Assembly: GCF_001536285.1 (NCBI RefSeq)
Contig: NZ_FAOZ01000002.1
Location: 434,001 to 498,000 of the forward strand
Direction of reading: 5' to 3'
Source of the DNA: Parafrankia irregularis
GTDB lineage: Bacteria > Actinomycetota > Actinomycetes > Frankiales > Frankiaceae
Length of the DNA: 64,000 nt
In this document: piece by piece, positions 1-64,000 of the stretch
Layout of the letters: every line of letters begins with the position of its first letter
How positions within the stretch are numbered: position 1 is the stretch's first letter
Translations under genes and position numbers: made by a program
The notes under the pieces: generated by a model
The model's input: only the letters and a program-made list of their open reading frames with translations
Told to the model about the DNA's origin: nothing
Databases searched by the model: none

Positions 1-64
1 CCAAGCAGGCGGACGTCGCCAGCCTGTAGTTCTGTAGTTCGCCAGCCTGTCGCATGACTGCCCT

Positions 65-96
65 GCCGGCCCACAGCCTGTGGTCTGTGGGCCGGC
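65..96 (+). terminator. Strong hairpin, probable terminator
   Basis: A perfect 12-bp stem (GCCGGCCCACAG, bases 65-76, against CTGTGGGCCGGC, 85-96) with an 8-base loop. It lies at the left edge of the window, downstream of whatever ends before base 1 and 3' of the flavoenzyme at 217-1515, so it could stop transcription from either side. There is no long T-tract, as is usual in high-GC actinobacteria. Bases 97-216 hold nothing else I can recognise. Confidence 0.55.
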
Positions 97-216
97 GTTC
101 TTCGGCCGGCCGGCGTTTTCCCGGCCGGCGCGTGCCCGCGCGCCGCGAGCGGTGAGCCGCGCGGCAGCACGTGGGCGGGATGGCGATGCGTGGATGGCGG
201 TGCGGGGGGTGCGAGG

Positions 217-1515
217 TCAGCGCAGCCCGCGCACGGCCCGGCGGAGGGCGAGCCGGGCCAGCGAGGCGGCCGGGATCGTGCCCTTGCCGAGCCCGATCTC
301 GACGAGGCTGTCGTAGAGATCGGTCCGTCGGCTTGCCGAGCGCACCGCCGCGTCCATCAGCGGGCGGTGCCGGCCGGCGAGATCGGCGAGCAGCGTGGTG
401 TGCCGAAGATGCCGGCCGAGCTCGCGGTGCAGTGCCCGCCGATAGACCTGCCCCGCCGCCGGCCCCGGATCGGTGATCGCGGCCCCGCCGGCGAGTGATC
501 CCGACAGCAGCGCGTAGTAGATGCCCTCACCCGTGAGCGGGTTGATGAGGGACGCGGCGTCGCCGGCGAGCAGCACCGGCCCGTCCGGCAGCCGGGGGCG
601 ATGCGTGGACAGCGGCAGGTGGTGCGCGCGCAGCGTGCCGGCGTAGGCCGGTGTGTCCGGCAGCAGGCGGGCCAGGGTGCCGTGCAGGACGTCCTTCGGG
701 GTCCCGGCGCTGTCCCGCAGCTGGGAGCGGAGCATGCCGTACCCGATGTTGGCCCGGCCGTCCCCGATGGGGAACGACCAGGCGTAGGCGGGCCAGCCCT
801 CGTCCGTCATGTGGATGAGCTGCTCGGGTGGGCGGTCCTCCTTGGGCGCGTCCGCGTAGGCGCGGACGGCGATGGCGAGCCCCTCGGGCGGGTTCGGCCC
901 GATGCCGAGCGCCCGGCGCACCGTCGAGTTCGCGCCGTCCGCACCGATCACGACCCGGGCGCGCAACGCACCGCCGTCGAGGGCGACCATGGCCGGTTTC
1001 CCGGGGCCGTCCGCCGGTATGACCTCCAGCGCCCGCACCCGCCGGCGGGTGAACAGCGCGCCACGAGCCCGCGCGGCGGCGACGAGCCGGGCGTCGAACA
1101 CCTCCCGGGGGATCACGTGGGTGGCCCGCTCGGACGGTGTCGCGACCTCGGCACCGCCCGGGGTACGCAGCCGCATGCGGTCCACCGGGTGGTACCCGCG
1201 GGTCACATCGGTGACGCCGAGCCCACGCAGGACGTCCAGGCCGTGCGGCGCGATTCCGTCGCCGCAGGTCTTGTCGCGGGGGAAGTCGGCGGCATCGAGG
1301 ATCATCACCCGGGCGTCGGGGCGTAGCTGCAGCGCCCGCAGCGCCGCCGCGCTGCCGGCCGGCCCACCGCCCACGACGAGCAGGTCCAGCGGCGGTTCGT
1401 GGGCCCCGCCTGCGGAGCTGCTTTGCGAGGCGGGGCGGGAGGGAGCTGGGACAGGCACGCCTGCCAGTGTGGCAGCCCGCACGAGGACGCTGGCCGGGCG
1501 AGGCTCGTGGAACAT
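217..1515 (-). CDS. Geranylgeranyl reductase family FAD-dependent oxidoreductase
   Basis: Predicted flavoenzyme that reduces isoprenoid double bonds; actinobacterial members include the menaquinone reductase MenJ. The dinucleotide-binding loop GGGPAG follows a beta strand (DLLVVGGGPAG, about residue 45). It is followed by the family signature FPRDKTCGDG and, near the C terminus, by the FAD-contacting GDAA and a NPLTGEGIYYA segment typical of this family. The chosen ATG at 1515 gives about 432 residues; the frame is open further upstream to 1845, but that part is the shadow of the divergent hydrolase gene. Roughly 40 poorly conserved residues precede the Rossmann strand and no good ribosome site precedes the ATG, so a downstream GTG (for example near 1459) could be the real start. 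The substrate is not fixed by sequence. Confidence 0.85.
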   Translation of the reverse strand: MFHEPRPASVLVRAATLAGVPVPAPSRPASQSSSAGGAHEPPLDLLVVGGGPAGSAAALRALQLRPDARVMILDAADFPRDKTCGDGIAPHGLDVLRGLGVTDVTRGYHPVDRMRLRTPGGAEVATPSERATHVIPREVFDARLVAAARARGALFTRRRVRALEVIPADGPGKPAMVALDGGALRARVVIGADGANSTVRRALGIGPNPPEGLAIAVRAYADAPKEDRPPEQLIHMTDEGWPAYAWSFPIGDGRANIGYGMLRSQLRDSAGTPKDVLHGTLARLLPDTPAYAGTLRAHHLPLSTHRPRLPDGPVLLAGDAASLINPLTGEGIYYALLSGSLAGGAAITDPGPAAGQVYRRALHRELGRHLRHTTLLADLAGRHRPLMDAAVRSASRRTDLYDSLVEIGLGKGTIPAASLARLALRRAVRGLR

Positions 1516-1540
1516 GGGGCCAGTTCGTAGAGTGCGAAAT

Positions 1541-2383
1541 ATGGACGCGCTCCGACAGTTGAACCAGTGGCCGGTGGGATCAGTCTCGGCTGTCGTGCTT
1601 CGGCGTGCCGGTGACGCGGTCACGCAGGTCGGCGTCAGCGGCGATCCGGAGCTGCCGTTCCGCCTGGCTTCGGTGTCCAAGACGATGAGCGCGTACGCGA
1701 TGCTCGTCGCGGTCGAGGAGGGCGCTGTCGCGCTCGACGACCCGGCCGGGCCCGAGGGATCGACTGTCGCCCACCTGCTGGCACACGCGTCCGGCCTGGC
1801 GTTCGCCAGCAGCCGGGTACTGGCCAGGCCGGGTACCCGCCGCATCTACTCGAACTCGGGTTTCGACGAGCTGGGCCGCCATCTCGAACGGGTCACCGAG
1901 ATCCCGTTCGCGACCTATCTCGCCGAGGCCGTGTTCGAGCCGTTGGGGATGAAGACCGCGGCGCTGACGGATTCACCGGCCTTCGGGGTCACCGCGAGCC
2001 TGGCCGATGTGGCCGCGTTCGCCGCCGAGCTGCTGGCACCGACGCTGCTGTCCGCCCAGACCTTCGCCCGGGCGACGTCGGTCGTCTTTCCCGGCCTGAC
2101 CGGAATCCTGCCCGGCTTCGGCGGGCAGGACCCGAACGACTGGGGCCTCGGGTTCGAGATCCGCGGGCACAAGAGCCCGCACTGGACCGCCGCGACCAAC
2201 AGCCCGGCGACCTTCGGCCATTTCGGCCGTTCCGGCACGTTCCTGTGGGTCGATCCCGAGGTGCGCGTGGCCTGCGTGGCGCTGACCGACCGGGATTTCG
2301 GGGAATGGGCGGCCGCGGCGTGGCCGGTGCTGTCCCGGGATGTCCTCGCCGAGCTCGCGGCCTCGACGGATTCGGTGGCCTGA
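1541..2383 (+). CDS. Serine hydrolase, class C beta-lactamase / DD-peptidase fold (S12)
   Basis: A 280-residue penicillin-recognising serine hydrolase. The three active-site signatures are present: SVSK (SxxK, nucleophilic Ser and Lys, about residue 45), YSN (about residue 106) and HFG in RSG context near the C terminus, which replaces the KTG box. No signal peptide or lipobox is visible, so a cytoplasmic esterase-like role is as likely as cell-wall or beta-lactam hydrolysis. It is short for the family (usually 350-400 residues), lacking the C-terminal lipocalin-like extension. The ATG at 1541 is chosen because the frame upstream of it is the shadow of the divergent flavoenzyme. Only 25 bp separate the two starts, so their promoters must overlap coding sequence or one start lies further in. 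Confidence 0.85.
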   Translation: MDALRQLNQWPVGSVSAVVLRRAGDAVTQVGVSGDPELPFRLASVSKTMSAYAMLVAVEEGAVALDDPAGPEGSTVAHLLAHASGLAFASSRVLARPGTRRIYSNSGFDELGRHLERVTEIPFATYLAEAVFEPLGMKTAALTDSPAFGVTASLADVAAFAAELLAPTLLSAQTFARATSVVFPGLTGILPGFGGQDPNDWGLGFEIRGHKSPHWTAATNSPATFGHFGRSGTFLWVDPEVRVACVALTDRDFGEWAAAAWPVLSRDVLAELAASTDSVA

Positions 2384-2427
2384 CCTATCCGTTCGGGCGG
2401 CACCTGAACCTCGTCTGATTGTCGCCG

Positions 2428-2482
2428 GAGCCCTGTCTGAGCCCTGTCTGAGCCGTGTCCGAGCTCTGTCCGAGGCCTGCCT
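2428..2482 (+). repeat. 11-bp tandem repeat, five copies
   Basis: Five imperfect copies of an 11-base unit of the form GAGCCCTGTCT lie in the 329-bp gap between the serine hydrolase and the 2H phosphoesterase. The rest of this gap holds no gene I can support; a weak purine-rich ribosome site for the next gene lies at about 2698-2704. Confidence 0.6.
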
Positions 2483-2712
2483 GAGCCCGGTTCGAGGCCC
2501 GCTGCGTCAGGCCGTGGACACGGTCGGCGAGCATGACCTGGTGCTTCTGCGTCGGTGTGCGACAGCGGAGCGAGGTCATCCCTGGTCCCCGGGAGACAGT
2601 GTGGTCTCGTGGGCCATGATGGCGCCATGGTTCGTCGGCAGAGCTTGCTTCGTGTCTCGTGGTCAGCCACCGCGTGGTCGGGCCGGACCGGCGCCAGGTG
2701 AAGGACCGCCAG

Positions 2713-3273
2713 ATGAACGCGGTGCGCTCCATCGGTGTGGCCATCGGGATTCCGGAGCCGTTTCGCACGGAACTCCGGGACTGGCGCAAGCGGCTCGGTG
2801 ATCCCAACGCGGGGCTTATCGTGCCCCATGTCACCCTGCTCGGGCCGACCGAGGTGCTCGCCTCGGAGGTGGCGACGATCGAACGTCATCTTGCCGGGGT
2901 GGCCGTCGGCCACGAGCCTTTCGTGATCCGGCTGCAGGGGTCCGGGACCTTCCGGCCGTTGTCCCCGGTGGTGTTCGTGACCCTCGCGCAGGGGACCTCC
3001 TGCTGCGAGCTGTTGGAGAAGGCTGTTCGCTCCGGCCCCCTGGACCGGCCGGCCCGCTTCTCGTACCACCCGCACGTGACGGTCGCGCACGAACTCGACG
3101 AGGTGTCGCTGGATCGTGCGTTCGACCTGCTGGCCGAATACCGGGCCTCGTTCGAGGTCACAGGTTTCGAGCTCTATGAACGCGGCGATGACTGCGCCTG
3201 GCGCCAGTTGCGTCATTTTCCGTTTGCAGGCGGAGGTGGCAGGCCGACGTGGCAGGACAACGAGATGCGGTGA
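2713..3273 (+). CDS. 2'-5' RNA ligase / 2H phosphoesterase family protein
   Basis: A 186-residue member of the 2H phosphoesterase superfamily (LigT-like). It has the two catalytic HxT motifs, HVTLLGP (about residue 38) and HPHVTVAH (about residue 120), in the symmetric arrangement of the fold. Such enzymes act on 2'-5' or cyclic phosphodiesters of RNA or nucleotides; the substrate here is unknown. The start is the ATG at 2713, preceded at good spacing by GTGAAGGA; an earlier in-frame codon at 2659 gives only a non-conserved extension. The stop overlaps the start of the next gene (GTGA), so the two are probably translationally coupled. Confidence 0.85.
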   Translation: MNAVRSIGVAIGIPEPFRTELRDWRKRLGDPNAGLIVPHVTLLGPTEVLASEVATIERHLAGVAVGHEPFVIRLQGSGTFRPLSPVVFVTLAQGTSCCELLEKAVRSGPLDRPARFSYHPHVTVAHELDEVSLDRAFDLLAEYRASFEVTGFELYERGDDCAWRQLRHFPFAGGGGRPTWQDNEMR

Positions 3274-4235
3274 AAGCGGGCGTGGTGTCGGTGGGCGCCG
3301 CCGTCGGCGGTGTGCGTAGCCGGCGCCCGGCCATAGACCACGCGGTCCGCGCCTACCAGCGTTATACGGGCGACGGCGGCGACCGGTGCGCGGCCTCCAC
3401 CACGTATTTCGCCTTTCTCTCCTTTTTCCCGATCATGGCGCTGGCCTTCTCGGTCCTCGGGTTCGTGGTCGACGCCTATCCCGACGCCCAGGCGAAGTTC
3501 ACCGAGCAGATCAACGACTATCTGCCCGGCCTCGCCGACCGGCTGGACGTCGCCACCATCGGCCGGGCCAAGGTCGGCGCCGGGCTGATCGGTCTCGCCG
3601 GCCTGCTGCTCGCCGGCCTCGCCTGGGTCTCGGCGCTGCGCGACAGCATCCGCATCATCTGGCACCAGAGCCTCGAAGCCGGCAACTTCGTCATGCGCCG
3701 GATCCGAGACGTCGCGATCCTGGCCGGCCTCGGTCTGACACTCGCGGTGTCGCTGGTCGTCACCAGCCTCGCGACGTCGGCCACCGACGCGTTCCTGCGC
3801 TGGATCGGCCTTGCCGGCAACACCGCGGCCGCGTGGGTCACCGGCCTGCTGGCCCTCGGGGTCGCGCTCGCCATCGACATGGCGGTGTTCGTCTTCATCT
3901 TCCGGTACCTGCCCGAGCGGACGAACCGGGACCGGGTGCTGCGTGCGGCCCTGCTGGGCGCGGTCGGCGTCGAGCTTCTCAAGATCCTCGGAACCTGGCT
4001 GGTCGGCCAGACCACCTCGAACCCGGTGTACGGGACGTTCGCCGTCATCGTGGGGCTGCTGATCTGGATCAACATCATGATGCGGTGGATGCTGTTCGTC
4101 GCCGCATGGGCGGTGACCGGCCCATACACGTCGGACGTCGATCCGTCGGGTACAGCGACGGCGGCGACGGCTACCGATCGCCAGAGCGCTGCCTCCGGCC
4201 AGCACGACCCGGGCGGCGGCCATCCGAAGCGTTGA
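3270..4235 (+). CDS. YihY/BrkB family inner-membrane protein
   Basis: A polytopic membrane protein of about 321 residues belonging to the YihY/virulence factor BrkB family, whose function is unresolved despite the historic RNase BN name. An amphipathic N-terminal segment (AVRAYQRY) is followed by about six hydrophobic helices, including the family's FAFLSFFPIMALAF stretch, and a loop with PVYGTFAVIVGLLIWIN. The C-terminal 30 residues are Ala/Thr-rich and probably cytoplasmic. The GTG at 3270 overlaps the stop of the phosphoesterase by 4 bases; an in-frame GTG at 3249 is the alternative. It forms a two-gene unit with the phosphoesterase and ends at a hairpin (4423-4458) shared with the convergent carboxypeptidase gene. 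Confidence 0.85.
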   Translation: MKAGVVSVGAAVGGVRSRRPAIDHAVRAYQRYTGDGGDRCAASTTYFAFLSFFPIMALAFSVLGFVVDAYPDAQAKFTEQINDYLPGLADRLDVATIGRAKVGAGLIGLAGLLLAGLAWVSALRDSIRIIWHQSLEAGNFVMRRIRDVAILAGLGLTLAVSLVVTSLATSATDAFLRWIGLAGNTAAAWVTGLLALGVALAIDMAVFVFIFRYLPERTNRDRVLRAALLGAVGVELLKILGTWLVGQTTSNPVYGTFAVIVGLLIWINIMMRWMLFVAAWAVTGPYTSDVDPSGTATAATATDRQSAASGQHDPGGGHPKR

Positions 4236-4422
4236 GGCTCTTGGTCGTTCTCGAGCCCGTAGCAGAATCCTGAGACACGGCGGATCCGGGGCACCGGTGT
4301 GGGCCTGGCGGAGCCGTGCTGACGGAGGGCGAATCCCACCCACACGGCCACCCAACCGACGATCCCGCCCCGCCGCCCAGCAGCGGCAAATCGCCCAAAA
4401 GAGCCTGGCGACCCGCATGAAC

Positions 4423-4458
4423 GAACGATTTTGGTCGTCGGAACGACCGAAATCGTTC
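4423..4458. repeat. Hairpin element, copy 1 of 3 (probable bidirectional terminator)
   Basis: A 16-bp stem with one G-T mismatch (GAACGATTTTGGTCGT, 4423-4438, against ACGACCGAAATCGTTC, 4443-4458) and a CGGA loop, between the convergent BrkB and carboxypeptidase genes. Related elements at 29280-29313 and 63286-63325 share the core TTTTGGYYGT, the RAAATC/GATC arm and a tail of the form TCACT-CTTGC, so this is a dispersed family. The remaining part of the 418-bp gap (4236-4653) holds no recognisable gene. Confidence 0.7.
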
Positions 4459-4653
4459 ACTCTTGCGACTCGCCAAACCGGGCTGCCGGGCCTCCGGGCC
4501 TCCGGGTGCTCGGAGGTCCGGCGGCGTTCGTGGAATGCGACCCTCCCCGCCCACCGGCCAGAGATCTTGATCGGTGTCAGTATGTGACAGGCTCTTTCGC
4601 TCTCGCGGCCGTAATCCCCGGGTCTTGCTCGGCAGCAGCGGCAGCTCCGGCCA

Positions 4654-6552
4654 TCAGGGCGCAGGTGAGCGTGCGGTGCCGAACGGGGGAGTGTCCGTTC
4701 GGCCGCGCTCCCCGTTGCCCTCCAGCGGCGCGTCAGGGAGCAGCGACGGCAGCCCCACGAGGTGTCGGCGGCCCTCGGACCTCGGCCGGGCGTGCACGGT
4801 GCCGGGCCCGGGGTGCGGGCGCACGCCGTCCGTCCCGTTCGCGCGCCGCTCCGCTGGAGCGGGGAGACGTCCGTGCCGAAGCCGTGCGGTGTTCGCTTCG
4901 TGGCTCGTGGGCCCGTCTGGTCGAGTTGCCCGGGTCCGACCGGACGCCGGGACGACAGTGATCTCCTGGTGGTCCGGATGGTGCGCTCGGGTGCTGTGTC
5001 GATGCCCGTCTCGGTGGCGGTGATGGTGGCCGTGGCGGGCCGGTGGACGCGGGGCCCTATGGACGGCGTCGGCTCGGCGTCGGGTGCGGCCGAGGAGCGT
5101 CAGGGCTGACACGGCGACGGTGATGGCGAGTGCCACCCAGGTCGCCGTGCCGACGCCGCCCCCGGAGTCGGCCGGTGCCGCCGCCTGGCGGAATCGGTCA
5201 TTCTCCTTGGAGCCGCTGTCGCCGTCGCGGCCTTCGCCGCCGGCGGCGGCGCCGGCGGCCTGTGCCGGGCCCGGCCCACCGGTCCCTGTGTCGGTGCCCG
5301 CGCCGGCCTGCGCCGCTGTCGCGGGATCCGTGCGTGCCGGCTCGGCCAGCCGGCCGAGCGGGCGGACGTTGGCCGCGTGCGCGAAGCCCCAGTCCAGCAG
5401 CGCCTTGGCGTCTGTCGCATAGGTTGGCGCGGTCCGCAGCAGGGAGACGATGAGGGTCCGCCCGTCTCGTGCCGCGGCGCCGACGAACGTCGCACCGGCC
5501 GCGATCGTGTAGCCGTTCTTGATCCCGATGGTCCCCTCGTAGGTCCCCAGCAGGGTGTTGTGGTTCGCGATCTCGAAGCGTTCATCGCCCCGACCGGGCA
5601 GCACGGCCCGTGGGATGGTGAGATACGCGCGCACGGTCGGATTGTTCAGCACCGCCCGGCCGATCACCGCGAGGTCGTGGGCGGTCGTGTGCTGCCCCGG
5701 CGCGTCGAGGCCGGTGGGATCGCCGGCCACCGTGTCGTGCGCGCCCAGGCTGGCGGCCAGCCGGTTCATCCGCTCGAGTACGGTGTCGCGCCCGCCGGCC
5801 GCCTCCACCAGCGCGACCGTCGCGTCGTTGCCGCTGGCGATGAGCATCGCGGTGGCGAGGTCGCGCACGGTGTAGCGGACTCCGGGGACGAGCCCGACCC
5901 GGGTGCCGTCGACCCGCGCCGCCTCGTCGCTGATCGTCACCACGCGGTCGGGAGGCAGGCTCGGCAGCACGGTGAGCGCGGTGAGCATCTTCATCGTGCT
6001 GGCGGGCAGGTCGGGCAGGTTCGGATTGTGGGCCGCGAGGATGGCACCGCTGGTGGCGTCCGCCACCATCCACGCCTCGGCGGTGATGCCGGCGGGCTCC
6101 GGCACGGATGTCTCGGCGGCACCTGGACTGCCGTTCCCAGGCGCCGTCGGCTCGCCGGCTGTCAACGCGGCCGCGGGGGTCGGCGGGGACACCACCCCGA
6201 CCTGCGGCTCCCCGGGAATCGCCGGGGCGGTGAGCGACCAGGGCGGCGGGACCGGCGCGACTGCGGCGGTTGTGTTCACCGCCGTCTCGGCGGCCGTTGT
6301 CGCCGTCGCCGTCGCCGTCGTCGAGGCCGTCGCGGCCGGCGTGGGCGCCGCGGCGATCGCGAGCAGGAAGGACGAGGCCACACCGGTCGCTGTCAGGACC
6401 GCACGACGGATCGCCGGAGACGATCGGGCACACAGCCGGCGAGACGCGCGCGCAGGCGCAGGCGTACGGCCAGGCCGGGCGGCCTGCCGTTGGCTGGTGC
6501 GGTGCGGGACAAGCGAGTCGGGGCAAGATCGACGCGTCCGGCCGGCATGCAC
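4654..6552 (-). CDS. D-alanyl-D-alanine carboxypeptidase (PBP5/DacC type), membrane anchored
   Basis: Peptidoglycan D,D-carboxypeptidase of peptidase family S11. After a hydrophobic export segment (ASSFLLAIAAAPTPAATA, about residues 58-76) and a Pro/Ala/Thr-rich linker, the catalytic domain shows STMK (SxxK), SGN (SxN) and KNG in place of the usual KTG third box (IKNGYT). A transmembrane helix (WVALAITVAVSALTLL) follows an Ala/Gly linker and leaves about 120 charged, His/Arg-rich residues, an unusually long tail that would be cytoplasmic. The GTG at 6552 gives 632 residues; with about 50 residues before the signal helix a downstream start is quite possible. It converges on the BrkB gene. The Lys-to-Asn-shifted third box (KNG) is seen in some family members and need not mean loss of activity. 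Confidence 0.88.
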   Translation of the reverse strand: MHAGRTRRSCPDSLVPHRTSQRQAARPGRTPAPARASRRLCARSSPAIRRAVLTATGVASSFLLAIAAAPTPAATASTTATATATTAAETAVNTTAAVAPVPPPWSLTAPAIPGEPQVGVVSPPTPAAALTAGEPTAPGNGSPGAAETSVPEPAGITAEAWMVADATSGAILAAHNPNLPDLPASTMKMLTALTVLPSLPPDRVVTISDEAARVDGTRVGLVPGVRYTVRDLATAMLIASGNDATVALVEAAGGRDTVLERMNRLAASLGAHDTVAGDPTGLDAPGQHTTAHDLAVIGRAVLNNPTVRAYLTIPRAVLPGRGDERFEIANHNTLLGTYEGTIGIKNGYTIAAGATFVGAAARDGRTLIVSLLRTAPTYATDAKALLDWGFAHAANVRPLGRLAEPARTDPATAAQAGAGTDTGTGGPGPAQAAGAAAGGEGRDGDSGSKENDRFRQAAAPADSGGGVGTATWVALAITVAVSALTLLGRTRRRADAVHRAPRPPARHGHHHRHRDGHRHSTRAHHPDHQEITVVPASGRTRATRPDGPTSHEANTARLRHGRLPAPAERRANGTDGVRPHPGPGTVHARPRSEGRRHLVGLPSLLPDAPLEGNGERGRTDTPPFGTARSPAP

Positions 6553-6597
6553 CTACCGAACGTTACCGTCCGATCTTCATTTGGTGAGTTTGCCGAG

Positions 6598-7524
6598 TCA
6601 CGTGTCTCGGATCCGTGCTCGGGTTGTCCGGATGGGTACCTTTCGTCCACCCCGCGAGCTGGTTCGGCTTGGGAGGAAAAGATGGCCCGTAGTGGTACCC
6701 CCGTCCGGCGGCGTGGCCTCGGGGAGCCGAGCGGCCGGCAGGCCGGTTCCCCCATCGGGGCCGGTGCCGCCAGCAGCGTCATCGTGAGCGACGAGAGCTG
6801 TTGCCGCAGCGACATCCGGCGACGCCGCGCCCGCTGTCGGCGAGGCGGCGGTTGACGTGCCGAACACGGATGATGTTGCCGGGTTCGTCCGCGCCGTCCG
6901 AGACGCCGATCCGTTCGGGGTGGCCAGGAGGGTTGGGGTGGCCAGGGCGGGCTGTGGCGCAGGTGCCGCGAGCGGTGCGGGTGATGCCGGCACGAGTGAA
7001 GCGCGAAGCAGTGTCTCGATGTCACCGCGCAGTGACTCGAGCTGGTTCGACAGTTCGCCGCGCAGGTACTGCCTGGTCGCCGTGTCGCTCTGCGCGAGTC
7101 GCAGGGCCGCGACCTCGCGGGCCAGGAACTCGGTGTCCTCCCGCATCCGGATGGCCGCGGCCCGGTCCTCGGTGAGTGCCGCGCGGTCGCGGTCGTCCTG
7201 CCTGTTCTGCGCCAGCAGGATCAGCGGCGCGGCGTACGCGGCCTGGGTCGAGAAGGCCAGGTTCAGCAGGATGAACGGGTAAGGGTCCCACCGCAGGAGC
7301 GGCAGGGCCACGTTCAGCGAGATCCAGACGATCACCACACAGGTCTGGATCGCCAGGTAGCGCCCGGTGCCCAGGAAACGGGCGATGGTCTCGGCGCCGC
7401 GGCTGAGAGATTCACGGTCCACCCGGCCCGAGATCAGCGGGGATCGGCCGTCGACCGGCAGGTCAAGCCGGTCGGCGCCGGATCCGCGGCGGATCGCGAG
7501 GCGGGCAGTGGTGTTGACGCTCAT
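6598..7524 (-). CDS. DUF1003 membrane protein with long Ala/Pro/Thr-rich tail
   Basis: A DUF1003 protein of 308 residues. The conserved part is residues 40-180: a charged entry segment (ESLSRGAETIARFLG), two hydrophobic helices (YLAIQTCVVIVWISLNVAL and PYPFILLNLAFSTQAAYAAP) and the QNRQDDRDR segment with a following coiled-coil-like helix. The C-terminal 120 residues are low complexity and not part of the family. The ATG at 7524 has an excellent ribosome site, GGAGGGGA. In other actinobacteria DUF1003 genes often sit beside MgtE-type magnesium transporters, which is known context rather than something seen here. The long folded leader upstream suggests post-transcriptional control. Confidence 0.85.
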   Translation of the reverse strand: MSVNTTARLAIRRGSGADRLDLPVDGRSPLISGRVDRESLSRGAETIARFLGTGRYLAIQTCVVIVWISLNVALPLLRWDPYPFILLNLAFSTQAAYAAPLILLAQNRQDDRDRAALTEDRAAAIRMREDTEFLAREVAALRLAQSDTATRQYLRGELSNQLESLRGDIETLLRASLVPASPAPLAAPAPQPALATPTLLATPNGSASRTARTNPATSSVFGTSTAASPTAGAASPDVAAATALVAHDDAAGGTGPDGGTGLPAARLPEATPPDGGTTTGHLFLPSRTSSRGGRKVPIRTTRARIRDT

Positions 7525-7542
7525 GGGAGAGTCCCCTCCGCG

Positions 7543-7863
7543 CTCGGACCGCCACAGGGGAATCAGGCCCGAGACGCACTCCAGAGCAGGCCGCGAGGGG
7601 AAGAACCCACGGCGGCCCGGACCGACACGTCGCTGAGGGACCGCACCTGCCGGAGAAGAACCCGGGAGATCACCAGCACCCGGGTGTCATGGACGCGGGT
7701 CGGAGCCACTGGTCGCGTGAACCACCTCGCGAGCGGAGGAGGTGAGGACCAGGCCGACCGCCAGGCTGATCGTCAGCCGGCGCCCACCAGCAGGAAGCGG
7801 CCGTTACTGGAGCACCCGCCAGGACTCACAGCGGCCACCTCCTCTGGTCAGCCTCAGTAGAGG
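7543..7863 (-). promoter_or_regulatory. Highly structured 5' leader upstream of the DUF1003 gene (candidate riboregulator)
   Basis: Read on the minus strand, this leader contains at least six stems in series: CCTCT/AGAGG (7841-7845 with 7859-7863), GGCCG/CGGCC (7799-7803 with 7832-7836) enclosing CTGG/CCAG, CGCC-GGCTGA/TCAGCC-GGCG (7759-7782), a nested three-part hairpin (7699-7758, arms GTCGG, CTGGTC, CACCTC), ACCCGGG/CCCGGGT (7660-7685) and CTCGGGCC/GGTCCGAG (7543-7573). The loop of the last contains TTCCCCT, complementary to the AGGGGA of the ribosome site just downstream, so it could hide it. The opening TGAGGCT is reminiscent of M-box (Mg) riboswitches, but I cannot match the rest of that consensus. 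The outer part of the gap (7864-8018) shows nothing further. Confidence 0.5.
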
Positions 7864-8018
7864 ATGGGAAATCTGTTGTCAAGGATAGCCGGCCCTCGCG
7901 ATTGTTCTGCTATGGGGTCGCCCGTGACCTCTGTCGCCCTTCCGTCGCCTGTCGCGCGCTGGTCAGCGGCCTGGTGCGGGCGGACGTCCGAGGAAGGCTC
8001 AGGAAGGCCCGGGAACGC

Positions 8019-9143
8019 TCAGTGGGTGGCACGGCTGGTACGGCTGCTGAGGCTGGCACGTCCGGCGGCGTCCGCGGCCAGGATGGCGTCGACGAGCGCC
8101 GGCGGGTCGAGATCGAACGGCTCGTTGTGCGCGGTCTCGCCCTCGGCGAGCGCCCGCACGGCGATGCTTCGCAGCAGCTCGATCGGCGGATCAGCCAGCC
8201 CGACCTGCGCCAGCGTGCGGGGCAGCCCCACCTGCGCGCAGAACGCGAGGACCTCGGCCAGCTCGTCCTCCGCCCGCCCCTCCACCACCAGCTGGACCAG
8301 CAGCCCGAAAGCGACCTTCTCGCCGTGCAGGAATCGATGGGTCTCGGCCGCCACCGTCAGCCCGTTGTGCACCGAGTGGGCCACCGCGAGACCACCGGAC
8401 TCGAAGCCGAGACCGGAAAGCAGCGTGTTCGCCTCGACGAGCCGCTCGACGGCCGGGGTCACCGCCCCGGCCCGGACCGCCCGGATCGCGGCCGCGGCGT
8501 CGTCGAACAGGATCCGTCGGCACAGCTCGGCCAGTGCACCGGCGCTGGCCGTCTGGGCACCGTGCAGTTGGTTGGCCCGTCGGGCCTCCCGGACGGTGCG
8601 AGCCTCATACCAGGTGGCGATCGCGTCGCCGATGCCGGCGACCAGCAGCCGGGCCGGCGCCGCGGCGATCGCGGTCGTGTCGACCAGCACCAGATCAGGA
8701 TTGCGCGGATAGAACAGGTAACGCTCGAACGCTCCGTCGGGGGAGTACACGACGGACAACGCGCTGCACGGCGCGTCGCTGGATGCGGTCGTCGGGCAGT
8801 TCACCACCGGGACGTCGAGCGCCGCCGCCGCGGCCCGGGCGGTGTCGAGCACCTTGCCGCCGCCGGCACCCACGATCACCGTCGCCTCCGGATCACGCGC
8901 GGTGGAGAGCACCCGGTCGATCTCCTGGTCGCTGCACTCGCCGCCGAACAGGTGCACCGTGTACGGGATGCCCGCGCCGTCCAGGCTGGTCCGCCAGGTG
9001 TCCTCCAGCAGCCGCAGCGGTGCCGCGCTGGTGACGATCACCGCCGGCCCGGTGAGCCCGAGCCGGGCCATCTCGGGACCGAGCGCGGCGGTGGCGTCCC
9101 GCCCCTGGACGTAACGACCCGGCGACCCGAACACGGCGAGCAT
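8019..9143 (-). CDS. Glycerol-dehydrogenase-like NAD-dependent iron/zinc alcohol dehydrogenase
   Basis: A 374-residue group III (iron-containing fold) dehydrogenase closest in appearance to glycerol dehydrogenase GldA. The NAD-binding GAGGGKVLDTA segment is at about residue 93 and the nicotinamide-pocket TTASSDAPCSALSVVY at about 120. The metal ligands appear as Asp in GIGDAIATWYEA, His in GGLAVAHSVHNG and His in HGEKVAFG. It probably oxidises a small polyol or reduces a hydroxy-ketone or aldehyde in the cytoplasm. It lies 135 bp downstream of the benzoylformate decarboxylase gene on the same strand, so they may be co-transcribed, with the dehydrogenase acting on an aldehyde or acyloin made by the decarboxylase; that link is inference. 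Confidence 0.85.
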   Translation of the reverse strand: MLAVFGSPGRYVQGRDATAALGPEMARLGLTGPAVIVTSAAPLRLLEDTWRTSLDGAGIPYTVHLFGGECSDQEIDRVLSTARDPEATVIVGAGGGKVLDTARAAAAALDVPVVNCPTTASSDAPCSALSVVYSPDGAFERYLFYPRNPDLVLVDTTAIAAAPARLLVAGIGDAIATWYEARTVREARRANQLHGAQTASAGALAELCRRILFDDAAAAIRAVRAGAVTPAVERLVEANTLLSGLGFESGGLAVAHSVHNGLTVAAETHRFLHGEKVAFGLLVQLVVEGRAEDELAEVLAFCAQVGLPRTLAQVGLADPPIELLRSIAVRALAEGETAHNEPFDLDPPALVDAILAADAAGRASLSSRTSRATH

Positions 9144-9278
9144 GGACGGACACGGTAGCCGCAGGCCGGCTACCTGTGCAGGGAAATGCCCAGGGCCCTG
9201 TGGTCTGCCAACGCCTCCGCCGTCGTCTCTTCGTCTCGTCTCCTCAGCCTCTTTACCTCCTCGTCCTCCTTTCCCGGG

Positions 9279-10985
9279 TCAGCGCAGGGAGGCTCGCTGC
9301 GGCCGGGTGGGCACCACGATCACGGTGGTCGTGTCCGCCTCCAGCGCGGCGGTGAGCTCCTTCTCCAGCTCGGCCCGGGTGGAGACGTCGACCGCCCGGC
9401 AGCCGAAGCCGTGCGCCAGCGACGCGATGGCCAGGCCGGGCAGGTCGAGGCCGGGCACGCCGGCCGTGCGCTCCAGCTCCGCGAAGGACTTGAGGATCGA
9501 GTACTCGTTGTTCTGCAGGACGACGAAGACGATCGGCAGCGAGTGCTGCGTCGCCGTCCACAACGCCTGCACGGAGTACTGGAAGGCCCCGTCGCCGATG
9601 ATGCCGATGACCGGGCGGTGGACCCCTCGATCCCGATCGCCGAGGGCCACCCCGACGGCGGCGGGAACCGCCCAGCCGAGGCCGCCGCTGGCGTTCGCGA
9701 AGAACGAGGCGGGCTCGATCACCGGTAGCCATTCGACCTGTTCGCCGATGGTGGACGTCGATTCGTAGACGAGCGCCGCGTTTCGTGGGCGGGTGGCGTT
9801 GATGACCGCGTGCACCTCGTCCGCGCAGAGCGGGCCGCCCGTGGTCTGCGGACGATCCGGTGCGTGCCGCGGTGGCCGCCGCTGGGCCTGTTCCTGGAAC
9901 CGGGTCTGCGGCGGCTGCCGGTTCTGGGGATGCCGGGTGTGGGTGTGCTGGGTGTGGGTGTGCTGGGGGTGCCGCGGAGCGCGGGCCGCTTCGGCGTCCA
10001 GCAGCTCGGTGAGAAGCTCGATGGCGAGCCGAGCGTCACCGAGAACACTGTCGCCGACCCGCGCCGCTCCGGCGACGGCCGGATCGCCGGTGATGTGCAG
10101 CAGCTCGGTCCCCGCCGGCAGGATGTCGCCGGGTACATGGGGGTAGTAACGGAAAACCGCCGCACCGACGACGACAACAAGGTCGTACCCGGTGAGCCGG
10201 TCACTGACGGACTTCTGTGACATGCCCAGCCGGCCCTGGAAAAGCGGGTGATCCTCCGGGAACGAGACGCGGTCGGGCAGGGCCGCGCCGAAGACCGGCA
10301 CACCCAGGTTCTCGGCCAGTGCGATGGCGGCATGCCAGCCACCGGAACGGTCCACCTCGGGCCCGAACACCAGAACCGGGTGCCGGCTGGCCCGGATACG
10401 TCGGGCGAAACCACGCAGGCGCTCGGTTTCCGGCGCGCACACCGTGCTCACGCTGCGGACCACGGCCGGTCCCGTCATCGGGGCGTTCCAGTCATCGAGC
10501 GGAATGGACAGGAAGACCGGCCCCGCCGGGGGCTGGGTCGCGATCGCACAGGCGCGCATGAACGCCTCGGGGACATCCTGTGCACGGGCCGGCTCGTAGG
10601 ACCACTTCACCCAGGGTCTGGGCAGGTTCGTCGCCTCACGATTGCTCAGGAAGGGCTCGCCGATCACCATTTCGCGGTGCTGCTGGCCGGCCGTCACGAT
10701 GAGTGGGGTATGCGCGTCGAAGGCCGACACGAGGTTTCCGATGGAGTGCCCGACACCCGCCGATGAGTGCAGGTTCACCAGCGCCGGCCGCCGCGTCACC
10801 TGTGCAAACGCGTCCGCCATCGCCATGACGGACGCCTCCTGCAGGCCGAGGACGTAGGTGAAGTCGCTCGGGAAGTCCTGGAGGAAGGTCTGCTCGGTCG
10901 AGCCCGGATTACCGAAGACGGTCGTTATCCCCAGCGATCGCAGCAACTGGTAGGTCACGTCATGAACGGTCGACTCGCCACTCAT
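9279..10985 (-). CDS. mdlC: Benzoylformate decarboxylase-like thiamine-diphosphate enzyme
   Basis: ThDP-dependent 2-oxo-acid decarboxylase, 568 residues, most like benzoylformate decarboxylase (mandelate pathway: benzoylformate to benzaldehyde and CO2). The N-terminal domain has FGNPGSTEQTFL with the cofactor-activating Glu in LGLQEASVMAMADAFAQ, and the HSSAGVGHSIG loop. The C-terminal domain has the ThDP/Mg motif beginning GDGAFQYSVQAL and ending QNNEYS. The ATG at 10985 is chosen because homologues start just before the conserved HDVTYQLLRSLGI; the frame stays open to 11312 without conserved sequence. About 55 residues between the central and C-terminal domains (DNA about 9845-10010) are a His/Thr/Gln/Arg-rich low-complexity insert absent from typical family members. 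Confidence 0.85.
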   Translation of the reverse strand: MSGESTVHDVTYQLLRSLGITTVFGNPGSTEQTFLQDFPSDFTYVLGLQEASVMAMADAFAQVTRRPALVNLHSSAGVGHSIGNLVSAFDAHTPLIVTAGQQHREMVIGEPFLSNREATNLPRPWVKWSYEPARAQDVPEAFMRACAIATQPPAGPVFLSIPLDDWNAPMTGPAVVRSVSTVCAPETERLRGFARRIRASRHPVLVFGPEVDRSGGWHAAIALAENLGVPVFGAALPDRVSFPEDHPLFQGRLGMSQKSVSDRLTGYDLVVVVGAAVFRYYPHVPGDILPAGTELLHITGDPAVAGAARVGDSVLGDARLAIELLTELLDAEAARAPRHPQHTHTQHTHTRHPQNRQPPQTRFQEQAQRRPPRHAPDRPQTTGGPLCADEVHAVINATRPRNAALVYESTSTIGEQVEWLPVIEPASFFANASGGLGWAVPAAVGVALGDRDRGVHRPVIGIIGDGAFQYSVQALWTATQHSLPIVFVVLQNNEYSILKSFAELERTAGVPGLDLPGLAIASLAHGFGCRAVDVSTRAELEKELTAALEADTTTVIVVPTRPQRASLR

Positions 10986-11338
10986 CGGATAATGCGCCCC
11001 CACGAATCGGGGACGTCCCGGACAAAGCGGCAGTGGCGATGGTCGCGGTGACGTCCGGAGCTTGGAGGTGAGAATGCTCGCACGCCACAAGGACCGACGC
11101 CAACGCCGGACCGTGCCGACGCCTGTGGCGGCCCGAAGCCCAGGATTTCGCCTCACGCTCGAGCTGTTCGAACATCGGATTATCCAGGTCTGGCCGGATT
11201 TCGGTCGGCCCGCGCGGTCGGCCTCCGGTCGAATGGTCGCCATCCGGCAGTCGAGTGGCACCGGCGTGTGAATATTCCGGGGTCGGGTACACCGAGCCGC
11301 ACGCGACATCATTCTGGTGTGAGCGTGGGGGGTGCGTC
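10986..11338. other. Intergenic region, 353 bp, between divergent mdlC and a secreted-protein gene
   Basis: No gene is supported here. It must contain the divergent promoters of mdlC (minus strand) and the small secreted protein (plus strand). I could not place -35/-10 pairs with confidence; the open frames in it are continuations of the flanking genes or shadows. Confidence 0.4.
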
Positions 11339-11707
11339 ATGCGAGGACTTTCGAGAATCAGGGCACTGGGCCTGGTGGTCGGGGTGGGCGCGACGCTGGC
11401 CGTTGTTCCCATGGCACCGGCGAGCGCGGGAACGACAAACAATCCGCTGACGGTCACCGGCACGGTGCGGTGTCAGGTCGGTTCGGCCGAATCACTTCTG
11501 ATCACCGGTGGTGGCGAGTCGCACGGTGCCTCCGTCGGCGTCGGCGGCCGGTTCTCGGTGGTTTTCGGAAACCCGCAGCTCCCCAGTATCGCGACCGCTC
11601 AGGTGCGCTGCGACATCGCCGGTAACAGAACCTACCGTTCGACGAACTTCACCATGTACCGCCCGGTTGTCGGGCAGGTTCTGAACGTGACCCTCACAGT
11701 CCTCTGA
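11339..11707 (+). CDS. Small secreted protein of unknown function
   Basis: A 122-residue protein that starts with a clear signal peptide: MRGLSRIR, a hydrophobic core (LGLVVGVGATLAVVP) and a cleavage site near APASAG. The mature part, about 92 residues, is rich in Val, Thr and Gly and predicted to be beta-rich, with two Cys (TVRCQVG and VRCDIAG) that could form a disulphide. The family is not recognised. The ATG at 11339 is preceded by GTGGGGGGTG; an upstream codon at 11255 would bury the signal peptide. It is a single gene ended by a near-perfect hairpin at 11737-11770. Confidence 0.7.
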   Translation: MRGLSRIRALGLVVGVGATLAVVPMAPASAGTTNNPLTVTGTVRCQVGSAESLLITGGGESHGASVGVGGRFSVVFGNPQLPSIATAQVRCDIAGNRTYRSTNFTMYRPVVGQVLNVTLTVL

Positions 11708-11736
11708 TCTCCTCTGATCGGTGCGGTACCTCAAGG

Positions 11737-11770
11737 CAGGTGGTGTGCCCGGATTCGGGCACACCACCTG
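11737..11770 (+). terminator. Hairpin terminator
   Basis: A perfect 15-bp stem (CAGGTGGTGTGCCCG against CGGGCACACCACCTG) with a GATT loop, 30 bases after the stop codon of the small secreted protein. The pentamer GGACC is then repeated about five times at roughly 11823-11850, before the methyltransferase gene. Confidence 0.8.
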
Positions 11771-11903
11771 TCGTGTTCGAGGAAGGTCGCGCCCTGCCAG
11801 CCATCCACCGCCACCGCCACCAGACCGGACCGGACCGGACCGGACCGGCCGCCGGAGGAGAAATCGTTTTGGCGGGCAACCCGATCTCTGATCGGGTTGT
11901 CGC

Positions 11904-12602
11904 ATGCGACAGCGCTACGACGACTTCGCCGACTGGTACGACGTCTACGCGACCCGGGGAATGGGCCAACCAGTCGCCCGCGCGGCAGACCGCCTGCTGA
12001 CCCGGCTCCTCGGCTCCGGCCAGGGCCGCCTCTGCCTCGACCTCGGCTGCGGCGGCGGTGTGCATGTTCCCGCACTGACCGGTCTGGGCTGGCGCGTGAT
12101 CGGCGTCGACATCTCCGCACGCCAGATCGCCCTCGCCCGCAGGCGGCGCATCGAGGCAGTGGTCGCCAGCGCCGACCGGCTGCCGATCGCCGACCAGTCC
12201 GTGGATGCTGTCGCCACCATCATGACGACCACGGACTTCGATGACCTGCTTCCCGTCTTCACCGAAGCCCACCGGGCGCTACGCCCCGGCGGACGTCTGG
12301 TGGTGGTCGCCGCGCACCCGTGCTTCGGCGGCGTTTTCGTCGAACGTGACAGCCAGGGCTCCTGCGTCGTCCATGCGGGTTACCGCGTCCATCAGCGGGT
12401 CGAGGAGCATCCCCTGCTCGGGGACGGGATCCGCGCCCGGGTCGGGGTGGTCAACGTCCCTCTGCCTGTGCTGCTGAACGCGCTGACCGGCGCCGGGCTC
12501 GTCCTGCGGGAGACCGCCGAGGACGACGGTGACCACGCGGTCCCGGACCTGCTCGCGCTCGCCGCCACCCGGGCGGGTTGCGATCGCCCGGGCATCCGCT
12601 GA
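11904..12602 (+). CDS. Class I SAM-dependent methyltransferase
   Basis: A 232-residue Rossmann-fold methyltransferase of the UbiE/Methyltransf_11 type. Motif I is LDLGCGGGVHVPAL (residues about 44-57), the acidic end of strand 2 is GVDISARQI, motif II is ADRLPIADQSVDAV and motif III is ALRPGGRLVVVAAH. The N terminus (YDDFADWYDVYA) is the substrate-lid segment common in this group. No partner gene gives a substrate. It is followed after 41 bp by a DUF302-like gene on the same strand, and the two may form a unit. Confidence 0.82.
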   Translation: MRQRYDDFADWYDVYATRGMGQPVARAADRLLTRLLGSGQGRLCLDLGCGGGVHVPALTGLGWRVIGVDISARQIALARRRRIEAVVASADRLPIADQSVDAVATIMTTTDFDDLLPVFTEAHRALRPGGRLVVVAAHPCFGGVFVERDSQGSCVVHAGYRVHQRVEEHPLLGDGIRARVGVVNVPLPVLLNALTGAGLVLRETAEDDGDHAVPDLLALAATRAGCDRPGIR

Positions 12603-12643
12603 CGATGGACCACCCAGTTGTCCAGGTGCGGTCGGGGGGATTC

Positions 12644-13237
12644 GTGAGTGCACAGGAAATGACAATGGTCGCAGCCGGCGTGACAACCACCAACTATGAG
12701 GCCTGCCGGTTGACTGTTACCGTCGACGAGCCATTCGACCGTTTCCGGGAGCGTTTCGAGCGCGCTGTTCCTCGATTCGACGCCGCCCGGTTCGAGGAAC
12801 TGGACCGACAAGATGCCGCCTGGGCGGACGTCTCGCGACTGACGGCGGAGAACGCCCCGCACGGCTTCATGATCTACTGGAGTCTCGAGGCCTCCGCGCT
12901 GATGCGGCTCGCGGGCGGTACCCGGCGTTGCGTCGAGTACCTGATGGGCAACCATGTGATCGCCGAGCGGATGTACCGCCATGACCCGGCGGCGCTTCTG
13001 TACGCACCGCTGCGGCTGGCGATCTACGATGGCGAGCGCGGCGAAAGCGACCAGCGCCGCGAAAGCGACCAGCGCGGCCTGTTGACCTGCCTGACCATCG
13101 ACCAGCCAAGCTCGCTTTTCGCGAGCCTGGGTGATCTCGACATCACCCAGGTCGGCCTGGAACTGGACCAGAAACTGGCCGATCTTCTGGCCCACCTGCG
13201 CGTGCCCGTCCCGCCGGCCATCGCCGGCGTCCGATGA
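12644..13237 (+). CDS. DUF302-like protein
   Basis: A 197-residue protein of unknown function. The N-terminal half (LTVTVDEPFDRFRERFERAVP) and the central segment RCVEYLMGNHVIAERMYRHD, followed by APLRLAIYDGE and the C-terminal TCLTIDQPSSLF, follow the pattern of DUF302 (the TT1751 fold). The GTG at 12644 is chosen because GTCGGGGGGA precedes it at ideal spacing; an ATG at 12605 and one at 12659 are alternatives. An 18-bp direct duplication at about 13037-13075 encodes a repeated ESDQR, probably a loop expansion. Confidence 0.6.
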   Translation: MSAQEMTMVAAGVTTTNYEACRLTVTVDEPFDRFRERFERAVPRFDAARFEELDRQDAAWADVSRLTAENAPHGFMIYWSLEASALMRLAGGTRRCVEYLMGNHVIAERMYRHDPAALLYAPLRLAIYDGERGESDQRRESDQRGLLTCLTIDQPSSLFASLGDLDITQVGLELDQKLADLLAHLRVPVPPAIAGVR

Positions 13238-13294
13238 CCGATCGTCGGGCTGAAGAAAGCTCAGACCGGCCAGCCACTCACTCAATGTTCTGAT

Positions 13295-14305
13295 CTACAC
13301 GGCGGGGGTGATTCCGAACTCCAGTGCTGTCCGTCCGTCCGCCACCGGTTCGGCGTGGCGGAGTACAAGGTCGCAGTCCGCGGCCAGCCTGGTTATCTCG
13401 CCGACCGTTCTTTCCCGGCCGCTGAAACACATCAGCATGAACAGGTCGAACGCGGTGCCGGCTCCCCGCCCCAGCACCGGCTCGATGACCACGACGGTGC
13501 CGTCCGGCGCGGCGGCCCGACGGCACCCGGCCAGAATTCCGCGGGCGTGCTCGTCATCCCAGTCATGCAGGATGTCGGACAGGAGGTAGACGTCCGCGCC
13601 GCCGGGCAGCGGGTCGAAGAAACTCCCGGCAATGGCGCTGGCTCGATTGCCGAGCCCGGCAGCCACGAACCTTGCGTTGGCAGCGGCGGCGGTCGGAGCC
13701 AGGTCCAGCACCCGTCCGCGCAGATCGGAATGGGCAGCGAGGATAGCGGTGAGAACGGTCCCGTCGCCCCCGCCCACATCCAGGATCTCGGAGAACCGGG
13801 CCCAGTCGAAGCGCCTGGCGATCTGCGGCGCCTGTGCTCGGAACCGCCAGTTCATCTGGGCGTCGAACGAACGCCGCAGCTCCGGGTGGGCGTCGAGGTC
13901 CCCCCAGAAACCGCGCCCATAGCGGTGTTGGTAGCCGGGTGCGCCGGTGGTGATCGTTTCGAGCAGTTCGACGAAGGCGAGGTCCGCCCGTCCGCCCGCG
14001 CAGTTGATGTCGAGCAGGGTCTTGTATCCCTCGGGGGCTTCCCCGGCCATCTGGTTACCGAGGCTTGTGGGCCGATAGCGGCCGGACTCGGCGTCGAGGA
14101 CGAAGACCCCGATCGTGACCAGATGGTCGAGGAGCCGCCGAAGTGCCGGTGCGGAGGTCTCCGTGTCGCAGGCCAGTTGTTCCGCGGTCGCCCCCGCACT
14201 GCCCGCATGTTCGACCAGACCGAGTGTCGCGGCGACCCGTATGGACATGGGGGTCGCCAGATCGGCCATGGCGAGAATCGAAGGGCTATCCGTCGAAGCG
14301 TCCAT
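13295..14305 (-). CDS. O-methyltransferase family 2 (dimerisation plus SAM domain)
   Basis: A 336-residue small-molecule methyltransferase of the plant-caffeate/antibiotic O-methyltransferase type. The N-terminal winged-helix dimerisation domain (ATPMSIRVAATLGLVEH, ALRRLLDHLVTIGVFV) is followed by ILDVGGGDGTVLTAIL (motif I, about residue 176), LDLAPTAAAA (motif II region), LLSDILHDWDDEHARGIL with the family's catalytic-region His, and PDGTVVVIEPVL. Such enzymes methylate phenolic hydroxyls in secondary metabolism. No biosynthetic partner lies next to it, so the substrate is open. Confidence 0.85.
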   Translation of the reverse strand: MDASTDSPSILAMADLATPMSIRVAATLGLVEHAGSAGATAEQLACDTETSAPALRRLLDHLVTIGVFVLDAESGRYRPTSLGNQMAGEAPEGYKTLLDINCAGGRADLAFVELLETITTGAPGYQHRYGRGFWGDLDAHPELRRSFDAQMNWRFRAQAPQIARRFDWARFSEILDVGGGDGTVLTAILAAHSDLRGRVLDLAPTAAAANARFVAAGLGNRASAIAGSFFDPLPGGADVYLLSDILHDWDDEHARGILAGCRRAAAPDGTVVVIEPVLGRGAGTAFDLFMLMCFSGRERTVGEITRLAADCDLVLRHAEPVADGRTALEFGITPAV

Positions 14306-14408
14306 GATCCGACCCTATCCGGAATGCTGCCGCGATCGACATCGGGCTACCGGTCTTCCAGCCGGCCACCCACAACATCTGAGATGTGGGTTCTTCGAAA
14401 TCAGTGGT

Positions 14409-14654
14409 TCATACTGGATTCGTCGAGGTGATGGGTTTGGTCGGGCTCTTGGGAAAGGTTGGCCCAGGAATACAGCCGCCGGTCTTCATGGCGGTGACGG
14501 TGGCTGCGGCCGAGGTCCCCGTCATCGCCGCCATGGCCAGCACCGCGCCGAGTAGAACGACCGGGTAACGGCGCCCCGGTGCCCGGCCGTGACTCGCTGC
14601 CGGGCCCGGCCCGCCGGCCAGTATCCTGACATGTGGAAGATCGTATTCGCTCAT
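14409..14654 (-). CDS. Possible small single-pass membrane or secreted protein
   Basis: An 81-residue frame with one hydrophobic segment (YPVVLLGAVLAMAAMTGTSAAA), after which two or three Pro/Lys-rich turns follow. Its ATG overlaps the TAA of an upstream frame (TAATG), a coupling arrangement. No family is recognised, and the surroundings are decayed, so this may be the tail of a degraded locus rather than a working gene. Confidence 0.3.
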   Translation of the reverse strand: MSEYDLPHVRILAGGPGPAASHGRAPGRRYPVVLLGAVLAMAAMTGTSAAATVTAMKTGGCIPGPTFPKSPTKPITSTNPV

Positions 14655-14656
14655 TA

Positions 14657-14928
14657 GAACTGCCAGGTGACCTTCGCGGTCACCTTGGCTGGTTTACCCT
14701 CTTCCTTCGATACCTCGACGCTGACCTGGGGCCCATTGCTCTGGGGGCATTGGTCTGGGATGCGGCGCCATTCATGACGTGCTCGTTCTGCGACTCCAGA
14801 ACGACTGTGGCAGTGGTGTCGTCGGCCGCGCCCAGTTCGACGTCTCGAACATGGAGAACGTCGTGCCCAGCCTCGCGCAGGCCGGTCGCGAGAGTGCTCG
14901 ACAGGTTGTTGTCGAGCAGGAAGCGCAC
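14657..14928 (-). pseudogene. DUF5615 PIN-like toxin, truncated and fused to unrelated sequence
   Basis: The first 36 or so residues (MRFLLDNNLSSTLATGLREA, then HDVLHVRDVELGAADD) are the typical N terminus of DUF5615 PIN-like toxins, including the acidic LDNNLS motif. The rest of the nuclease domain, with its later Asp residues, is absent. The sequence switches to another protein-like stretch (VVLESQNEHVMNGA), which changes frame near AMGP and continues as QVSVEVSKEEGKPAKVTAKV to a stop ending in TWQF. So a DUF5615 gene has been cut and joined to the end of another gene. It lies 5 bases after the DUF433 antitoxin stop, the normal position for its toxin. Confidence 0.65.
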
Positions 14929-14933
14929 GTCGG

Positions 14934-15164
14934 TCAGGCTGGGATGATCAGCGGAAGCTGCTGCTCGCGGACAGCCTCGGCTGCGAATCGGAGGGCTTCG
15001 CGGACGTCGTCCACATCGAGGTCTGGCAGCTCAGCGATGACCTCGGTGGCGGACATGCCATCCGCGACCATGCCGACGACTGTTGCTACCGGGATGCGCA
15101 ACCCACGGATGCAGGGAACCCCGCCCATCTGCGCCGGGTTCACCGTGATGCGGGTGAAGTGCAC
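14934..15164 (-). CDS. DUF433 antitoxin
   Basis: A 76-residue DUF433 (COG2442) protein, the usual antitoxin partner of DUF5615 toxins. It shows ITVNPAQMGGVPCIRGLRIP, then a helix-turn-helix (VATVVGMVADGMSATEVIAE) and DLDVDDVREALRFAAE. The GTG at 15164 is chosen for the GAGGGGGTGG ribosome site; in-frame ATGs at 15191 and 15236 would add non-conserved residues. The toxin downstream is broken, so this is an orphan antitoxin. Confidence 0.75.
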   Translation of the reverse strand: MHFTRITVNPAQMGGVPCIRGLRIPVATVVGMVADGMSATEVIAELPDLDVDDVREALRFAAEAVREQQLPLIIPA

Positions 15165-15359
15165 GGGCCACCCCCTCTCGGGCTTCAGCATACGGTGATC
15201 ATGCCTGTTCCGGGCTGGAGCGCTGGGACGGACCATGATGTCCCACCGGCAGGTGTCTGCTGACCAGGGCTACAGCGGCCTGGACGTCAGCACCGTCCGG
15301 CGTGTCCGGCCTCACGCACCGTGACAGTGTTCGGTTGGTCCGTCCGCTCGTCCGGGTGC

Positions 15360-15480
15360 GCGGCTGGGTGGGTGACTCTGTCGAAGCGTGCGTCCTGGTT
15401 TCTGATCGCGGTGGGTATGTGGACGTGGGCGATCTGGCCGAATTTGTAGAACATTCACTTATGACTTATGACCAGGTACT
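15360..15480 (+). repeat. Island repeat copy A (truncated 5' copy of the SCO4848-family gene)
   Basis: From the GTG at 15372 the sequence encodes TLSKRASWFLI, then VGMWTWAIWPN and a TAG, matching codons 1-22 of the intact gene at 23493. Past codon 22 it carries a tail (GAACATTCACTTATGAC, then AGGTACT) shared with copies B, C and D but not with the intact gene. It precedes the first hicBA pair. The whole 15165-15636 gap otherwise shows no gene. Confidence 0.85.
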
Positions 15481-15636
15481 CCCGCTGGGTCGGGGCTGGT
15501 CTTGTGTCTCTCGCGTGTACTCGAGCTGTTAGAGATCGTTTCTGCTCGTATGGTCGACAGAGGTCTGGTCGATCATGTCGAGGAGGTGGCGGTGAGCGCT
15601 TCGCCAGGAGTGGCAGGGACGGCTAGGCTGATCTCC

Positions 15637-15858
15637 ATGGAGCGAGCGGCGCGGCTGACGGCTGTCGTCACGCACGAGGGTGACTGGTACGTGGCGCGGG
15701 CTCTGGAGGTCGAGGTGACCAGCCAGGGAGTCAGCGTCGAGGAATCGCTGGCGAATCTCCGCGAGGCACTGGAGCTGTACTTCGAGGACCAGCCGTTCCC
15801 CGCCATCGCCGCGGATGGTCCCATCGTCGCTCCGCTGGACATTCGCCTGTCGGCGTGA
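15637..15858 (+). CDS. hicB: HicB-type antitoxin
   Basis: A 73-residue HicB-like protein with the partial RNase-H-like fold: LTAVVTHEGDWYVARALEVE, then TSQGVSVEESLANLREALEL and YFED. This is the standard HicB order (beta strands, then the EAL helix). No DNA-binding tail is present, so autoregulation would depend on the complex. The ATG at 15637 is chosen since HicB proteins begin at this strand; longer in-frame starts exist. It is coupled by a GTGA overlap to the hicA that follows. The C-terminal coding part is duplicated as a fragment at 20823. Confidence 0.8.
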   Translation: MERAARLTAVVTHEGDWYVARALEVEVTSQGVSVEESLANLREALELYFEDQPFPAIAADGPIVAPLDIRLSA

Positions 15859-16082
15859 CACCCGCGCTGCCTCGGGTTTCCGGGGCGAAGGTGGTGAAGG
15901 CTCTGGGGCGTGCCGGCTTCGAGGAGGTCGCCACGCGTGGCTCGCACTGCAAGCTGCGGCACAAGGAGAACGCCCGGGTCGTGATCGTCCCGCTGCACCG
16001 GGAGCTGGCGGCAGGAACTCTCGCCTCTGTTCTGCGCCAGGCGGGCATCGAGGCGGAGGAGCTTAGGATGTTGCTCACCTGA
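15855..16082 (+). CDS. hicA: HicA-type mRNA interferase toxin
   Basis: A 75-residue YcfA/HicA-like toxin with a dsRNA-binding fold. It starts VSGAKVVKALGRAGFEEV, has the catalytic His in GSHCKLRH, the strand RVVIVPLHRELAAGTLASVL and the closing helix of the family. Such toxins cleave mRNA until bound by HicB. The gene order is antitoxin then toxin, the reverse of E. coli hicAB but common. The GTG overlaps the hicB stop by 4 bases. Copy B of the island repeat begins within 20-30 bases of its stop. Confidence 0.82.
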   Translation: MTPALPRVSGAKVVKALGRAGFEEVATRGSHCKLRHKENARVVIVPLHRELAAGTLASVLRQAGIEAEELRMLLT

Positions 16083-16097
16083 GCTGCGCGTGGTTCC

Positions 16098-16212
16098 GGG
16101 TGCAAGCTGGACGGGTGACTCTGTCGAAGCGTGCGTCCTGGTTCCTGATCGCGGTGGGTGTGTGGACGTGGGCCATCTGGCCGAACTTGTAGAACATTCA
16201 CTTATGACCTAG
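16098..16212 (+). repeat. Island repeat copy B
   Basis: The GTG at 16115 begins a truncated copy of codons 1-22 of the SCO4848-family gene (TLSKRASWFLI, WTWAIWPN, TAG), with about 17 related bases upstream (GTGCAAGCTGGACGG) and the shared tail (GAACATTCACTTATGACCTAG). It separates hicBA from the Abi gene and supplies the last codons and stop of the latter on the other strand. Confidence 0.87.
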
Positions 16213-16894
16213 TTGCTGCGGGCAGCTGCGTCGGTCGTGACAGCAGGAGAGCGGGCACTCGGCTTCGACTGCGGATCCATTCTTCGACGTCTCCATCGAG
16301 GTGCCCGGCGACATGTAGCAGATCATGGTGGAGTGTCGCGAGCGGTCGGTTGTGGATCGGTTCGTGGTGTGCGACGCGGTTGCGGAGCCGGACGAGGCTG
16401 TCGACGGGGTTGTGGATCCGGGTCCGTTGCGCCGGGCGAAGGTTCGGAAACGCGCGGCGGAATGCGTGAGTCCACAGGGTTGTCTCGTATCGCCTGGTCA
16501 GAAGGTAGCGCCAGAATCCGAACGTCAGCTCGGCGATCATCCGGCCAGGTGTGATGACCTTGCCGTCGCGCCGCAGCCTGGCGTAGGCGTCAGCGACGTC
16601 CTGCCGTCGATGAGCTTCGAGGACGCCGGCTGGGTCGTCGTACCACTGGCCGGGCCTTCGCTGGCGCTGATGCCAGCGGGTGAGCTGGTCGTGCAGGGCG
16701 TTGCGCAGGACGATCTCGAAGAGTCCGAGGACCTCGTGGAACGCGGCGCTGATGCTGCTGTTCCACTCGTACAGGGCCACTGCCTGTTCAAGGTCGTGAT
16801 TGCAGGCCCGTTCGTACGGATCGAGGCGCTCGGCGCTCAGCCTGCGCCGGAGTTGGACCGCGAGGGCGTGCGACGGCGTCAGGTCGTTCGACAT
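16202..16894 (-). CDS. Abi-family HEPN protein (abortive infection)
   Basis: A 230-residue Abi_2/AbiD-like protein. The helical core (EWNSSISAAFHEVLGLFEIV, LRNALHDQL) leads to FGFWRYLLTRRYE and the HEPN ribonuclease motif RNRVAHHEP (Rx4H, about residue 172), the signature of these abortive-infection RNases. Homologues block phage growth in Lactococcus and elsewhere. No partner gene is evident, as usual for this class. Its TAA lies inside island repeat copy B, so the last two or three residues (TRS) come from the repeat; the natural C terminus may have been replaced. The ATG at 16894 matches the normal N terminus. Confidence 0.75.
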   Translation of the reverse strand: MSNDLTPSHALAVQLRRRLSAERLDPYERACNHDLEQAVALYEWNSSISAAFHEVLGLFEIVLRNALHDQLTRWHQRQRRPGQWYDDPAGVLEAHRRQDVADAYARLRRDGKVITPGRMIAELTFGFWRYLLTRRYETTLWTHAFRRAFPNLRPAQRTRIHNPVDSLVRLRNRVAHHEPIHNRPLATLHHDLLHVAGHLDGDVEEWIRSRSRVPALLLSRPTQLPAATRS

Positions 16895-17000
16895 CGAGCT
16901 ACCGGTCTTCTACACTGGGCGACGGACACCCCGGATGGCCTCTACCGCTGAGCGGCTTCACTGCTGAAACGGCAAGCCCCCGGGGTTTTTTCTGTCCGCC

Positions 17001-17182
17001 CACTTTATGGCGATCAACGTGTCCGAACTCGCGCTCCCACAGGGAGACCACGGCCCGCGGCCGGTGCGAGGCTGGACGGGGGACGCTGTCGAAGCGTGCG
17101 TCCTGGTTCCTGATCGCGGTGGGTGTGTGGACGTGGGCGATCTGGCCGAATTTGTAGAACATTCACTTATGGCCTAGGTACG
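17001..17182 (+). repeat. Island repeat copy C (longest truncated copy)
   Basis: This copy matches the intact locus at 23413-23560 over a longer stretch, including about 90 bp upstream of the start (TATGGCGATCAACGTG, CGGTGCGAGGCTGG). The start region reads GGGGACGCTG instead of GTGACTCTG, then the coding match to codon 22, then the shared tail ending CCTAGGTAC. Just upstream (16970-16995) is a GC-rich run with a T-tract (CCCCCGGGGTTTTTT) that may be a terminator, but its stem has no proper loop. Confidence 0.85.
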
Positions 17183-17340
17183 GAGCCGTGTCTCCTCGTG
17201 TCCTGGAGGCATTCGTCGACATGTGGACACCTACGCTGGGGCCGCATCCCTGATCAAGGTGCGGAGGCGCCGCTGAAAGCGTTCCCTCGAACTGCGGGTG
17301 ACGGAAGCTGCGGTCGGCGAGACTCGACCTTCGTGTCGTC

Positions 17341-17583
17341 GTGACTGGAGAGTTTCCGTCGCTGAAGGCTCGGCAGCTCCTGCGCGTACTCGGGCGGCTG
17401 GGGTATCGCGTGACCAGGCAGGACGGCTCGTCGCACCGGTGGCTGGAGGCGGACGGGCGCCCGCGGCTACGGCTGGCGTTCCACGATCGTCTGACTGTTG
17501 GTCCGGGCTTGGTTCGTCAGATACCGGTGAAGCAGGTGGGTCTGACCGTGGAGGAGGCGCTGGAGGTGATCCACGGTGACTAG
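17341..17583 (+). CDS. HicA-like toxin of a second, toxin-first pair
   Basis: An 80-residue YcfA/HicA-like protein: LKARQLLRVLGRLGYRVTRQ, the catalytic GSSHRWLEADGRPRLRLAFH and a C-terminal VEEALEVI helix. It is clearly diverged from the first HicA and the order here is toxin then antitoxin. The GTG at 17341 is chosen at the conserved N terminus. It overlaps the downstream gene by 8 bases. The 158 bp before it, back to copy C, contains no gene. Confidence 0.72.
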   Translation: MTGEFPSLKARQLLRVLGRLGYRVTRQDGSSHRWLEADGRPRLRLAFHDRLTVGPGLVRQIPVKQVGLTVEEALEVIHGD

Positions 17584-18145
17584 GGCGATCACGGTGATCG
17601 TGCGGCGGGATGGCGAGTCCTGGTCGGCGTGGTCGCCGCAGTGCCCTGGCCTCGCGGTTGCGGAGCCGACTGCGGCGGAGCTGCGCGCGGCCCTGCCCGA
17701 GGCTTTTACCTGGTACTTCGACGGAGACCCGGACTTCGAGATCCTCGTGCATCTTGAGCAGGAACTACGCGGGGTTGTTGTTCGGATTGCTCAGGATGCC
17801 TTCGGATGGGAGCGGCAACTGGTCGCGGAGCGGTTGGGGGCTGCGCTCGGCGTCCAGGAGCAGGCGGAGCGGCTGCGTGCGGCGCCGCCGAACTCCGCGG
17901 GGGAGGTCGTCTACGTCTGCGCGCTGCCGAGCGACTCGATCTCCTGGCTGACAGCTCAGTTGGACGACGTTGCCGATCCGGTCGTGGTTGCCCTGCCTGC
18001 GGAGGAGTCGACGCTGTGGACTCTGCAGTTTGGTGGCGGACGTCGGACTGGTGTCGGGACGGCCGATGTGGGCTATTCGTCGGATACAACACTCGGCGAG
18101 GTCATGATGACGTTCACAGGGCCTGGGCTGAGGCTCAGCGCGTAG
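17576..18145 (+). CDS. HicB-like antitoxin with an extra C-terminal domain
   Basis: A 189-residue protein. Residues 1-60 follow HicB-type antitoxins (ITVIVRRDGESWSAWSPQCP, GLAVAEPTAAELRAALPEA). Residues about 65-189 form a second part with a helix (FGWERQLVAERLGAALG) and a strand-rich region (EVVYVCALPSDSISWLTAQL, WTLQFGGGRRTG), which I do not recognise. The extension is far longer than the usual HicB DNA-binding tail. It overlaps the toxin gene by 8 bases, so they form one unit. Confidence 0.65.
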   Translation: MTRAITVIVRRDGESWSAWSPQCPGLAVAEPTAAELRAALPEAFTWYFDGDPDFEILVHLEQELRGVVVRIAQDAFGWERQLVAERLGAALGVQEQAERLRAAPPNSAGEVVYVCALPSDSISWLTAQLDDVADPVVVALPAEESTLWTLQFGGGRRTGVGTADVGYSSDTTLGEVMMTFTGPGLRLSA

Positions 18146-18169
18146 GAGTCTCTGCGATCCGGCGTCGGG

Positions 18170-18915
18170 GTCTGGCTGTGCATGCCGTGCTCGACCTCAC
18201 GTGGTGCGACTTTCCTTGATCGGCCAGGTCCTCTGTTCGGGTGCGAAGCTGGACCTTCCCCGGCGCCACCCGCGGCGGGCGGGTAGGCGCCGGCTGGCCT
18301 CCCGGTGCCGAAGCAGGCCCGCACCGCGGCCTCGACCGAGGTACCCGCCGTGACCGTCGACGACGGCGGGCAGCACCGTCTCCCAGCCGGCGGCCGGAGC
18401 GTGCGCGACCTCGGCGGCCAGGTCAACCACCGGGCCGCGCCGGACATTGATCCCATACGTCGCCGGCTCCGCCGGGCGTCCCTGCCGGCACTGGCGCTCA
18501 CAGCGCGGGCGTTGGCGGATTGGGCGCTGACGGGCCGGGCGCTCGTGGGGCCGGCGGGCACGGCGGCGTAGACCACCCGCACCTCGAAATGGTCACGCCG
18601 CGGGCCGCGGGCGTCCCGGAAGTACTCACCCTCGCGTGACTGCCGGCGGAACCCGGCGGGAACCCAGCCGACGTCCACCCCCCGGACCTGGTCCCGGATC
18701 TCACCGACGGCGCCGAGCCGGCTCGGCGCGTCATGGGTGGTGCGCTGCTTCGCCGGTACGACGGCGCTGGTGGCAAGGACGGTGCTGAAAGCGAGGACGG
18801 CCGCCAGCATCACTGCCGCGACGACTACGGGTAACCTCCGGAGCCGCCAGGCATCGGGGACGGCTGTGGTGTCCTTGGGTCCGCCGGAGGGACGGCCCCG
18901 ATGTCTCCTGGTCAC
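18170..18915 (-). pseudogene. Frameshifted third gene of the sigma-factor operon (membrane protein)
   Basis: It begins with a GTG at 18915 that overlaps the stop of the gene at 18912-20039 (GTGA), so it was built as a coupled operon member. A transmembrane helix (VVVAAVMLAAVLAFSTVLA) is followed by DVGWVPAGFRRQSREGEYF, closely parallel to DVRWLPDGYGVRSRQPENL of its neighbour, so it is a paralogue. Near 18440-18480 the conserved reading moves to another frame (PVVDLAAEVAHAPAAGWETV) and then degrades; the nominal open frame runs on to overlap the end of the hicB-like gene. I take it as a pseudogene, though a sequencing error at one position could also explain it. Confidence 0.6.
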
Positions 18916-20039
18916 GAGATGGTGATCGGTGGGCAGATCAGCGCCCACGTCATGTGAGTGCAGTAGTCCTGTTTCCGGACCTTCCACCCGTCGGCGGTTC
19001 GGATCATGCGGACGGAGGCGGCCCATGCGACTTCGCTCATCGCGCGGCCCTGCCGTTCCTGGGCGTTGATCAGAAGAATGATCATTGCCTCGGTCTCGCT
19101 CAGGAAGGTGACCGGCCCGGTCGACGTCACCCGGATGCTCTCCACCGGCTTCCGATCGGTCCGTACCGCCTCGTCCATGGCCGCGCGCAGGCCGTCGCCG
19201 CCCTGCACCCGGTCGAGGGCGGCCCAGGGGGTCGTTCCGGAGCCGGGAGTGAAGGCATCGCGTGCCGCCTGCTCGACCTGGAGCGACTGTCCCGGGTCCC
19301 GGGGACCGTGCGGCGCCGGCCCGACGACGAGACTCTCGGCGATCTTCCGTATGTCGGTCTCCGACGGCCCCCGCACGGTGAGCACCACCGCCGGCGCTGG
19401 GCTCCAGGTCAGCCAGTAGATCAGGTTCTCCGAGCCGTCGCCCATCGTGTACGCATAGGCCCGGTGGCCACCCACACCCGATGTCAGTCTCGGTCTCCCC
19501 AGGACGGGGTGCACGGCCGCTTCGTTCATCTGCCGCATCCTGGCCTCAAGATCTATTTTGGGGTCGCGGCTGACCGTCACTGTGTAGTTCGGGCTGTCCG
19601 GTGTGTACCGGACGGTGTGGGGAGAGAACCTCGCGGTCGTCGGAAGGCTGCTGTAGTCGGTGGCAATCTGAGACGAGCTGAGGTCCGAGTCCAGTCCCCC
19701 CAAGAGGTTCTCGGGCTGGCGCGAGCGCACGCCGTAGCCGTCGGGGAGCCAGCGGACGTCCACCCCGTAGACCGAGTCGAGCGGGGAACTCAGGACGCTG
19801 GTGTCGGCGGGGTATATCGCCGACTCCTTCTCAGGGAGGACCTGTGGGACGACCACCGCGCCGACGGCCGCGACGGTCAGTGCCACGGCGGCGGCGAGCG
19901 CCTTGCGCCGTCGGTGGCGGCGTCCGCGTTCGATCACGTGTTGCGCCAGGTCGGATGGCTGCTGGATGGTCCGGGCGACCGAGGCCATCCTCGCGCGCAG
20001 GTGCAGCTCGAACCCGGGGTCCGCGTCTGTGTCAGTCAT
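18912..20039 (-). CDS. Single-pass membrane protein, probable partner of the SigE-family sigma factor
   Basis: A 375-residue protein with a cytoplasmic N terminus (about 50 residues with a basic RGRRHRRRK stretch), one transmembrane helix (LAAAVALTVAAVGAVVVPQV) and an extracytoplasmic domain of about 300 residues. The latter includes GVDVRWLPDGYGVRSRQPEN, a strand-rich central part and a C-terminal GWKVRKQDYCTHM. No zinc anti-sigma motif (HxxxCxxC) is present, so anti-sigma function is a guess from position: its ATG overlaps the sigma gene stop. Genes with this layout often follow SigE-type sigma factors in actinobacteria. Confidence 0.65.
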   Translation of the reverse strand: MTDTDADPGFELHLRARMASVARTIQQPSDLAQHVIERGRRHRRRKALAAAVALTVAAVGAVVVPQVLPEKESAIYPADTSVLSSPLDSVYGVDVRWLPDGYGVRSRQPENLLGGLDSDLSSSQIATDYSSLPTTARFSPHTVRYTPDSPNYTVTVSRDPKIDLEARMRQMNEAAVHPVLGRPRLTSGVGGHRAYAYTMGDGSENLIYWLTWSPAPAVVLTVRGPSETDIRKIAESLVVGPAPHGPRDPGQSLQVEQAARDAFTPGSGTTPWAALDRVQGGDGLRAAMDEAVRTDRKPVESIRVTSTGPVTFLSETEAMIILLINAQERQGRAMSEVAWAASVRMIRTADGWKVRKQDYCTHMTWALICPPITIS

Positions 20040-20562
20040 GGGCGCTGCTCCTCTCCACGGGGGTGTTCTCGGGGCCGAGGACGGTGCGCAGCCGGGCGAG
20101 GCCGCGGGCGGCGTGGGTCTTGACGCTGCCCGGGGTGCAGCCGACGGCGGTCGCTATCTGGGTCTCGCTGAGATCGTCGAAGTAGCGCAGCACGATCACC
20201 GCGCGTTGGCGTGGCGGGAGCTGGCGCAGTGCGGTGAACAGCAGGTCGCGGTTGGACAGCGTGTCCGTACCGTCCGGGGCGCTGTCCGGGATGGGCGCCG
20301 TGGCGGTGTCGAGCGGGTCCTCGCGGAAGCGGCGCTGGCGGCGTCGGCTGGCGGCGGCGTTGACGAGGGCGCGGCGGACGTAGGCGTCGGGGTCGTCGAC
20401 GCGGCGCCAGTGCCGGTAGGCGCGCAGCAGGACGTCCTGGAGCAGGTCCTCGCCCGTGTGCGGGTCGCCGGCGAGGAAGACGGCCGTGCGCAGCATCGCG
20501 GTCCCGCGGGTGGCGACGAAGAGCTCGAACGCCGCTGTTTTCGAGGCGGAGTGTTCCGCCAT
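20032..20562 (-). CDS. SigE-family ECF RNA polymerase sigma factor
   Basis: A 176-residue ECF sigma factor of the actinobacterial SigE (SACE) group. Region 2 is TAMLRTAVFLAGDPHTGEDL to LQDVLLRAYRHW with DPDAYVRRALVNAA; region 4 is ALRQLPPRQRAVIVLRYFDD, followed by LSETQIATAVGCTPGSVKTH. The ATG at 20562 sits 6 bases after GGGGAGGG; the ATG at 20568 is an alternative. It heads a three-gene operon with the membrane protein and its decayed paralogue. This operon sits between toxin-antitoxin cassettes. Confidence 0.85.
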   Translation of the reverse strand: MAEHSASKTAAFELFVATRGTAMLRTAVFLAGDPHTGEDLLQDVLLRAYRHWRRVDDPDAYVRRALVNAAASRRRQRRFREDPLDTATAPIPDSAPDGTDTLSNRDLLFTALRQLPPRQRAVIVLRYFDDLSETQIATAVGCTPGSVKTHAARGLARLRTVLGPENTPVERSSAHD

Positions 20563-20685
20563 CTGCATCCCTCCCCACCGCCGTCCTCGACTCCCCACTG
20601 GATGTCGCCGGAACGTCGGTCACCTTCATGACGCCGGCGGGCGGGGGATCGGTGGACACGCGACGGGAGAAAACGTGAAAAATGT

Positions 20686-20724
20686 GTGCGGACGGCCCCG
20701 GAGGGCGATCGGGACCGTCCGCAC
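20686..20724. terminator. Hairpin (10-bp stem)
   Basis: GTGCGGACGG pairs with CCGTCCGCAC. It is upstream of the sigma-factor gene, so it either ends a plus-strand transcript or is part of an untranslated leader. Confidence 0.4.
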
Positions 20725-20792
20725 GCGGTCAGCCGGCGGCCCCGGGCCGGTCGGTCGCCTCCGACACCATCCCCCAGCGGGAGGCCCTGCCC

Positions 20793-20819
20793 GTCGGCTG
20801 ACCGTGCCTGTCAGCCGAC
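20793..20819. terminator. Hairpin (9-bp stem) at the edge of the hicBA fragment
   Basis: GTCGGCTGA pairs with TCAGCCGAC around a 9-base loop, ending four bases before the duplicated hicBA sequence begins. It may be a terminator or a scar at the duplication edge. Confidence 0.4.
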
Positions 20820-20822
20820 CCT

Positions 20823-20951
20823 CCCCGCCATCGCCGCGGACGGTCCCATCGTCGCTCCACTGGACATCCGCCCGTCGGCGTGACACCCGCGCCGCCTCGG
20901 GTCTCCGGGGCAAGGGTGGTGAAGGCTCTGGGACGTGCCGGCTTCGAGGAG
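20823..20951 (+). pseudogene. hicBA remnant: end of hicB joined to start of hicA
   Basis: About 130 bp closely match 15797-15930: the last 19 or so codons of hicB (PAIAADGPIVAPLDIRPSA), the GTGA overlap and the first 25 codons of hicA (VSGARVVKALGRAGFEEV). The match stops inside hicA before the catalytic His. It is thus a partial duplication or the leftover of a third cassette. The following 190 bp, up to the fic start, contain no recognisable gene. Confidence 0.82.
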
Positions 20952-21140
20952 GTACTCCAGCCTGCTACGTCACGGTCGGTGGCAGTCAGCCGCTGTTGTG
21001 GCGACAGCCCGTGGTCGAAGCGAGGTTGAGCCCAGCGGATGTCGATCGATCGGTCGGCAGGATGGCGTTGAGGACGGGTTCTACAAGCGGACTTGGAGTC
21101 GCACGGGAAGATCTCAAGTTCTGGTCCGTAAACTTGGATT

Positions 21141-22337
21141 GTGGATCGGAGTCGGTTCGAGCGCAGCCCCACCGGACACCTCGTCAAGGTCTCTGGAACG
21201 GACGGGCGGACGGGTGTCGCGTACGAACACGTGGCCTTCCAGCCGGACCCACTGGCGGTCGCCGAGCCGTCACTGGCGGGAGAGACGTGGCGAAACGTAG
21301 CCCGCGCGGGGCGCGCTCTCGGTCGTCTCGATCAGGCCGGCCGACAGATTCCTGAACCGGCCTTGCTTCTGCAGCCCACCCTTCGGACGGAGGCGCAGAG
21401 CACGTCCGCGTTGGAGGGGACCTTCGCTCCGCTGGAGGACGTGCTCGCGGCCGAGGTCGCAGAGCCGACCTCGCAGAGTGAGGAGGTCCGTGAGGTCCTC
21501 AACTACGTTCGGGCAGCCGAAGCGGCATTCGCGTGGATAGGCGACGGCCGTCCACTCACGGTCGCTGCGCTCTGCCAGATTCATCGAGACCTCGTGCGTG
21601 AAACTCCTGCGGGCACCCGTGACGCGGGGAGAATCCGCTCGATCCAGGTTGCGATCGGAAGCCGCGGTGGAGCGATCGATACCGCTCGTTTCGTCCCACT
21701 ACCGCCCGGACTGGAGCTGGACGCCGCTGTTCGCGATCTGCTGGACTGGATCAACGTGGATTCGAAGGGCATCGATCCGGTCGTGGCTGCCGCGATGGCG
21801 CACTACCAGTTTGAAACTCTTCATCCATTCAATGATGGAAATGGCAGAATTGGGCGGCTTCTCGTGGTCCTCGATCTTTGCTGGAAAGGGGTTCTCGCGG
21901 AGCCGCTGCTGGCTGTGTCGCCCTGGTTCGAGGCGCGTCGGGAAGAGTACCAGGACCGTTTGAGGGAAGTTAGTGCAGTAGGCGACTGGGACGGCTGGAT
22001 TTCCTTCTTTTCCGAAGGTCTGGCCGAGTCCTGTGAGCGAACTATTCGGACGGTCGACGATCTTCTTGCTCTCCAGGTCGAATACGTGCGACGCCTCAAG
22101 GTGGCGGGCCTGGCCGGTGGACTGGTTCGCGATATCATCGACCGACTGATCGGGAGTCCATTCGTCACGGTGCGTTCGATCAGTGAAGATACCGGCAGGA
22201 CTCTGCAGGCAGCCAGTAATGCCGTCGCCAGGCTTGTGGATCTGGAAATCCTACGGGAACGTACCGGGCGAAGCTACGGTCGTGTCTTTGAGGCGGTGGA
22301 GGTCACATCTGTGCTTCGGGGCCGGTCGGGTCGCTGA
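21141..22337 (+). CDS. fic: Fic family protein (predicted AMPylase)
   Basis: A 398-residue class II Fic protein. The active-site motif HPFNDGNGRIGRLL is at about residue 228, giving catalytic His, the Asp metal ligand and the anion-binding Arg. An N-terminal inhibitory helix with the (S/T)xxxE(G/N) motif, TSALEG, lies at about residue 89, so it should be self-inhibited through its Glu. The C terminus (VTVRSISEDTGRTLQAASNA, then VARLVDLEILRE) is a winged helix, typical of DUF4172/Fic regulators. Such proteins transfer AMP from ATP to target hydroxyls. The GTG at 21141 fits the conserved N terminus. Codon use from about 21950 to 22250 is less GC-biased, hinting at transfer. Confidence 0.87.
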   Translation: MDRSRFERSPTGHLVKVSGTDGRTGVAYEHVAFQPDPLAVAEPSLAGETWRNVARAGRALGRLDQAGRQIPEPALLLQPTLRTEAQSTSALEGTFAPLEDVLAAEVAEPTSQSEEVREVLNYVRAAEAAFAWIGDGRPLTVAALCQIHRDLVRETPAGTRDAGRIRSIQVAIGSRGGAIDTARFVPLPPGLELDAAVRDLLDWINVDSKGIDPVVAAAMAHYQFETLHPFNDGNGRIGRLLVVLDLCWKGVLAEPLLAVSPWFEARREEYQDRLREVSAVGDWDGWISFFSEGLAESCERTIRTVDDLLALQVEYVRRLKVAGLAGGLVRDIIDRLIGSPFVTVRSISEDTGRTLQAASNAVARLVDLEILRERTGRSYGRVFEAVEVTSVLRGRSGR

Positions 22338-22427
22338 GGGTCCGTCGGTTGGGCGGTGGCTCCGCGGACGTGTTCGGTCTCACCGGCCAGCATGATTGAT
22401 GATCATGTTGGCCGTCGGGGTGGCTGT

Positions 22428-22542
22428 GAAGCTGTACAGGTGACTCTGTCGAAGCGTGCGACGTGGTTCCTGATCGCGGTGGGTGTGTGGACGTGGGTGA
22501 TCTGGCCGAATTTGTAGAACATTCACTTATGACCTAGGTACT
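22428..22542 (+). repeat. Island repeat copy D
   Basis: The GTG at 22440 starts the truncated SCO4848-family copy (TLSKRATWFLI, VGVWTWVIWPN, TAG) with the shared tail (GAACATTCACTTATGACC, TAGGTAC). It lies between fic and the PIN/Phd pair. No gene is present between it and the PIN gene. Confidence 0.87.
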
Positions 22543-22673
22543 TGGGTCTGGGCCACGCTGGTGATCGGCCAGTGGCTGCGGGGGCCAGATGGTGGGTATC
22601 CAGCGAAGGAGGGGCTCGCTGGACGCACGTGCCCGTCACACGCTGGAAGCCTGCCGCCTCCATCGAGGATCGG

Positions 22674-23081
22674 CTAGGGCAGCAGCGTGAGCGTTCGATT
22701 GGCTTTGACGACAGTGAAGTGCCGGCGGTCGACGGTGGCGACCTCGTCAACCCCGAGTCTCTCCGCGCAGGCGATCACCGATGCGTCCACGGTGCCCAGG
22801 GGCAGGTTGCGGTACTGGTTGGCCAGGTCGGCGATCCGCAGCCAGTCGGTTGGGTGGACGGCCTCGACATCGAACGCCCCGGAGGCCAGGTCCGCGAGGA
22901 AACGCAGCTCGGCCTGTGTGCCAAGCCGGGTACCGAGCAGGTAGACCACCTCGGTGATCACGAGGGTGGGGACGATCAGCGGTCCGGGGTGGGTTTCCAG
23001 CAGGTCCGCGCAGGCGTCGTGATGTTGGTCGTCGGCGTCGACGTACGCGTAGAGCGGGCCGGCGTCGACTACGAGGGCTAT
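22674..23081 (-). pseudogene. PIN-domain (VapC-like) toxin lacking a normal start codon
   Basis: The frame encodes a full PIN domain: IALVVDAGPLYAYVDADDQH (first Asp), a Glu in VITEVVYLLG, an Asp in GTVDASVIACAERLG and the last in VATVDRRHF. It should be a Mg-dependent RNase toxin. However, the codon where translation should begin, overlapping the antitoxin stop, is ATA (23081-23079, in the context TCATAGCC), and there is no ATG, GTG or TTG in frame near it; the first GTG (22961) is 40 codons inside and would remove the first catalytic Asp. An ancestral ATGA overlap that lost two bases would explain this. I call it probably inactive. Confidence 0.65.
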
Positions 23082-23338
23082 GACGCCACCTCGTTGGCGA
23101 GGATCTCCTCCATGCGTTCGGAGATGTCCTGCCGGCCGCTGCGGCCTGCGCCGCGGGCGCCGAGTACGCGCCGTCCGTTGGTCGTCTCGCCCCGTTCGAG
23201 GAGTTCAGCGAGACCTGCCGGCACGATGGCGGCCAGCCGCTGGCCCTTATCTGTCAGGTAGACGACCTGACCGGACGCGGCAGCCTCTCGGACGACCTCG
23301 GCAAGCTGGTCGTCGGGGGGGAGCGGCATCTCCGTCAT
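23078..23338 (-). CDS. Phd/YefM-like antitoxin
   Basis: An 86-residue antitoxin. The N-terminal strand-helix part (QLAEVVREAAASGQVVYLTD, KGQRLAAIVPAGLAELLE) follows the Phd/YefM fold, which binds operator DNA; the C terminus (RQDISERMEEILANEV) would wrap the PIN toxin. The ATG at 23338 is chosen; the frame stays open upstream through non-conserved sequence, including the reverse of the island repeat. It overlaps the PIN frame by 4 bases. Confidence 0.75.
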   Translation of the reverse strand: MTEMPLPPDDQLAEVVREAAASGQVVYLTDKGQRLAAIVPAGLAELLERGETTNGRRVLGARGAGRSGRQDISERMEEILANEVAS

Positions 23339-23412
23339 GGCGACATCGTAACTTTGGTTCACCCGCCTCACCCTCCATCGATCTTCTCGCCCGTCGCGAC
23401 TCCGGCCGCTAT

Positions 23413-23560
23413 CCCACTCTATGGCGATCAACGTGGCTGAAATCGCGCGCCCACAGAGAGGCCACGGCGCCCGTGGGTGCGAGGCTGGTGGAGTGACTCT
23501 GTCGAAGCGTGCGTCCTGGTTTCTGATCGTGGTGGGTGTGTGGACGTGGGCGATCTGGCC
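23413..23560 (+). repeat. Island repeat copy E (5' end of the intact SCO4848-family gene)
   Basis: This is the parental version: about 80 bp upstream plus codons 1-22 match copies A-D. After CCGAATTT it continues in frame as CCTCAAGAACATC, where the other copies switch to their common tail. It therefore marks both the source and the right boundary of the island. Confidence 0.82.
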
Positions 23561-23765
23561 GAATTTCCTCAAGAACATCTGGAAGGATGATCGTTCCTGG
23601 GATGATGGTCCGACGGGCTTCTTCACGGTCCACCTGGTCCTGACCGCCACCTCTCTGGCCATCGGCTCCGTTGTCGGTTGGCTCGGCATCCGCGGAGCGC
23701 GTGCGGGGCGCACTGCGGTTCCCGGCGCAGCCTCGTCTGACCATATGGTCAGTTCTGGTCGCTGA
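23493..23765 (+). CDS. SCO4848-family small membrane protein
   Basis: A 90-residue protein matching the SCO4848 family of actinobacteria: TLSKRASWFLIVVGVWTWAI (helix 1), PNFLKNIWKDDRSWDDG (loop), FFTVHLVLTATSLAIGSVVG (helix 2) and a basic C terminus. Function is unknown; it is widely conserved in single copy. The GTG at 23493 is supported by conservation of the N terminus in four truncated repeats. It is the only full copy in the window. In other actinobacteria it is a core chromosomal gene, so the island was probably inserted beside it. Confidence 0.85.
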   Translation: MTLSKRASWFLIVVGVWTWAIWPNFLKNIWKDDRSWDDGPTGFFTVHLVLTATSLAIGSVVGWLGIRGARAGRTAVPGAASSDHMVSSGR

Positions 23766-23770
23766 CGCCC

Positions 23771-23929
23771 TCAGGTGGACGGCGGCGCGGGACGTTTCGT
23801 GTCCTGGTCGGCCAGGTTGGCTCCGGTAGTCGTTGCAGGAGGACTGGTCCGCGAGCCTGGTCCACCGGGGCGCCGATGCCACGCCTCGGCCTCGTCCGTC
23901 CAGCGGCGGCGGGCGATGCGGGTCGTCAT
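23771..23929 (-). CDS. Possible small protein, unrecognised
   Basis: A 53-codon frame that starts MTTRIARRRWTDEAEAWHRR and has a good ribosome site (GACGAGGAAACG) before its ATG. It converges on the SCO4848-family gene with 5 bases between stops. The C-terminal half is Pro/Thr-rich. I do not recognise it, and it may be chance. Confidence 0.3.
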   Translation of the reverse strand: MTTRIARRRWTDEAEAWHRRPGGPGSRTSPPATTTGANLADQDTKRPAPPST

Positions 23930-24119
23930 CGTTTCCTCGTCGAGAAAGCGCTGGCAACGGCGGTGACGCGGCCGACCGGTCATCCGGATAATGGTGAGTT
24001 CCAGTCCTGGTGGCGGCATTCGGGACTCTGGCGGGAATGCAACGAGCGCCGAAGGCGGGCGGTGCGGAGGTGTGGACTGTGGCCAGGGCGATATTCTGGC
24101 CACAGCCGCGCTCGCTGGG

Positions 24120-24185
24120 TCAGAGGTTGCGGCCGCCGTTGACGCCGATGATCTGGACGGTGATGTACCCGGCATCCCCGGTGCG
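24120..24185 (-). pseudogene. C-terminal fragment of an SDR gene
   Basis: The minus strand encodes DAGYITVQIIGVNGGRNL and a stop, nearly the same as the C terminus of the SDR at 25165-25926 (AGYITGQIIGVNGGRNT). Nothing of the rest of an SDR is seen upstream, so this is a leftover end of a duplicate. The surrounding 23930-24315 region contains no other gene I can support. Confidence 0.7.
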
Positions 24186-24315
24186 GCGATCCTGCGGCCG
24201 AGTCGTCCGGTGCGTCTTTTAATCAGGTGATGAGGGTCTCGAAAGGCGTTATTCTCAGCCGGCGACGGCCGCACCGAAAGCCCCGGCGGTCTCGAGTTAC
24301 GGGAGACGACGCTGC

Positions 24316-25020
24316 ATGCGTAACCATGACGAGAAGATCAAGGATATGGCGGAGTCGGTGCTGCCGTCGACGAGGCGCCGTAGTGCTCGGGTGGACCGGC
24401 GTCGCGCTCACAAGCGTTGCCGCACCAGACAGCGGGACATCCTCGCCGGATTCTGTGGCCTGGCGGATCCCGACGAACACGGTGCGGATTTCTTCGATAA
24501 ACGTCGCCGACAGGAGGTCAGCGACGTGGTGTGGGCTCGGCGCGGGGCGGACAAGACCGGCTCACTGATCCGCTGGGCCGGCGTGCGTATCGAGCGGGAT
24601 CCGCGGCTGAGCGCCGCTCCGGTCGGCGAAAAGGTCGGGCACTTCGCGCGGCTACTTCCCGACACTCTGATCGGCCGTCACGCGGTCCAGCACATCGAAT
24701 CCTCGCTGCGTAGTCGGGATCATCCCATCTATCACCGCCCCCGAGCCGCCGCACAGCTCAGGCAGGTCCAACGGAGCCGTCATGTGGAGCAGGTCGCGGC
24801 GGACCTGGGCGCTGCCCTCGCGGCCGGGCGGCACGGTCGGCTCAACGCCGCGCTGCGGGCGGGCTACCGGCGACGAATGACCGTCGGCCCGGATGGGGCT
24901 GAGCGTCTTCCCCCGCCGAACCGACTTTTCCTCGGCAGCCACGACATCGACGGCTTCGCGGTTGCCGTTGCGGATCACGCCTGGATCCGGGAGCTCGTCC
25001 ACGCCTTTGCTGTGTCCTGA
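24316..25020 (+). CDS. Conserved-looking hypothetical protein
   Basis: A 234-residue basic protein that I cannot place in a family. It opens MRNHDEKIKDMAESVLPSTR with Arg-rich helices (RRRSARVDRRRAHKRCRTRQ), a type of N terminus I have seen in short actinobacterial hypotheticals. The middle (KVGHFARLLPDTLIGRHAVQ) and end (LFLGSHDIDGFAVAVADHAW) look like ordered helices and strands. Third-position GC is high along its length and no signal or membrane segment is present. It lies between two SDR-like sequences and reads toward the convergent SDR gene. Confidence 0.55.
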   Translation: MRNHDEKIKDMAESVLPSTRRRSARVDRRRAHKRCRTRQRDILAGFCGLADPDEHGADFFDKRRRQEVSDVVWARRGADKTGSLIRWAGVRIERDPRLSAAPVGEKVGHFARLLPDTLIGRHAVQHIESSLRSRDHPIYHRPRAAAQLRQVQRSRHVEQVAADLGAALAAGRHGRLNAALRAGYRRRMTVGPDGAERLPPPNRLFLGSHDIDGFAVAVADHAWIRELVHAFAVS

Positions 25021-25164
25021 CAAGGCGGTGTGCCAGTGCCCCCGGCATTAACGGCCCTCCCTGGAGGATGCGTTGTCCGCCGGAGGCACGCCGGACGATG
25101 ACGGCCAGGGAGCGGAGCAGGATCTCGCCCCGTACCTGTCCCGGCGACGGTGGCGCCGGTCAGG

Positions 25165-25926
25165 TCAGGTGTTGCGGCCGCCGTTGACGCCGATGATCTG
25201 GCCGGTGATGTAGCCGGCCTCCTCGGAGACAAGGAACGCGCACGCCGCGGAGATGTCCTCCGGCCGGCCGACGCGGCGGACCGGGGTTCGGGCGGCGTGC
25301 TCGTCCACGGTCGCGCCGAAACGGCCTTTCTGCTCGCTGAGACGCAGCATCGGGGTGTCGACGAAACCCGGAGGAATGGTGTTGACGGTGATGCCGCTCG
25401 GGCCGAGTTCGAGCGCGAGGGCCTTGGTGAAGCCGATGACGCCGGCCTTGGAAGCGACGTAGTGGGCCATGTAGGGCTGGCCACCCTGCGCGCTGGAGGA
25501 GGAGATGTTGACGATCCTGCCCCAGCCGGCCTCGATCATGTCCGGGAGGGCGGACTGGCAGCAGTGGAACGTCCCGGTCAGGTTCACGGTGAGGATCGAC
25601 GTCCAGGATTCCAGGGACATGTCGATGAACCGGTGGTAGCCGGTCTTTCCGGCCGAGTTCACCAGGATGGTGACGGGCCCGAGGTGTTCGCGGGTCTGCG
25701 CCAGGGCCTGGTCGACGCTCGCGCGGTCGGCGACATCGACGGCGAGAGCGTGCGCTGTGCCGCCGTCGGCCTCGATCTCGGCCACGACCTGCTTGGCGTC
25801 GCCCTCGTTGAGGTCCAGCACGGCCACCTTGGCGCCGTCCCGGGCCAGCCGCAGCGCGCATGAACGCCCGATTCCCGAGGCGCCGCCCGTCACGACGGCG
25901 ACCTTGCTGTTCAGTGTCCCGGCCAT
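25165..25926 (-). CDS. Short-chain dehydrogenase/reductase
   Basis: A 253-residue classical SDR. It has the cofactor motif TGGASGIG (residues 15-22), LDLNEGDAK after strand 2 (an acidic residue favouring NAD), NSAG, the catalytic Ser in NISSSSAQ, YVASK (Tyr and Lys) and the PGFVDTP loop. It looks most like 2-hydroxycyclohexanecarboxyl-CoA or 3-oxoacyl reductases, but specificity cannot be fixed. The ATG at 25926 starts the conserved domain. It lies 104 bp downstream of the TetR-AKR gene on the same strand and may be co-transcribed with it, opposite the Rieske gene. Confidence 0.87.
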   Translation of the reverse strand: MAGTLNSKVAVVTGGASGIGRSCALRLARDGAKVAVLDLNEGDAKQVVAEIEADGGTAHALAVDVADRASVDQALAQTREHLGPVTILVNSAGKTGYHRFIDMSLESWTSILTVNLTGTFHCCQSALPDMIEAGWGRIVNISSSSAQGGQPYMAHYVASKAGVIGFTKALALELGPSGITVNTIPPGFVDTPMLRLSEQKGRFGATVDEHAARTPVRRVGRPEDISAACAFLVSEEAGYITGQIIGVNGGRNT

Positions 25927-26030
25927 GTGTGTCTTTCCTTTCCGCGTCGACTGCCCGCGAGATGAGAGAGAAGAACGCGATGAGAGAGGGATGAGTGGCA
26001 GCTGCCGGCCGTCGCCGGATTCGGCTGGGG

Positions 26031-27770
26031 TCACAGGCGGGCGGATGGCGCGGTGGAGCCGTCGATCGCGGTGATGACCTCGCCGGGAAGGTCGACGTCC
26101 GCTGCCGCGAGAAGCTCGTCCAGTTGGGCGACGCCGGAGACGTCGACGCTTACCGTGGCGACGGGTCTCGTCCATTGCCAGGCCAGGTCAAGCTGCCTGG
26201 TCGTGCAGCCGAGCTGGGCCGCCGCCGCCTGTAGTCGTGCGGTCAGCGCGGGGTTCGTGGGGTCGGTCTCGTTCTCGGGGCGTGGAGTGCTGATGAACCC
26301 GAGGCCCTCCTCGGCGAGAAGGGGGAAATGCTCGCGTTCCGCCGCTCGTGCCGTCGGTCCGTACGCGGAGCGCAGGGAGATGAACCGGGCCCGGCCGAGC
26401 CGGTCGCTGGCGGCGACTGCCTTCATGATCCGGTAGGCGGGGAAGTCGGCGGCGCCGACGTAGAGGATCTTGCCCGCGCGAACGAGATCATCCAGTGCTT
26501 CGATGGTCTCCTCCAGCGGGGTCGACGGGTCGTCGGCGCTCAGCTGGTAGAGATCGATGTAGTCGGTCCCGAGCCGGCGAAGGGTCGCGTCGCAGGCCGC
26601 ACGGAGGTGGCGCCGGCTGTTCCGGCCGCCATGGCGGGCTTGATCCAGCGCCATACCGGTGTCGCCACCGCCACCGCCACCGCTCGTTCCGATGCCTGTT
26701 CCGGTGCTCGTTCCGGCTGCCAGCACGATCTGGGAACGCCTGCCGCGCAGCGAAGCCGCGCAGATCTCCGCGGCGTCGGCGGAAACGTCGGTGGCGTCGA
26801 TGAGGTTTCCGCCGGCGTCGAGGTAGCGGGCGACCAGACCCGCCGCGGTCGCCGGATCGCAGCCGCCGCCGGCCGCCCCGAAGGCCCGGATGCCGAGGGC
26901 GAGCCGGGAGACGTCCAGGCCGCTTCGGCCGAGCCGCGAATACCGCATCGCCGCGGCCTCGCGCCTGGGCCCGGCGTGCTTGGAGGTGGTGGTCTGGCTG
27001 GAACTGGCGTCGTCGACCACGTCGTCGCCAGCGCCAGCGCCAGCGCCAGTGCCTGGGCTCGGGTGACCGGCGCCGGCGAGTGATGTGGCGGGGGAGGAGT
27101 CGGGGCGGTCCTGGTGGCCGGGGCCGCGGGTGAGGACGCCGCTGAGGAAGAGCTGCACGGCGTGCTGAAGGCGCTGGTCCTCAAGCTCGGGACTGCGGTA
27201 GATGCCGTAGGCCGCGAGCCAGGCCGGCATCGCGCCGACCATGGCGAAGAACTGCTCGGCGGCCAGTTCGACGTTGCTGACCGAGACCGCGCCGGCGCGC
27301 TCGTGCTCCCGCAGCAGATCGATGATGACCTGGATGCGCGGTGACCAGGTCGTGGCCTGGGAGCTCGCCGCGAACTCGGGAAACCGGGCCGACTCGGCGA
27401 TCGCCATCCGGCTGAGGCGGACGATGTCCGGGTCGACGGACCGGGCGAGAATCGCCCGGGCGATCAGGGTCAGGCTGGCCGCGAGGTCGTCGGGCAGCGG
27501 CTCCAGGACCCGGGCGTCGCGTTCCTGGCGGGTGAGCGCCCAGGAGCTGACGGCGATGAACAGGGTCCGTTTGTCCGGGTACCGGCCGTACAGGGTGCTC
27601 TTGGTGACGCCCGCGGCTCGTGCCACCGCCTCCATGGTGGTCCGGTCGTAGCCGTGTTCGAGGAACGTGTCGACGGCGGCCCGGCGAAGCTTCTCCGTCA
27701 GCCGCGCCGCTTCCTCGGAGGTCGGTCTCCCGGCCCGGGACCGCGCACCGTCGTTCGCTCTGGGCTCCAT
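26031..27770 (-). CDS. TetR regulator fused to a catalytically incomplete aldo/keto reductase domain
   Basis: One uninterrupted frame of 579 residues. Residues 15-205 are a TetR regulator: a helix-turn-helix (LRRAAVDTFLEHGYDRTTME, AVARAAGVTKSTLYGRYPDK) and a ligand domain ending LFLSGVLTRGPG. A Gly/Ala/Ser-rich linker (about 205-274) leads to an aldo/keto reductase domain (MRYSRLGRSGLDVSRLALGI, then to TRPVATVSVDVSGVAQLDEL). In that domain the catalytic Asp remains (NLIDATD) but the Tyr is Ser (ATDVSAD, about 328), the Lys is Gly (VLAAG, about 352) and the His is Ser (LYQLSADD, about 411). The domain probably binds a ligand or NADP(H) instead of catalysing. A weak internal ribosome site before Met275 leaves separate translation possible. 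It is divergent from the Rieske gene. Confidence 0.82.
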   Translation of the reverse strand: MEPRANDGARSRAGRPTSEEAARLTEKLRRAAVDTFLEHGYDRTTMEAVARAAGVTKSTLYGRYPDKRTLFIAVSSWALTRQERDARVLEPLPDDLAASLTLIARAILARSVDPDIVRLSRMAIAESARFPEFAASSQATTWSPRIQVIIDLLREHERAGAVSVSNVELAAEQFFAMVGAMPAWLAAYGIYRSPELEDQRLQHAVQLFLSGVLTRGPGHQDRPDSSPATSLAGAGHPSPGTGAGAGAGDDVVDDASSSQTTTSKHAGPRREAAAMRYSRLGRSGLDVSRLALGIRAFGAAGGGCDPATAAGLVARYLDAGGNLIDATDVSADAAEICAASLRGRRSQIVLAAGTSTGTGIGTSGGGGGGDTGMALDQARHGGRNSRRHLRAACDATLRRLGTDYIDLYQLSADDPSTPLEETIEALDDLVRAGKILYVGAADFPAYRIMKAVAASDRLGRARFISLRSAYGPTARAAEREHFPLLAEEGLGFISTPRPENETDPTNPALTARLQAAAAQLGCTTRQLDLAWQWTRPVATVSVDVSGVAQLDELLAAADVDLPGEVITAIDGSTAPSARL

Positions 27771-27776
27771 CGAAAA

Positions 27777-27806
27777 AACGTACGGTCCGGTCGTCTTCTG
27801 GGTCAA
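27777..27806 (-). promoter_or_regulatory. Promoter of the TetR-AKR gene, likely leaderless
   Basis: On the minus strand TTGACC (27806-27801) is followed after exactly 18 bases by TACGTT (27782-27777), and the ATG comes 7 bases later without a ribosome site, which suggests a leaderless transcript. The -10 lies inside a TCGAAAAAACGTACG-type motif (27770-27784) that recurs inverted at the Rieske promoter, so it is a candidate operator. Confidence 0.65.
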
Positions 27807-27875
27807 GGCTCGGTCGGCCGGCGGATGGCCTGCGGGCAGCACATGTGCCTGGCCTGCAGTCTGGGCTCGGGACCG

Positions 27876-27905
27876 TTGACCGGAAACCCGACTCAGTCGT
27901 ACGTT
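27876..27905 (+). promoter_or_regulatory. Promoter of the Rieske oxygenase gene with mirrored operator
   Basis: TTGACC (27876-27881), 18 bases, then TACGTT (27900-27905): the same boxes and spacing as the divergent promoter. The motif CGTACGTTTTCTCGA (27898-27912) is the inverse of the one over the TetR-AKR start, matching at 14 of 15 bases. A good GGAGG ribosome site precedes the ATG at 27948. Control of both by the TetR-AKR protein is inferred. Confidence 0.65.
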
Positions 27906-27947
27906 TTCTCGACGTTCCATCTCGTGTGTGGTCTCGGAGGTAGACGC

Positions 27948-29225
27948 ATGGCCCACTTCCCCAAGCCTGTCGAGGGCAGCTGGACGGAGCACTACCCGGA
28001 CCTCGGCACCGGGCTGGTCACGTTCGAGGACTCGATCTCTCCCGAGCACTACGAACGGGAGCGTGCCGCGATCTTCCGGCGGACCTGGCTGAACGTCGGC
28101 CGCGTGGAGCAGGTCGCGCGTACGGGCGCCTACTTCACGAAGGAGATCCACGCCGCGAACGCGTCGGTGATCATCGTGCGGGACAGGGAGAACCAGGTCC
28201 GGGCGTTTCACAACATCTGCCGGCACCGTGGCAACAAGCTGGTCTGGAACGATTTCCCGCGCGAGGAGACGAGCGGCACGGCGCGGCAGTTCACCTGCAA
28301 GTACCACGCCTGGCGCTACGGGCTGGACGGTGCGTGCACCTTCGTTCAGCAGGAGTCCGAGTTCTTCGACTTCGACCGGGCTGACTACGGCCTCGTCCCG
28401 GTGCGCTGCGAGGTGTGGGAGGGCTTCATCTTCGTCAACTTCGACAACGAGGCCGGCCCGCTACGGGAATACCTCGGGCGCTTCGCCGCCGGCCTTGAGG
28501 GCTATCCGTTCGGCGAGATGACCGAGGTCTACCGATATCGGGCCGACGTCGGCAGCAACTGGAAGCTCTACCTCGACGCGTTCGCCGAATTCTACCACGC
28601 ACCCGTGCTGCACGCGAAGCAGTACGTGAGCGACGAGTCGCGCAAACTGCTCGGCTACGGCTACGAGTCGCTGCACTACGAGCTGGACGGTCCGCACTCG
28701 ATGCAGTCGGCCTGGGGCGGAATGGCGCCACCCCGTGATCTCTCCATGGTGAAGCCGATCGAACAGGTGCTGCGCAGCGGGAACTTCGGGCCGTGGGACA
28801 GGCCTGACATCCCCGGCCTCGATCCGTTGCCGCCGGGTGTGAACCCGTCCCGGCAGAAGGCCTGGGGCCTCGACTCCTATGTCTTCTTCCCGAATTTCAT
28901 GATTGTGGTGTGGGCGCCGGGCTGGTACCTCACCTACCACTACTGGCCGACCGCCTACAACCGGCACATCTTCGAGGGGACGCTGTACTTCGTCCCGCCG
29001 AGAACGCCGAGCGAGCGGCTGCGGCAGGAGCTGGCCGCGGTCACCTTCAAGGAGTTCGCGCTGCAGGACTGCAACACCCTGGAAGCAACCCAGAAAATGC
29101 TGGAGACAAGGGCCGTCTCGGAGTTCCCGCTCAACGACCAGGAACTCGCTGTCCGGCACCTGCACCGGACCGCCAATGATTATGTTGCCGCCCATCGCGA
29201 TCTCGTCGGCCGACAGTCCGGGTAA
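27948..29225 (+). CDS. Rieske-type ring-hydroxylating oxygenase alpha subunit
   Basis: A 425-residue oxygenase large subunit. The Rieske [2Fe-2S] motif is CRHRGNKL (about residue 91) and CKYHAWRYG (about residue 118), giving CxH and CxxH. The mononuclear iron site follows in a segment DAFAEFYHAPVLHAKQY (about residue 210) with two His and an acidic residue. Such enzymes use electrons from a reductase and ferredoxin to hydroxylate aromatic, steroid or amine substrates. No beta subunit, ferredoxin or reductase gene is adjacent, so it is either an alpha-only type or served in trans. It is divergent from, and probably controlled by, the TetR-AKR protein; the SDR beyond could act on its product. 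Confidence 0.87.
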   Translation: MAHFPKPVEGSWTEHYPDLGTGLVTFEDSISPEHYERERAAIFRRTWLNVGRVEQVARTGAYFTKEIHAANASVIIVRDRENQVRAFHNICRHRGNKLVWNDFPREETSGTARQFTCKYHAWRYGLDGACTFVQQESEFFDFDRADYGLVPVRCEVWEGFIFVNFDNEAGPLREYLGRFAAGLEGYPFGEMTEVYRYRADVGSNWKLYLDAFAEFYHAPVLHAKQYVSDESRKLLGYGYESLHYELDGPHSMQSAWGGMAPPRDLSMVKPIEQVLRSGNFGPWDRPDIPGLDPLPPGVNPSRQKAWGLDSYVFFPNFMIVVWAPGWYLTYHYWPTAYNRHIFEGTLYFVPPRTPSERLRQELAAVTFKEFALQDCNTLEATQKMLETRAVSEFPLNDQELAVRHLHRTANDYVAAHRDLVGRQSG

Positions 29226-29279
29226 TGTGCCGGATCCCGACCTTCGGCTTCCGCGCTCCGCTGCTTCCGATCAGGAAAC

Positions 29280-29313
29280 GAGGGTTTTGGTTGTTCTCGC
29301 AGCCGAAATCCTC
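29280..29313. repeat. Hairpin element, copy 2 of 3
   Basis: GAGGGTTTTGGTTG (29280-29293) pairs, with three wobble or mismatched positions, with CAGCCGAAATCCTC (29300-29313). The core and the CACTTCTTGC tail match copy 1 at 4423. It lies 55 bp after the Rieske stop and probably ends that transcript. Confidence 0.65.
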
Positions 29314-29448
29314 ACTTCTTGCTGATCGTCAACGACTCCATGCCCCTTTTGCTTGTATTGGCATGAATTTCCGAGGCATGGCGAGGCGCGGTGCGGGATC
29401 CCCGGCGGGGGACTGCCCGCGCGACCGGGGCGCCGCGACCGGGGCGCG

Positions 29449-29518
29449 GTGAGCCGTGAGTGGTGAGCCGTGAGCCGTGAGCGGTGAGCGGTGAGCGGGG
29501 CGCCGTGAGCCGTGAGCC
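29449..29518 (+). repeat. 7-bp tandem repeat (GTGAGCC/GTGAGCG), about ten units
   Basis: Nine units of the form GTGAGCS or GTGAGTG and one diverged unit lie in register between the Rieske and recQ genes. They add many GTG codons in all frames. The rest of the 355-bp gap carries the hairpin copy 2 and the recQ promoter region. Confidence 0.8.
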
Positions 29519-29580
29519 GTGTAGCCGTCGCCATCGAGGTGAACGCCCGAACTGTCGGCGGCGTCGGGTAGACAGGGTGC

Positions 29581-31833
29581 ATGGCTGATCAGGCTGTGCA
29601 CCCTGCCCCGGCGCTTTCCGCCGCCTCGGTTCCGGGGAGTCCAGGCGGCGGGGTGTCGCGGGCTCGGGCCGAGGAGCTGCTGCGGGCGCTGGCGGGTCCG
29701 GGTGCGGTGCTGCGCGACGACCAGTGGCGGGCGATCGATGCGCTGGTGAGCGAGCGGCGCCGGGTGCTGCTCGTCCAGCGCACGGGCTGGGGCAAGTCCG
29801 CCGTGTACTTCCTGGCCACGGCTCTGTTGCGGGGGGCCGAGGTCTCGACTGGCGGCCCGACCCCGCCTCGGGTCGGGCCGACGGTGATCGTGTCGCCGCT
29901 GCTGGCGCTCATCCGCAACCAGGCGGCTGCCGCCGCGCGGCTGGGCATCCGGGCCGGGGAGATCCACTCGGGCAATCTCACCGAGTGGGACGAGGTCTAC
30001 GGCGCGCTGCGGGCCGGCGAGCTAGACCTGCTGCTGGTCGGCCCGGAGCGGCTGAACAACCCGACGTTCCGGGACGAGTACCTGCCGGAACTGGCACGCA
30101 CGACGGGCCTGCTGGTCATCGACGAGGCGCACTGCATCTCCGACTGGGGGCACGACTTCCGGCCGGACTACCGCCGGCTGCGGTCGCTGATCGGTGAGCT
30201 GCGGCCGGGCGTTCCCGTCCTCGCCACGACGGCCACCGCGAACGCGCGGGTCGTCGAGGACGTCAGCGAGCAGCTCGGCGCGGGCGTCGTTGCCGCACCT
30301 GACGGCACGGTGGGCGCCGAGACGCTGGTGCTGCGCGGGCCGCTGGAGCGGGAGAGCCTGCGGCTGGGCGTGGTCAGCCTGCCCACCGCCGAGGAGCGCT
30401 TCGGCTGGCTGGCTGATCGTCTCCCCGAGCTGCCCGGCTCCGGGATCGTCTACACGCTCACCAAGCCCGCCGCCGAGGAGCTCACCGGGTTCCTGCGCGC
30501 CCAGGGCCACACCGTGGCGACCTACCACGGCGGGACGGAACCGGCGGAGCGCATCGCGGCGGAGGAGGATCTGCTCGCGAACCGGGTCAAGGCGCTGATC
30601 GCCACCAGCGCGCTGGGGATGGGCTTCGACAAGCCGGATCTCGGCTTTGTCGTGCACGTCGGGGCGCCGAACTCGCCGATCGCCTACTACCAGCAGGTTG
30701 GCCGGGCGGGCCGCGCGCTGGAGTCGGCGGAGGCGATCCTGCTGCCGGCCGCGGAGGACCGTGCCATCTGGCGCTACTTCGCCGACACCTCCTTCCCACC
30801 GGAACGGCTGGTGCGGGACGTGCTCGGCGCGTTGGAGCAGGCGTCGAAGCCGATGTCGACCCAGGCGTTGCTCGCCGTGGTCGACCTGGGGCCGGGCCGC
30901 CTGGAGCAGATGCTGAAGGTGCTGGACACCGACGGCGCGGTCCGGCGGGTCAAGGGCGGCTGGGAGCACACCGGGCAGCCCTGGGCGTACGACGCGCGCC
31001 GCTACGAGCGGGTCGCCGCGGCGCGTGCGGTCGAGGAGCAGTCGATGCTCGACTACATCGCGACGACGTCCTGTCGGATGGAGTTCCTGCGCCGGGCCCT
31101 CGACGACCCGTACGCGGCTGCCTGCGGGCGGTGCGACCGGTGTACCGGCCGGAGTTGGGCGGCGGATGTCTCGGCGCAGGCGCGGGCCAGCGCCCGCACG
31201 GAGCTGCGGCGGCCCGGGGTCGTCGTCGAACCGCGCAAGATGTGGCCCACCGGCATGCGCACGCTGGGGATCAACGCCTCCGGCCGGATTCCCGCCTCGG
31301 CCGGCGCCCTGCCTGGTCGGGCCCTCGCCCGTCTCAACGACCTCGGGTGGGGCAACCGGCTACGGCCCATGTTCGACAGTGCGCCCGGCTCGGGTGAGGC
31401 GCGCGGCGTGGACCAGCCGGTTCCCGACGACGTCTTCGACGGTGTCGTGCGGATGCTCGCGGCGTGGGAATGGGAGCAGCGCCCGGTGGCGGTGGTGACG
31501 ATCGGGTCCCGGAGCCGGCCGCGGCTGGTCGGGGACCTCGGTCAGCGCATCGCCCAGGTGGGCCGGTTGCCGCTGCTCGGGGAACTGCCGCGGGGCGCGG
31601 GTGGGCCGTTCGCCGGCCAGGTGCACAACAGCGCGCACCGTCTCGCCGGGCTGTGGTCGGCATTCGACGTGCCGCCTCCGCTCGCCGAAACGCTCGGTGG
31701 CCTGACCGGCCCGGTGCTGCTCGTCGACGATCTGGTCGTCACCGGCTGGACGATGACGGCGGCGGCCCGCGCACTGCGTGCCGCCGGCGCACCCGCCGTG
31801 ATGCCGCTGGCCCTGGCGATGGAGACCGGCTGA
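29581..31833 (+). CDS. recQ: RecQ-family DNA helicase with C-terminal phosphoribosyltransferase-like domain
   Basis: A 750-residue superfamily 2 helicase. Motif I is QRTGWGKSAVYF (about residue 67), motif Ia VSPLLALIRNQ, motif II IDEAHCISDWGHDFRPDYRR, motif III ATTATAN, motif V ALIATSALGMGFDKPDL and motif VI YYQQVGRAGRA. A RecQ zinc site follows (CRMEFLRR and CGRCDRC). From about residue 560 a second part ends in GPVLLVDDLVVTGWTMTAAA, the PRPP-binding loop of type I phosphoribosyltransferases. This fusion occurs in other actinobacteria. The ATG at 29581 is chosen; about 25 Ala/Pro-rich residues precede the helicase. Confidence 0.87.
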   Translation: MADQAVHPAPALSAASVPGSPGGGVSRARAEELLRALAGPGAVLRDDQWRAIDALVSERRRVLLVQRTGWGKSAVYFLATALLRGAEVSTGGPTPPRVGPTVIVSPLLALIRNQAAAAARLGIRAGEIHSGNLTEWDEVYGALRAGELDLLLVGPERLNNPTFRDEYLPELARTTGLLVIDEAHCISDWGHDFRPDYRRLRSLIGELRPGVPVLATTATANARVVEDVSEQLGAGVVAAPDGTVGAETLVLRGPLERESLRLGVVSLPTAEERFGWLADRLPELPGSGIVYTLTKPAAEELTGFLRAQGHTVATYHGGTEPAERIAAEEDLLANRVKALIATSALGMGFDKPDLGFVVHVGAPNSPIAYYQQVGRAGRALESAEAILLPAAEDRAIWRYFADTSFPPERLVRDVLGALEQASKPMSTQALLAVVDLGPGRLEQMLKVLDTDGAVRRVKGGWEHTGQPWAYDARRYERVAAARAVEEQSMLDYIATTSCRMEFLRRALDDPYAAACGRCDRCTGRSWAADVSAQARASARTELRRPGVVVEPRKMWPTGMRTLGINASGRIPASAGALPGRALARLNDLGWGNRLRPMFDSAPGSGEARGVDQPVPDDVFDGVVRMLAAWEWEQRPVAVVTIGSRSRPRLVGDLGQRIAQVGRLPLLGELPRGAGGPFAGQVHNSAHRLAGLWSAFDVPPPLAETLGGLTGPVLLVDDLVVTGWTMTAAARALRAAGAPAVMPLALAMETG

Positions 31834-31928
31834 ACGCCGAACTCCATGACGCGTGCGCGGTAGGCGCGTAAGGTTTTGTCTCCTGGCACGGGGTTGCCCG
31901 ATCCAGGCGACAGCGGCGGGGGAGCGGG

Positions 31929-32438
31929 ATGGCGCTGCGTGATGGGATCGCCTTTCAGGTGCGCCCGTACCTGGCTCCGGGGGAGCAGGTCCAGCACGTT
32001 GTTCTGGTGCAGGCGGGTATATCCCCGTACTTCAATCTCGTGCCAACACTCGGATTATTTTCCTGGAACCTGACAACCAATCTTCTCCCCTGGTCGGAGT
32101 ACTATTTCTTCGCTTCCGGTGCCGTGATGGCGGCCCTGTTCCTGGCTTGCTGCACGATCTACCTGACCCGTGTGCGGAACAGGATTCTGGTCGTGACCAA
32201 CCAGGCCATTCTCCTGATGGGAGCCGGCCTGATCGCCTGGGCCACACCGAACGGGCCGCCGCTTCTCCGCCTTCCGAGGCGGACCGTTCTGGGCCCGCCG
32301 AGGGGTCTGTCCGGCGCGATGCTTCTGTCGGGAGAGAGGCTGTGGGTGTCGCCCCTTTTTCGTAAGCGCGTCACCGCGGCGAACGCCGAACTGGCCGTGG
32401 TGACGTCACCGCCCTGGCCGGGGTCCGCGATCAGCTGA
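31929..32438 (+). CDS. Hypothetical membrane-associated protein
   Basis: A 169-residue protein with about two hydrophobic segments (PYFNLVPTLGLFSWNL is amphipathic; YYFFASGAVMAALFLACCTI is a clear helix). A basic turn (YLTRVRNRILVVTNQAILLM) follows, then a strand-rich C-terminal part (LSGAMLLSGERLWVSPLFRK, RVTAANAELA). The pattern of a hydrophobic pair followed by VVTNQAI resembles bacterial PH-like membrane proteins, but I cannot confirm it. A frameshifted relative of the C-terminal half lies at about 33440-33622. It converges with the lipoprotein gene. Confidence 0.65.
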   Translation: MALRDGIAFQVRPYLAPGEQVQHVVLVQAGISPYFNLVPTLGLFSWNLTTNLLPWSEYYFFASGAVMAALFLACCTIYLTRVRNRILVVTNQAILLMGAGLIAWATPNGPPLLRLPRRTVLGPPRGLSGAMLLSGERLWVSPLFRKRVTAANAELAVVTSPPWPGSAIS

Positions 32439-32449
32439 CACCGGTGGGC

Positions 32450-33232
32450 TCACTGGTTGGTCAGTTTGCCGGCGATCTGGTCGATGAAACCCTGCTCGGT
32501 GTCCTGCGGGGGGACATCCTGGATGTTGGTGACGGTGAGCTCGACGGCGACCTGACCCACGTAGAAGTAGACCGTGTCGAAGATGTAGCTGTAGGTACCG
32601 GTCTGGTCGGTGATGCTCATCGAGGTACGGACCAGTGCGGTGCAGCCACGTGGCAGAAAGGACGTGTCAACCGCGACGACCTCGGCGGTGAGTTCTTCCG
32701 ACTGCTCGCCCGCCAGCTGTTCCTCGAACGCCCCGCGGAAACAGTCACCGAAAAGCGGGCTGGTGACGATGTCGGCGTTCTGTTGGATCTGGTTCGCGGA
32801 GAGAACCTTCGCGTGGCTGGTCGCCTGGATCTCGTTCGTGTCGGTGTTGAAGAACGTGTCGCCGGCCGTCTCGTCCGACGGCGGTGACGAGTCGTACCCG
32901 GTGATGCCGACGCATTCCGCGACCTCGCCGCGGATCAGGCTGCTGTCGGGGTCGTCCGCGCCGCCCGAGCTTTCGAAGCCCGCCGTCTCCGGTGCGGCCG
33001 TGAGGACGTAGTCACCCGCGCGAAGGTCCCGAGCCGGTGCGCCGGTGGCCGGGGCGACGGGACCGGTCGCCGGCGCCGCGGTGGCCACCGATGGCGTAGC
33101 CGCCGGGGTGGTCGGCGGCGCGATCACGAGGCCGCCTTCCTGGCATCCCGAGAACAGCAGAGCCAATGCCCACGCGGCGATCGCACCGACCACCGATCGG
33201 CGCACATTCCGGACCCGTCGCAGGCCGCTCAT
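32450..33232 (-). CDS. Secreted lipoprotein, function unknown
   Basis: A 260-residue lipoprotein: basic N terminus (MSGLRRVRNVRRSVVG), hydrophobic core and a lipobox LFSGC at about residue 29. A Thr/Pro/Ala linker is followed by a domain with a paired Cys pattern (VAECVGITGYD, FGDCFRGAF, PRGCTALVR) and strand-rich C terminus (YSYIFDTVYFYVGQVAVELT). The family is not recognised. The ATG at 33232 has an excellent ribosome site (GGAGGTAGGG); an upstream start at 33250 is less good. Confidence 0.78.
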   Translation of the reverse strand: MSGLRRVRNVRRSVVGAIAAWALALLFSGCQEGGLVIAPPTTPAATPSVATAAPATGPVAPATGAPARDLRAGDYVLTAAPETAGFESSGGADDPDSSLIRGEVAECVGITGYDSSPPSDETAGDTFFNTDTNEIQATSHAKVLSANQIQQNADIVTSPLFGDCFRGAFEEQLAGEQSEELTAEVVAVDTSFLPRGCTALVRTSMSITDQTGTYSYIFDTVYFYVGQVAVELTVTNIQDVPPQDTEQGFIDQIAGKLTNQ

Positions 33233-33439
33233 CCCTACCTCCGTGCACATCGCCAGCCGTTACGGGAACGGCATTTGTCGTTGTTTTCAACGAGCAACAC
33301 GATGCCGGAGAAAGGCCGCCCCGAGACCAGGGCGACGATGTCTTCCGTGGGACAGGCGGCGGCCTCGAGGATTCTTTGATGAAATTCGGCCGGGTGGCGC
33401 CCCGTCTCTGTTCGTGATGCCGCCCTTGACAGGGCGCAG

Positions 33440-33622
33440 AATCGGTGCCTGGTGCTGTGTGCCGGCTCCTGGCTGTCCTGGTCCGGTAGGCGACAGCACC
33501 AGCCTGCCCGGTGTGAACTCGACGATCCGCGGATCTTGCTGCTGGCGGGCGAGTGGCTGCTGGTACTGGTCCGCTTCCGCAGGGACGTCGCCGCGGCCAA
33601 CGCGGGCCTGGCGCCGGCCTGA
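33440..33622 (+). pseudogene. Fragment of a paralogue of the 31929 membrane protein
   Basis: One frame reads PGPVGDSTSLPG and then, after a one-base shift near 33512, another reads RILLLAGEWLLVLVRFRRDV, followed by AAANAGLAPA and a stop. This matches the C-terminal LSGERLWVSPLFRKRVTAAN of the 31929-32438 protein. No full gene is present. The remaining parts of 33233-34009 (about 390 bp after this fragment) hold nothing recognisable apart from the short GGACACCGAACTCCG-like duplication near 33655-33680. Confidence 0.6.
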
Positions 33623-34009
33623 CCGGACGTGCCCGCGCGGACCGGACCGCTGAACTCCGGGACACCGAACTCCGGGACGCTGGACCGCTGCCGCCAACGC
33701 GGGCCTCGCTCAGGCCTGAGGTGGCCGCGGTGCGTCAGGCACGGCGACGGTCTGACGAGTTGACGGGCGCGGAGAAGGTCGACCAGCCGGGGCTGGCCGG
33801 CGTCCGGGAGTGCTCGGCGAATGCGTTCTCCACGCCCGTCTTCCGTCATCGTGCGTTTTCCGCCGTCGAGCTCGGGCCTGCCCCAGGCTCTGACCACGCA
33901 CCGTGAGATGGAGAAGGCTCACGGCGGCACCAGCGCGTATTCCTGCGTCTTCGGGCGTGTACCTGGCCCGCGCACTTCGGAACGGTGACAACGGCGACGG
34001 CGACGCGGG

Positions 34010-35401
34010 TCAGTTCTGCGGCTGGGCCTTGTGCTGGGCGGGGAGATACGAGGGGGCTGTGATGCCCTGGCCAATGGCCGCCAGTGGTTCTTCCAGCTCC
34101 TGTCGACGCAGCACCGAGTCGAGGATCTCGCCGGCCCGGATCGAGATGTTGGACAGCAGGGATGACGAGATGCCGTGCTGGAACTCGCTCGCACCGGGAA
34201 CGTAGATGCCGGCGGTGGTGTCGGGCTTCGTCTCGATGCTGTAGTCGCGTGCGACCTGGAGCCGGCCGGAGTCGCTGACCAGGCAGGCGTCCTCCATGCT
34301 ACCGAGCACGCGCCGCGGGTCCCGGGCGTTGTAGCCGGTGGCGAGCACGACGATGTCGGTGTCCAGGACCCGCTTGTCGCCGGTGGGCAGGTGCCGGATG
34401 TGGACCCGGGTGCCGTCCGGCAGCGCCTCGTAGGCTTCCACCTGCGAGGCTCGCAGGAAGTACAGCCGCTGGGGCCCGCGGACCTTCTCCTGGTAGCTGC
34501 GCCGGTAGAGCTCGTCGATGAGGTCCATGTCGACCGCGGCGTAGTTGGTGCTGCGGTGGTAGGTCAGCAGCATCTCCCGGACGCCTTCCGGCGCGTGGTA
34601 GAACTCGTCGACGGCGTCCGGGTCGAAGATCTGGTTGACGAAGCCGCTGTTGTCGGCCGGTGTGAGCCCGTACCGGGCGAAGACCGCGAACACCTCGGCC
34701 TGCGGGAACCGGGTGTGCAGGTGTTCGGTCACCTCGGCGGCGCTCTGGCCGGCCCCGACCACGACGAAGCGCTGGCGTGGTGTCGACGGCATCTGCGCGA
34801 GCCGGTGCAGCAGGTCGTGGTTGTGCCACAGGCGGTCGCCGAGCTCGGCGTTTTCCGGCAGCCGCGGTTCGAGCCCGGCGGCGATGACGACGTTGCGGGC
34901 CCGGCGGACGACGGTTCGGCCCGGCTGGCCGGGCCGGCCGCTGATCACGTCGATGTAGGCGACCACGCCCTCGTGGACGACCGGCCGCAGATCCACGACC
35001 TCGGTGTCGTATTCGACCAGATAGTCGAGCCGGCCCGCGGCCCATTCCAGATAGTCGTGGTATTCGTGGCGCAGCGGGAACATCGTCTTGTGGTTGATGA
35101 AGTCCACGAGCCGGTTCTGCGAATGCAGGTAGTTCAGAAAGCTGAAGCTGCTGGACGGATTTCGCAGCGTCGCCAGATCCTTGAGGAAGGACACCTGCAT
35201 CGTGGCGCCGTCGAGCAGCATCCCGCGATGCCAACCGAAGCGGGGCTGGCGTTCAAGAAAGATCGCGCGCAGTGCGGCCCCGGCGGAGACGCTGCTGTTG
35301 TGTTCCTGGATCGCGATGCCTAGGGCGATGTTCGAGGGTCCGAACCCGACTCCGATGACGTCGTGCACACCGAGTTCCGCGGTCGGTGGACGGTCTCCCA
35401 C
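34010..35401 (-). CDS. L-ornithine N5-monooxygenase (SidA/PvdA/IucD family)
   Basis: FAD- and NADPH-dependent N-hydroxylating monooxygenase, 463 residues, that makes the hydroxamate precursor of siderophores. The FAD motif is VGFGPSNIALGIA (residues 17-29), the substrate pocket segment MQVSFLKDLATLRNPSSSFS follows, the NADPH motif is VVVGAGQSAAEV and the ATGYN motif lies near 350. Ornithine is preferred to lysine because a formyltransferase of the hydroxyornithine type is in the same locus; sequence alone does not decide. It is the left-most gene of the siderophore locus, with an iron box at 35441-35459 just before its start. Confidence 0.9.
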   Translation of the reverse strand: MGDRPPTAELGVHDVIGVGFGPSNIALGIAIQEHNSSVSAGAALRAIFLERQPRFGWHRGMLLDGATMQVSFLKDLATLRNPSSSFSFLNYLHSQNRLVDFINHKTMFPLRHEYHDYLEWAAGRLDYLVEYDTEVVDLRPVVHEGVVAYIDVISGRPGQPGRTVVRRARNVVIAAGLEPRLPENAELGDRLWHNHDLLHRLAQMPSTPRQRFVVVGAGQSAAEVTEHLHTRFPQAEVFAVFARYGLTPADNSGFVNQIFDPDAVDEFYHAPEGVREMLLTYHRSTNYAAVDMDLIDELYRRSYQEKVRGPQRLYFLRASQVEAYEALPDGTRVHIRHLPTGDKRVLDTDIVVLATGYNARDPRRVLGSMEDACLVSDSGRLQVARDYSIETKPDTTAGIYVPGASEFQHGISSSLLSNISIRAGEILDSVLRRQELEEPLAAIGQGITAPSYLPAQHKAQPQN

Positions 35402-35440
35402 GGCTGCCCCTCTTGTCGGTTGATCTGACCGGATGTGAAT

Positions 35441-35459
35441 TTAGGTTAACTTTACCTAT
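35441..35459. promoter_or_regulatory. Iron box 1 (IdeR/DmdR type)
   Basis: TTAGGTTAACTTTACCTAT fits the 19-base palindrome TTAGGTTAGSCTAACCTAA at 14 or more positions. It is 40 bp upstream of the N-monooxygenase ATG, so that gene should be repressed when iron is plentiful. The next 255 bp (35460-35714) contain no gene that I recognise; base composition there is lower in GC. Confidence 0.82.
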
Positions 35460-35714
35460 GTTCGGGTCGACCTGTTGCCCTGTCAAGGTGTTCGCCGAGG
35501 TCGCGCCGGTCGAGGTGGTGATGGGGGTGCTCGGTCGGGTCCACCCGGAGTGTGTGTGGAGACCTTGTGGTTGGTATCCGTTGTTGATTTGTTGCGCCCG
35601 TCGGGGTGAAGGATCGCGATTGCGGTGGGTCGCTGCGGATGGGTGTTGGCGACGGTACGTGACCAAACATGACCGTATGTCGCGACGACCGCGGGCCCGC
35701 TTGGGCTGGATGTG

Positions 35715-35733
35715 TTAAGTGAACCTAACTTAG
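35715..35733. promoter_or_regulatory. Iron box 2 (weaker)
   Basis: TTAAGTGAACCTAACTTAG matches the iron-box consensus at about 13 of 19 positions. It lies between the divergent N-monooxygenase and the decayed isochorismate synthase. Confidence 0.55.
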
Positions 35734-35817
35734 GTGTGATGCGGTTGGTGGTCAAGCGGGCCGGATGTGGCAACTCGCATGGCTCTCGGCGCCTTGACTG
35801 GTTGCGCCCTGCAAAGT

Positions 35818-35836
35818 ATAGGTTAAGTTAACCTAA
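35818..35836. promoter_or_regulatory. Iron box 3 (strong), facing a pseudogene
   Basis: ATAGGTTAAGTTAACCTAA is a nearly perfect palindrome that matches the consensus at 16 of 19 positions. The first coding-like sequence after it is the isochorismate synthase remnant, so it is probably the operator of that lost gene. Confidence 0.8.
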
Positions 35837-35879
35837 GATCTCTGCGTCGACGACGAGGACGAGGCACGGCCGATCGGCG

Positions 35880-36335
35880 GGCTGCGGCGCCGAACCGGAG
35901 ACCGACCGCCGCCGGGCCGCCGCGCTGCCTGCCTCCGCCAAGGGCCTGCACGAGCACGCGGTCGTCGTCGACGCGGTCGCCGACGCCCTTGCTGCGTGGG
36001 CCTGGCCGTCCCGGCGGCCCCGACGCCCTTGCTGCGTGGGCCTGGCCGTCCCGGCGGCCCCGACGCTCATCCGCACCGCGACCATGTGGCACCTGCCGAC
36101 GCGGATCAGCGGTTGGCTCGTGGATCTGTAGGTGTCGTTACTTCGTCTCGCCGCCGCGCTGCACCCCACCCCGGCGGTGTGCGGGTGGCCGACGTCCGCG
36201 GCCCGTGCCGCCATCGGCGACCTCGAGCCGGTCGACCGAGGCTGCTACCCGGTCTCGTCGGCTGGTGCTGGTGTGATGCCGAGGGTGACGGGGAGTGGGC
36301 ACTGACGATCCGCTGCGCCGAGATCACCTCGGACG
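35880..36335 (+). pseudogene. Isochorismate synthase (DhbC/EntC) remnant
   Basis: Pieces of the C-terminal half of a DhbC-type isochorismate synthase appear in order but in changing frames: ASAKGLHEHAVVVDAVADAL, then LIRTATMWHLPTRISG (followed by a stop), [36 protein letters not shown], and [17 protein letters not shown]. These are the family's [19 protein letters not shown] and GDGEW segments. A 40-bp tandem duplication (35981-36060) and at least two further shifts break the frame. The N-terminal half is absent. It lies on the plus strand downstream of iron boxes 2 and 3. Confidence 0.82.
35981..36060 (+). repeat. 40-bp perfect tandem duplication
   Basis: Bases 35981-36020 are repeated exactly at 36021-36060 inside the isochorismate synthase remnant. 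Since 40 is not a multiple of three, the duplication shifts the frame; its perfect identity suggests it is recent. Confidence 0.9.
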
Positions 36336-36391
36336 GAACCTCTGGCATCCCTGTCACCGCCGCCGCCCTGGAGCCTGCAAGGCCGTGGCCG

Positions 36392-37549
36392 TCAGCCGGC
36401 GCTGACCGCCACGGCCTTGCCCGACGCCGCGTCGCCGGAGGGATCTGCGCCAGCAGCACCGTCGGAGTCGGAGTCGGAGTCCGTGTCTGCGGCGTGGGAC
36501 CGAGGCCGGGCCTGCTCGGCTATCGCCAGGTTCTCGCGAAGCTCGCGGCGCCGGGCCCGGGCCGCGGGCACCACCAGCGGTGTGGCGGTCTCGGGGTCGG
36601 GCACGACGCTGCACGAGATGCCGAAGACCTCCTCCACCAGCTCCGCGGTGACGATCTCGTTGGGGTCCCCCTGTGCAACGATGCGCCCGTCCTTCATCGC
36701 GACCAGATGGGTGGCGTACCGGCAGGCCTGGTTCAGGTCGTGCAGGACGGCGACGAGGGTTCGGTTGCTCTCCTCGTGCAGGTCCGCGCACAGGTCGAGG
36801 ATCTCGATCTGGTGCGCGAGGTCCAGGAACGTCGTCGGCTCGTCCAGCAGCATGATCGGCGTCTGCTGGGCCAGCGCCATCGCGAGCCAGACCCGCTGGC
36901 GCTGGCCGCCGGAGAGCTCGTCGACGAACCGGTCGGCGAGGTCCTCGGTATGGGTGGCCGCGAGCGCGTCGCGGACGGCGTCCTCGTCCTGGCGGGACCA
37001 CTGGCGCAGCAGGCGCTGGTGGGGGTAGCGGCCCCGGGCGACCAGATCGGAGACGAGGATGCCGCTCGGGGCGATCGAGGTCTGCGGCAGCAGCCCCAGC
37101 CGGCGCGCCACCTCCTTGGACGGCAGCGACCGGATGAGCGCCCCGTCGAGGTAGACCGCGCCGTGGCGTGGGCGCAGCATCCGGGCCAGCGCCCGCAGCA
37201 GGGTCGACTTGCCGCAGGCGTTGGGGCCGACGATGACGGTGAAGGAGTTGTCGGGGATGCGCACACCGAGGTCGGTGGCGACGACGCGCTGGTCGTAGGC
37301 GAGGGTCAGGTCCCTCGCGTGCAGCCGGGGCTCCCCGTCGGGCTGGGAATCCACGGCGGGCTGGGAATCCACGGCCGGCTGGGACGCCATGGCCGCTGCG
37401 GCGGTCGACACCGCGGCCGCTGTCGTGGAACCGCCGTCGTCGCTGCGCTGTGGCAGGCCTGCTTTCCCCTCGCCGCCGTCGGCGGATGCGGCAGTCCTGC
37501 GCAACGATGCCGGGCGCTGTCCACGTCGTGTGTTCAAGGCCTCTACCAA
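36392..37549 (-). CDS. Iron-siderophore ABC transporter ATP-binding protein (FecE/FepC type)
   Basis: A 385-residue ATPase. The core (residues about 77-340) has Walker A GPNACGKST, Q-loop LPQTSIAP, signature LSGGQRQRVWLAMAL, Walker B IMLLDEPT and the H-loop in LVAVLHDLNQACRYATHL, as in FecE/FepC importers. About 75 N-terminal residues are low complexity with a repeated SQPAVD, and about 45 C-terminal ones are Asp/Ser/Ala-rich. The start is uncertain: TTG at 37549 uses the whole frame; the ATG at 37390 would trim most of the extension. It is divergent from the permease genes, with iron box 4 beside its start. Confidence 0.85.
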   Translation of the reverse strand: MVEALNTRRGQRPASLRRTAASADGGEGKAGLPQRSDDGGSTTAAAVSTAAAAMASQPAVDSQPAVDSQPDGEPRLHARDLTLAYDQRVVATDLGVRIPDNSFTVIVGPNACGKSTLLRALARMLRPRHGAVYLDGALIRSLPSKEVARRLGLLPQTSIAPSGILVSDLVARGRYPHQRLLRQWSRQDEDAVRDALAATHTEDLADRFVDELSGGQRQRVWLAMALAQQTPIMLLDEPTTFLDLAHQIEILDLCADLHEESNRTLVAVLHDLNQACRYATHLVAMKDGRIVAQGDPNEIVTAELVEEVFGISCSVVPDPETATPLVVPAARARRRELRENLAIAEQARPRSHAADTDSDSDSDGAAGADPSGDAASGKAVAVSAG

Positions 37550-37560
37550 CCCCGATCTCT

Positions 37561-37579
37561 TTAGGTAAGCCTCACTTAT
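37561..37579. promoter_or_regulatory. Iron box 4
   Basis: TTAGGTAAGCCTCACTTAT, about 14 of 19 to consensus, 12 bp upstream of the first start of the ATP-binding protein gene. Confidence 0.75.
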
Positions 37580-37668
37580 CGTGTGGGCTGCTTCCGTTGC
37601 TGGTCAAGGCCTCATCGTGATTCCTGGCGCCGCGCGCACCCGAGCGATTCGCACTGGTGTTGACTACT

Positions 37669-37687
37669 AGAGGTAAGCCTGACCTAA
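37669..37687. promoter_or_regulatory. Iron box 5
   Basis: AGAGGTAAGCCTGACCTAA, with the core GGTAAGCCTGACC, 24 bp upstream of the first permease start. Because the box overlaps any start at 37657, the permease must begin further downstream. Confidence 0.75.
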
Positions 37688-37710
37688 ATAACGTCGTGAA
37701 GCGGGGAACG

Positions 37711-38847
37711 GTGATCGGGATTTCCGCGGGGCCCAGGGCGCCGGCCACAGCGGCTGTGGGGAGCCCGGGCATGTCCACCGGCCCGTCGGCCGGTCTGTCC
37801 GCGAGCCCGTCGGCCGGCCGGTCCACGGACCCGTCCGCGAGTGGGACGGCGCGGGGAGCGCTACGGCCGTTGGGGCTTGTCGCCGCGGTCGTGCTGCTCG
37901 CCGGCGCCGTGCTGATGAGCATCGCCGTCGGTGCGAACCACCTGGCGCTGTCGGACGTCTGGCGCGTGCTGTGGCACGACGACCGGTCCGAGGCCGCCGT
38001 GATCGTCCACGACATGCGGGTCCCCCGCACCCTCGTCGGGCTCGTCGTCGGCGCGGGGCTGGGGGTGGCCGGCGCGCTGGCGCAGGCGCTGACCCGCAAC
38101 TCCCTCGCCGACCCGGGCCTGCTCGGGGTCAACCTCGGGGCCGCCGCCGCGGTCGTCGCCGCGGTGTCGTTCCTGGGTGTGACCTCGCCCAGCGGCTACG
38201 TGTGGTTCGCGCTGCTCGGCGCCGCCGCCGCCTCCGCCGCCGTCTACGTGCTGGGTGCCACGGGCCGGGCGGCCGTCGCGCCGGAACGGCTCATCGTGGC
38301 CGGCGCCGCGCTCAGCGCGGTGCTCGCCGCCTTCACCTACGCCGTCGCCTTCCTCGATCACGAGACGTTCGACCGGCTGCGCTTCTGGGATGTCGGTTCG
38401 CTGGCCCGGGCCGACATGCCACAGCTCGCCGTCGTCGTGCCCTTCATCGGCGTGGGCCTGCTGGTGGCCTTCGCCATCGGCGGCGCGCTCAACGCGATGG
38501 CCATGGGCGAGGATGCCGGCCGCGGCCTCGGGGTCCACGTGGCCCGCACCCGGACGCTGGGGGTGCTCGCCGTCGCTCTGCTGTGCGGCGCCGGCACCGC
38601 TGCGGCCGGCGCCATCACGTTCGTGGGGCTGGGCGTCCCGCACATCGCGCGGGCGATCTGCGGCCCGGACCAGCGCTGGGTGGTGGCCTACTCCGCCGTG
38701 CTCGGCCCGGTGCTGCTGCTCACCGCCGACGTCGTCGGCCGAGTGATCATCGCTCCCGCCGAGCTGGAGGTCGGTGTGGTCAGCGCGTTCGTCGGCGCCC
38801 CGGTCTTCATCGTGCTGTGTCGGCGCGCACGGTTGGGTCGATTGTGA
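37711..38847 (+). CDS. Iron-siderophore ABC transporter permease (FecCD family) 1
   Basis: A 378-residue FecCD-type permease with about nine or ten transmembrane helices. The family signature DMRVPRTLVGLVVGAGLGVA, followed by GALAQALTRNSLADPGLLGV and later AGAITFVGLGVPHIARAICG, is complete. About 45 low-complexity residues precede helix 1. The GTG at 37711 is preferred, as it follows AAGCGGGGA; GTG 37696 is possible. It is coupled to or closely followed by the second permease, with which it forms the channel; the ATPase is encoded divergently. Confidence 0.87.
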   Translation: MIGISAGPRAPATAAVGSPGMSTGPSAGLSASPSAGRSTDPSASGTARGALRPLGLVAAVVLLAGAVLMSIAVGANHLALSDVWRVLWHDDRSEAAVIVHDMRVPRTLVGLVVGAGLGVAGALAQALTRNSLADPGLLGVNLGAAAAVVAAVSFLGVTSPSGYVWFALLGAAAASAAVYVLGATGRAAVAPERLIVAGAALSAVLAAFTYAVAFLDHETFDRLRFWDVGSLARADMPQLAVVVPFIGVGLLVAFAIGGALNAMAMGEDAGRGLGVHVARTRTLGVLAVALLCGAGTAAAGAITFVGLGVPHIARAICGPDQRWVVAYSAVLGPVLLLTADVVGRVIIAPAELEVGVVSAFVGAPVFIVLCRRARLGRL

Positions 38848-38930
38848 GCGGAACACGCCCCGCGGTGGCGACGATGACCACGCGCGCGGCCACTGGAGCC
38901 AGCGGGGCGGCAGCGGGGGGAGGTGAGTCC

Positions 38931-40070
38931 ATGGCGACAGGAGTGACCGGAGCGGCGGGCCTGCCCGGCGCCGCGGGCGGGGTCCTGCCGCCGGGTGGGG
39001 TCCTGCCGCCGGGTGGGGTCCTGCCCGGGGGTGTGGTGCCACGCGGCTGGGTGATTCGCGACCGAGGTGACCGGGTGTCGCTGCGTGTCGACGGCCGCGG
39101 GGTGCTGGTCTGTCTCGGGCTGGTCGTGGCTATCGGGGTGGTCAGCGTCCTGACCCTGACGACGGGTGACTACCACCTGTCGGTCCGCGAGGTGGTCGAC
39201 AGCCTGCTCGGGCAGGGCAGCTCCGGCACGGACTTCATCGTCCGCACGCTGCGGCTGCCGAGACTGGTGGCGGGCCTGCTGGTCGGCGCGGCCCTGGCCG
39301 TCAGCGGGGCGATCTTCCAGACGATGACGGCCAACCCGCTCGGCAGCCCGGACGTCATCGGTTTCACCGCCGGGTCGGCCACCGGAGCGGTGATCGTGAT
39401 CCTGGTCCTGCACGGCAGCGTCTACGAGACGTCCTTCGGTGCGATCGCCGGCGGTGTGCTGACCGCGGTCGCGATCTACCTGCTGTCGTTCCGGCGGGGT
39501 GTCGCCGGCCCCCGGCTGATCCTGATCGGGATCGGGGTGGCGTCGATGCTGACCGCCCTGAACGCCTACCTGATCGCGCGGGCGACCCTCGGTGACGCGA
39601 TCACGGCCCAGACCTGGTTGCTGGGCAGCCTGAGCCGGCGCAGCTGGGAGCAGGTCCGCCCGCTGGTGTTCGCCGTGATCGTGCTGCTGCCGGCCGCGCT
39701 CTACCTGAGCCGGCGGCTGTCGATGCTGGCCATGGGCGCGGACACGGCGCGGGCGCTCGGCGTGTCGGTGGAGAGCAGCCGGCTCGCGCTGCTCGGTGTG
39801 GGTGCGGCGCTCGCGTCCTGCGCGACCGCGGCGGCGGGCCCGATCGGTTTCGTCGCGCTGGCGGCGCCGCAGCTCGCGCGGCATCTGGCGCGGTCGGCGG
39901 GTGCGGCGCTGCTGCCGGCGGCGCTGCTCGGCGCGCTGCTCGTGGTGGCCAGCGACCTGGTGGCCCAGCGGGCGTTCGCTCCCTCGCAGCTGCCCGTCGG
40001 GGTGGCGACGAACGCCGTCGGCGGTCTCTACCTGGTGTGGCTGCTGGCCCGGCAGCGGCGGCGGATCTGA
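38931..40070 (+). CDS. Iron-siderophore ABC transporter permease (FecCD family) 2
   Basis: A 379-residue FecCD permease: RTLRLPRLVAGLLVGAALAV, SGAIFQTMTANPLGSPDVIG and, near the end, AAAGPIGFVALAAPQLARHL. The ATG at 38931 is chosen for its very strong ribosome site GGGGGGAGGTGA; a GTG at 38844 overlaps the stop of permease 1 (GTGA) and would add 29 residues. The N-terminal leader contains a repeated VLPPGG encoded by a 15-bp tandem repeat. It is followed by a gap with iron box 6. Confidence 0.87.
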   Translation: MATGVTGAAGLPGAAGGVLPPGGVLPPGGVLPGGVVPRGWVIRDRGDRVSLRVDGRGVLVCLGLVVAIGVVSVLTLTTGDYHLSVREVVDSLLGQGSSGTDFIVRTLRLPRLVAGLLVGAALAVSGAIFQTMTANPLGSPDVIGFTAGSATGAVIVILVLHGSVYETSFGAIAGGVLTAVAIYLLSFRRGVAGPRLILIGIGVASMLTALNAYLIARATLGDAITAQTWLLGSLSRRSWEQVRPLVFAVIVLLPAALYLSRRLSMLAMGADTARALGVSVESSRLALLGVGAALASCATAAAGPIGFVALAAPQLARHLARSAGAALLPAALLGALLVVASDLVAQRAFAPSQLPVGVATNAVGGLYLVWLLARQRRRI

Positions 40071-40128
40071 GCACGGTGCCCGCGCGGATGCTGTTACGCC
40101 GGCGTATCGATTGACCCGTTCCAGGCAC

Positions 40129-40147
40129 TTAGTTAAGCTTTACCTAA
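40129..40147. promoter_or_regulatory. Iron box 6
   Basis: TTAGTTAAGCTTTACCTAA, close to consensus, with a TTGACC at 40111-40116 that could be the -35 of the promoter it covers. It is about 150 bp upstream of the ABC half-transporter gene start. Confidence 0.78.
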
Positions 40148-40294
40148 TATATCGGTGTTGTCTCCCTTAGGTTTCGGTCGCCCGACGGCGGGCCGCTGTC
40201 TCGTCGCCGGTGTCCCGACCCCGTCTCTGCTCGCACCCGAGCGCCGGGCGCTCCGCCGCGGCGGCTCCCGGCCGGGCCGGGCACCCACTCTGGA

Positions 40295-42100
40295 GTGGTC
40301 CTGGCGATGGCCATGTCGGCTGGCAACACCGTCCTGTGGGCGCAGCTGCGCTCCATGCCCGGTCCGCTGTCCCTCGGCGTGCTGGCGACCCTCGTCCAAC
40401 AGCTGGCGATGCTCGTGCTGCCCTGGGGCATCCAACACGCCCTGGACGACGGCATCACCCCGCTGGACGTCGACCAGACGGTGCGCTGGTCGCTCATCAC
40501 CGCGGGTATCTCGCTCGCGTTCCTGGTGGGCGGGGTGGGGGGCCAGTGGTGGTCGGGTATCGCGGCCAACCGGGTCGCGCACGGCCTGCGGAGCGGGCTC
40601 ATCGACAAGGTGACCACCCTCGACCGGCCCGCGCTGGTCGGCTTCGGGCGCGGCGACCTCGTCATGCGGGTCACCCGGGACGTCGACCTGGTGCGGCTGT
40701 GGCTGCAGAACCTCGGGGTCTGGGTCCGGGTCATCGTCACCCTCGTGGTCGTCCTGCCGGCCATCGGGCTGCTCGACCCGCTGCTGCTGCTCGTCACCGT
40801 CGTCACGGTGCCGCTGGTGGGGCTGGCCAACGCGTTCTTCCCCGGCCGTTACGACACCGCCAACGAGGCGCTCTCCGAGGCGCACGGCTCCCGCGCGGAC
40901 GCGGTGGAGGACCTGCTGTCGGCCAGCGCCGCGGTGCGGGGGCTCGGTGGCGAGCGGGTGCTCGTCCGCCGCCATCACGACCTGTCCCGGTCGGTGACGA
41001 GCACGTCCCTTCGGGTCGCCGAGGTGTCGGCCTGGTGGTCCGCGGTGCCGCCGGCGTTGCCCCGGCTGGCGATCGCGGTCGGCCTGGGCATCGGCGGGGC
41101 CGCCGCCATCCGCGGTGATCTGACCATCGGCGGCCTGGTCGCCTTCACCTCCTGGATGACGACCCTCGCGCTGGCCATCGCCATCCTGGTCGACCTGCTG
41201 GCCGGCCGCGGCCAGGCCCGGGTCGCCGCCGAGCGCATCGCCGAGGTGCTCGGCACCCCGGGGCTGGCCGAGGACCCCGCCGCCGTGGTGCCGCTGCCGG
41301 CCACCGGCGCCCTGCGGGTGGAGGGAGCCGTGGTCCGCCACGGCGACCGCCATGTGCTCGGGCCGGCGGATCTGTGCGCCGCGCCCGGCGAGTTCATCGC
41401 GGTCACCGGCCCGACCGGATCGGGCAAGTCCACCCTGGCCCGGCTGCTGTGCCGGATCGAGGACCCGACCGAGGGGACGATCCGCTACGGCGGGGTGGAC
41501 CTGCGGGCCGCGTCGCGCACCGAGGTGCTGACCCGGATCGGCCTCGTGCCGCAGCGGCCGCTCGTACTCACCGGCACGATCGCCGACAACCTGCGGCTGG
41601 GCCGCGAGATCGAGCTGGCCGAGCTGCGGGCCGCCTGCCACGCCGCCGCGCTGGACGAGTTCATCATGAGCCTTCCCGACCAGTACGACACGGTGGTCGG
41701 CGAGCGGGGCGGCACGCTGTCCGGCGGGCAGGGCCAGCGGCTCGCGCTCGCCCGCGGGCTGCTGGGGCGTCCCGCGGTCCTGGTGCTGGACGACGTCACC
41801 TCGGCGCTGGACGTCGAGACCGAGGCGGCGGTGCTGCGCCGGCTGCGGGAATGGAATCCCACCGGCGCGATCGTCGTGGTGTCGCACCGGCCCGCGGTGC
41901 TGGACGCCGCCGACCGGGTGCTGACGCTGCCACCGCCCTCCCGTAACACCGCGCCGCCCGGTGCCGAGCGTGAGCCGGCTTCCGCTGCCGAGTCGTCGTC
42001 TGCCGCTGCCGCCGAGCCCGCTGCTGCTGCCGAGTTCTCTGGCGGTGCCGCGCCGTCCGCTGGTGCCGCTGATCTGACCGCCGGAGGTCACCGTGGCTGA
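40295..42100 (+). CDS. ABC half-transporter (membrane plus ATPase), IrtA/YbtP-like, first of pair
   Basis: A 601-residue fused transporter with six N-terminal transmembrane helices and a nucleotide-binding domain: Walker A TGPTGSGKST (about residue 372), Q-loop LVPQRPLVL, signature LSGGQGQRLALARGL, Walker B VLVLDDVTSAL and His in VVSHRP. The Walker B glutamate position is Asp (DDVT), so ATP hydrolysis at this site may be weak. Paired half-transporters in siderophore loci (YbtPQ, IrtAB) import or export the ferri-siderophore. The GTG at 40295 and ATGs at 40307 and 40313 are all possible starts. A Ser/Ala/Pro tail of about 50 residues ends it. Confidence 0.85.
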   Translation: MVLAMAMSAGNTVLWAQLRSMPGPLSLGVLATLVQQLAMLVLPWGIQHALDDGITPLDVDQTVRWSLITAGISLAFLVGGVGGQWWSGIAANRVAHGLRSGLIDKVTTLDRPALVGFGRGDLVMRVTRDVDLVRLWLQNLGVWVRVIVTLVVVLPAIGLLDPLLLLVTVVTVPLVGLANAFFPGRYDTANEALSEAHGSRADAVEDLLSASAAVRGLGGERVLVRRHHDLSRSVTSTSLRVAEVSAWWSAVPPALPRLAIAVGLGIGGAAAIRGDLTIGGLVAFTSWMTTLALAIAILVDLLAGRGQARVAAERIAEVLGTPGLAEDPAAVVPLPATGALRVEGAVVRHGDRHVLGPADLCAAPGEFIAVTGPTGSGKSTLARLLCRIEDPTEGTIRYGGVDLRAASRTEVLTRIGLVPQRPLVLTGTIADNLRLGREIELAELRAACHAAALDEFIMSLPDQYDTVVGERGGTLSGGQGQRLALARGLLGRPAVLVLDDVTSALDVETEAAVLRRLREWNPTGAIVVVSHRPAVLDAADRVLTLPPPSRNTAPPGAEREPASAAESSSAAAAEPAAAAEFSGGAAPSAGAADLTAGGHRG

Positions 42101-44039
42101 GGTCCGCATGCTGCACGAGGACCCGGCCACCGCGGGCGCGTTGCGCCAGGCGTGGCGCCACCTGCGACCACACCGCCGGCTGCTGACCGCCGCGTTGGCC
42201 GCGACGGTCGCGAGCACCGCCGCCGTGGTCGGGATCGCCCCCGTGATCGGCCGCGGTGTCGACGCCGTGATCGCCCGCGACCGGACGGCACTGTGGTGGA
42301 CCGTCGGCGGCCTCATCGTGCTCGTTCTCGCCCGCCTGCTGCTCCTGCGCTGGTCGGAGGTGCTGCTGGCCCGGGCCGGCGAACGGGTGGTGCAGGACCT
42401 GCGCGACCTCGTCGTGGAGCGGCTCGCGGGCGCGCCACTGCGGTTCGTGGAGGCGCACCGCACCGGGGACCTGCTGCGGCGAGCCACCGGCGAGATCGCC
42501 GATCTGGCGCTGTTCATCCGTGAACAGCTACCGAACCTGCTCGGCATCGGGCTCACCGTGGTGCTCACGACGGTGCTGCTGATCGTCTACTCGCCGCTGT
42601 TGTCGCTGGTGCTCGTCGTGCTGTTCATCCCCGCCGCGGTTGCGGTGGTCCGGTGGTTCGACCAGGTCGCCCGCACGGCGTTCGGCCGGCAGGCCTCGGC
42701 CGACGCGACGATGACCGCGACGTTCACCGAGACGCTGGCCGCCAGCGAGGCACTGGTGGTCGTCGGACGTCCCGGCGAGTGGGTCGAGCGGTTCCGCCGC
42801 GACAACGACGAACTGCTGCGGGCGTCCAACCGGACCATCGGCGCGCAGAACCGGCTGGAGCTCTTCAGCCTGCTCGAGGGACTGGCCACCGCGGTTCTGC
42901 TGCTGCTGAGCGTGTGGCTGGCCCGGTCCGGTCACCTCGGCGTGGGCACCGTCGTGGTGTTCGTGCTCGCGACCCGCAACCTGTTCGAGGGCCTGGCCGG
43001 CCTGTCCCGCCTGATCGGGCAGTTGCAGACCGCGCGGGTCGGCGTGGCCCGCCTGGCCGACCTGCTGGAAGCCACCGACGCGACTGGCACCGACGCGCCT
43101 GGCACCGATTCCGCCGCCATCGATCTGCCCGCCACTGCCGCGTCCGCCACTGCCGTGTCCGCCACTGCCGTGTCCGCCACTGCCGCGTCCGCCACGGGTG
43201 CGCCCGCCTCCGACGCGCCCACCGCCGGTGGTGGTGCGGTGTCGCTCCCGCCGCGCGGTGAGCTCGCCGCGACGGACCTGCGGTTCGGCTACGGGACGGA
43301 CGAGGACGCGCAGGTGCTCCGGGGGGTGTCGGTGCGCTTCCCGTCCGGCGACCGGGCCGGGCTGGTCGGCACCACCGGCTCGGGCAAGACGACGCTCGCG
43401 AAGCTCCTGTGCGGTCTCTACGAGCCCGACGCGGGCGTGGTGACGTTCGGCGGCGTCGACCTGAGCACCGTGTCGCCCGAGGAGATCCGGCGCCATGTCG
43501 TCCTCGTGCCGCAGCAGGTGCACATCATCACCGGCTCGCTCGCGGAGAACCTCGCGCTGGCGCCGGGCGAGCCCGACCGCGCGGCGATGGAGCGGGCGGT
43601 GGAAGTGCTGGGTCTGACCGAGTGGGTGGCGGGACTGCCCGGTGGCCTCGACGCGTCCCTGGGCGCCCGCGGTGAGCTGCTGTCCGCGGGCGAGCGCCAG
43701 ATCGTCGGACTGGTGCGGGCAGCCCTGGTCGACCCACCGGTGCTGGTGCTGGACGAGGCCACGGCCGACCTCGACCCCGACGTGGCGCGCCGGCTGGAGA
43801 CAGCGGTGGAGCACCTGCGCCCGGGGCGGACGCTGATCGTCATCGCGCACCGTCAGGCGACCATCGACCGCCTGCCGCGGCGGGTTCGCCTCGTCTCCGG
43901 CCGTCTCGTCGCGGGCGACACCGCTGGAGAGACCGCTGGAGACGTCCGGGGAGCTGTCGGGGGAGACGTCCTGGTCGATGCGGGACATTCCGTGCCCAGC
44001 CAGCTGCAGAGCGATCCGATTGTGAGCGATCCGGCGTAA
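42093..44039 (+). CDS. ABC half-transporter, IrtB/YbtQ-like, second of pair
   Basis: A 648-residue partner of the preceding gene, overlapping it by 8 bases. Six helices are followed by an Ala/Ser/Thr-rich linker (about residues 330-390), built on a 15-bp tandem repeat encoding SATAV (43139-43195). The nucleotide-binding domain has Walker [11 protein letters not shown]-loop [10 protein letters not shown], signature [16 protein letters not shown] and Walker [12 protein letters not shown] with the catalytic Glu. The complementary loss of Glu in its partner fits an asymmetric heterodimer. The direction of transport is not decided by sequence. Confidence 0.85.
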
Positions 44040-44055
44040 TCGCTGGTCATACCGC

Positions 44056-44074
44056 ATTAGTTAGGCTAACCTCA
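44056..44074. promoter_or_regulatory. Iron box 7
   Basis: ATTAGTTAGGCTAACCTCA, with the perfect core GTTAGGCTAAC, about 60 bp upstream of mbtH. It is the first of two tandem boxes. Confidence 0.82.
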
Positions 44075-44086
44075 CCTTATACCGAC

Positions 44087-44105
44087 TTAGGTCGGCCTAA
44101 CTGTT
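44087..44105. promoter_or_regulatory. Iron box 8 (weaker, tandem)
   Basis: TTAGGTCGGCCTAACTGTT, about 13 of 19 to consensus, 31 bp (three helical turns) after box 7, so both could be bound on the same face of the DNA. Confidence 0.65.
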
Positions 44106-44131
44106 CTGGTGCGATCAAGGAGACGGCGGGT

Positions 44132-44392
44132 ATGTCGACGAATCCCTTCGATGACGAAAGCGGGAGCTTCTTCGTACTGGTCAACTCCGAGGGTCAGCAC
44201 TCCCTCTGGCCGGGCTTCGCCGCCGTTCCGGCGGGTTGGACCGTTGTGCACGGCGAGGAGACACGTCAGTCCTGCCTGGACTACGTCGAGGCCCACTGGA
44301 CCGATCTGCGTCCGCTGAGCCTGGTCGCTCAGATGGATTCCGACGCCCGTGCCGGGGAAGTCGCCCGCTCCGACGCTTCAGCCTCCCGGTGA
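44132..44392 (+). CDS. mbtH: MbtH-like protein
   Basis: An 86-residue MbtH-family protein ([54 protein letters not shown]), with the conserved Ser, Trp and Pro residues that contact adenylation domains. It supports folding and activity of the adenylation domain of the NRPS encoded next. The ATG has a strong AAGGAGACGG ribosome site. The tail of about 15 residues beyond the fold is non-conserved. Its stop overlaps the NRPS start by 4 bases. Confidence 0.93.
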
Positions 44393-47300
44393 CCACCCGC
44401 CCCGACCGCCACCGCAGGATCGTCCCGTTCGGCCAGCAGCCCGCAGCCGTAGCCGCTCGGCTGGCCCGCTCCGCCACCGGCCCGTTCGTCGTGTACGAGC
44501 GCGCGGGCGAATGGTCCTTCGGGACGGGTGTCCTGGCCGAGATCGAGCTGCGTGCGCACGAGCTGCGTCACCGCACGGGCGCCGGGCAGTGGCAGGTCGA
44601 GCCGACCGGTCCCGCGCCGCTGCGCCAGGTCGCGGGCATCCTCGCCGGCCTCGACATCGCCGGCTGGCGGGCCTACGGCTGGGCGGCCTTCGAGCTCAGC
44701 CACCTGCTCGCCGGCCTCGCCGTGCCGACCGGGGACGCACCGCTGCTGCACCTGATCGTGCCCCGGCAGGAGGCTCGGCTCCTCGACGGTGTCGCGACCC
44801 TGCGCACCCTGGCGGCGGCCGCCATCCCACCGGCGACAGGCGGGCTGGCCGACTCGTCCGAGCAGGCGGCGCTGGCCGAGCTGGCAGAACTGGTCACGGG
44901 CGGTGCCGTGGACGCCCCGAGCGCCGCCGGTCCACTCGCCGTCGCCGACCTCGAGCACGGCGTCGACGGGTACCGGCAGGCCGTCGCCACGGCCGTCGCC
45001 GACATCCACGCCGAACGGCTGCGCAAGGTGATCCTCTCCCGGGTCGTCCCCGTCGAAGGTGACATCGACCTGGTCGCCACCTACGAGGCGGGCCGGGCCG
45101 GGAACACCCCGGCGCGCTCCTTCCTGCTGGACGTCGGCTACCTGCGCGCGACCGGCTTCAGCCCGGAGACCGTGGTCGAGGTGAGCGCCGACGGCCTCGT
45201 CTCCACCCAGCCGCTGGCCGGCACCCGGGCGCTCACCGGCGACGCCGCCACCGACCGCGGGCTGCGTGACGTGCTGCTCTCCGATCCGAAGGAGATCTAC
45301 GAGCACGCCGTCTCCGTGCAGGCCTGCCAGGAGGAGCTTCGTCGCTTCTGCCGGCCCGGCTCGGTCGCCGTCGACGAGTTCATGACCGTGCTCGAACGCG
45401 GCAGCGTCCAGCACCTGGCCTCCCGCGTCGCCGGGCGCCTCGCCGTCGGCCGCGACGCCTGGGACGCCTTCGGGACCGTCTTCCCGTCGATCACCGCCTC
45501 CGGGGTGCCGAAGGCAGCCGCCTGCGAGGCGATCACCGGGTACGAGAGCGAACCGCGTGGCCTCTACAGCGGGGCGGTGCTGACCGTCGACGCGGACGGG
45601 TCCCTGGACGCGGCGCTCGTCCTGCGCACCGTCTTCCAGCACGAGGGCCGGACATGGCTGCGGGCCGGCGCCGGCATCGTCGCCCAGTCCGAGCCCGACC
45701 GTGAGGCGGAGGAGACCCGGGAGAAGCTGCGCAGCGTCAGCCGTTTCCTCGTCACGGCCGCGCCAGCTGCGCCGGCCGCGCAGGCCGCACCGGCCGCACC
45801 GGCTCCGCGGACCGTGGCCGCCGCGGCGACCGCCGGCCCTGCGCTGGCCCAGGACATCGACGCGGTCCGCGCGATCGTGGCGCAGATGCTCGACGAGGAG
45901 CCCGAGGACGTCGGCTACGAGGCGAACCTGTTCGAGCTCGGGCTGGAGTCCATCGCCCTGATGAAGGCGGTCGGACGCTGGCGACAGGCCGGGGTCGCGG
46001 TCTCGTTCGGCGAGCTCGCCGAGAACCCGACCGTGGACGGCTGGTTCAAGATCCTCTCCGCCCGGATGCCCAGCGCCCCGGCGTCGGACGCACCTCCCGC
46101 CGGCGCGCCCTCCGCCGTGACGACGCCGCCTGCCGGGATCGCGCCTGCCGGGCTGCCGCCCGCGGGGGCGCCGCCTGCCGGTGAGGCCGTCACGGCGATT
46201 TCGCCGAGCCCCGTCGGGGAGCCTGCCGAAGCCCCCGCCGATGCGGACGGCGACACCGCCGCCGACACCGGCCTCGACCTCAACCTCAGCACCGGCACCG
46301 GCACCGCCGACGCCGACACGGACACCGACGACGCCGAGTTTCCGCTCGCGCTCATGCAGCACGCCTACTGGGTCGGCCGGGACGGCGGCCAGCCGCTCGG
46401 CGAGGTCGCCGCGCACCTGTTCACCGAGTTCGACGGCCAGGACGTCGACCCCGACCGGCTGCGCGGCGCAGTCGAGCGGCTGGTGGCCCGGCACGACATG
46501 CTCCGTGTGCGGGTCACCGACAACGGTGCCCAGATCGTCGAGGAGCACTCGGGCTGGCGTGGGCTCACCGTCCATGACCTGCGTGCCCTCGACGAGCCGA
46601 CGGTGCGGGCCCGCCTCGACGAGATCCGGGACCGGATGTCGCACGAGATGCTCGACATCGAGTCCGGTGAGGTCTTCGCGACCGCGCTGAGCCTGCTGCC
46701 GGCGGGGCGCACCCGACTGCACCTGGACGTCGACATGGTCGCCGCCGACGCGGTGAGCTTCCGCGTCCTGCTGGCCGACCTCGCCCGTTTCTACGATCAG
46801 CCGCAGGAGGTTCTCCCGCCGCTGGGCTACAGCTACCGCGAGTACCGCGCCGCGCGGGCGGCCGAGCGCACCGCCGCCGCCCGAGCGGCGGCCGAGTGGT
46901 GGCAGGGCCGGCTGCCGAGCCTGCCCGGCGCCCCCGGCCTGCCCCGGGTCGCCGACGCCGCCGGCAGTCGGGGACGGCCGTCGGTGGCACGGCGCCACTT
47001 CGTCCTCCCGCCGGCGGCCCGGGACGCCCTGCGCGCGGCCGCGCACAGCCGGGGCGTCACCCCGGCGATGGCCGTGGCCACCGCGTTCGCCGAGGTCCTC
47101 GCCGGGTGGAGCACCGAGTCGAGGTTCGTCCTCAACGTCCCGATGTTCGACCGGGAGCCGGTCCACCCCGACATCAACCAGGTCGTCGGCGACTTCACCA
47201 GCTCGGTGCTGCTGGAGGTCGACGTCACCGAGGACCTGCCGTTCGCGGCCCGGGTGCGCCAGATCCAGGCGCGGCTGCACGCCGACGCCGCGCACGCCGA

Positions 47301-49737
47301 GTACTCGGGCGTCGAGGTGCTGCGCGACCTGACCCGCCGCACCGGTGAGCAGGTGCTCGCGCCGGTCGTGTTCACCAGCGCCCTCGGGCTCGGCGAGCTG
47401 TTCGACGCCGGTGTGCGCCGCCTCTTCGGCGACCCGGTCTGGATCATCTCGCAGGGTCCCCAGGTGCTCCTGGACGCGCAGGTCACCGAGATCGACGGCG
47501 GCCTGCTGATCAACTGGGACGTCCGTGAGGACGAGTTCCCGGCCGGCGCCGTCGACGGGATGTTCGGTGCCTTCGAACGTCTCGTCCGGGATCTCGCCAC
47601 CGCCGGGGAGGCCTGGGACGTCCCTGTCGACGGCCTGCTGCCCGCGGCGACCGGTGAGATCCGCCGGGCGGTGAACGAGACCGCGGGGCGGGTGCCGACC
47701 CGGCTGCTGCACGAGGGGTTCTTCGAGCGGGCCGTCTGCGCCCCCGGCGCGCCCGCGCTGGTGTGGGACGACACCGCCGGCGCGCCCGGCCGGGGCGAGC
47801 TCAGCTACGGCGAGCTGCGGCGCCGGGCGCTGAGCCTGGCCGGCGCGCTGGTCGGTCACGGCGTGCGACGCGGTGACCTGGTCGGTGTCAGCCTGCCCAA
47901 GGGGCCGTCCCAGGTGGTCGCCGTGCTCGGCGTGCTGGCCGCGGGCGCGACGTACGTGCCGGTCGGCGTCGAGCAGCCGCCCGCCCGGGTGGAGCGCATC
48001 GCCACCGCCGCCGGCTTCGGCGTCCTGATCACCGAGGCGCCGCGCGACGGGGTCCCCGCCGGCGTTGTCCAGATCGCCCCCGACCAGGCCGCCCGGCCCG
48101 ACCCGGCTGTGCAGCCGCTGCCGGTTCCGGATCTGCTGGCGCCCGCGGAGCTCGGCGGGCTGGACCGGCCCGCCTACGTGCTGTTCACATCCGGGTCGAC
48201 CGGCCAGCCCAAGGGGGTCGAGGTCGGGCATCGGGCCGCGGCGAACACCATCGAGGACCTGATCGACCGGCTCGGCCTCGGTGCCGACGACCGCACGCTG
48301 GCGGTGTCGGCCCTCGACTTCGACCTGTCGGTGTTCGACCTGTTCGCGCCGCTGTCAGTCGGCGGTGCGGTGGTGCTGCTCGACGAGGAGTCGCGCCGGG
48401 AGGCGCACCGGTGGGCCGAGCTCGTCCGGGATCACCGGGTGACCATCCTCAACTGCGTTCCCACCGTGCTCGACCTCGTCCTGTCCGCCGGGGTGGACCT
48501 CGGCCCGACGCTGCGGGCCGTCCTGCTCGGCGGCGACCGGGTCGGTGTCGACCTGCCCGGCCGGCTGGACGCCGCGGTGCCCGGCTGCCGCTTCCTCGGT
48601 CTCGGCGGCACCACCGAGACGGCCATCCACTCGACGATCTGCGAGGTCGTCGGCACGGAGCCGGTGCCCGACTGGTGGCGTTCGGTGCCGTACGGCACGC
48701 CGCTGCGCAACGTGCGGCTGCGGGTGGTCGACCCGCTCGGCCGGGACTGCCCCGACCACGTCACCGGCGAGCTGTGGATCGGTGGCGACGGGGTCGCCCG
48801 CGGGTACCTGGGGGACCCGCAGCGGACCGCGGACCGGTTCGTCGAGTACGGCGGCCTGCGCTGGTACCGCACCGGTGACCTGGCCCGCTACCAGCCGGAC
48901 GGGACGGTCGAGTTCCTGGGCCGGCGCGACCACCAGGTCAAGATCCGGGGCTTCCGGGTCGAGCTCGGTGAGGTCGAGGCCGCGCTGGACACGCTGGAGC
49001 AGGTGCGGGCCGGCGTGGCGGTGCTCGTCGAGGGCGCCGCCGGCCACCCCGCCGCGCTCGGAGCCGGCGTGGTCCCCGTCGACACTGCGGGCGGCGACGC
49101 GGTGGGCGCCGACGCCGCGGGTACGGATCTGGCGGGTACGGAGCTGGCCACCGCGGTGCGGGAGGGCCTGCGCGGGATGCTGCCGCCGCACATGGTGCCC
49201 GACCTGGTGGTCACGCTCGACACCCTCCCGCTCACCGCGAACGGGAAGATCGACCGCAAGGCGGTGACGGCCGCCGTGCGCCACGCCCTGGGCGCGGGCA
49301 CGGGGGAGCACACCCCGCCGCGCGGCGATCTCGAACAGGTCGTGTTCAACGTCTGGCGCGAGGTGCTCGGCGTGCCGGAGTTCGGCGTCACCGACGAGTT
49401 CTTCGCGCTGGGCGGTGACTCCGTCCTGGCCACAGCCGTGGTGCGGCGGCTGCGCGACGAGCTGGACACCGCCGCGGTCACCGTCCGCTCCCTGTTCGCG
49501 GCGCCGACCGTCGCGACGCTCGCCGAGCGGATCCGGGCCGCCGACCCCGTCCCGGGCCGGGCGGACCGGGTCGCCGCGATCGCCCTGGAGATCGCGGCGA
49601 TGACCGACGCGGAGGTGGCCGCCGCGCTCGGCGGCGAGGCGACGGACCTCACCGCACCGGGACTCGACCAACCGGGACTGGACGAACAACCGGGACTCGA
49701 ACAACCGGGACTCGACGAACCGGGAGGCGCACGGTGA
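44389..49737 (+). CDS. Salicylate synthase fused to an NRPS (ArCP-Cy-A-PCP)
   Basis: A single 1782-residue frame. Residues 1-450 are a chorismate-using salicylate synthase (MbtI/Irp9 type): RKVILSR with the active Lys, [31 protein letters not shown] and [18 protein letters not shown], ending [20 protein letters not shown]. An aryl carrier protein follows ([13 protein letters not shown], Ser about 521). Residues about 650-1090 form a heterocyclisation domain with the DxxxxDxxS motif DMVAADAVS (about 783). The adenylation domain has [11 protein letters not shown] (about 1265), [23 protein letters not shown] and [14 protein letters not shown] ([11 protein letters not shown], Ser about 1678) and a PGLDQ-repeat tail end it; no thioesterase is present. 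The pocket residues DL-F and N resemble cysteine-type domains. Confidence 0.92.
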
Positions 49738-51539
49738 CCGTCCCGTCGACGACTGACCGGCCCGACGGCCAGCTCGACGCCCACCCTGAAGGCCAGCCTG
49801 ACGGCCAGCCCGGCGGCGGCGCGGCGGGCCCGGGGTGGAACCGGTGGCCGGCGGAGTTCGTCGAGCGGTACCAGGAGGCCGGCTACTGGGGCGACCGGAC
49901 GCTGGACGAGCTGCTGCGGGAGTGGGCCCGCCGGTCCGGGCCGGCCACCGCGCTGGTCTGCGGGGACCGGCGAATCAGCTACGCCGAGCTCGACGAGGCG
50001 GTGGACGACCTCGCCGCGGGGCTCGCCTCGATCGGCATCGGCCCCGGTGACCACCTGGTGGTGCATCTGCCGAACCGCGCCGAGTTCGTGACGACGCTGT
50101 TCGCGCTGATGCGCCGCGGCGCGATCGGCATCCTCGCGCTGCCGGCCCACCGGCGGGTGGAGATCGAGCACTTCGCGAGCCTGGCCGGCGCCGTCGGGTA
50201 TGTCATCGCCGACCGGTTCGAAGGTTTCGACTACCGGGAGCTGGCCCGCCAGGTGACCGAGGCGGTGCCGTCGGTGCGGCACGTTCTGGTGGCGGGCGAG
50301 CCCGGTCCGTACACGGGCCTCGACGCGCTGGCCTCGGCGGGCCGCTCCACCCGGCTGGCCGCCGCGCCTTCCGCTGCCACCGCCACCGCCACCGCCGACG
50401 CCGCCGCTGCCGATGCCACCGCTGGCGGGGCTACGGCAGGAGGGGCTACCGCTGGCGGGGCCACCGTCCCCGGGCGGGATCCGGGCGACATCGCCGTGCT
50501 GCTCATCTCCGGCGGGACGACCGGCAAGCCGAAGCTGATCCCGCGCACCCACCGCGACTACGCCTACAACGCCCGGGCCAGCGCCGAGGTGTGCCGGCTC
50601 ACCGCCGCCGACGTCTACCTGGTCGCGCTGCCGGCGGCGCACAACTTCCCGCTGGCCTGCCCGGGGATCCTCGGCGCGTTCACCGTGGGTGCGTCGGCGG
50701 TGATGGCGCTGTCGTCCAGCCCGGACGCCGTCTTCGACCTGATCAGCAGGGAGCGGGTGACGGTCACCGCGGCCGTCCCGCCGCTGGCACGGCTGTGGGT
50801 CGAGGCGGCCGGGTGGGAGGGGCCGGACACCACCAGCCTGCGCCTGCTCCAGGTGGGCGGCGCCAAGCTCGACGAGGGCCTCGCCCGGCGGATCACGCCG
50901 ACGCTCGGGGCCGGCGTCCAGCAGGTCTTCGGGATGGCCGAGGGGCTGCTGAACTACACCCGCCTCGACGACCCCGACGAGACCGTCTTCACCACCCAGG
51001 GCCGGCCGCTGGCCGAGGCGGACGAGGTCCGGGTGCTCGACGGGTCCGGGTACGAGGTGCCGGCCGGCCAGGTCGGTGAGCTGTGGACCCGCGGGCCCTA
51101 CACCATCCGCGGGTACTACCGGGCCGCGGCGCACAACGCGACCGTCTTCGGTGCCGACGGCTTCTTCCGCACCGGCGACCTCGTGCGTCAGCTGCCCACC
51201 GGGCATCTGGTGGTCGAGGGCCGGGTCAAGGACGTGATCAACCGCGGCGGGGAGAACGTCTCGGCCGGTGAGCTGGAGGAGCACCTGCAGACCCATCCCG
51301 CGGTCGCCCAGGTGGCGGTCGTCGGGCTGCCCGACCCCGATGTCGGGGAGAGCGTCTGCGCGGTCGTCGTCGCGGCCCCGGGTGGCGCGCCCCGGCTCAA
51401 GGAGATCAAGAACTATCTGCGGGACCGCGGCCTGGCCCGGTTCATGCTTCCCGACCGGCTCGAGGTCATGGACGGGTTCCCCTACACCGCCGTCGGGAAG
51501 ATCGACAAGCGGGAGCTGCGGAACCGGCTCGACCAGTGA
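49734..51539 (+). CDS. Salicyl/2,3-dihydroxybenzoyl-AMP ligase (MbtA/DhbE/EntE type)
   Basis: A 601-residue aryl-adenylating enzyme that should load the aryl carrier domain of the preceding NRPS. It has [20 protein letters not shown], the core [20 protein letters not shown], the pocket segment [14 protein letters not shown] (with the aryl-acid Asn), [37 protein letters not shown] and [12 protein letters not shown]. Salicylate is expected as substrate because the synthase in this operon makes it. Residues 205-245 are a Thr/Ala/Gly-rich insertion built on a GGATA repeat. The GTG overlaps the NRPS stop by 4 bases. It is the third gene of the operon. Confidence 0.93.
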
Positions 51540-51705
51540 GCCCTTCCCGTCGCAGACCCGCCCGGTGTGGGCCGCGCCCGACATTCGCACGTCGAGGCCT
51601 GCCCGCGACCTACTGACCTGCTCCCGAAGGGAGCGAACTCGTGGCCGGCCCTGACCCGCGCCAGGTGCGTTTCGGCTTGATCGCACCTGTTGTCCTGGCA
51701 ACGAT

Positions 51706-51724
51706 TTAGGTTAAGCTAACCAAA
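51706..51724. promoter_or_regulatory. Iron box 9 (strong)
   Basis: TTAGGTTAAGCTAACCAAA, 17 of 19 to consensus, 63 bp upstream of the siderophore-binding protein gene. The 247-bp gap around it holds no other gene. Confidence 0.87.
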
Positions 51725-51786
51725 ATTTTATTCGATCAAGCGAATCGTCGCGCTGGCGTGGCGAGGGCGGAAGGCTGAGGACTGTA

Positions 51787-52779
51787 GTGCGGGGAATAGC
51801 GCGCACACTGGCAGCACTGTGTGTTGCCGGTGCGGTCATGACCGGGCTGGTGGCCTGTGGGGATGACGACGACAGCGGTTCGACCCAGGCGGATACCGCG
51901 GCGGCCGCCGGTTTCCCGGTAACCATCGAGCACAAGTTCGGTTCTACGACGATTGACAAGGCGCCGACGAGAATCATCGCCTTGAGCTACGAAGAGGACA
52001 CGTTGGCGACGCTCGGCATCACGCCGATCGCCTACGCGACGAACCCCTACAAGGAAGACGGGAAGTTCCCCTGGCTCGACGGCAAGATCGACCTTGCCAA
52101 GAGCACGGGTCTGGACACCAGCGGCGACCTCAACCTCGAGCAGATCGCCTCGCTGAAGCCAGACCTCATCCTCGCCACCAACTTCTACGGGCTCGAGGAC
52201 TACTACGACCGGCTCTCCGAGATCGCGCCGACGGTCGCCTACAAGACCGAGGCCGGCATCGCGACCTGGCAGGAGGTCAGCACGACGATCGGCAAGGCGG
52301 TCGGGCGTGAGGCCGACGTCGCCAAGGCGGTCGCCGCCACCGAGAAGAGCATCACCGACACCGCGGCGAAGCTTCCCGGGCTGAAGGACAAGACATTCAG
52401 CTACAGCTTCTACTACGACGCCAACGGCCTCGCGGTGATCGACGACCCGGAGACCGTCTCCATCCAGCTGTACTCCCAGCTCGGCATGAAGCTCTCGCCG
52501 AAGGTGACGGCCAGTGTCGTCGACCGCGAACTGAGCCTGGAGAAGGTCGGCGAGCTCGACGCCGACTTCCTGCTGATCGGGTACGCCACGGACGAGCTGC
52601 GCACCCAGATGGACGCGAACGACCTGTTCAAGAAGATTCCGGCGGTCGTGGACGGTCGTGCGCTGGAGGTGGACGCATTCACCGCGGGTGCGGTCAACAA
52701 CCCGACCATCCTGAACATCCCGTGGCAGCTCGAGCAGCTTGAGTCGACCCTCGAGAAGGTCGCCGGCACCTCCGGCTGA
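51787..52779 (+). CDS. Iron-siderophore ABC transporter substrate-binding lipoprotein
   Basis: A 330-residue FecB/FepB-type binding protein: signal peptide with lipobox LVAC (about residue 23), Asp-rich linker, IEHKFGSTTIDKAPTRIIAL opening lobe 1, EQIASLKPDLILATNFYGLE, a long inter-lobe helix and NIPWQLEQLESTL at the end. It should capture the ferri-siderophore outside the membrane and hand it to the FecCD permeases. The GTG at 51787 begins the signal peptide. It is transcribed on its own from iron box 9 and ends at a hairpin shared with the convergent formyltransferase. Confidence 0.92.
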   Translation: MRGIARTLAALCVAGAVMTGLVACGDDDDSGSTQADTAAAAGFPVTIEHKFGSTTIDKAPTRIIALSYEEDTLATLGITPIAYATNPYKEDGKFPWLDGKIDLAKSTGLDTSGDLNLEQIASLKPDLILATNFYGLEDYYDRLSEIAPTVAYKTEAGIATWQEVSTTIGKAVGREADVAKAVAATEKSITDTAAKLPGLKDKTFSYSFYYDANGLAVIDDPETVSIQLYSQLGMKLSPKVTASVVDRELSLEKVGELDADFLLIGYATDELRTQMDANDLFKKIPAVVDGRALEVDAFTAGAVNNPTILNIPWQLEQLESTLEKVAGTSG

Positions 52780-52850
52780 CGTGCCGGTCCGCACGGCACG
52801 GATTGGGACACGGCAGCACAGATAAACAGGCACAGCACCGAATGAACGCG

Positions 52851-52892
52851 GAAACCGGGCGGTACGCAGACAAGCGCGTGCCGCCCGGTTTC
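52851..52892. terminator. Bidirectional hairpin terminator
   Basis: A 17-bp stem (GAAACCGGGCGGTACGC against GCGTGCCGCCCGGTTTC, one G-T pair) with an 8-base loop, between the convergent binding-protein and formyltransferase genes. A-rich and T-rich stem ends give short U-tracts in both directions. Confidence 0.82.
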
Positions 52893-52904
52893 ACTGCCGC
52901 AGAT

Positions 52905-53852
52905 CTAGGCCCGGTCGGTGAGGTACCCGCCCATGGTCGTGAAGTAGTCCGTCGCCGCCAGCTCGCGGCCGTCGTCCAGGCGCACGGTGCGGATCAGTAG
53001 TCCGTGGCTGCGTCCATGCCGTGCCTGCGCGCCCGCGACGATGACCACGCCGTCACCCTCGCGGATGAAGATCCGTCCAGGCGTGCCGCCGTAGCAGCCC
53101 TTGGAGACCTCGGCGGAGACGATGCGGACCCGCTCGCCGTTGCGGTAGGTGAACGCGTTGGGATAGGGGTCGCACTGGGCGCGCACAAGCCGGTCGAGCT
53201 CCTCGGCGGTCCAGGTCCAGTCGATGAGGCTGTCCCGCTCCGAGCGCTTGTGGAAGAAGCTGGCCTTCGAACGGTCCTGGGGAGCCCAGTCGGTGCGGCC
53301 GCTGGCCATCAGGTCCAGGCCCTCGACCGCCATCGGCCCGAACAGCGCGAGGGTGCGGTGGAACAGGTCGGTGGTGGTGTCACGCGGGCCGACCGGCACC
53401 CGGTGCTGCAGGACGACGTCACCGGCGTCGAGCTCGTCGCTCATGATGTGCGCTGTCACGCCCACCTCGGGCTCCCCGTTGATCAGCGCCCAGATCAACG
53501 GCGCGAACCCGGCGTAGGCGGGCAGCAGCGAGTCGTGGATGTTCAGCGTTCCCAGCCGCGGCAGGTTGAAGACCTGCGGCGGGATCCAGGTCCGCCAGTT
53601 GGTGGCGACGATGGCGTCGGGATCGGTCTCCTTGAGCAGCGACAGCAGGTCCTCGTCGTCAGGCCGGTTGCGAATCGCCACGGGAACGCCGTGCTCGGTG
53701 GCGAGGTCGGCCACCGAGTCATCCCAGATCTTCTCGTACGCGTGGTCGCTCTTCTCATGCGTCACGACCAGGGCGACGTCGTGATGGGAGTCGAGAAGAG
53801 CCTGCAGCGTGCGATGCCCCCAGGTCTGGTATCCGAACATTACGACCCGCAT
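52905..53852 (-). CDS. Formyltransferase, probably N5-hydroxyornithine formyltransferase
   Basis: A 315-residue formyl-tetrahydrofolate-dependent transferase. The N-terminal domain has MRVVMFGYQTWGHRTLQALL, the cofactor-site segment TLNIHDSLLPAYAGFAPLIW (His, SLLP and downstream Asp in MSDELDAGDVVLQ). A C-terminal OB-like part ends GYLTDRA. The fold is shared with Met-tRNA formyltransferase and ArnA, but the location in an iron-controlled locus with an N-hydroxylase points to the coelichelin CchA-type role, giving N5-formyl-N5-hydroxyornithine. The ATG at 53852 has a GAGGAG ribosome site; the longer in-frame start at 53900 runs into a tandem repeat. Confidence 0.82.
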   Translation of the reverse strand: MRVVMFGYQTWGHRTLQALLDSHHDVALVVTHEKSDHAYEKIWDDSVADLATEHGVPVAIRNRPDDEDLLSLLKETDPDAIVATNWRTWIPPQVFNLPRLGTLNIHDSLLPAYAGFAPLIWALINGEPEVGVTAHIMSDELDAGDVVLQHRVPVGPRDTTTDLFHRTLALFGPMAVEGLDLMASGRTDWAPQDRSKASFFHKRSERDSLIDWTWTAEELDRLVRAQCDPYPNAFTYRNGERVRIVSAEVSKGCYGGTPGRIFIREGDGVVIVAGAQARHGRSHGLLIRTVRLDDGRELAATDYFTTMGGYLTDRA

Positions 53853-53897
53853 GTCTTGTGTTTCTCCTCTGGTCTGCGAACGGGGATCTTGCTGATA

Positions 53898-53929
53898 CAT
53901 CAGGGCATCAGGGCATCAGGGCATCAGGG
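53898..53929. repeat. 8-bp tandem repeat (CATCAGGG), four copies
   Basis: Four exact CATCAGGG units lie in the 5' untranslated region of the formyltransferase, 46 bp upstream of its ATG. Slippage here could alter the leader length. The rest of 53853-54153 contains no gene. Confidence 0.85.
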
Positions 53930-54153
53930 CATGCCGGTAGCCGGACTGGGCCCTGGCGTCCGGTGTGGGGCTGGAAGAGCTGGTGCGGCGGGGCTGAAGA
54001 CGGCGGGACGGCCAGACGGCAGGGCGCGCCGCACGCCACAACGCCACAACGTCGACACGGCCCTGGAGCGGTCAACGCGGCCCTGGAGACGGCCTGGCCG
54101 ATCCGGTGGTTCCTGGTGCGCGAGGGAAGCGGCGGAAGGGAGGAAACCCCCGC

Positions 54154-54172
54154 TTAAGTGAGGCTTACCTAT
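54154..54172. promoter_or_regulatory. Iron box 10
   Basis: TTAAGTGAGGCTTACCTAT, about 15 of 19 to consensus, about 300 bp upstream of the formyltransferase ATG. If it marks the promoter the transcript has a long leader. It is the right-most iron box, and no gene before 54468 lies to its right. Confidence 0.75.
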
Positions 54173-54467
54173 GTTGATGGTTATTGCCACGATATGTCAA
54201 GTGATCGTGATGTCCGGCGCCGGTCGCGGCGGTCCGCCGGTTCGGCGGGGCCGGTCACGTTGAGAAGAGCCCGCGGTGGTCGTCCGGGACGGGTCCGGTC
54301 GTCTCCGTGCTGGTCTGTGACGGTGCGGTGAATTCGCGCCTGACCTGCGGAAATACCCCGAATGGCCTCATAGCCTGACGTGCGGGACCGGCGGGCGGCG
54401 GCAAGCGCCGGCAGGTGCCTGGCCGCCAGGCCGCCGGGCTGTCGGGGGAGACAGGAGCTCGATCGAC

Positions 54468-54830
54468 ATGCGGGACCGTGACCGTTGCACCGCGACAGTC
54501 ATGGGCGGTGGCCGTGGCTACGCCGTCCACCGGTGTGGCAGGCGGGCACTCGCCAGCGACCCGGACGGCCTGTGCCGCAGCCACCGCCTCCAGCAGGAGG
54601 GGGTGGCGGACACACCCCACGACGAGGACCGCTGGCGGACGAGTCGGGAACTCGAAGGACGCCTGCTCGAACTGTCCCGGCACCTGGCGACCTTCTACCG
54701 ACTGCCCGTCGAGCTCGAGTACGACGAGGCCGGGGCGCCACGGGCCTGCACCGGCCGCATCGTCGTGAACCCCGAGGACCTGCTGAGAACGCTGCAGGCA
54801 CAGGACCTCATGCCGCGCCGCCAGCGCTGA
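54468..54830 (+). CDS. Hypothetical protein with Cys/His-rich N terminus
   Basis: A 120-residue protein. The N-terminal half has four Cys/His groups (DRCTATVMGG, AVHRCGRRAL, DGLCRSHRLQ) that could bind a zinc ion; the C-terminal half is a helix (LEGRLLELSRHLATFYRLPV) and a short strand-helix end (GRIVVNPEDLLRTLQAQDLM). The family is not recognised. The ATG at 54468 is the only good start. It stands alone between the siderophore locus and the kinases. Confidence 0.6.
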   Translation: MRDRDRCTATVMGGGRGYAVHRCGRRALASDPDGLCRSHRLQQEGVADTPHDEDRWRTSRELEGRLLELSRHLATFYRLPVELEYDEAGAPRACTGRIVVNPEDLLRTLQAQDLMPRRQR

Positions 54831-54942
54831 GCGGCGCTGCTGGCGCAAACCGCCGCTGCCGGCCGCCGCCGGGGTGGCCAGCCAGCCGCCGCGAGGGCCG
54901 GGCCGGCAGGCCACGCTGATCCCGGCTCTCGCGGACCGATTC

Positions 54943-56763
54943 TCAGAAGCCAGGCGGGGGGGTGCCCGACGGCGAGCCCGTCGGGCCGCCGGTCTGCGTG
55001 GACGGCGCATCCGGGCTGCGGGTCACCGGCGGCGTGCTCGCGGGTGTGGTGGTCGGCGTCGACGGCGGTGACACCTTGACCGGTGGGGTCGTCTCCGGCG
55101 GCGGCTCGTTGATCGGCGGCTGGGTCGCCTCCGGGGTGGGAGTCGTCGTCCGCCGGGGGCGGTAGGTCGACCGCGTCTGCGTCGGCGTCGGCTCGACGGT
55201 CGCCTCATCGGTGGCCGGAGCGAAGATTCCCTGCGCGGGTGTGGCCGACGGCGACGGCGTGACGTTGTCGACGTCGGTTCCCTGCGCCGGGTCCTTGCCG
55301 CCGGTGAGCAGCACGGTCAGCAGAATCGCGAGACCCGCCAGGGCGGCCGCCGCCCCGCCGGCGATGATCACGACGAGTGGGGGACGGCGTCCCGAGCCGG
55401 CGCCGCGGCCCGTCTCGCCGCGATGATCGCCTCGACCGGTGGACGACGCGCGGTGGGAGACCGGCACGCGACCGGTGCGATCGCCGCGCTCACGGTCGCG
55501 TGCGGCATCCCGATCCAGGCTCAGCAGTCCGGCGGCCAGGTTCGCGTCATCCTGGTCGAACAGGTCCGGCGCCGGAGCCAGCGGCCCGATCTGGGTGAGA
55601 TCGTCATGCGGGCCGGTGGACGCGATCGGGTTCGGGCCGCTGACCGGGGAGAGACCGACCGCCGTCAGCTCGTCGTCGCCCCCGGGCAGCCCTGGAAGCG
55701 ACGGCACGGGGGTGATCTCGTGGCCGGCCGGCAGCCGATCGGTCACGCCGATGTCCGCCGCCGGAGCCGCCTGCTGCTCCCCCTGGGGCGGGAAGGACGG
55801 AGCGGACGGAGCGGACAGGTTCTCCAGGCCGTCATCGGAGGCGACGAGGTCGTCGGACGGCTCGGCCGGGCGGCTGCGCGGATTCGTCACGACCGCCGGG
55901 ACGGGCGTGGCGTTACGCGCGATCGGGGTCAGCCGGCGGCGGATCTCCTCGACGTCCGGGCGGAGCTCCGCGGGGCGGTCGAGCAGATCGGTGAGCAGCC
56001 CGCGCAGCGGTCCGGCCAGACGGAACGGCCGGCGGCGGCCCTCGACCACCGCACTCAGCACGGCGTAGGTCTCCGGCCCCTCGAAGGGCGGGCAGCCCTC
56101 GACCGCGGAGTAGAGGGTCGCGCCCAGGCCCCACAGGTCGCTCGCCGGCGTACCGGACGAACCACGGACCCGCTCGGGGGCGATGTAGGCCGGGGAACCG
56201 ACGAGCGCGCCGGTGCCGGTCAGCGTGACGTCGCCCTCGGTCGCCGCGATGCCGAAGTCGGTGAGCCGGACCCGGTTGTCCCGCCCGAGCAGCACGTTGC
56301 CCGGCTTCACGTCACGGTGCAGCACACCGGCCGAATGCGCCGCCGCCAGCGCGTCGGCCAGCGCGAGACCGATCGCCGCGACCTGGTCGAAGGGCAGCGG
56401 ACCGTGGTTCTTGATGGTGTCACCGAGGCTGTCCGCGTCGATGAGCTCCATGATGATCCAGTGCCGCTCATGCTCCTCGACGACGTCGAAGACGGAGACG
56501 ATCGCCGGGCTGTGCAGCCTGGCCAGCGCCCGTGCCTCGCGTAGCACGCGGGCTCGGATCGCATCCCGCTCCGCCTGCGCGCCAGCCATCGGCACGAGAA
56601 TTTCCTTGATGGCGACAGGACGCTGCAGCAGCTCATCTTCGCCGCGCCACACGACGCCGGCACCGCCGCGCCCGATGGGGGCGTCAAGGCGGTAGCGCTG
56701 CGCTACGTAGCGCGGTGTGCCGTGCCGAGAGGTATCCGGGGGCACGCTCGCCGATCTGGCCAT
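54943..56763 (-). CDS. PknB-like Ser/Thr protein kinase, membrane anchored
   Basis: A 606-residue Hanks-type kinase. The kinase domain (residues about 20-280) has GRGGAGVVWRGED, VAIKEI (Lys), HRDVKPGNVLL, DFGIAA, a TGALVGSPAYIAPE activation loop and SDLWGLGATLY. A long acidic/Pro-rich juxtamembrane part is followed by one transmembrane helix (PPLVVIIAGGAAAALAGLAI) and an extracellular Thr/Pro-rich tail of about 110 residues without PASTA repeats. The ATG at 56763 is 82 bp after the stop of the upstream kinase gene, so the two probably form an operon. Confidence 0.9.
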   Translation of the reverse strand: MARSASVPPDTSRHGTPRYVAQRYRLDAPIGRGGAGVVWRGEDELLQRPVAIKEILVPMAGAQAERDAIRARVLREARALARLHSPAIVSVFDVVEEHERHWIIMELIDADSLGDTIKNHGPLPFDQVAAIGLALADALAAAHSAGVLHRDVKPGNVLLGRDNRVRLTDFGIAATEGDVTLTGTGALVGSPAYIAPERVRGSSGTPASDLWGLGATLYSAVEGCPPFEGPETYAVLSAVVEGRRRPFRLAGPLRGLLTDLLDRPAELRPDVEEIRRRLTPIARNATPVPAVVTNPRSRPAEPSDDLVASDDGLENLSAPSAPSFPPQGEQQAAPAADIGVTDRLPAGHEITPVPSLPGLPGGDDELTAVGLSPVSGPNPIASTGPHDDLTQIGPLAPAPDLFDQDDANLAAGLLSLDRDAARDRERGDRTGRVPVSHRASSTGRGDHRGETGRGAGSGRRPPLVVIIAGGAAAALAGLAILLTVLLTGGKDPAQGTDVDNVTPSPSATPAQGIFAPATDEATVEPTPTQTRSTYRPRRTTTPTPEATQPPINEPPPETTPPVKVSPPSTPTTTPASTPPVTRSPDAPSTQTGGPTGSPSGTPPPGF

Positions 56764-56844
56764 CGATTCAAGTCTGACAGACGAATTGATCGGAGCACAC
56801 GCTACCCCGCTCGTCAGGCGGACGGAATCCGGACACCGGGCAAC

Positions 56845-59235
56845 TCACGACGCCGGCCTGAACGTCGAGAAGAGCTGCTGCATGAGCGGCTGGTTCGTCG
56901 CCCACAGCTCCTCGGGCGTGTGCCAGTACAGAGCGTAGCCATGCCCGTTTCGCACTGCGCCACGGTTGAGCACATGCACCGTCCCCCCACCACTGGAGGT
57001 GTAGGTGAACTCCCAGTCGGCCTGCCGTGCGCCGTCTGCCCCGTCGCCCGGTTCGATCCGTACCCGCTGGTAGTCCCTCACCTGGTCTCGAAAGCTTGTC
57101 TCGTTCCGGCGCCAGTCCTCGATGGCCGAGGTGTTCGCCGTCGCGATACTTCCGATGCGCATGAAAGTACCAGTCTCAGTATCCACGAAGTCCATGTTCC
57201 CCGTGCCTCCGCGGCCCGGCCGGCTTTCCCACGTCGCCGGGTAGGCGATCGACCACCCGCTCGGGTCGGTGTAGCCGACCCAGCCGGCCGCCGGAACGAC
57301 CGGGGTGGAATCGGTCGCGACGACGCCTCCCGCCGCGACGGCTGCGGCCCGCGGATCGACGGTCGAGGTCGGAGCGGATGCGGACCCCGAATCCTCGTCC
57401 GTGCCGCCGCCGCGGGCGACGAGGATGGCGATCACCGCGCAGACAACGACCAGCGTGGTCGCGACCAGCATCACAGTGCGCCGCCGGGGGCCCGTCCGTG
57501 TCACCGCGCCCGTACCCGCGGAGGAGCTTGCGGCCGTCTCCCCGGCCACGGCTCCGGCCACAGCCCCGGACCCGGCTGAAGCCGCGGCTGTGTCGGCGGC
57601 CGTGCTCGTGTCCGGGGGCGCTGCCGTGGCCTCCGCTGCCGTGGCCCTGGCTTCGACGGCCCTGGGTTCGAGGGCCCTCGGCTTCACGGCGACTGTCGCG
57701 TCCACGCTCGCGGTCGGAACCGCACCGGAGGCCGGGGCCGTCGTGGCTGGCGTCCCGCGGGGGCCCTCGGGCGCCGAGGAAATGACCGGTGCCGGTGCCG
57801 GTGCGGCGGAGGGCGCGGGGATCACAGCCGTGGAGTCGGGCGGGGTGGCCGTCACCGTGGCGGCGGGCGGGGTGGCCGCGGCCGTGGCGGTGTCAGCCGC
57901 CGGAGCCTGCTGGGAGGCCTGTTGCACCCGTGCCGGGATCCCGCCGAGTGCCCGCATGCGGTCGAGTCCGCGCAGCCGGTCGGTCTGGCGTGTCCTGTCC
58001 GCGTCGCGGTTGCGGTCGGGTGCGGCGGCGCGCAGCCGGTCCATCGCACGGACCCGTTCCAGGCGGCTCGCGAACCGGGACGACGACGACGGCGGACCGT
58101 CCCCCCGAGGCCGCAGCACGGTCGTCTCCGACCCCGCGACCGCGGGGCCTCCAGTCGCGCCAGGAGCACCAGTCGCGCCAGGAGCGGCGACCGCTGGCGG
58201 GGGCACGGCGGCGCCGGCTGTCGGCCGGCTGGTCAGCACGGTCTCATCCGCTGCCCCGAGGACCATCGTCGGCGCCGGCTCCGGCCGTGGTGAGAGGGCG
58301 GCCGCGACCCCCGGCGGCGGCGGGGTGGCGGTCGACACCGGCGGGCGGGCCGGGCGGCTGCGGGTGCGATGCGGGCGGCCGCGCTCCTCCTGCTCCAGGA
58401 TCTCGCGCATCCGCGCGCGCACCATGGCCAGGCTCGGGCGATGCGCCTGGCTCGGGGCCATCAGCTCGTCGATGACCGGCGAGAGCCGCCCGGCGGCCTG
58501 GAAGGGCCGGCGGCGGCCCTGCACCACCGCCGCGAGCACGGCGATCGGATCGCCACCGGGAAACGGGGAGGCACCCTCGACACTGGTGAACAGAGTGGCG
58601 CCCAGCCCCCAACGGTCACTCGCGGCCGTCCCGGCGTCGCCGCGGGCGCGCTCGGGTGACAGGTAGGCGGGTGAGCCCAGGACCATCCCGGTGCTGGTCA
58701 GCCGGGGGTCGCCGTGGCTGACGGCGATGCCGAAGTCGGTGAGCCGTGCCCGCTGATCGCCGGTCACGAGCACGTTGCTCGGCTTGACGTCGCGGTGGAC
58801 TATGCCCAGCCGATGCGCCGCCTCCAGGGCGTAGGCGAGACTGATCCCGATCCGGCAGACCTCGGCGACGCTCAGCGCCCCGCGCTCATCGATGATCTTC
58901 GACAGGGCCTGCCCGTCGACGAGCTCCATCACGATCCACGGCAGGTCGCCCTCGGAGATGACGTCGAGCACCGCCACCGCGCCCGGGTGATGCAGCCGGC
59001 CCGCGGCGCGGGCCTCGCGCAGCACCCGTTCCCGGGCGAGCTCCCGCTCCTGTTCGCTGCCGTCGGTGGGTAGCAGCACCTCCTTGACGGCCACCTGCCG
59101 GCGCAGCAGCTCGTCCGTCGCGCGGTGCACGACACCGAAGCCGCCACGGCCGATCACACCGTCGAGCCGGTACCGGCGCCCGATGAGCACGCGTGGAGCG
59201 GCTGGATCGGGAGCGTCACGGCGCTCGCCTGGCAT
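56845..59235 (-). CDS. Ser/Thr protein kinase with extracellular sensor-like domain
   Basis: A 796-residue kinase, paralogous to its downstream neighbour. The catalytic domain has GRGGFGVVHRATDE, VAVKEV, HRDVKPSNVL, DFGIAV, GSPAYLSPERA and SDRWGLGATLF. Next comes about 300 residues of Ala/Pro/Thr-rich linker, then a transmembrane helix (VMLVATTLVVVCAVIAILVA). The 160-residue outer domain (VGYTDPSGWSIAYPATWESR, NMDFVDTETGTFMRIGSIAT, WEFTYTSSGGGTVHVLNRGA, YALYWHTPEELWATNQPLMQ) resembles PsbP/DUF1795-like folds and may sense a ligand. It is divergent from the cytidine deaminase gene. Confidence 0.9.
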   Translation of the reverse strand: MPGERRDAPDPAAPRVLIGRRYRLDGVIGRGGFGVVHRATDELLRRQVAVKEVLLPTDGSEQERELARERVLREARAAGRLHHPGAVAVLDVISEGDLPWIVMELVDGQALSKIIDERGALSVAEVCRIGISLAYALEAAHRLGIVHRDVKPSNVLVTGDQRARLTDFGIAVSHGDPRLTSTGMVLGSPAYLSPERARGDAGTAASDRWGLGATLFTSVEGASPFPGGDPIAVLAAVVQGRRRPFQAAGRLSPVIDELMAPSQAHRPSLAMVRARMREILEQEERGRPHRTRSRPARPPVSTATPPPPGVAAALSPRPEPAPTMVLGAADETVLTSRPTAGAAVPPPAVAAPGATGAPGATGGPAVAGSETTVLRPRGDGPPSSSSRFASRLERVRAMDRLRAAAPDRNRDADRTRQTDRLRGLDRMRALGGIPARVQQASQQAPAADTATAAATPPAATVTATPPDSTAVIPAPSAAPAPAPVISSAPEGPRGTPATTAPASGAVPTASVDATVAVKPRALEPRAVEARATAAEATAAPPDTSTAADTAAASAGSGAVAGAVAGETAASSSAGTGAVTRTGPRRRTVMLVATTLVVVCAVIAILVARGGGTDEDSGSASAPTSTVDPRAAAVAAGGVVATDSTPVVPAAGWVGYTDPSGWSIAYPATWESRPGRGGTGNMDFVDTETGTFMRIGSIATANTSAIEDWRRNETSFRDQVRDYQRVRIEPGDGADGARQADWEFTYTSSGGGTVHVLNRGAVRNGHGYALYWHTPEELWATNQPLMQQLFSTFRPAS

Positions 59236-59320
59236 CGGCAGTCCTCTCCGCTCGGCGCTCCATCATCCCCATGGGATCACACCCGGTACACCTCCCGTCA
59301 GTGGGGCATGCTGGTCGGGG

Positions 59321-59350
59321 CCCGGTGCGGCCCGGTGCGGCCCGGTGCGG
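59321..59350. repeat. 10-bp tandem repeat (CCCGGTGCGG), three copies
   Basis: Three exact units lie in the 227-bp gap between the divergent kinase and cytidine deaminase genes. Confidence 0.85.
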
Positions 59351-59462
59351 GGCCGGCTCGGCGGGTCCCGACGAGCCCGCCCTGACCCGGCCCGGGCCGA
59401 CGGCGACCCGGCTCGGCCACGGTGCCGACCGGGTCAGGAGACCGACCAACCCGGGAGGGAAC

Positions 59463-59900
59463 GTGGACGACAACGCCTGGCTACGGCTGCGCGACGAGGC
59501 CGTGAAGGCCGCGCAGTACGCCTATGCGCCCTACTCGGGCCTTCAGGTGGGTGCCGCCGCGGTGGTCGATGACGGCCGTGTCGTGGTCGGCTGCAACGTC
59601 GAGAACGCATCGTATGGCCTGACCCTGTGTGCCGAATGTGGACTTGTGTCGGCGCTGCGGGCGAGTGGTGGCGGGCGTCTCGTCGCCTTCGTGTGCGTGA
59701 ACGCGGCCGGCGCGCTGCTCGCGCCCTGCGGGCGTTGCCGGCAGCTGCTCCACGAGCACGGCGGCCCGCAGCTGTTGGTCACCACGGCCAGTGGGGTGCG
59801 GACACTGGCCGAGCTGCTCCCCGACGCCTTCGGCCCCGCCGCCCTCCCGCCCACAGCCACGGTGTCCGCCGCCGGGCCGGGGACGGAGCCGGTGGCATGA
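59463..59900 (+). CDS. cdd: Cytidine deaminase
   Basis: A 145-residue zinc cytidine deaminase that converts cytidine and deoxycytidine to uridine forms. The zinc-site motifs are CAECGLVSAL (Cys, Glu) and PCGRCRQLL (two Cys), with NVENASYGLTL binding the substrate and YAPYSGLQVGAA near the start. It is somewhat longer than usual owing to an Ala/Pro-rich tail. The GTG at 59463 follows GGGAGGGAAC. Its stop overlaps the ATG of thymidine phosphorylase by 4 bases, so they are co-translated. Confidence 0.95.
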   Translation: MDDNAWLRLRDEAVKAAQYAYAPYSGLQVGAAAVVDDGRVVVGCNVENASYGLTLCAECGLVSALRASGGGRLVAFVCVNAAGALLAPCGRCRQLLHEHGGPQLLVTTASGVRTLAELLPDAFGPAALPPTATVSAAGPGTEPVA

Positions 59901-61207
59901 GCGCCTTCGATGTGGTCGATCTCATCCGCGCCAAGCGGGACGGCGCCGCGTTGCCCGGGGACGCGATCGCCTGGCTGCTCGACAGCTACACCGGCGGCCG
60001 GGTCGCCGACGAGCAGATGGCCGCCTACCTGATGGCCGTGTGCTGGCACGGCATGACCGAGGACGAGCTGGATCACTGGACCGCCGCGATGATCGCCAGC
60101 GGCGAGCGCCTCGACCTGGCCGGGCTGCCCCGGCCGACCGTGGACAAGCACTCGACCGGAGGCGTCGGCGACAAGGTCTCCCTGGTGCTCGTCCCGCTGG
60201 TGGTGGCGTGCGGGGCGGCTGTCCCGCAGGCGGCGGGACGCGGGCTCGGGTACACCGGCGGCACTCTCGACAAGATGGAGGCGATCCCGGGCTGGCGCGC
60301 GGATCTCGACGCCGAGCGGATGCGGCGGATCCTCGCCGAGGTCGGCGGTGTGATCTGTGCCGCCGGGGCTGGCCTGGCCCCGGCCGACCGCCGGCTCTAC
60401 GCGCTGCGTGACGTCACCGGCACCGTCGAGTCGATCCCGCTGATCGCCTCCTCGATCATGAGCAAGAAGATCGCCGAGGGCACCTCGGCCCTGGTGCTGG
60501 ACGTCAAGGTCGGGAGCGGCGCGTTCATGACCTCGGTCGACGACGCGCACGAGCTGGCCCGCACCATGGTCCGGCTCGGCACCCGCGCCGGGGTCCGGAC
60601 GGAGGCCCTGATCACGGCGATGGACACGCCGCTGGGCCGCACCGCCGGCAACGGCCCCGAGGTGGCCGAGGCCGTCGAGACGCTGCGCGGCGGGGGGCCC
60701 GCCGACCTCGTCGAGATCACGGTCGCGTTGGCGAGGATCATGCTCGACCTGGCCGGCCTCGGTCCGGGTTCGTCGGGTTCGTCGGGCTCGCCGGCACCGG
60801 ATCCGGCGGCGGTGCTGGCCTCCGGGGCCGCCCACGAGGTGTGGCGCGCGATGGTGAGAGCGCAGGGCGGTGATCCGGACGCGGCGCTGCCCACGCCCGC
60901 GTTCACCCAGGTCGTGCCCGCTCCGGCCAGTGGCTTCCTCAGCCGCCTCGAAGCCCGTGCCGTGGGTGTCGCCGCCTGGCGGCTGGGCGCCGGGCGGGCG
61001 CGCAAGGAGGACGCGGTCGTGCCCGCGGCGGGTCTTCGCTGGTTCGCCGGAGTGGGGGAGGAGGTCAGGGCCGGAGAACCGCTGATCGAGCTCTACAGCG
61101 ACGACGAGTCGACGTTCCCGCGCGCCGTCGAGGCGCTGGCCGGCGCAGTCTCCGTCACCAGGACCCGACCTGCCTCCGCACCTCTCGTGCTGGCTCATAT
61201 CCGCTGA
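59897..61207 (+). CDS. deoA: Thymidine (pyrimidine-nucleoside) phosphorylase
   Basis: A 436-residue phosphorylase of the glycosyltransferase family 3 fold that cleaves thymidine or uridine with phosphate. The signature KHSTGGVGDKVSLVLVPLVV (about residue 86) contacts phosphate and nucleoside; GYTGGTLDKMEAIPG and SSIMSKKIAEGTSALVLDVK follow, and KVGSGAFM lies before the C-terminal domain (AGRARKEDAVVPAAGLRW). A Gly/Ser insert (GSSGSSGSP, about 292) sits between the domains. It is coupled to cdd. Confidence 0.95.
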   Translation: MSAFDVVDLIRAKRDGAALPGDAIAWLLDSYTGGRVADEQMAAYLMAVCWHGMTEDELDHWTAAMIASGERLDLAGLPRPTVDKHSTGGVGDKVSLVLVPLVVACGAAVPQAAGRGLGYTGGTLDKMEAIPGWRADLDAERMRRILAEVGGVICAAGAGLAPADRRLYALRDVTGTVESIPLIASSIMSKKIAEGTSALVLDVKVGSGAFMTSVDDAHELARTMVRLGTRAGVRTEALITAMDTPLGRTAGNGPEVAEAVETLRGGGPADLVEITVALARIMLDLAGLGPGSSGSSGSPAPDPAAVLASGAAHEVWRAMVRAQGGDPDAALPTPAFTQVVPAPASGFLSRLEARAVGVAAWRLGAGRARKEDAVVPAAGLRWFAGVGEEVRAGEPLIELYSDDESTFPRAVEALAGAVSVTRTRPASAPLVLAHIR

Positions 61208-61267
61208 TCCGGCGACCGGCTGATCCGGCGACCGGCTGACCCGGCGACGGGCTGACCGGTTGACCGG
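61204..61267. repeat. 16-bp tandem repeat (CTGATCCGGCGACCGG), four units
   Basis: Two exact and two diverged units start in the last codon of deoA and extend into the gap. The rest of 61208-61494 (about 290 bp) shows no gene. Confidence 0.8.
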
Positions 61268-61494
61268 TTGGCGGACCGACCGGTTGGCAGGCGGCCTCGC
61301 GAGCCCGCTGGCCGGCGGCCTGCGGTGTCGCCGCCGCGCCGGCCGGGACTCGCCGAGGCCGCCACGACGGCCGGCCGCGCGGTGCGGACTAACGTGGCGA
61401 CAAGGGACTCGCGGGCCTGGCGGCGAACCGGCAGACCGGGTCCGAAGGCCAGGTCCGGCGGATGAGGCCGGCGGGTGGGGGCGAGGTGGTGGGT

Positions 61495-62577
61495 GTGATC
61501 ACCGAATCCGAGATCCGGCGGGCGCCGAAGGTCCTGCTCCACGATCATCTGGATGGCGGGCTGCGGCCCGAGAGCATCGTCGAGCTGGCGGACGCCACGG
61601 GCTACGGCGGCCTGCCGACCACGGACGTCGACAAGCTCCGGACCTGGTTCCGCGGCGGCGCCCACACCGGGTCCCTGGTGCGCTACCTGGAGACGTTCAG
61701 CCACACGGTGGGCGTCATGCAGACGGCGGACGCGCTGGCCCGGGTCGCGCGTGAGTGCGCCGAGGACCTGGCCGCCGACGGTGTCGTCTACGCCGAGGTC
61801 CGGTTCGCCCCCGAGCTGCACGTCGGGCAGGGCCTCTCGCTCGACGACGTCGTCGAAGCCGTGCTGGACGGTTTCCGCGCCGGGTCCGCCGGAACCGGTC
61901 TGCACATCCGGGCACTGCTGACCGCGATGCGTCACCAGGCCCGTTCGCTGGAGATCGCGGAGCTGGCCGTGCGCTGGCGGGAGGCCGGCGTGGTCGGCTT
62001 CGACATCGCCGGAGCGGAGGCGGGCAACCCGCCGACCCGGCACCTCGACGCCTTCCAGTACATGCAGCGCGCGAACGGCCACTTCACGATCCACGCCGGG
62101 GAGGCCTTCGGGCTCCCGTCCATCTGGGAGGCGCTGCAGTGGTGCAACGCCGACCGGCTCGGGCACGGCGTGCGCATCGTCGACGACATCACGGTCGACC
62201 CCGACGGCAACGCGACGCTGGGCGATCTGGCCAGCTTCGTGCGGGACGTCCGTGTTCCGCTCGAGATGTGCCCATCGTCGAACGTGCACACGGGGGCGGC
62301 GCCGAGCCTGGACCGCCACCCGATCGGCCTGCTGCGCGACCTGCGGTTCCGGGTGACGGTGAACACCGACAACCGGCTGATGAGCGGTGTCACCCTGTCC
62401 AGCGAGTTCGCCGCCCTGGTCGAGACGTTCGGGTATGGCTGGCCGGACATCAGCTGGCTGACCATCAACGCGATGAAGTCGGCGTTCCTGCCGTTCGACC
62501 AGCGCCTCATGTTGATCAACGACGTCATCAAGCCCGGTTTCGACGCGCTGACCCCGCCGGGCGCACCCGGAGCCTGA
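61495..62577 (+). CDS. add: Adenosine deaminase
   Basis: A 360-residue zinc amidohydrolase that converts adenosine to inosine. Zinc and catalytic residues appear in [14 protein letters not shown] (HxH), [17 protein letters not shown] (His, Glu), RLGHGVRI (His) and NTDNRLMSG (Asp). The GTG at 61495 follows a GAGG site and matches where the conserved sequence begins; an in-frame ATG at 61462 would add 11 residues. Note the HDHLD rather than HLHLD form, common in actinobacteria. It ends a nucleoside-salvage run with cdd and deoA. Confidence 0.93.
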
Positions 62578-62654
62578 CCGGGCGGGCAGCGGCGCCCGGC
62601 CGGTGTGACCTGGGTGCCTGACCGGCGTGACCTGGATGTCCGGCCGGGCGTGAG

Positions 62655-63260
62655 ATGGTGGCGGCTATGGCTGATGACCCGGTCCGTGGTGCCGTCGCGG
62701 GCCCGGACGGCGCGCTGCGCTGCCCGTGGGCGCTGTCGACGCCGCTGTACATCGACTACCACGACACGGAATGGGGCCGGCCGGTCCGGGACACCGTCGG
62801 CCTGTTCGAGCGGATCACGCTGGAGGCGTTCCAGTCCGGGCTGTCCTGGCTGACGATCCTGCGCAAGCGGCCGGCGTTCCGGGCGGCCTTCGCCGGGTTC
62901 GACCCAGCGACCGTCGCGGCGTTCGACGACCAGCGGGTCACGGAGCTGCTCGTGGACGCCGGCATCGTCCGGAACCGTCGCAAGATCGAGGCGACGATCA
63001 TGAACGCCCGCGCCGTGCTCGCCCTGGACGAACCGCTGGAGGACATCGTGTGGTCCTTCGCGCCGCCGTCGCCGGGCGCGGCTCCGCTGACGCTCGCCGA
63101 CGTCCCCGCGGTGACCGCCGAGTCGAAGGCCCTGGCCAAGGCATTGCGCGGGCGGGGCTTCGTCTTCCTCGGCCCGACCACCGCGTACGCGCTGATGCAG
63201 GCCTGCGGGCTGGTGGACGACCACCTCGACGGCTGCGTGGCGCGCGGTGTGACGGGCTGA
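62655..63260 (+). CDS. tag: DNA-3-methyladenine glycosylase I
   Basis: A 201-residue Tag-type glycosylase that removes 3-methyladenine in base-excision repair. Family segments are RCPWALSTPLYIDYHDTEWG (zinc Cys and His, catalytic-region Glu-Trp), FERITLEAFQSGLSWLTILR with the pocket Trp, and the zinc-binding C terminus (GPTTAYALMQACGLVDDHLD, with Cys and His). ATGs at 62655 and 62667 are both possible starts. It is convergent with the PfkB gene, with hairpin copy 3 between them. Confidence 0.92.
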   Translation: MVAAMADDPVRGAVAGPDGALRCPWALSTPLYIDYHDTEWGRPVRDTVGLFERITLEAFQSGLSWLTILRKRPAFRAAFAGFDPATVAAFDDQRVTELLVDAGIVRNRRKIEATIMNARAVLALDEPLEDIVWSFAPPSPGAAPLTLADVPAVTAESKALAKALRGRGFVFLGPTTAYALMQACGLVDDHLDGCVARGVTG

Positions 63261-63285
63261 GGCCGGCACCGCTTGAAGATCACGG

Positions 63286-63325
63286 GATTTTGGCTGTCCT
63301 GACGACCAGGATCGTCAACTCCTGC
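63286..63325. repeat. Hairpin element, copy 3 of 3
   Basis: GGATTTTGGCTGTCCTG, then ACGACCAGGATCGTCAACTC and CTGC, resemble copy 1 in order: TTTTGG, ACGACC, ATCGT, AACTC and CTGC. The pairing here is shorter (GACGA/TCGTC and others). It lies between the convergent tag and PfkB genes, again at gene ends. Confidence 0.55.
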
Positions 63326-63366
63326 TCGGCGGCAGTCGTCGGGCGGGGGCAGTCGTCGGGCGGGCG

Positions 63367-64000
63367 TCAGGTCATCCAGCTCCGCGGGCCGAAGGTCTGC
63401 ACGGAGCGGGCCGCGACCCGGGAGGCCTCGCCGAGCGAGGAGACCAGCTCGTCGGTCGCGATCGCGCCGTGGGCCACCATCCAGGCGAAGGCGCCGTGGA
63501 AGATGTCGCCCGCGCCCAGAGTGTCGCGGGCGGTGACGACGGGTGGCAGCACGTAGCCGCGCCGGTCCTTCGTCGCCCAGCGAATCGGGCCCGGCCCGTC
63601 CGTGACGGCGACGAAGAAGGGGCCGTAGTGCAACAGCAGGTCCAGGATGTCCGCGCCGGGGTCGAAGCCGGGCGGTCGGAACGCGGTGGAGCAGATCACC
63701 ACGTCGACCAGCGGCAGGATCCGCTCGGTGCCCGGCTTCCAGCTTCCGCCGTCAAGCAGGACCGGCGGCCCGCCGCGCCGTAGCGACCGGAGCAGGCCGA
63801 TCGCGGCGTCCACCTGGTGGCCGTCGACGAGCACGACGTCGGCGTCGGCGACGGCGGCCGCGGCGGCGGTGTTCGCCGTGCACCGCGGCACCATCCCGTG
63901 CGTCGAGGCCACCGCGCGCTCGCCGGTCACGGAGGTGACCATGACCGCCGACATCGGCAGGGCGAACGAGCTTCCCGGGCTGGCCGGGCCGTTGCCGACG
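63367..64000 (-). CDS. PfkB-family carbohydrate kinase (N terminus beyond the window)
   Basis: The C-terminal 211 codons of a ribokinase/PfkB-family sugar kinase; the frame runs off the right edge (VGNGPASPGSSFALPMSAVM is read at the edge). It has the signature DTLGAGDIFHGAFAWM with the catalytic Asp and anion hole Gly-Ala-Gly, preceded by VAVTDGPGPIRWA and VLLDGGSWK. The substrate cannot be told from this part. Confidence 0.88.
   Translation of the reverse strand, partial: VGNGPASPGSSFALPMSAVMVTSVTGERAVASTHGMVPRCTANTAAAAAVADADVVLVDGHQVDAAIGLLRSLRRGGPPVLLDGGSWKPGTERILPLVDVVICSTAFRPPGFDPGADILDLLLHYGPFFVAVTDGPGPIRWATKDRRGYVLPPVVTARDTLGAGDIFHGAFAWMVAHGAIATDELVSSLGEASRVAARSVQTFGPRSWMT

Follow-up and report, generated by a model that had tools for sequence, protein, structure and literature searches.

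Probable late and recurrent loss of an isochorismate synthase gene from a salicylate-type siderophore cluster in Parafrankia

Does the siderophore cluster of Parafrankia irregularis carry the remains of an isochorismate synthase (ICS) gene and, if so, what was this gene for, and when and why did it break beside an intact fused salicylate synthase? The question is raised by a short stretch between an N-monooxygenase gene and a gene for an iron-siderophore ABC ATPase (FecE/FepC-like, hereafter FecE), within a window of 64,000 nucleotides of contig NZ_FAOZ01000002.1, which is the whole stretch of DNA that was analysed. The features of the locus and of its cluster are listed in Table 1.

Table 1. 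Features of the ICS locus and the siderophore cluster (positions in the window; a dot marks a feature without strand).
Feature	Position	Strand	Basis and remarks
Lysine/ornithine N-monooxygenase-like gene	34010..35401	-	PF13434 362.7 bits; TIGR04439 178.7, below cut-off 700; left neighbour, divergent from ICS
Iron box 1	35441..35459	-	Consensus score 15/19; adjoins monooxygenase start
Iron box 2	35715..35733	.	Consensus score 14/19; within 35712-35767
Iron box 3, probable former operator of ICS gene (putative)	35818..35836	+	16/19 to DtxR/IdeR consensus
ICS remnant (DhbC type)	35874..36336	+	Corresponds to roughly codons 248-389 of the 429 in intact EI5c ICS; nucleotide and amino acid identity, PF00425 matches
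Perfect 40-bp tandem duplication, two copies	35980..36059 (35980-36019/36020-36059)	+	Repeat search; inside remnant
In-frame TAG stop	36129..36131	+	Translation; between second and third segment
20-bp inverted repeat	36377..36420	.	Repeat search; arms (95% complementary) separated by 4 nt; lies where remnant and FecE converge
Iron-siderophore ABC ATPase (FecE/FepC-like)	36392..37549	-	PRK10253 362.3 bits, cut-off 497; PF00005; right neighbour, convergent with ICS
MbtH-like gene	44132..44392	+	PF03621 98.2 bits; directly before NRPS
Fused salicylate synthase - aryl carrier - condensation/cyclisation - adenylation - carrier NRPS	44389..49737	+	TIGR03494, Pfam domains
Aryl-AMP ligase	49734..51539	+	Best PDB match salicylate-AMP ligase 5wm2, 636 bits; TIGR02275 (DHB ligase) 622, below cut-off 723.55

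Judged by its similarity to known proteins, the stretch is a decayed ICS gene of the DhbC/EntC type. Compared with the intact ICS gene of Frankia sp. EI5c, the remnant showed 75.4% nucleotide identity over 464 aligned columns, and its protein 72% amino acid identity over 125 aligned residues. When the frame pieces were scanned separately, two of them matched PF00425 (Chorismate_bind) with E-values of 2e-7 (31.3 bits) and 1.1e-9 (38.7 bits) at a cut-off of 27; the piece in the third frame gave only E 0.21 (11.5 bits). A whole-genome search returned the remnant at G000:C2:469886-470248 (G000 being the genome of the window) with 75.6 bits and one internal TAG, and TIGR00543 gave it 75.7 bits (E 1.2e-20), below the cut-off. 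Aligned locally to the intact EI5c gene, 35837-36400 scored 517.5, against a maximum of 135.5 for 100 single-base shuffles. The initial annotation had read the stretch as an ICS from four DhbC/EntC segments following in order at 35818-36335; all four are present, and both the PF00425 scans and the comparison with the shuffles bear out the similarity to ICS.

The likeness to DhbC/EntC (TIGR00543, PRK06923, PDB 3os6) is one of homology over the middle-to-C-terminal part that the remnant has kept. The difference is that the copy in the window lacks both ends and carries a stop and a frame change, and it cannot make an enzyme. Relative to the 429-codon EI5c gene, about the first 247 and the last 40 codons are gone, which is more than half of the gene and mostly its 5' side. 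These end deletions, unnamed in the initial annotation, are the largest lesion. No open frame runs the full length, and the 5' catalytic part is missing; what is lost includes the stretches beginning at EI5c codons 169 and 226, which presumably have a catalytic role. The remaining damage is one stop codon in frame, one or more frame changes and the 40-bp duplication. The frames had been described as broken; the break is real, but only one of the four segments (14 residues) sits in a different frame, and the other three (HEHAVVVDAVADAL, TATMWHLPTRI and HPTPAVCG) share one frame. The duplication, said to add to the damage, is indeed perfect, but it does not by itself cause the frame break, because in the alignment to EI5c the reading frame does not change across it.

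It is almost inconceivable that the match is due to chance or to a sequencing artefact. The draft state of the assembly (9,536,211 bp in 82 contigs) speaks for it, but base-calling errors cannot produce missing ends, and the distance between the alignment score and the shuffles, together with the synteny with an intact gene, led us to call this reading refuted. Moreover, around box 3 two contigs of the nearest relative (G001) overlap identically (253/253 bases); the ICS remnant of G001 itself lies on one of them only. Searches of the open-licence literature on Frankia and Parafrankia siderophores and on ICS loss found no account of the remnant in the window.

An intact gene at the same place in a relative, which had been proposed as a check, was found in Frankia sp. 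EI5c (G005; NZ_LRTK01000030.1), a strain placed in cluster 3, Parafrankia, in PMC9680954. Its 429-codon ICS gene (L027:8889-10178) lies between orthologues of both neighbours of the remnant. It is oriented like the remnant, running away from the monooxygenase gene and towards FecE. The listed TTG start (L027:8889) is preceded by GGAGGA and lies 57 nt downstream of the iron box. The EI5c protein passes TIGR00543 (259.6, cut-off 224.75) but reaches only 99.8 against the salicylate synthase profile TIGR03494 (cut-off 325.15). This sets it apart from the MbtI/Irp9 salicylate synthases, which belong to the same chorismate-binding superfamily as the remnant and include the fused domain of the window. 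Its best PDB match is DhbC (3os6), from which it differs in falling short of the DhbC equivalog cut-off (445.5 vs 486) and in that no dhbA/dhbB partner was found for it.

In a tree of 65 ICS relatives, EI5c groups with Candidatus Frankia californiensis (99/94), a join at which two long branches meet and for which the program warns of possible false grouping. The F. californiensis (G021) homologue is over the TIGR00543 cut-off and is also divergent from an N-monooxygenase. ICS over the cut-off was found in 1/6 genomes of the genus and 2/35 of the family, and salicylate synthase, fused or free, in 5/6 and 23/35, respectively. Both family genomes with ICS over the cut-off also carry a salicylate synthase over the cut-off; in F. 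californiensis, whose genome is only 81% complete, the synthase is unfused (open frame of 480 aa) and lies on another contig.

The strong iron box 3 that had been noted just before the remnant is real, and a corresponding box also precedes the intact EI5c gene. The boxes were scored against a 19-bp palindromic DtxR/IdeR consensus; two sites with at most three mismatches to it occur in the window, with 0.00 expected. The core of box 3 is an exact AGGTTANSNTNACCT match on both strands. All six genus genomes, five of them without intact ICS, have a box in the corresponding place (scores 14-16 of 19), with 348-445 nt between it and a point 10 nt into the monooxygenase gene. The similarity between the window and G001 ends 13 nt past box 3, and that between G003 and G004 about 1 nt past it. 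Box 3 would be either a relic of the ICS gene or part of a stretch that has been retained, up to the box, for control of the monooxygenase. Near box 3, neither the window nor EI5c gave a hit in a scan for sigma-70 promoters. The 56 bp around box 2 (35712-35767) are 93% identical to EI5c, and the flanks directly beside them gave no match at E 1e-3; box 2 was not found in G002.

The kind of siderophore bears on what the ICS was for. According to PMC12971057, 2,3-dihydroxybenzoate (2,3-DHB) is marked by EntC together with EntA, and salicylate by either a lyase or a salicylate synthase; under these rules the cluster counts as a salicylate one. The fused salicylate synthase domain passes TIGR03494 with 449.1 bits (cut-off 325.15) and matches MbtI (2g5f) with 300 bits. 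The aryl-AMP ligase has the motifs HNFPLACPG and GLLNYTRL, compared with HNFALACPG and GLLNYTRL in the salicylate enzyme 5wm2 and HNYPLSSPG and GLVNY in DhbE. Two pocket positions, which we assume to separate salicylate from 2,3-DHB ligases, are Cys and Leu in the window, EI5c, G002 and G004, Ser and Val in Bacillus DhbE, and Ala and Ile in F. californiensis. In the first four genomes the pocket looks salicylate-type. The F. californiensis ligase beside ICS (L038:11350-13068) has an unusual pocket (HNFALSAPG, GLINY) that follows neither the salicylate nor the DhbE pattern.

According to the initial annotation, the locus once made isochorismate, either for 2,3-DHB or for a two-step route to salicylate. 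An ICS was indeed encoded, but the 2,3-DHB route fits poorly with a salicylate-type ligase pocket and with DhbA below the cut-off. In its fuller form, this route would make the ICS part of a dhbACEB-like cassette of an older catechol siderophore, with the remnant as its last piece, an origin that we consider unlikely. At the score limits chosen, homologues of DhbA, DhbB and DhbE are present in at least 43 of the 65 ICS loci, among which EI5c and F. californiensis are counted; two Actinomycetospora loci (L083 and L101) have an N-monooxygenase directly beside dhbA-C-E-B; and the EI5c ICS is nearest to DhbC. In addition, PDB 5kei, which has the pocket motif of the window ligase, was named a 2,3-dihydroxybenzoate-AMP ligase by its depositors; we take 5kei to be the mycobacterial MbtA, a salicylate enzyme. 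Among the genus genomes, however, DhbA exceeds the cut-off in just two, G002 and G004, where it lies on other contigs, and it is below the cut-off in G000 and EI5c; at E 1e-50 no DhbA match was found in EI5c, F. californiensis or G018. The EI5c stretches searched contained no DhbA match, and their DhbB match covers the carrier domain only. Taken together, these observations disfavour the cassette for the genus. A short-chain dehydrogenase at 25165-26175 was considered as DhbA and rejected (37% identity over 251 residues, but 160.8 vs a cut-off of 300).

The two-step PchA/PchB pathway would likewise use an ICS in a salicylate siderophore cluster. The difference, a weak one because 0/14 controls passed the cut-off either, is that isochorismate-pyruvate lyase (TIGR01803) was over it in 0/6 genus genomes, with one match below it in G002 (52.9 vs 73.35). 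Isochorismatase-family proteins occur in 6/6 genus genomes, and 0/5 of those in EI5c are on the contig of the ICS locus. The ICS looks like an orphan within the salicylate cluster, and EI5c has no dedicated isochorismate consumer over the cut-off that would establish its old role. Elsewhere, G002 (C159:29546-32164) and G004 (C180:57944-60678) have another cluster in which DhbA over the cut-off, an isochorismatase and a chorismate-binding enzyme are adjacent; this cluster perhaps makes 3-hydroxyanthranilate rather than 2,3-DHB.

ICS is also the first step of the classical menaquinone route, but it is highly improbable that the gene served menaquinone synthesis. MenD was over the cut-off in 0/6 genus genomes (7/14 controls), and the ICS is located in an iron-boxed siderophore cluster.

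The way in which the gene was lost could be followed in the related genomes. A tree of six concatenated proteins, built from genes at the ICS locus and with G003 contributing 2/6 proteins, gave ((G000,G001),(G002,EI5c)),(G003,G004), with support for the relevant forks from 98.4/99 to 100/100. In G001 a remnant of about codons 139-199 was found (69% identity over 62 aligned residues, with an ungapped block of 47 residues), a part that is absent from the window; the part kept in the window had no match in G001. A second stretch of G001 (L029:322-720), considered as a degenerate 5' half, was rejected (alignment 87.0 vs shuffle maximum 97.0). The gap in G002 had no ICS trace (46.0 vs shuffle maximum 61.5). 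As the gene (EI5c) and the remnants (G000 and G001) are at the same place, the common ancestor of G000, G001, G002 and EI5c had the ICS. The deletions in G000 and G001 are separate, since G001 keeps codons that are lost in the window and vice versa. There were at least three separate deletions among these four related genomes, or two losses of function if the sisters share an unseen first lesion. If there was one early inactivation common to G000 and G001, different deletions followed later; the two remnants do not overlap.

Outside these four, the gap of G003 had no ICS trace (36.5 vs shuffle maximum 50.5), and that of G004 gave a best alignment of 106.5, at the edge of chance (100 shuffles reached at most 106.0). 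Both genomes may never have had the ICS. At this place (L031, G003:C58, 8611-9500), G003 is without ICS, FecE, the two FecCD genes and the two ABC genes, and almost the whole salicylate synthase NRPS is missing; a salicylate synthase over the cut-off was not found in the G003 genome.

The time of decay was approached through the codon positions. Between the remnant and EI5c, mismatches at positions 1, 2 and 3 numbered 14/135, 13/135 and 45/135, after removal of 18 coding columns where the duplication lies and of all columns past coding position 1165. The neighbouring monooxygenase had 60/464, 44/464 and 149/464 mismatches to EI5c, and at positions 1 and 2 taken together the remnant and the monooxygenase did not differ (p=0.66). 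The G001 block gave 6/48, 6/48 and 20/47. As far as codon positions can tell, these counts show that the ICS was under about the same constraint as its working neighbour until recently. As a rough bound from 270 sites, calibrated on a single neighbouring gene and under a half-branch assumption, the unconstrained share of the window branch was at most 0.23 (95th percentile). This is approximately the part of the branch that follows the split from G001, measured by third positions of the monooxygenase (34/463 to G001, 149/464 to EI5c, uncorrected for repeated changes).

A similar block without ICS is found more widely in the family. In 7/16 family stretches (G019, G041, G040, G043, G010, G050 and G017), the monooxygenase, the transporters and the fused synthase are present with no ICS between; G044 ends at a contig end, and the other 8/16 are without such a block. 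The redundancy between salicylate synthase and ICS is probably old, because the synthase is widespread (23/35) and coexists with an intact ICS in EI5c; the decay is young. On the other hand, the long constraint on the ICS beside the synthase argues that the two are not simply redundant. The initial annotation held that the fused synthase had made the ICS dispensable; this is possible, given the intact fused synthase in the cluster, but incomplete in view of the long coexistence and the recent constraint. Redundancy may permit the loss but does not alone explain its timing.

Taken as a whole, the most probable explanation by a wide measure of confidence is that the remnant is a recent pseudogene of an iron-boxed ICS in a salicylate-type cluster, lost late and recurrently, with redundancy as the likeliest cause. 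Synteny, homology and the locus tree show that the common ancestor of the four Parafrankia genomes carried the ICS gene between those for the N-monooxygenase and FecE. The intact enzyme would have converted chorismate to isochorismate, presumably under iron limitation, as its family and the iron box suggest. The codon-position pattern shows ordinary purifying selection for most of its history, during which the fused synthase, present in EI5c and in the ICS-less relatives, was presumably there alongside. The breakage then came late, by deletions that differ between the window's genome and that of its nearest relative, and a third genome has lost the gene altogether. To judge from the intact domain and its cluster, salicylate would now come from the fused MbtI-type domain alone. 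The likeliest cause, redundancy with the fused synthase, would have become effective only after some later change.

The maintained constraint could also mean that the ICS fed isochorismate to the lyase half of the fused salicylate synthase, giving more salicylate in iron starvation, and was useful, inessential and easily lost. We see this as possible, though not as the favoured reading. MbtI/Irp9-type enzymes pass through an isochorismate intermediate, as stated in PMC8150894, the two enzymes occur together in 2/2 family genomes with ICS over the cut-off, and EI5c is without another dedicated isochorismate consumer over the cut-off. This last point is weakened by the lyase search, in which the controls also failed, and the co-occurrence by the incomplete F. 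californiensis genome and its unfused synthase on another contig. A bolder form strikes us as improbable: a free ICS supplying the lyase half of the NRPS-fused synthase, long maintained by selection, would now be breaking down independently in each of the sister species, with its operator repurposed.

Under the preferred reading of a recent pseudogene, the locus is a clear case of recurrent gene loss caught in progress, which is a known process and not a new system. It offers a replicated example of a siderophore cluster shedding a precursor enzyme beside an intact alternative enzyme: one strain keeps the gene whole, two close relatives have it broken, each in its own way, and a third no longer has it. 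The puzzle is that an apparently redundant enzyme was long conserved and then repeatedly lost. For annotation, ICS remnants in Frankiaceae should not be used to predict catechol siderophores.

Some further features of the cluster were observed. The inverted repeat at the convergent end of the remnant and FecE is a possible terminator common to both; the terminator scan did not report it. The NRPS open reading frame is listed with a TTG start at 44236 and is overlapped by the MbtH-like gene; the true start is probably the GTG at 44389. The carrier that follows the salicylate synthase (45865-46065) resembles the C-terminal carrier of DhbB, with 43% identity over 67 aa in the window and 46-51% in G002, G004 and EI5c.
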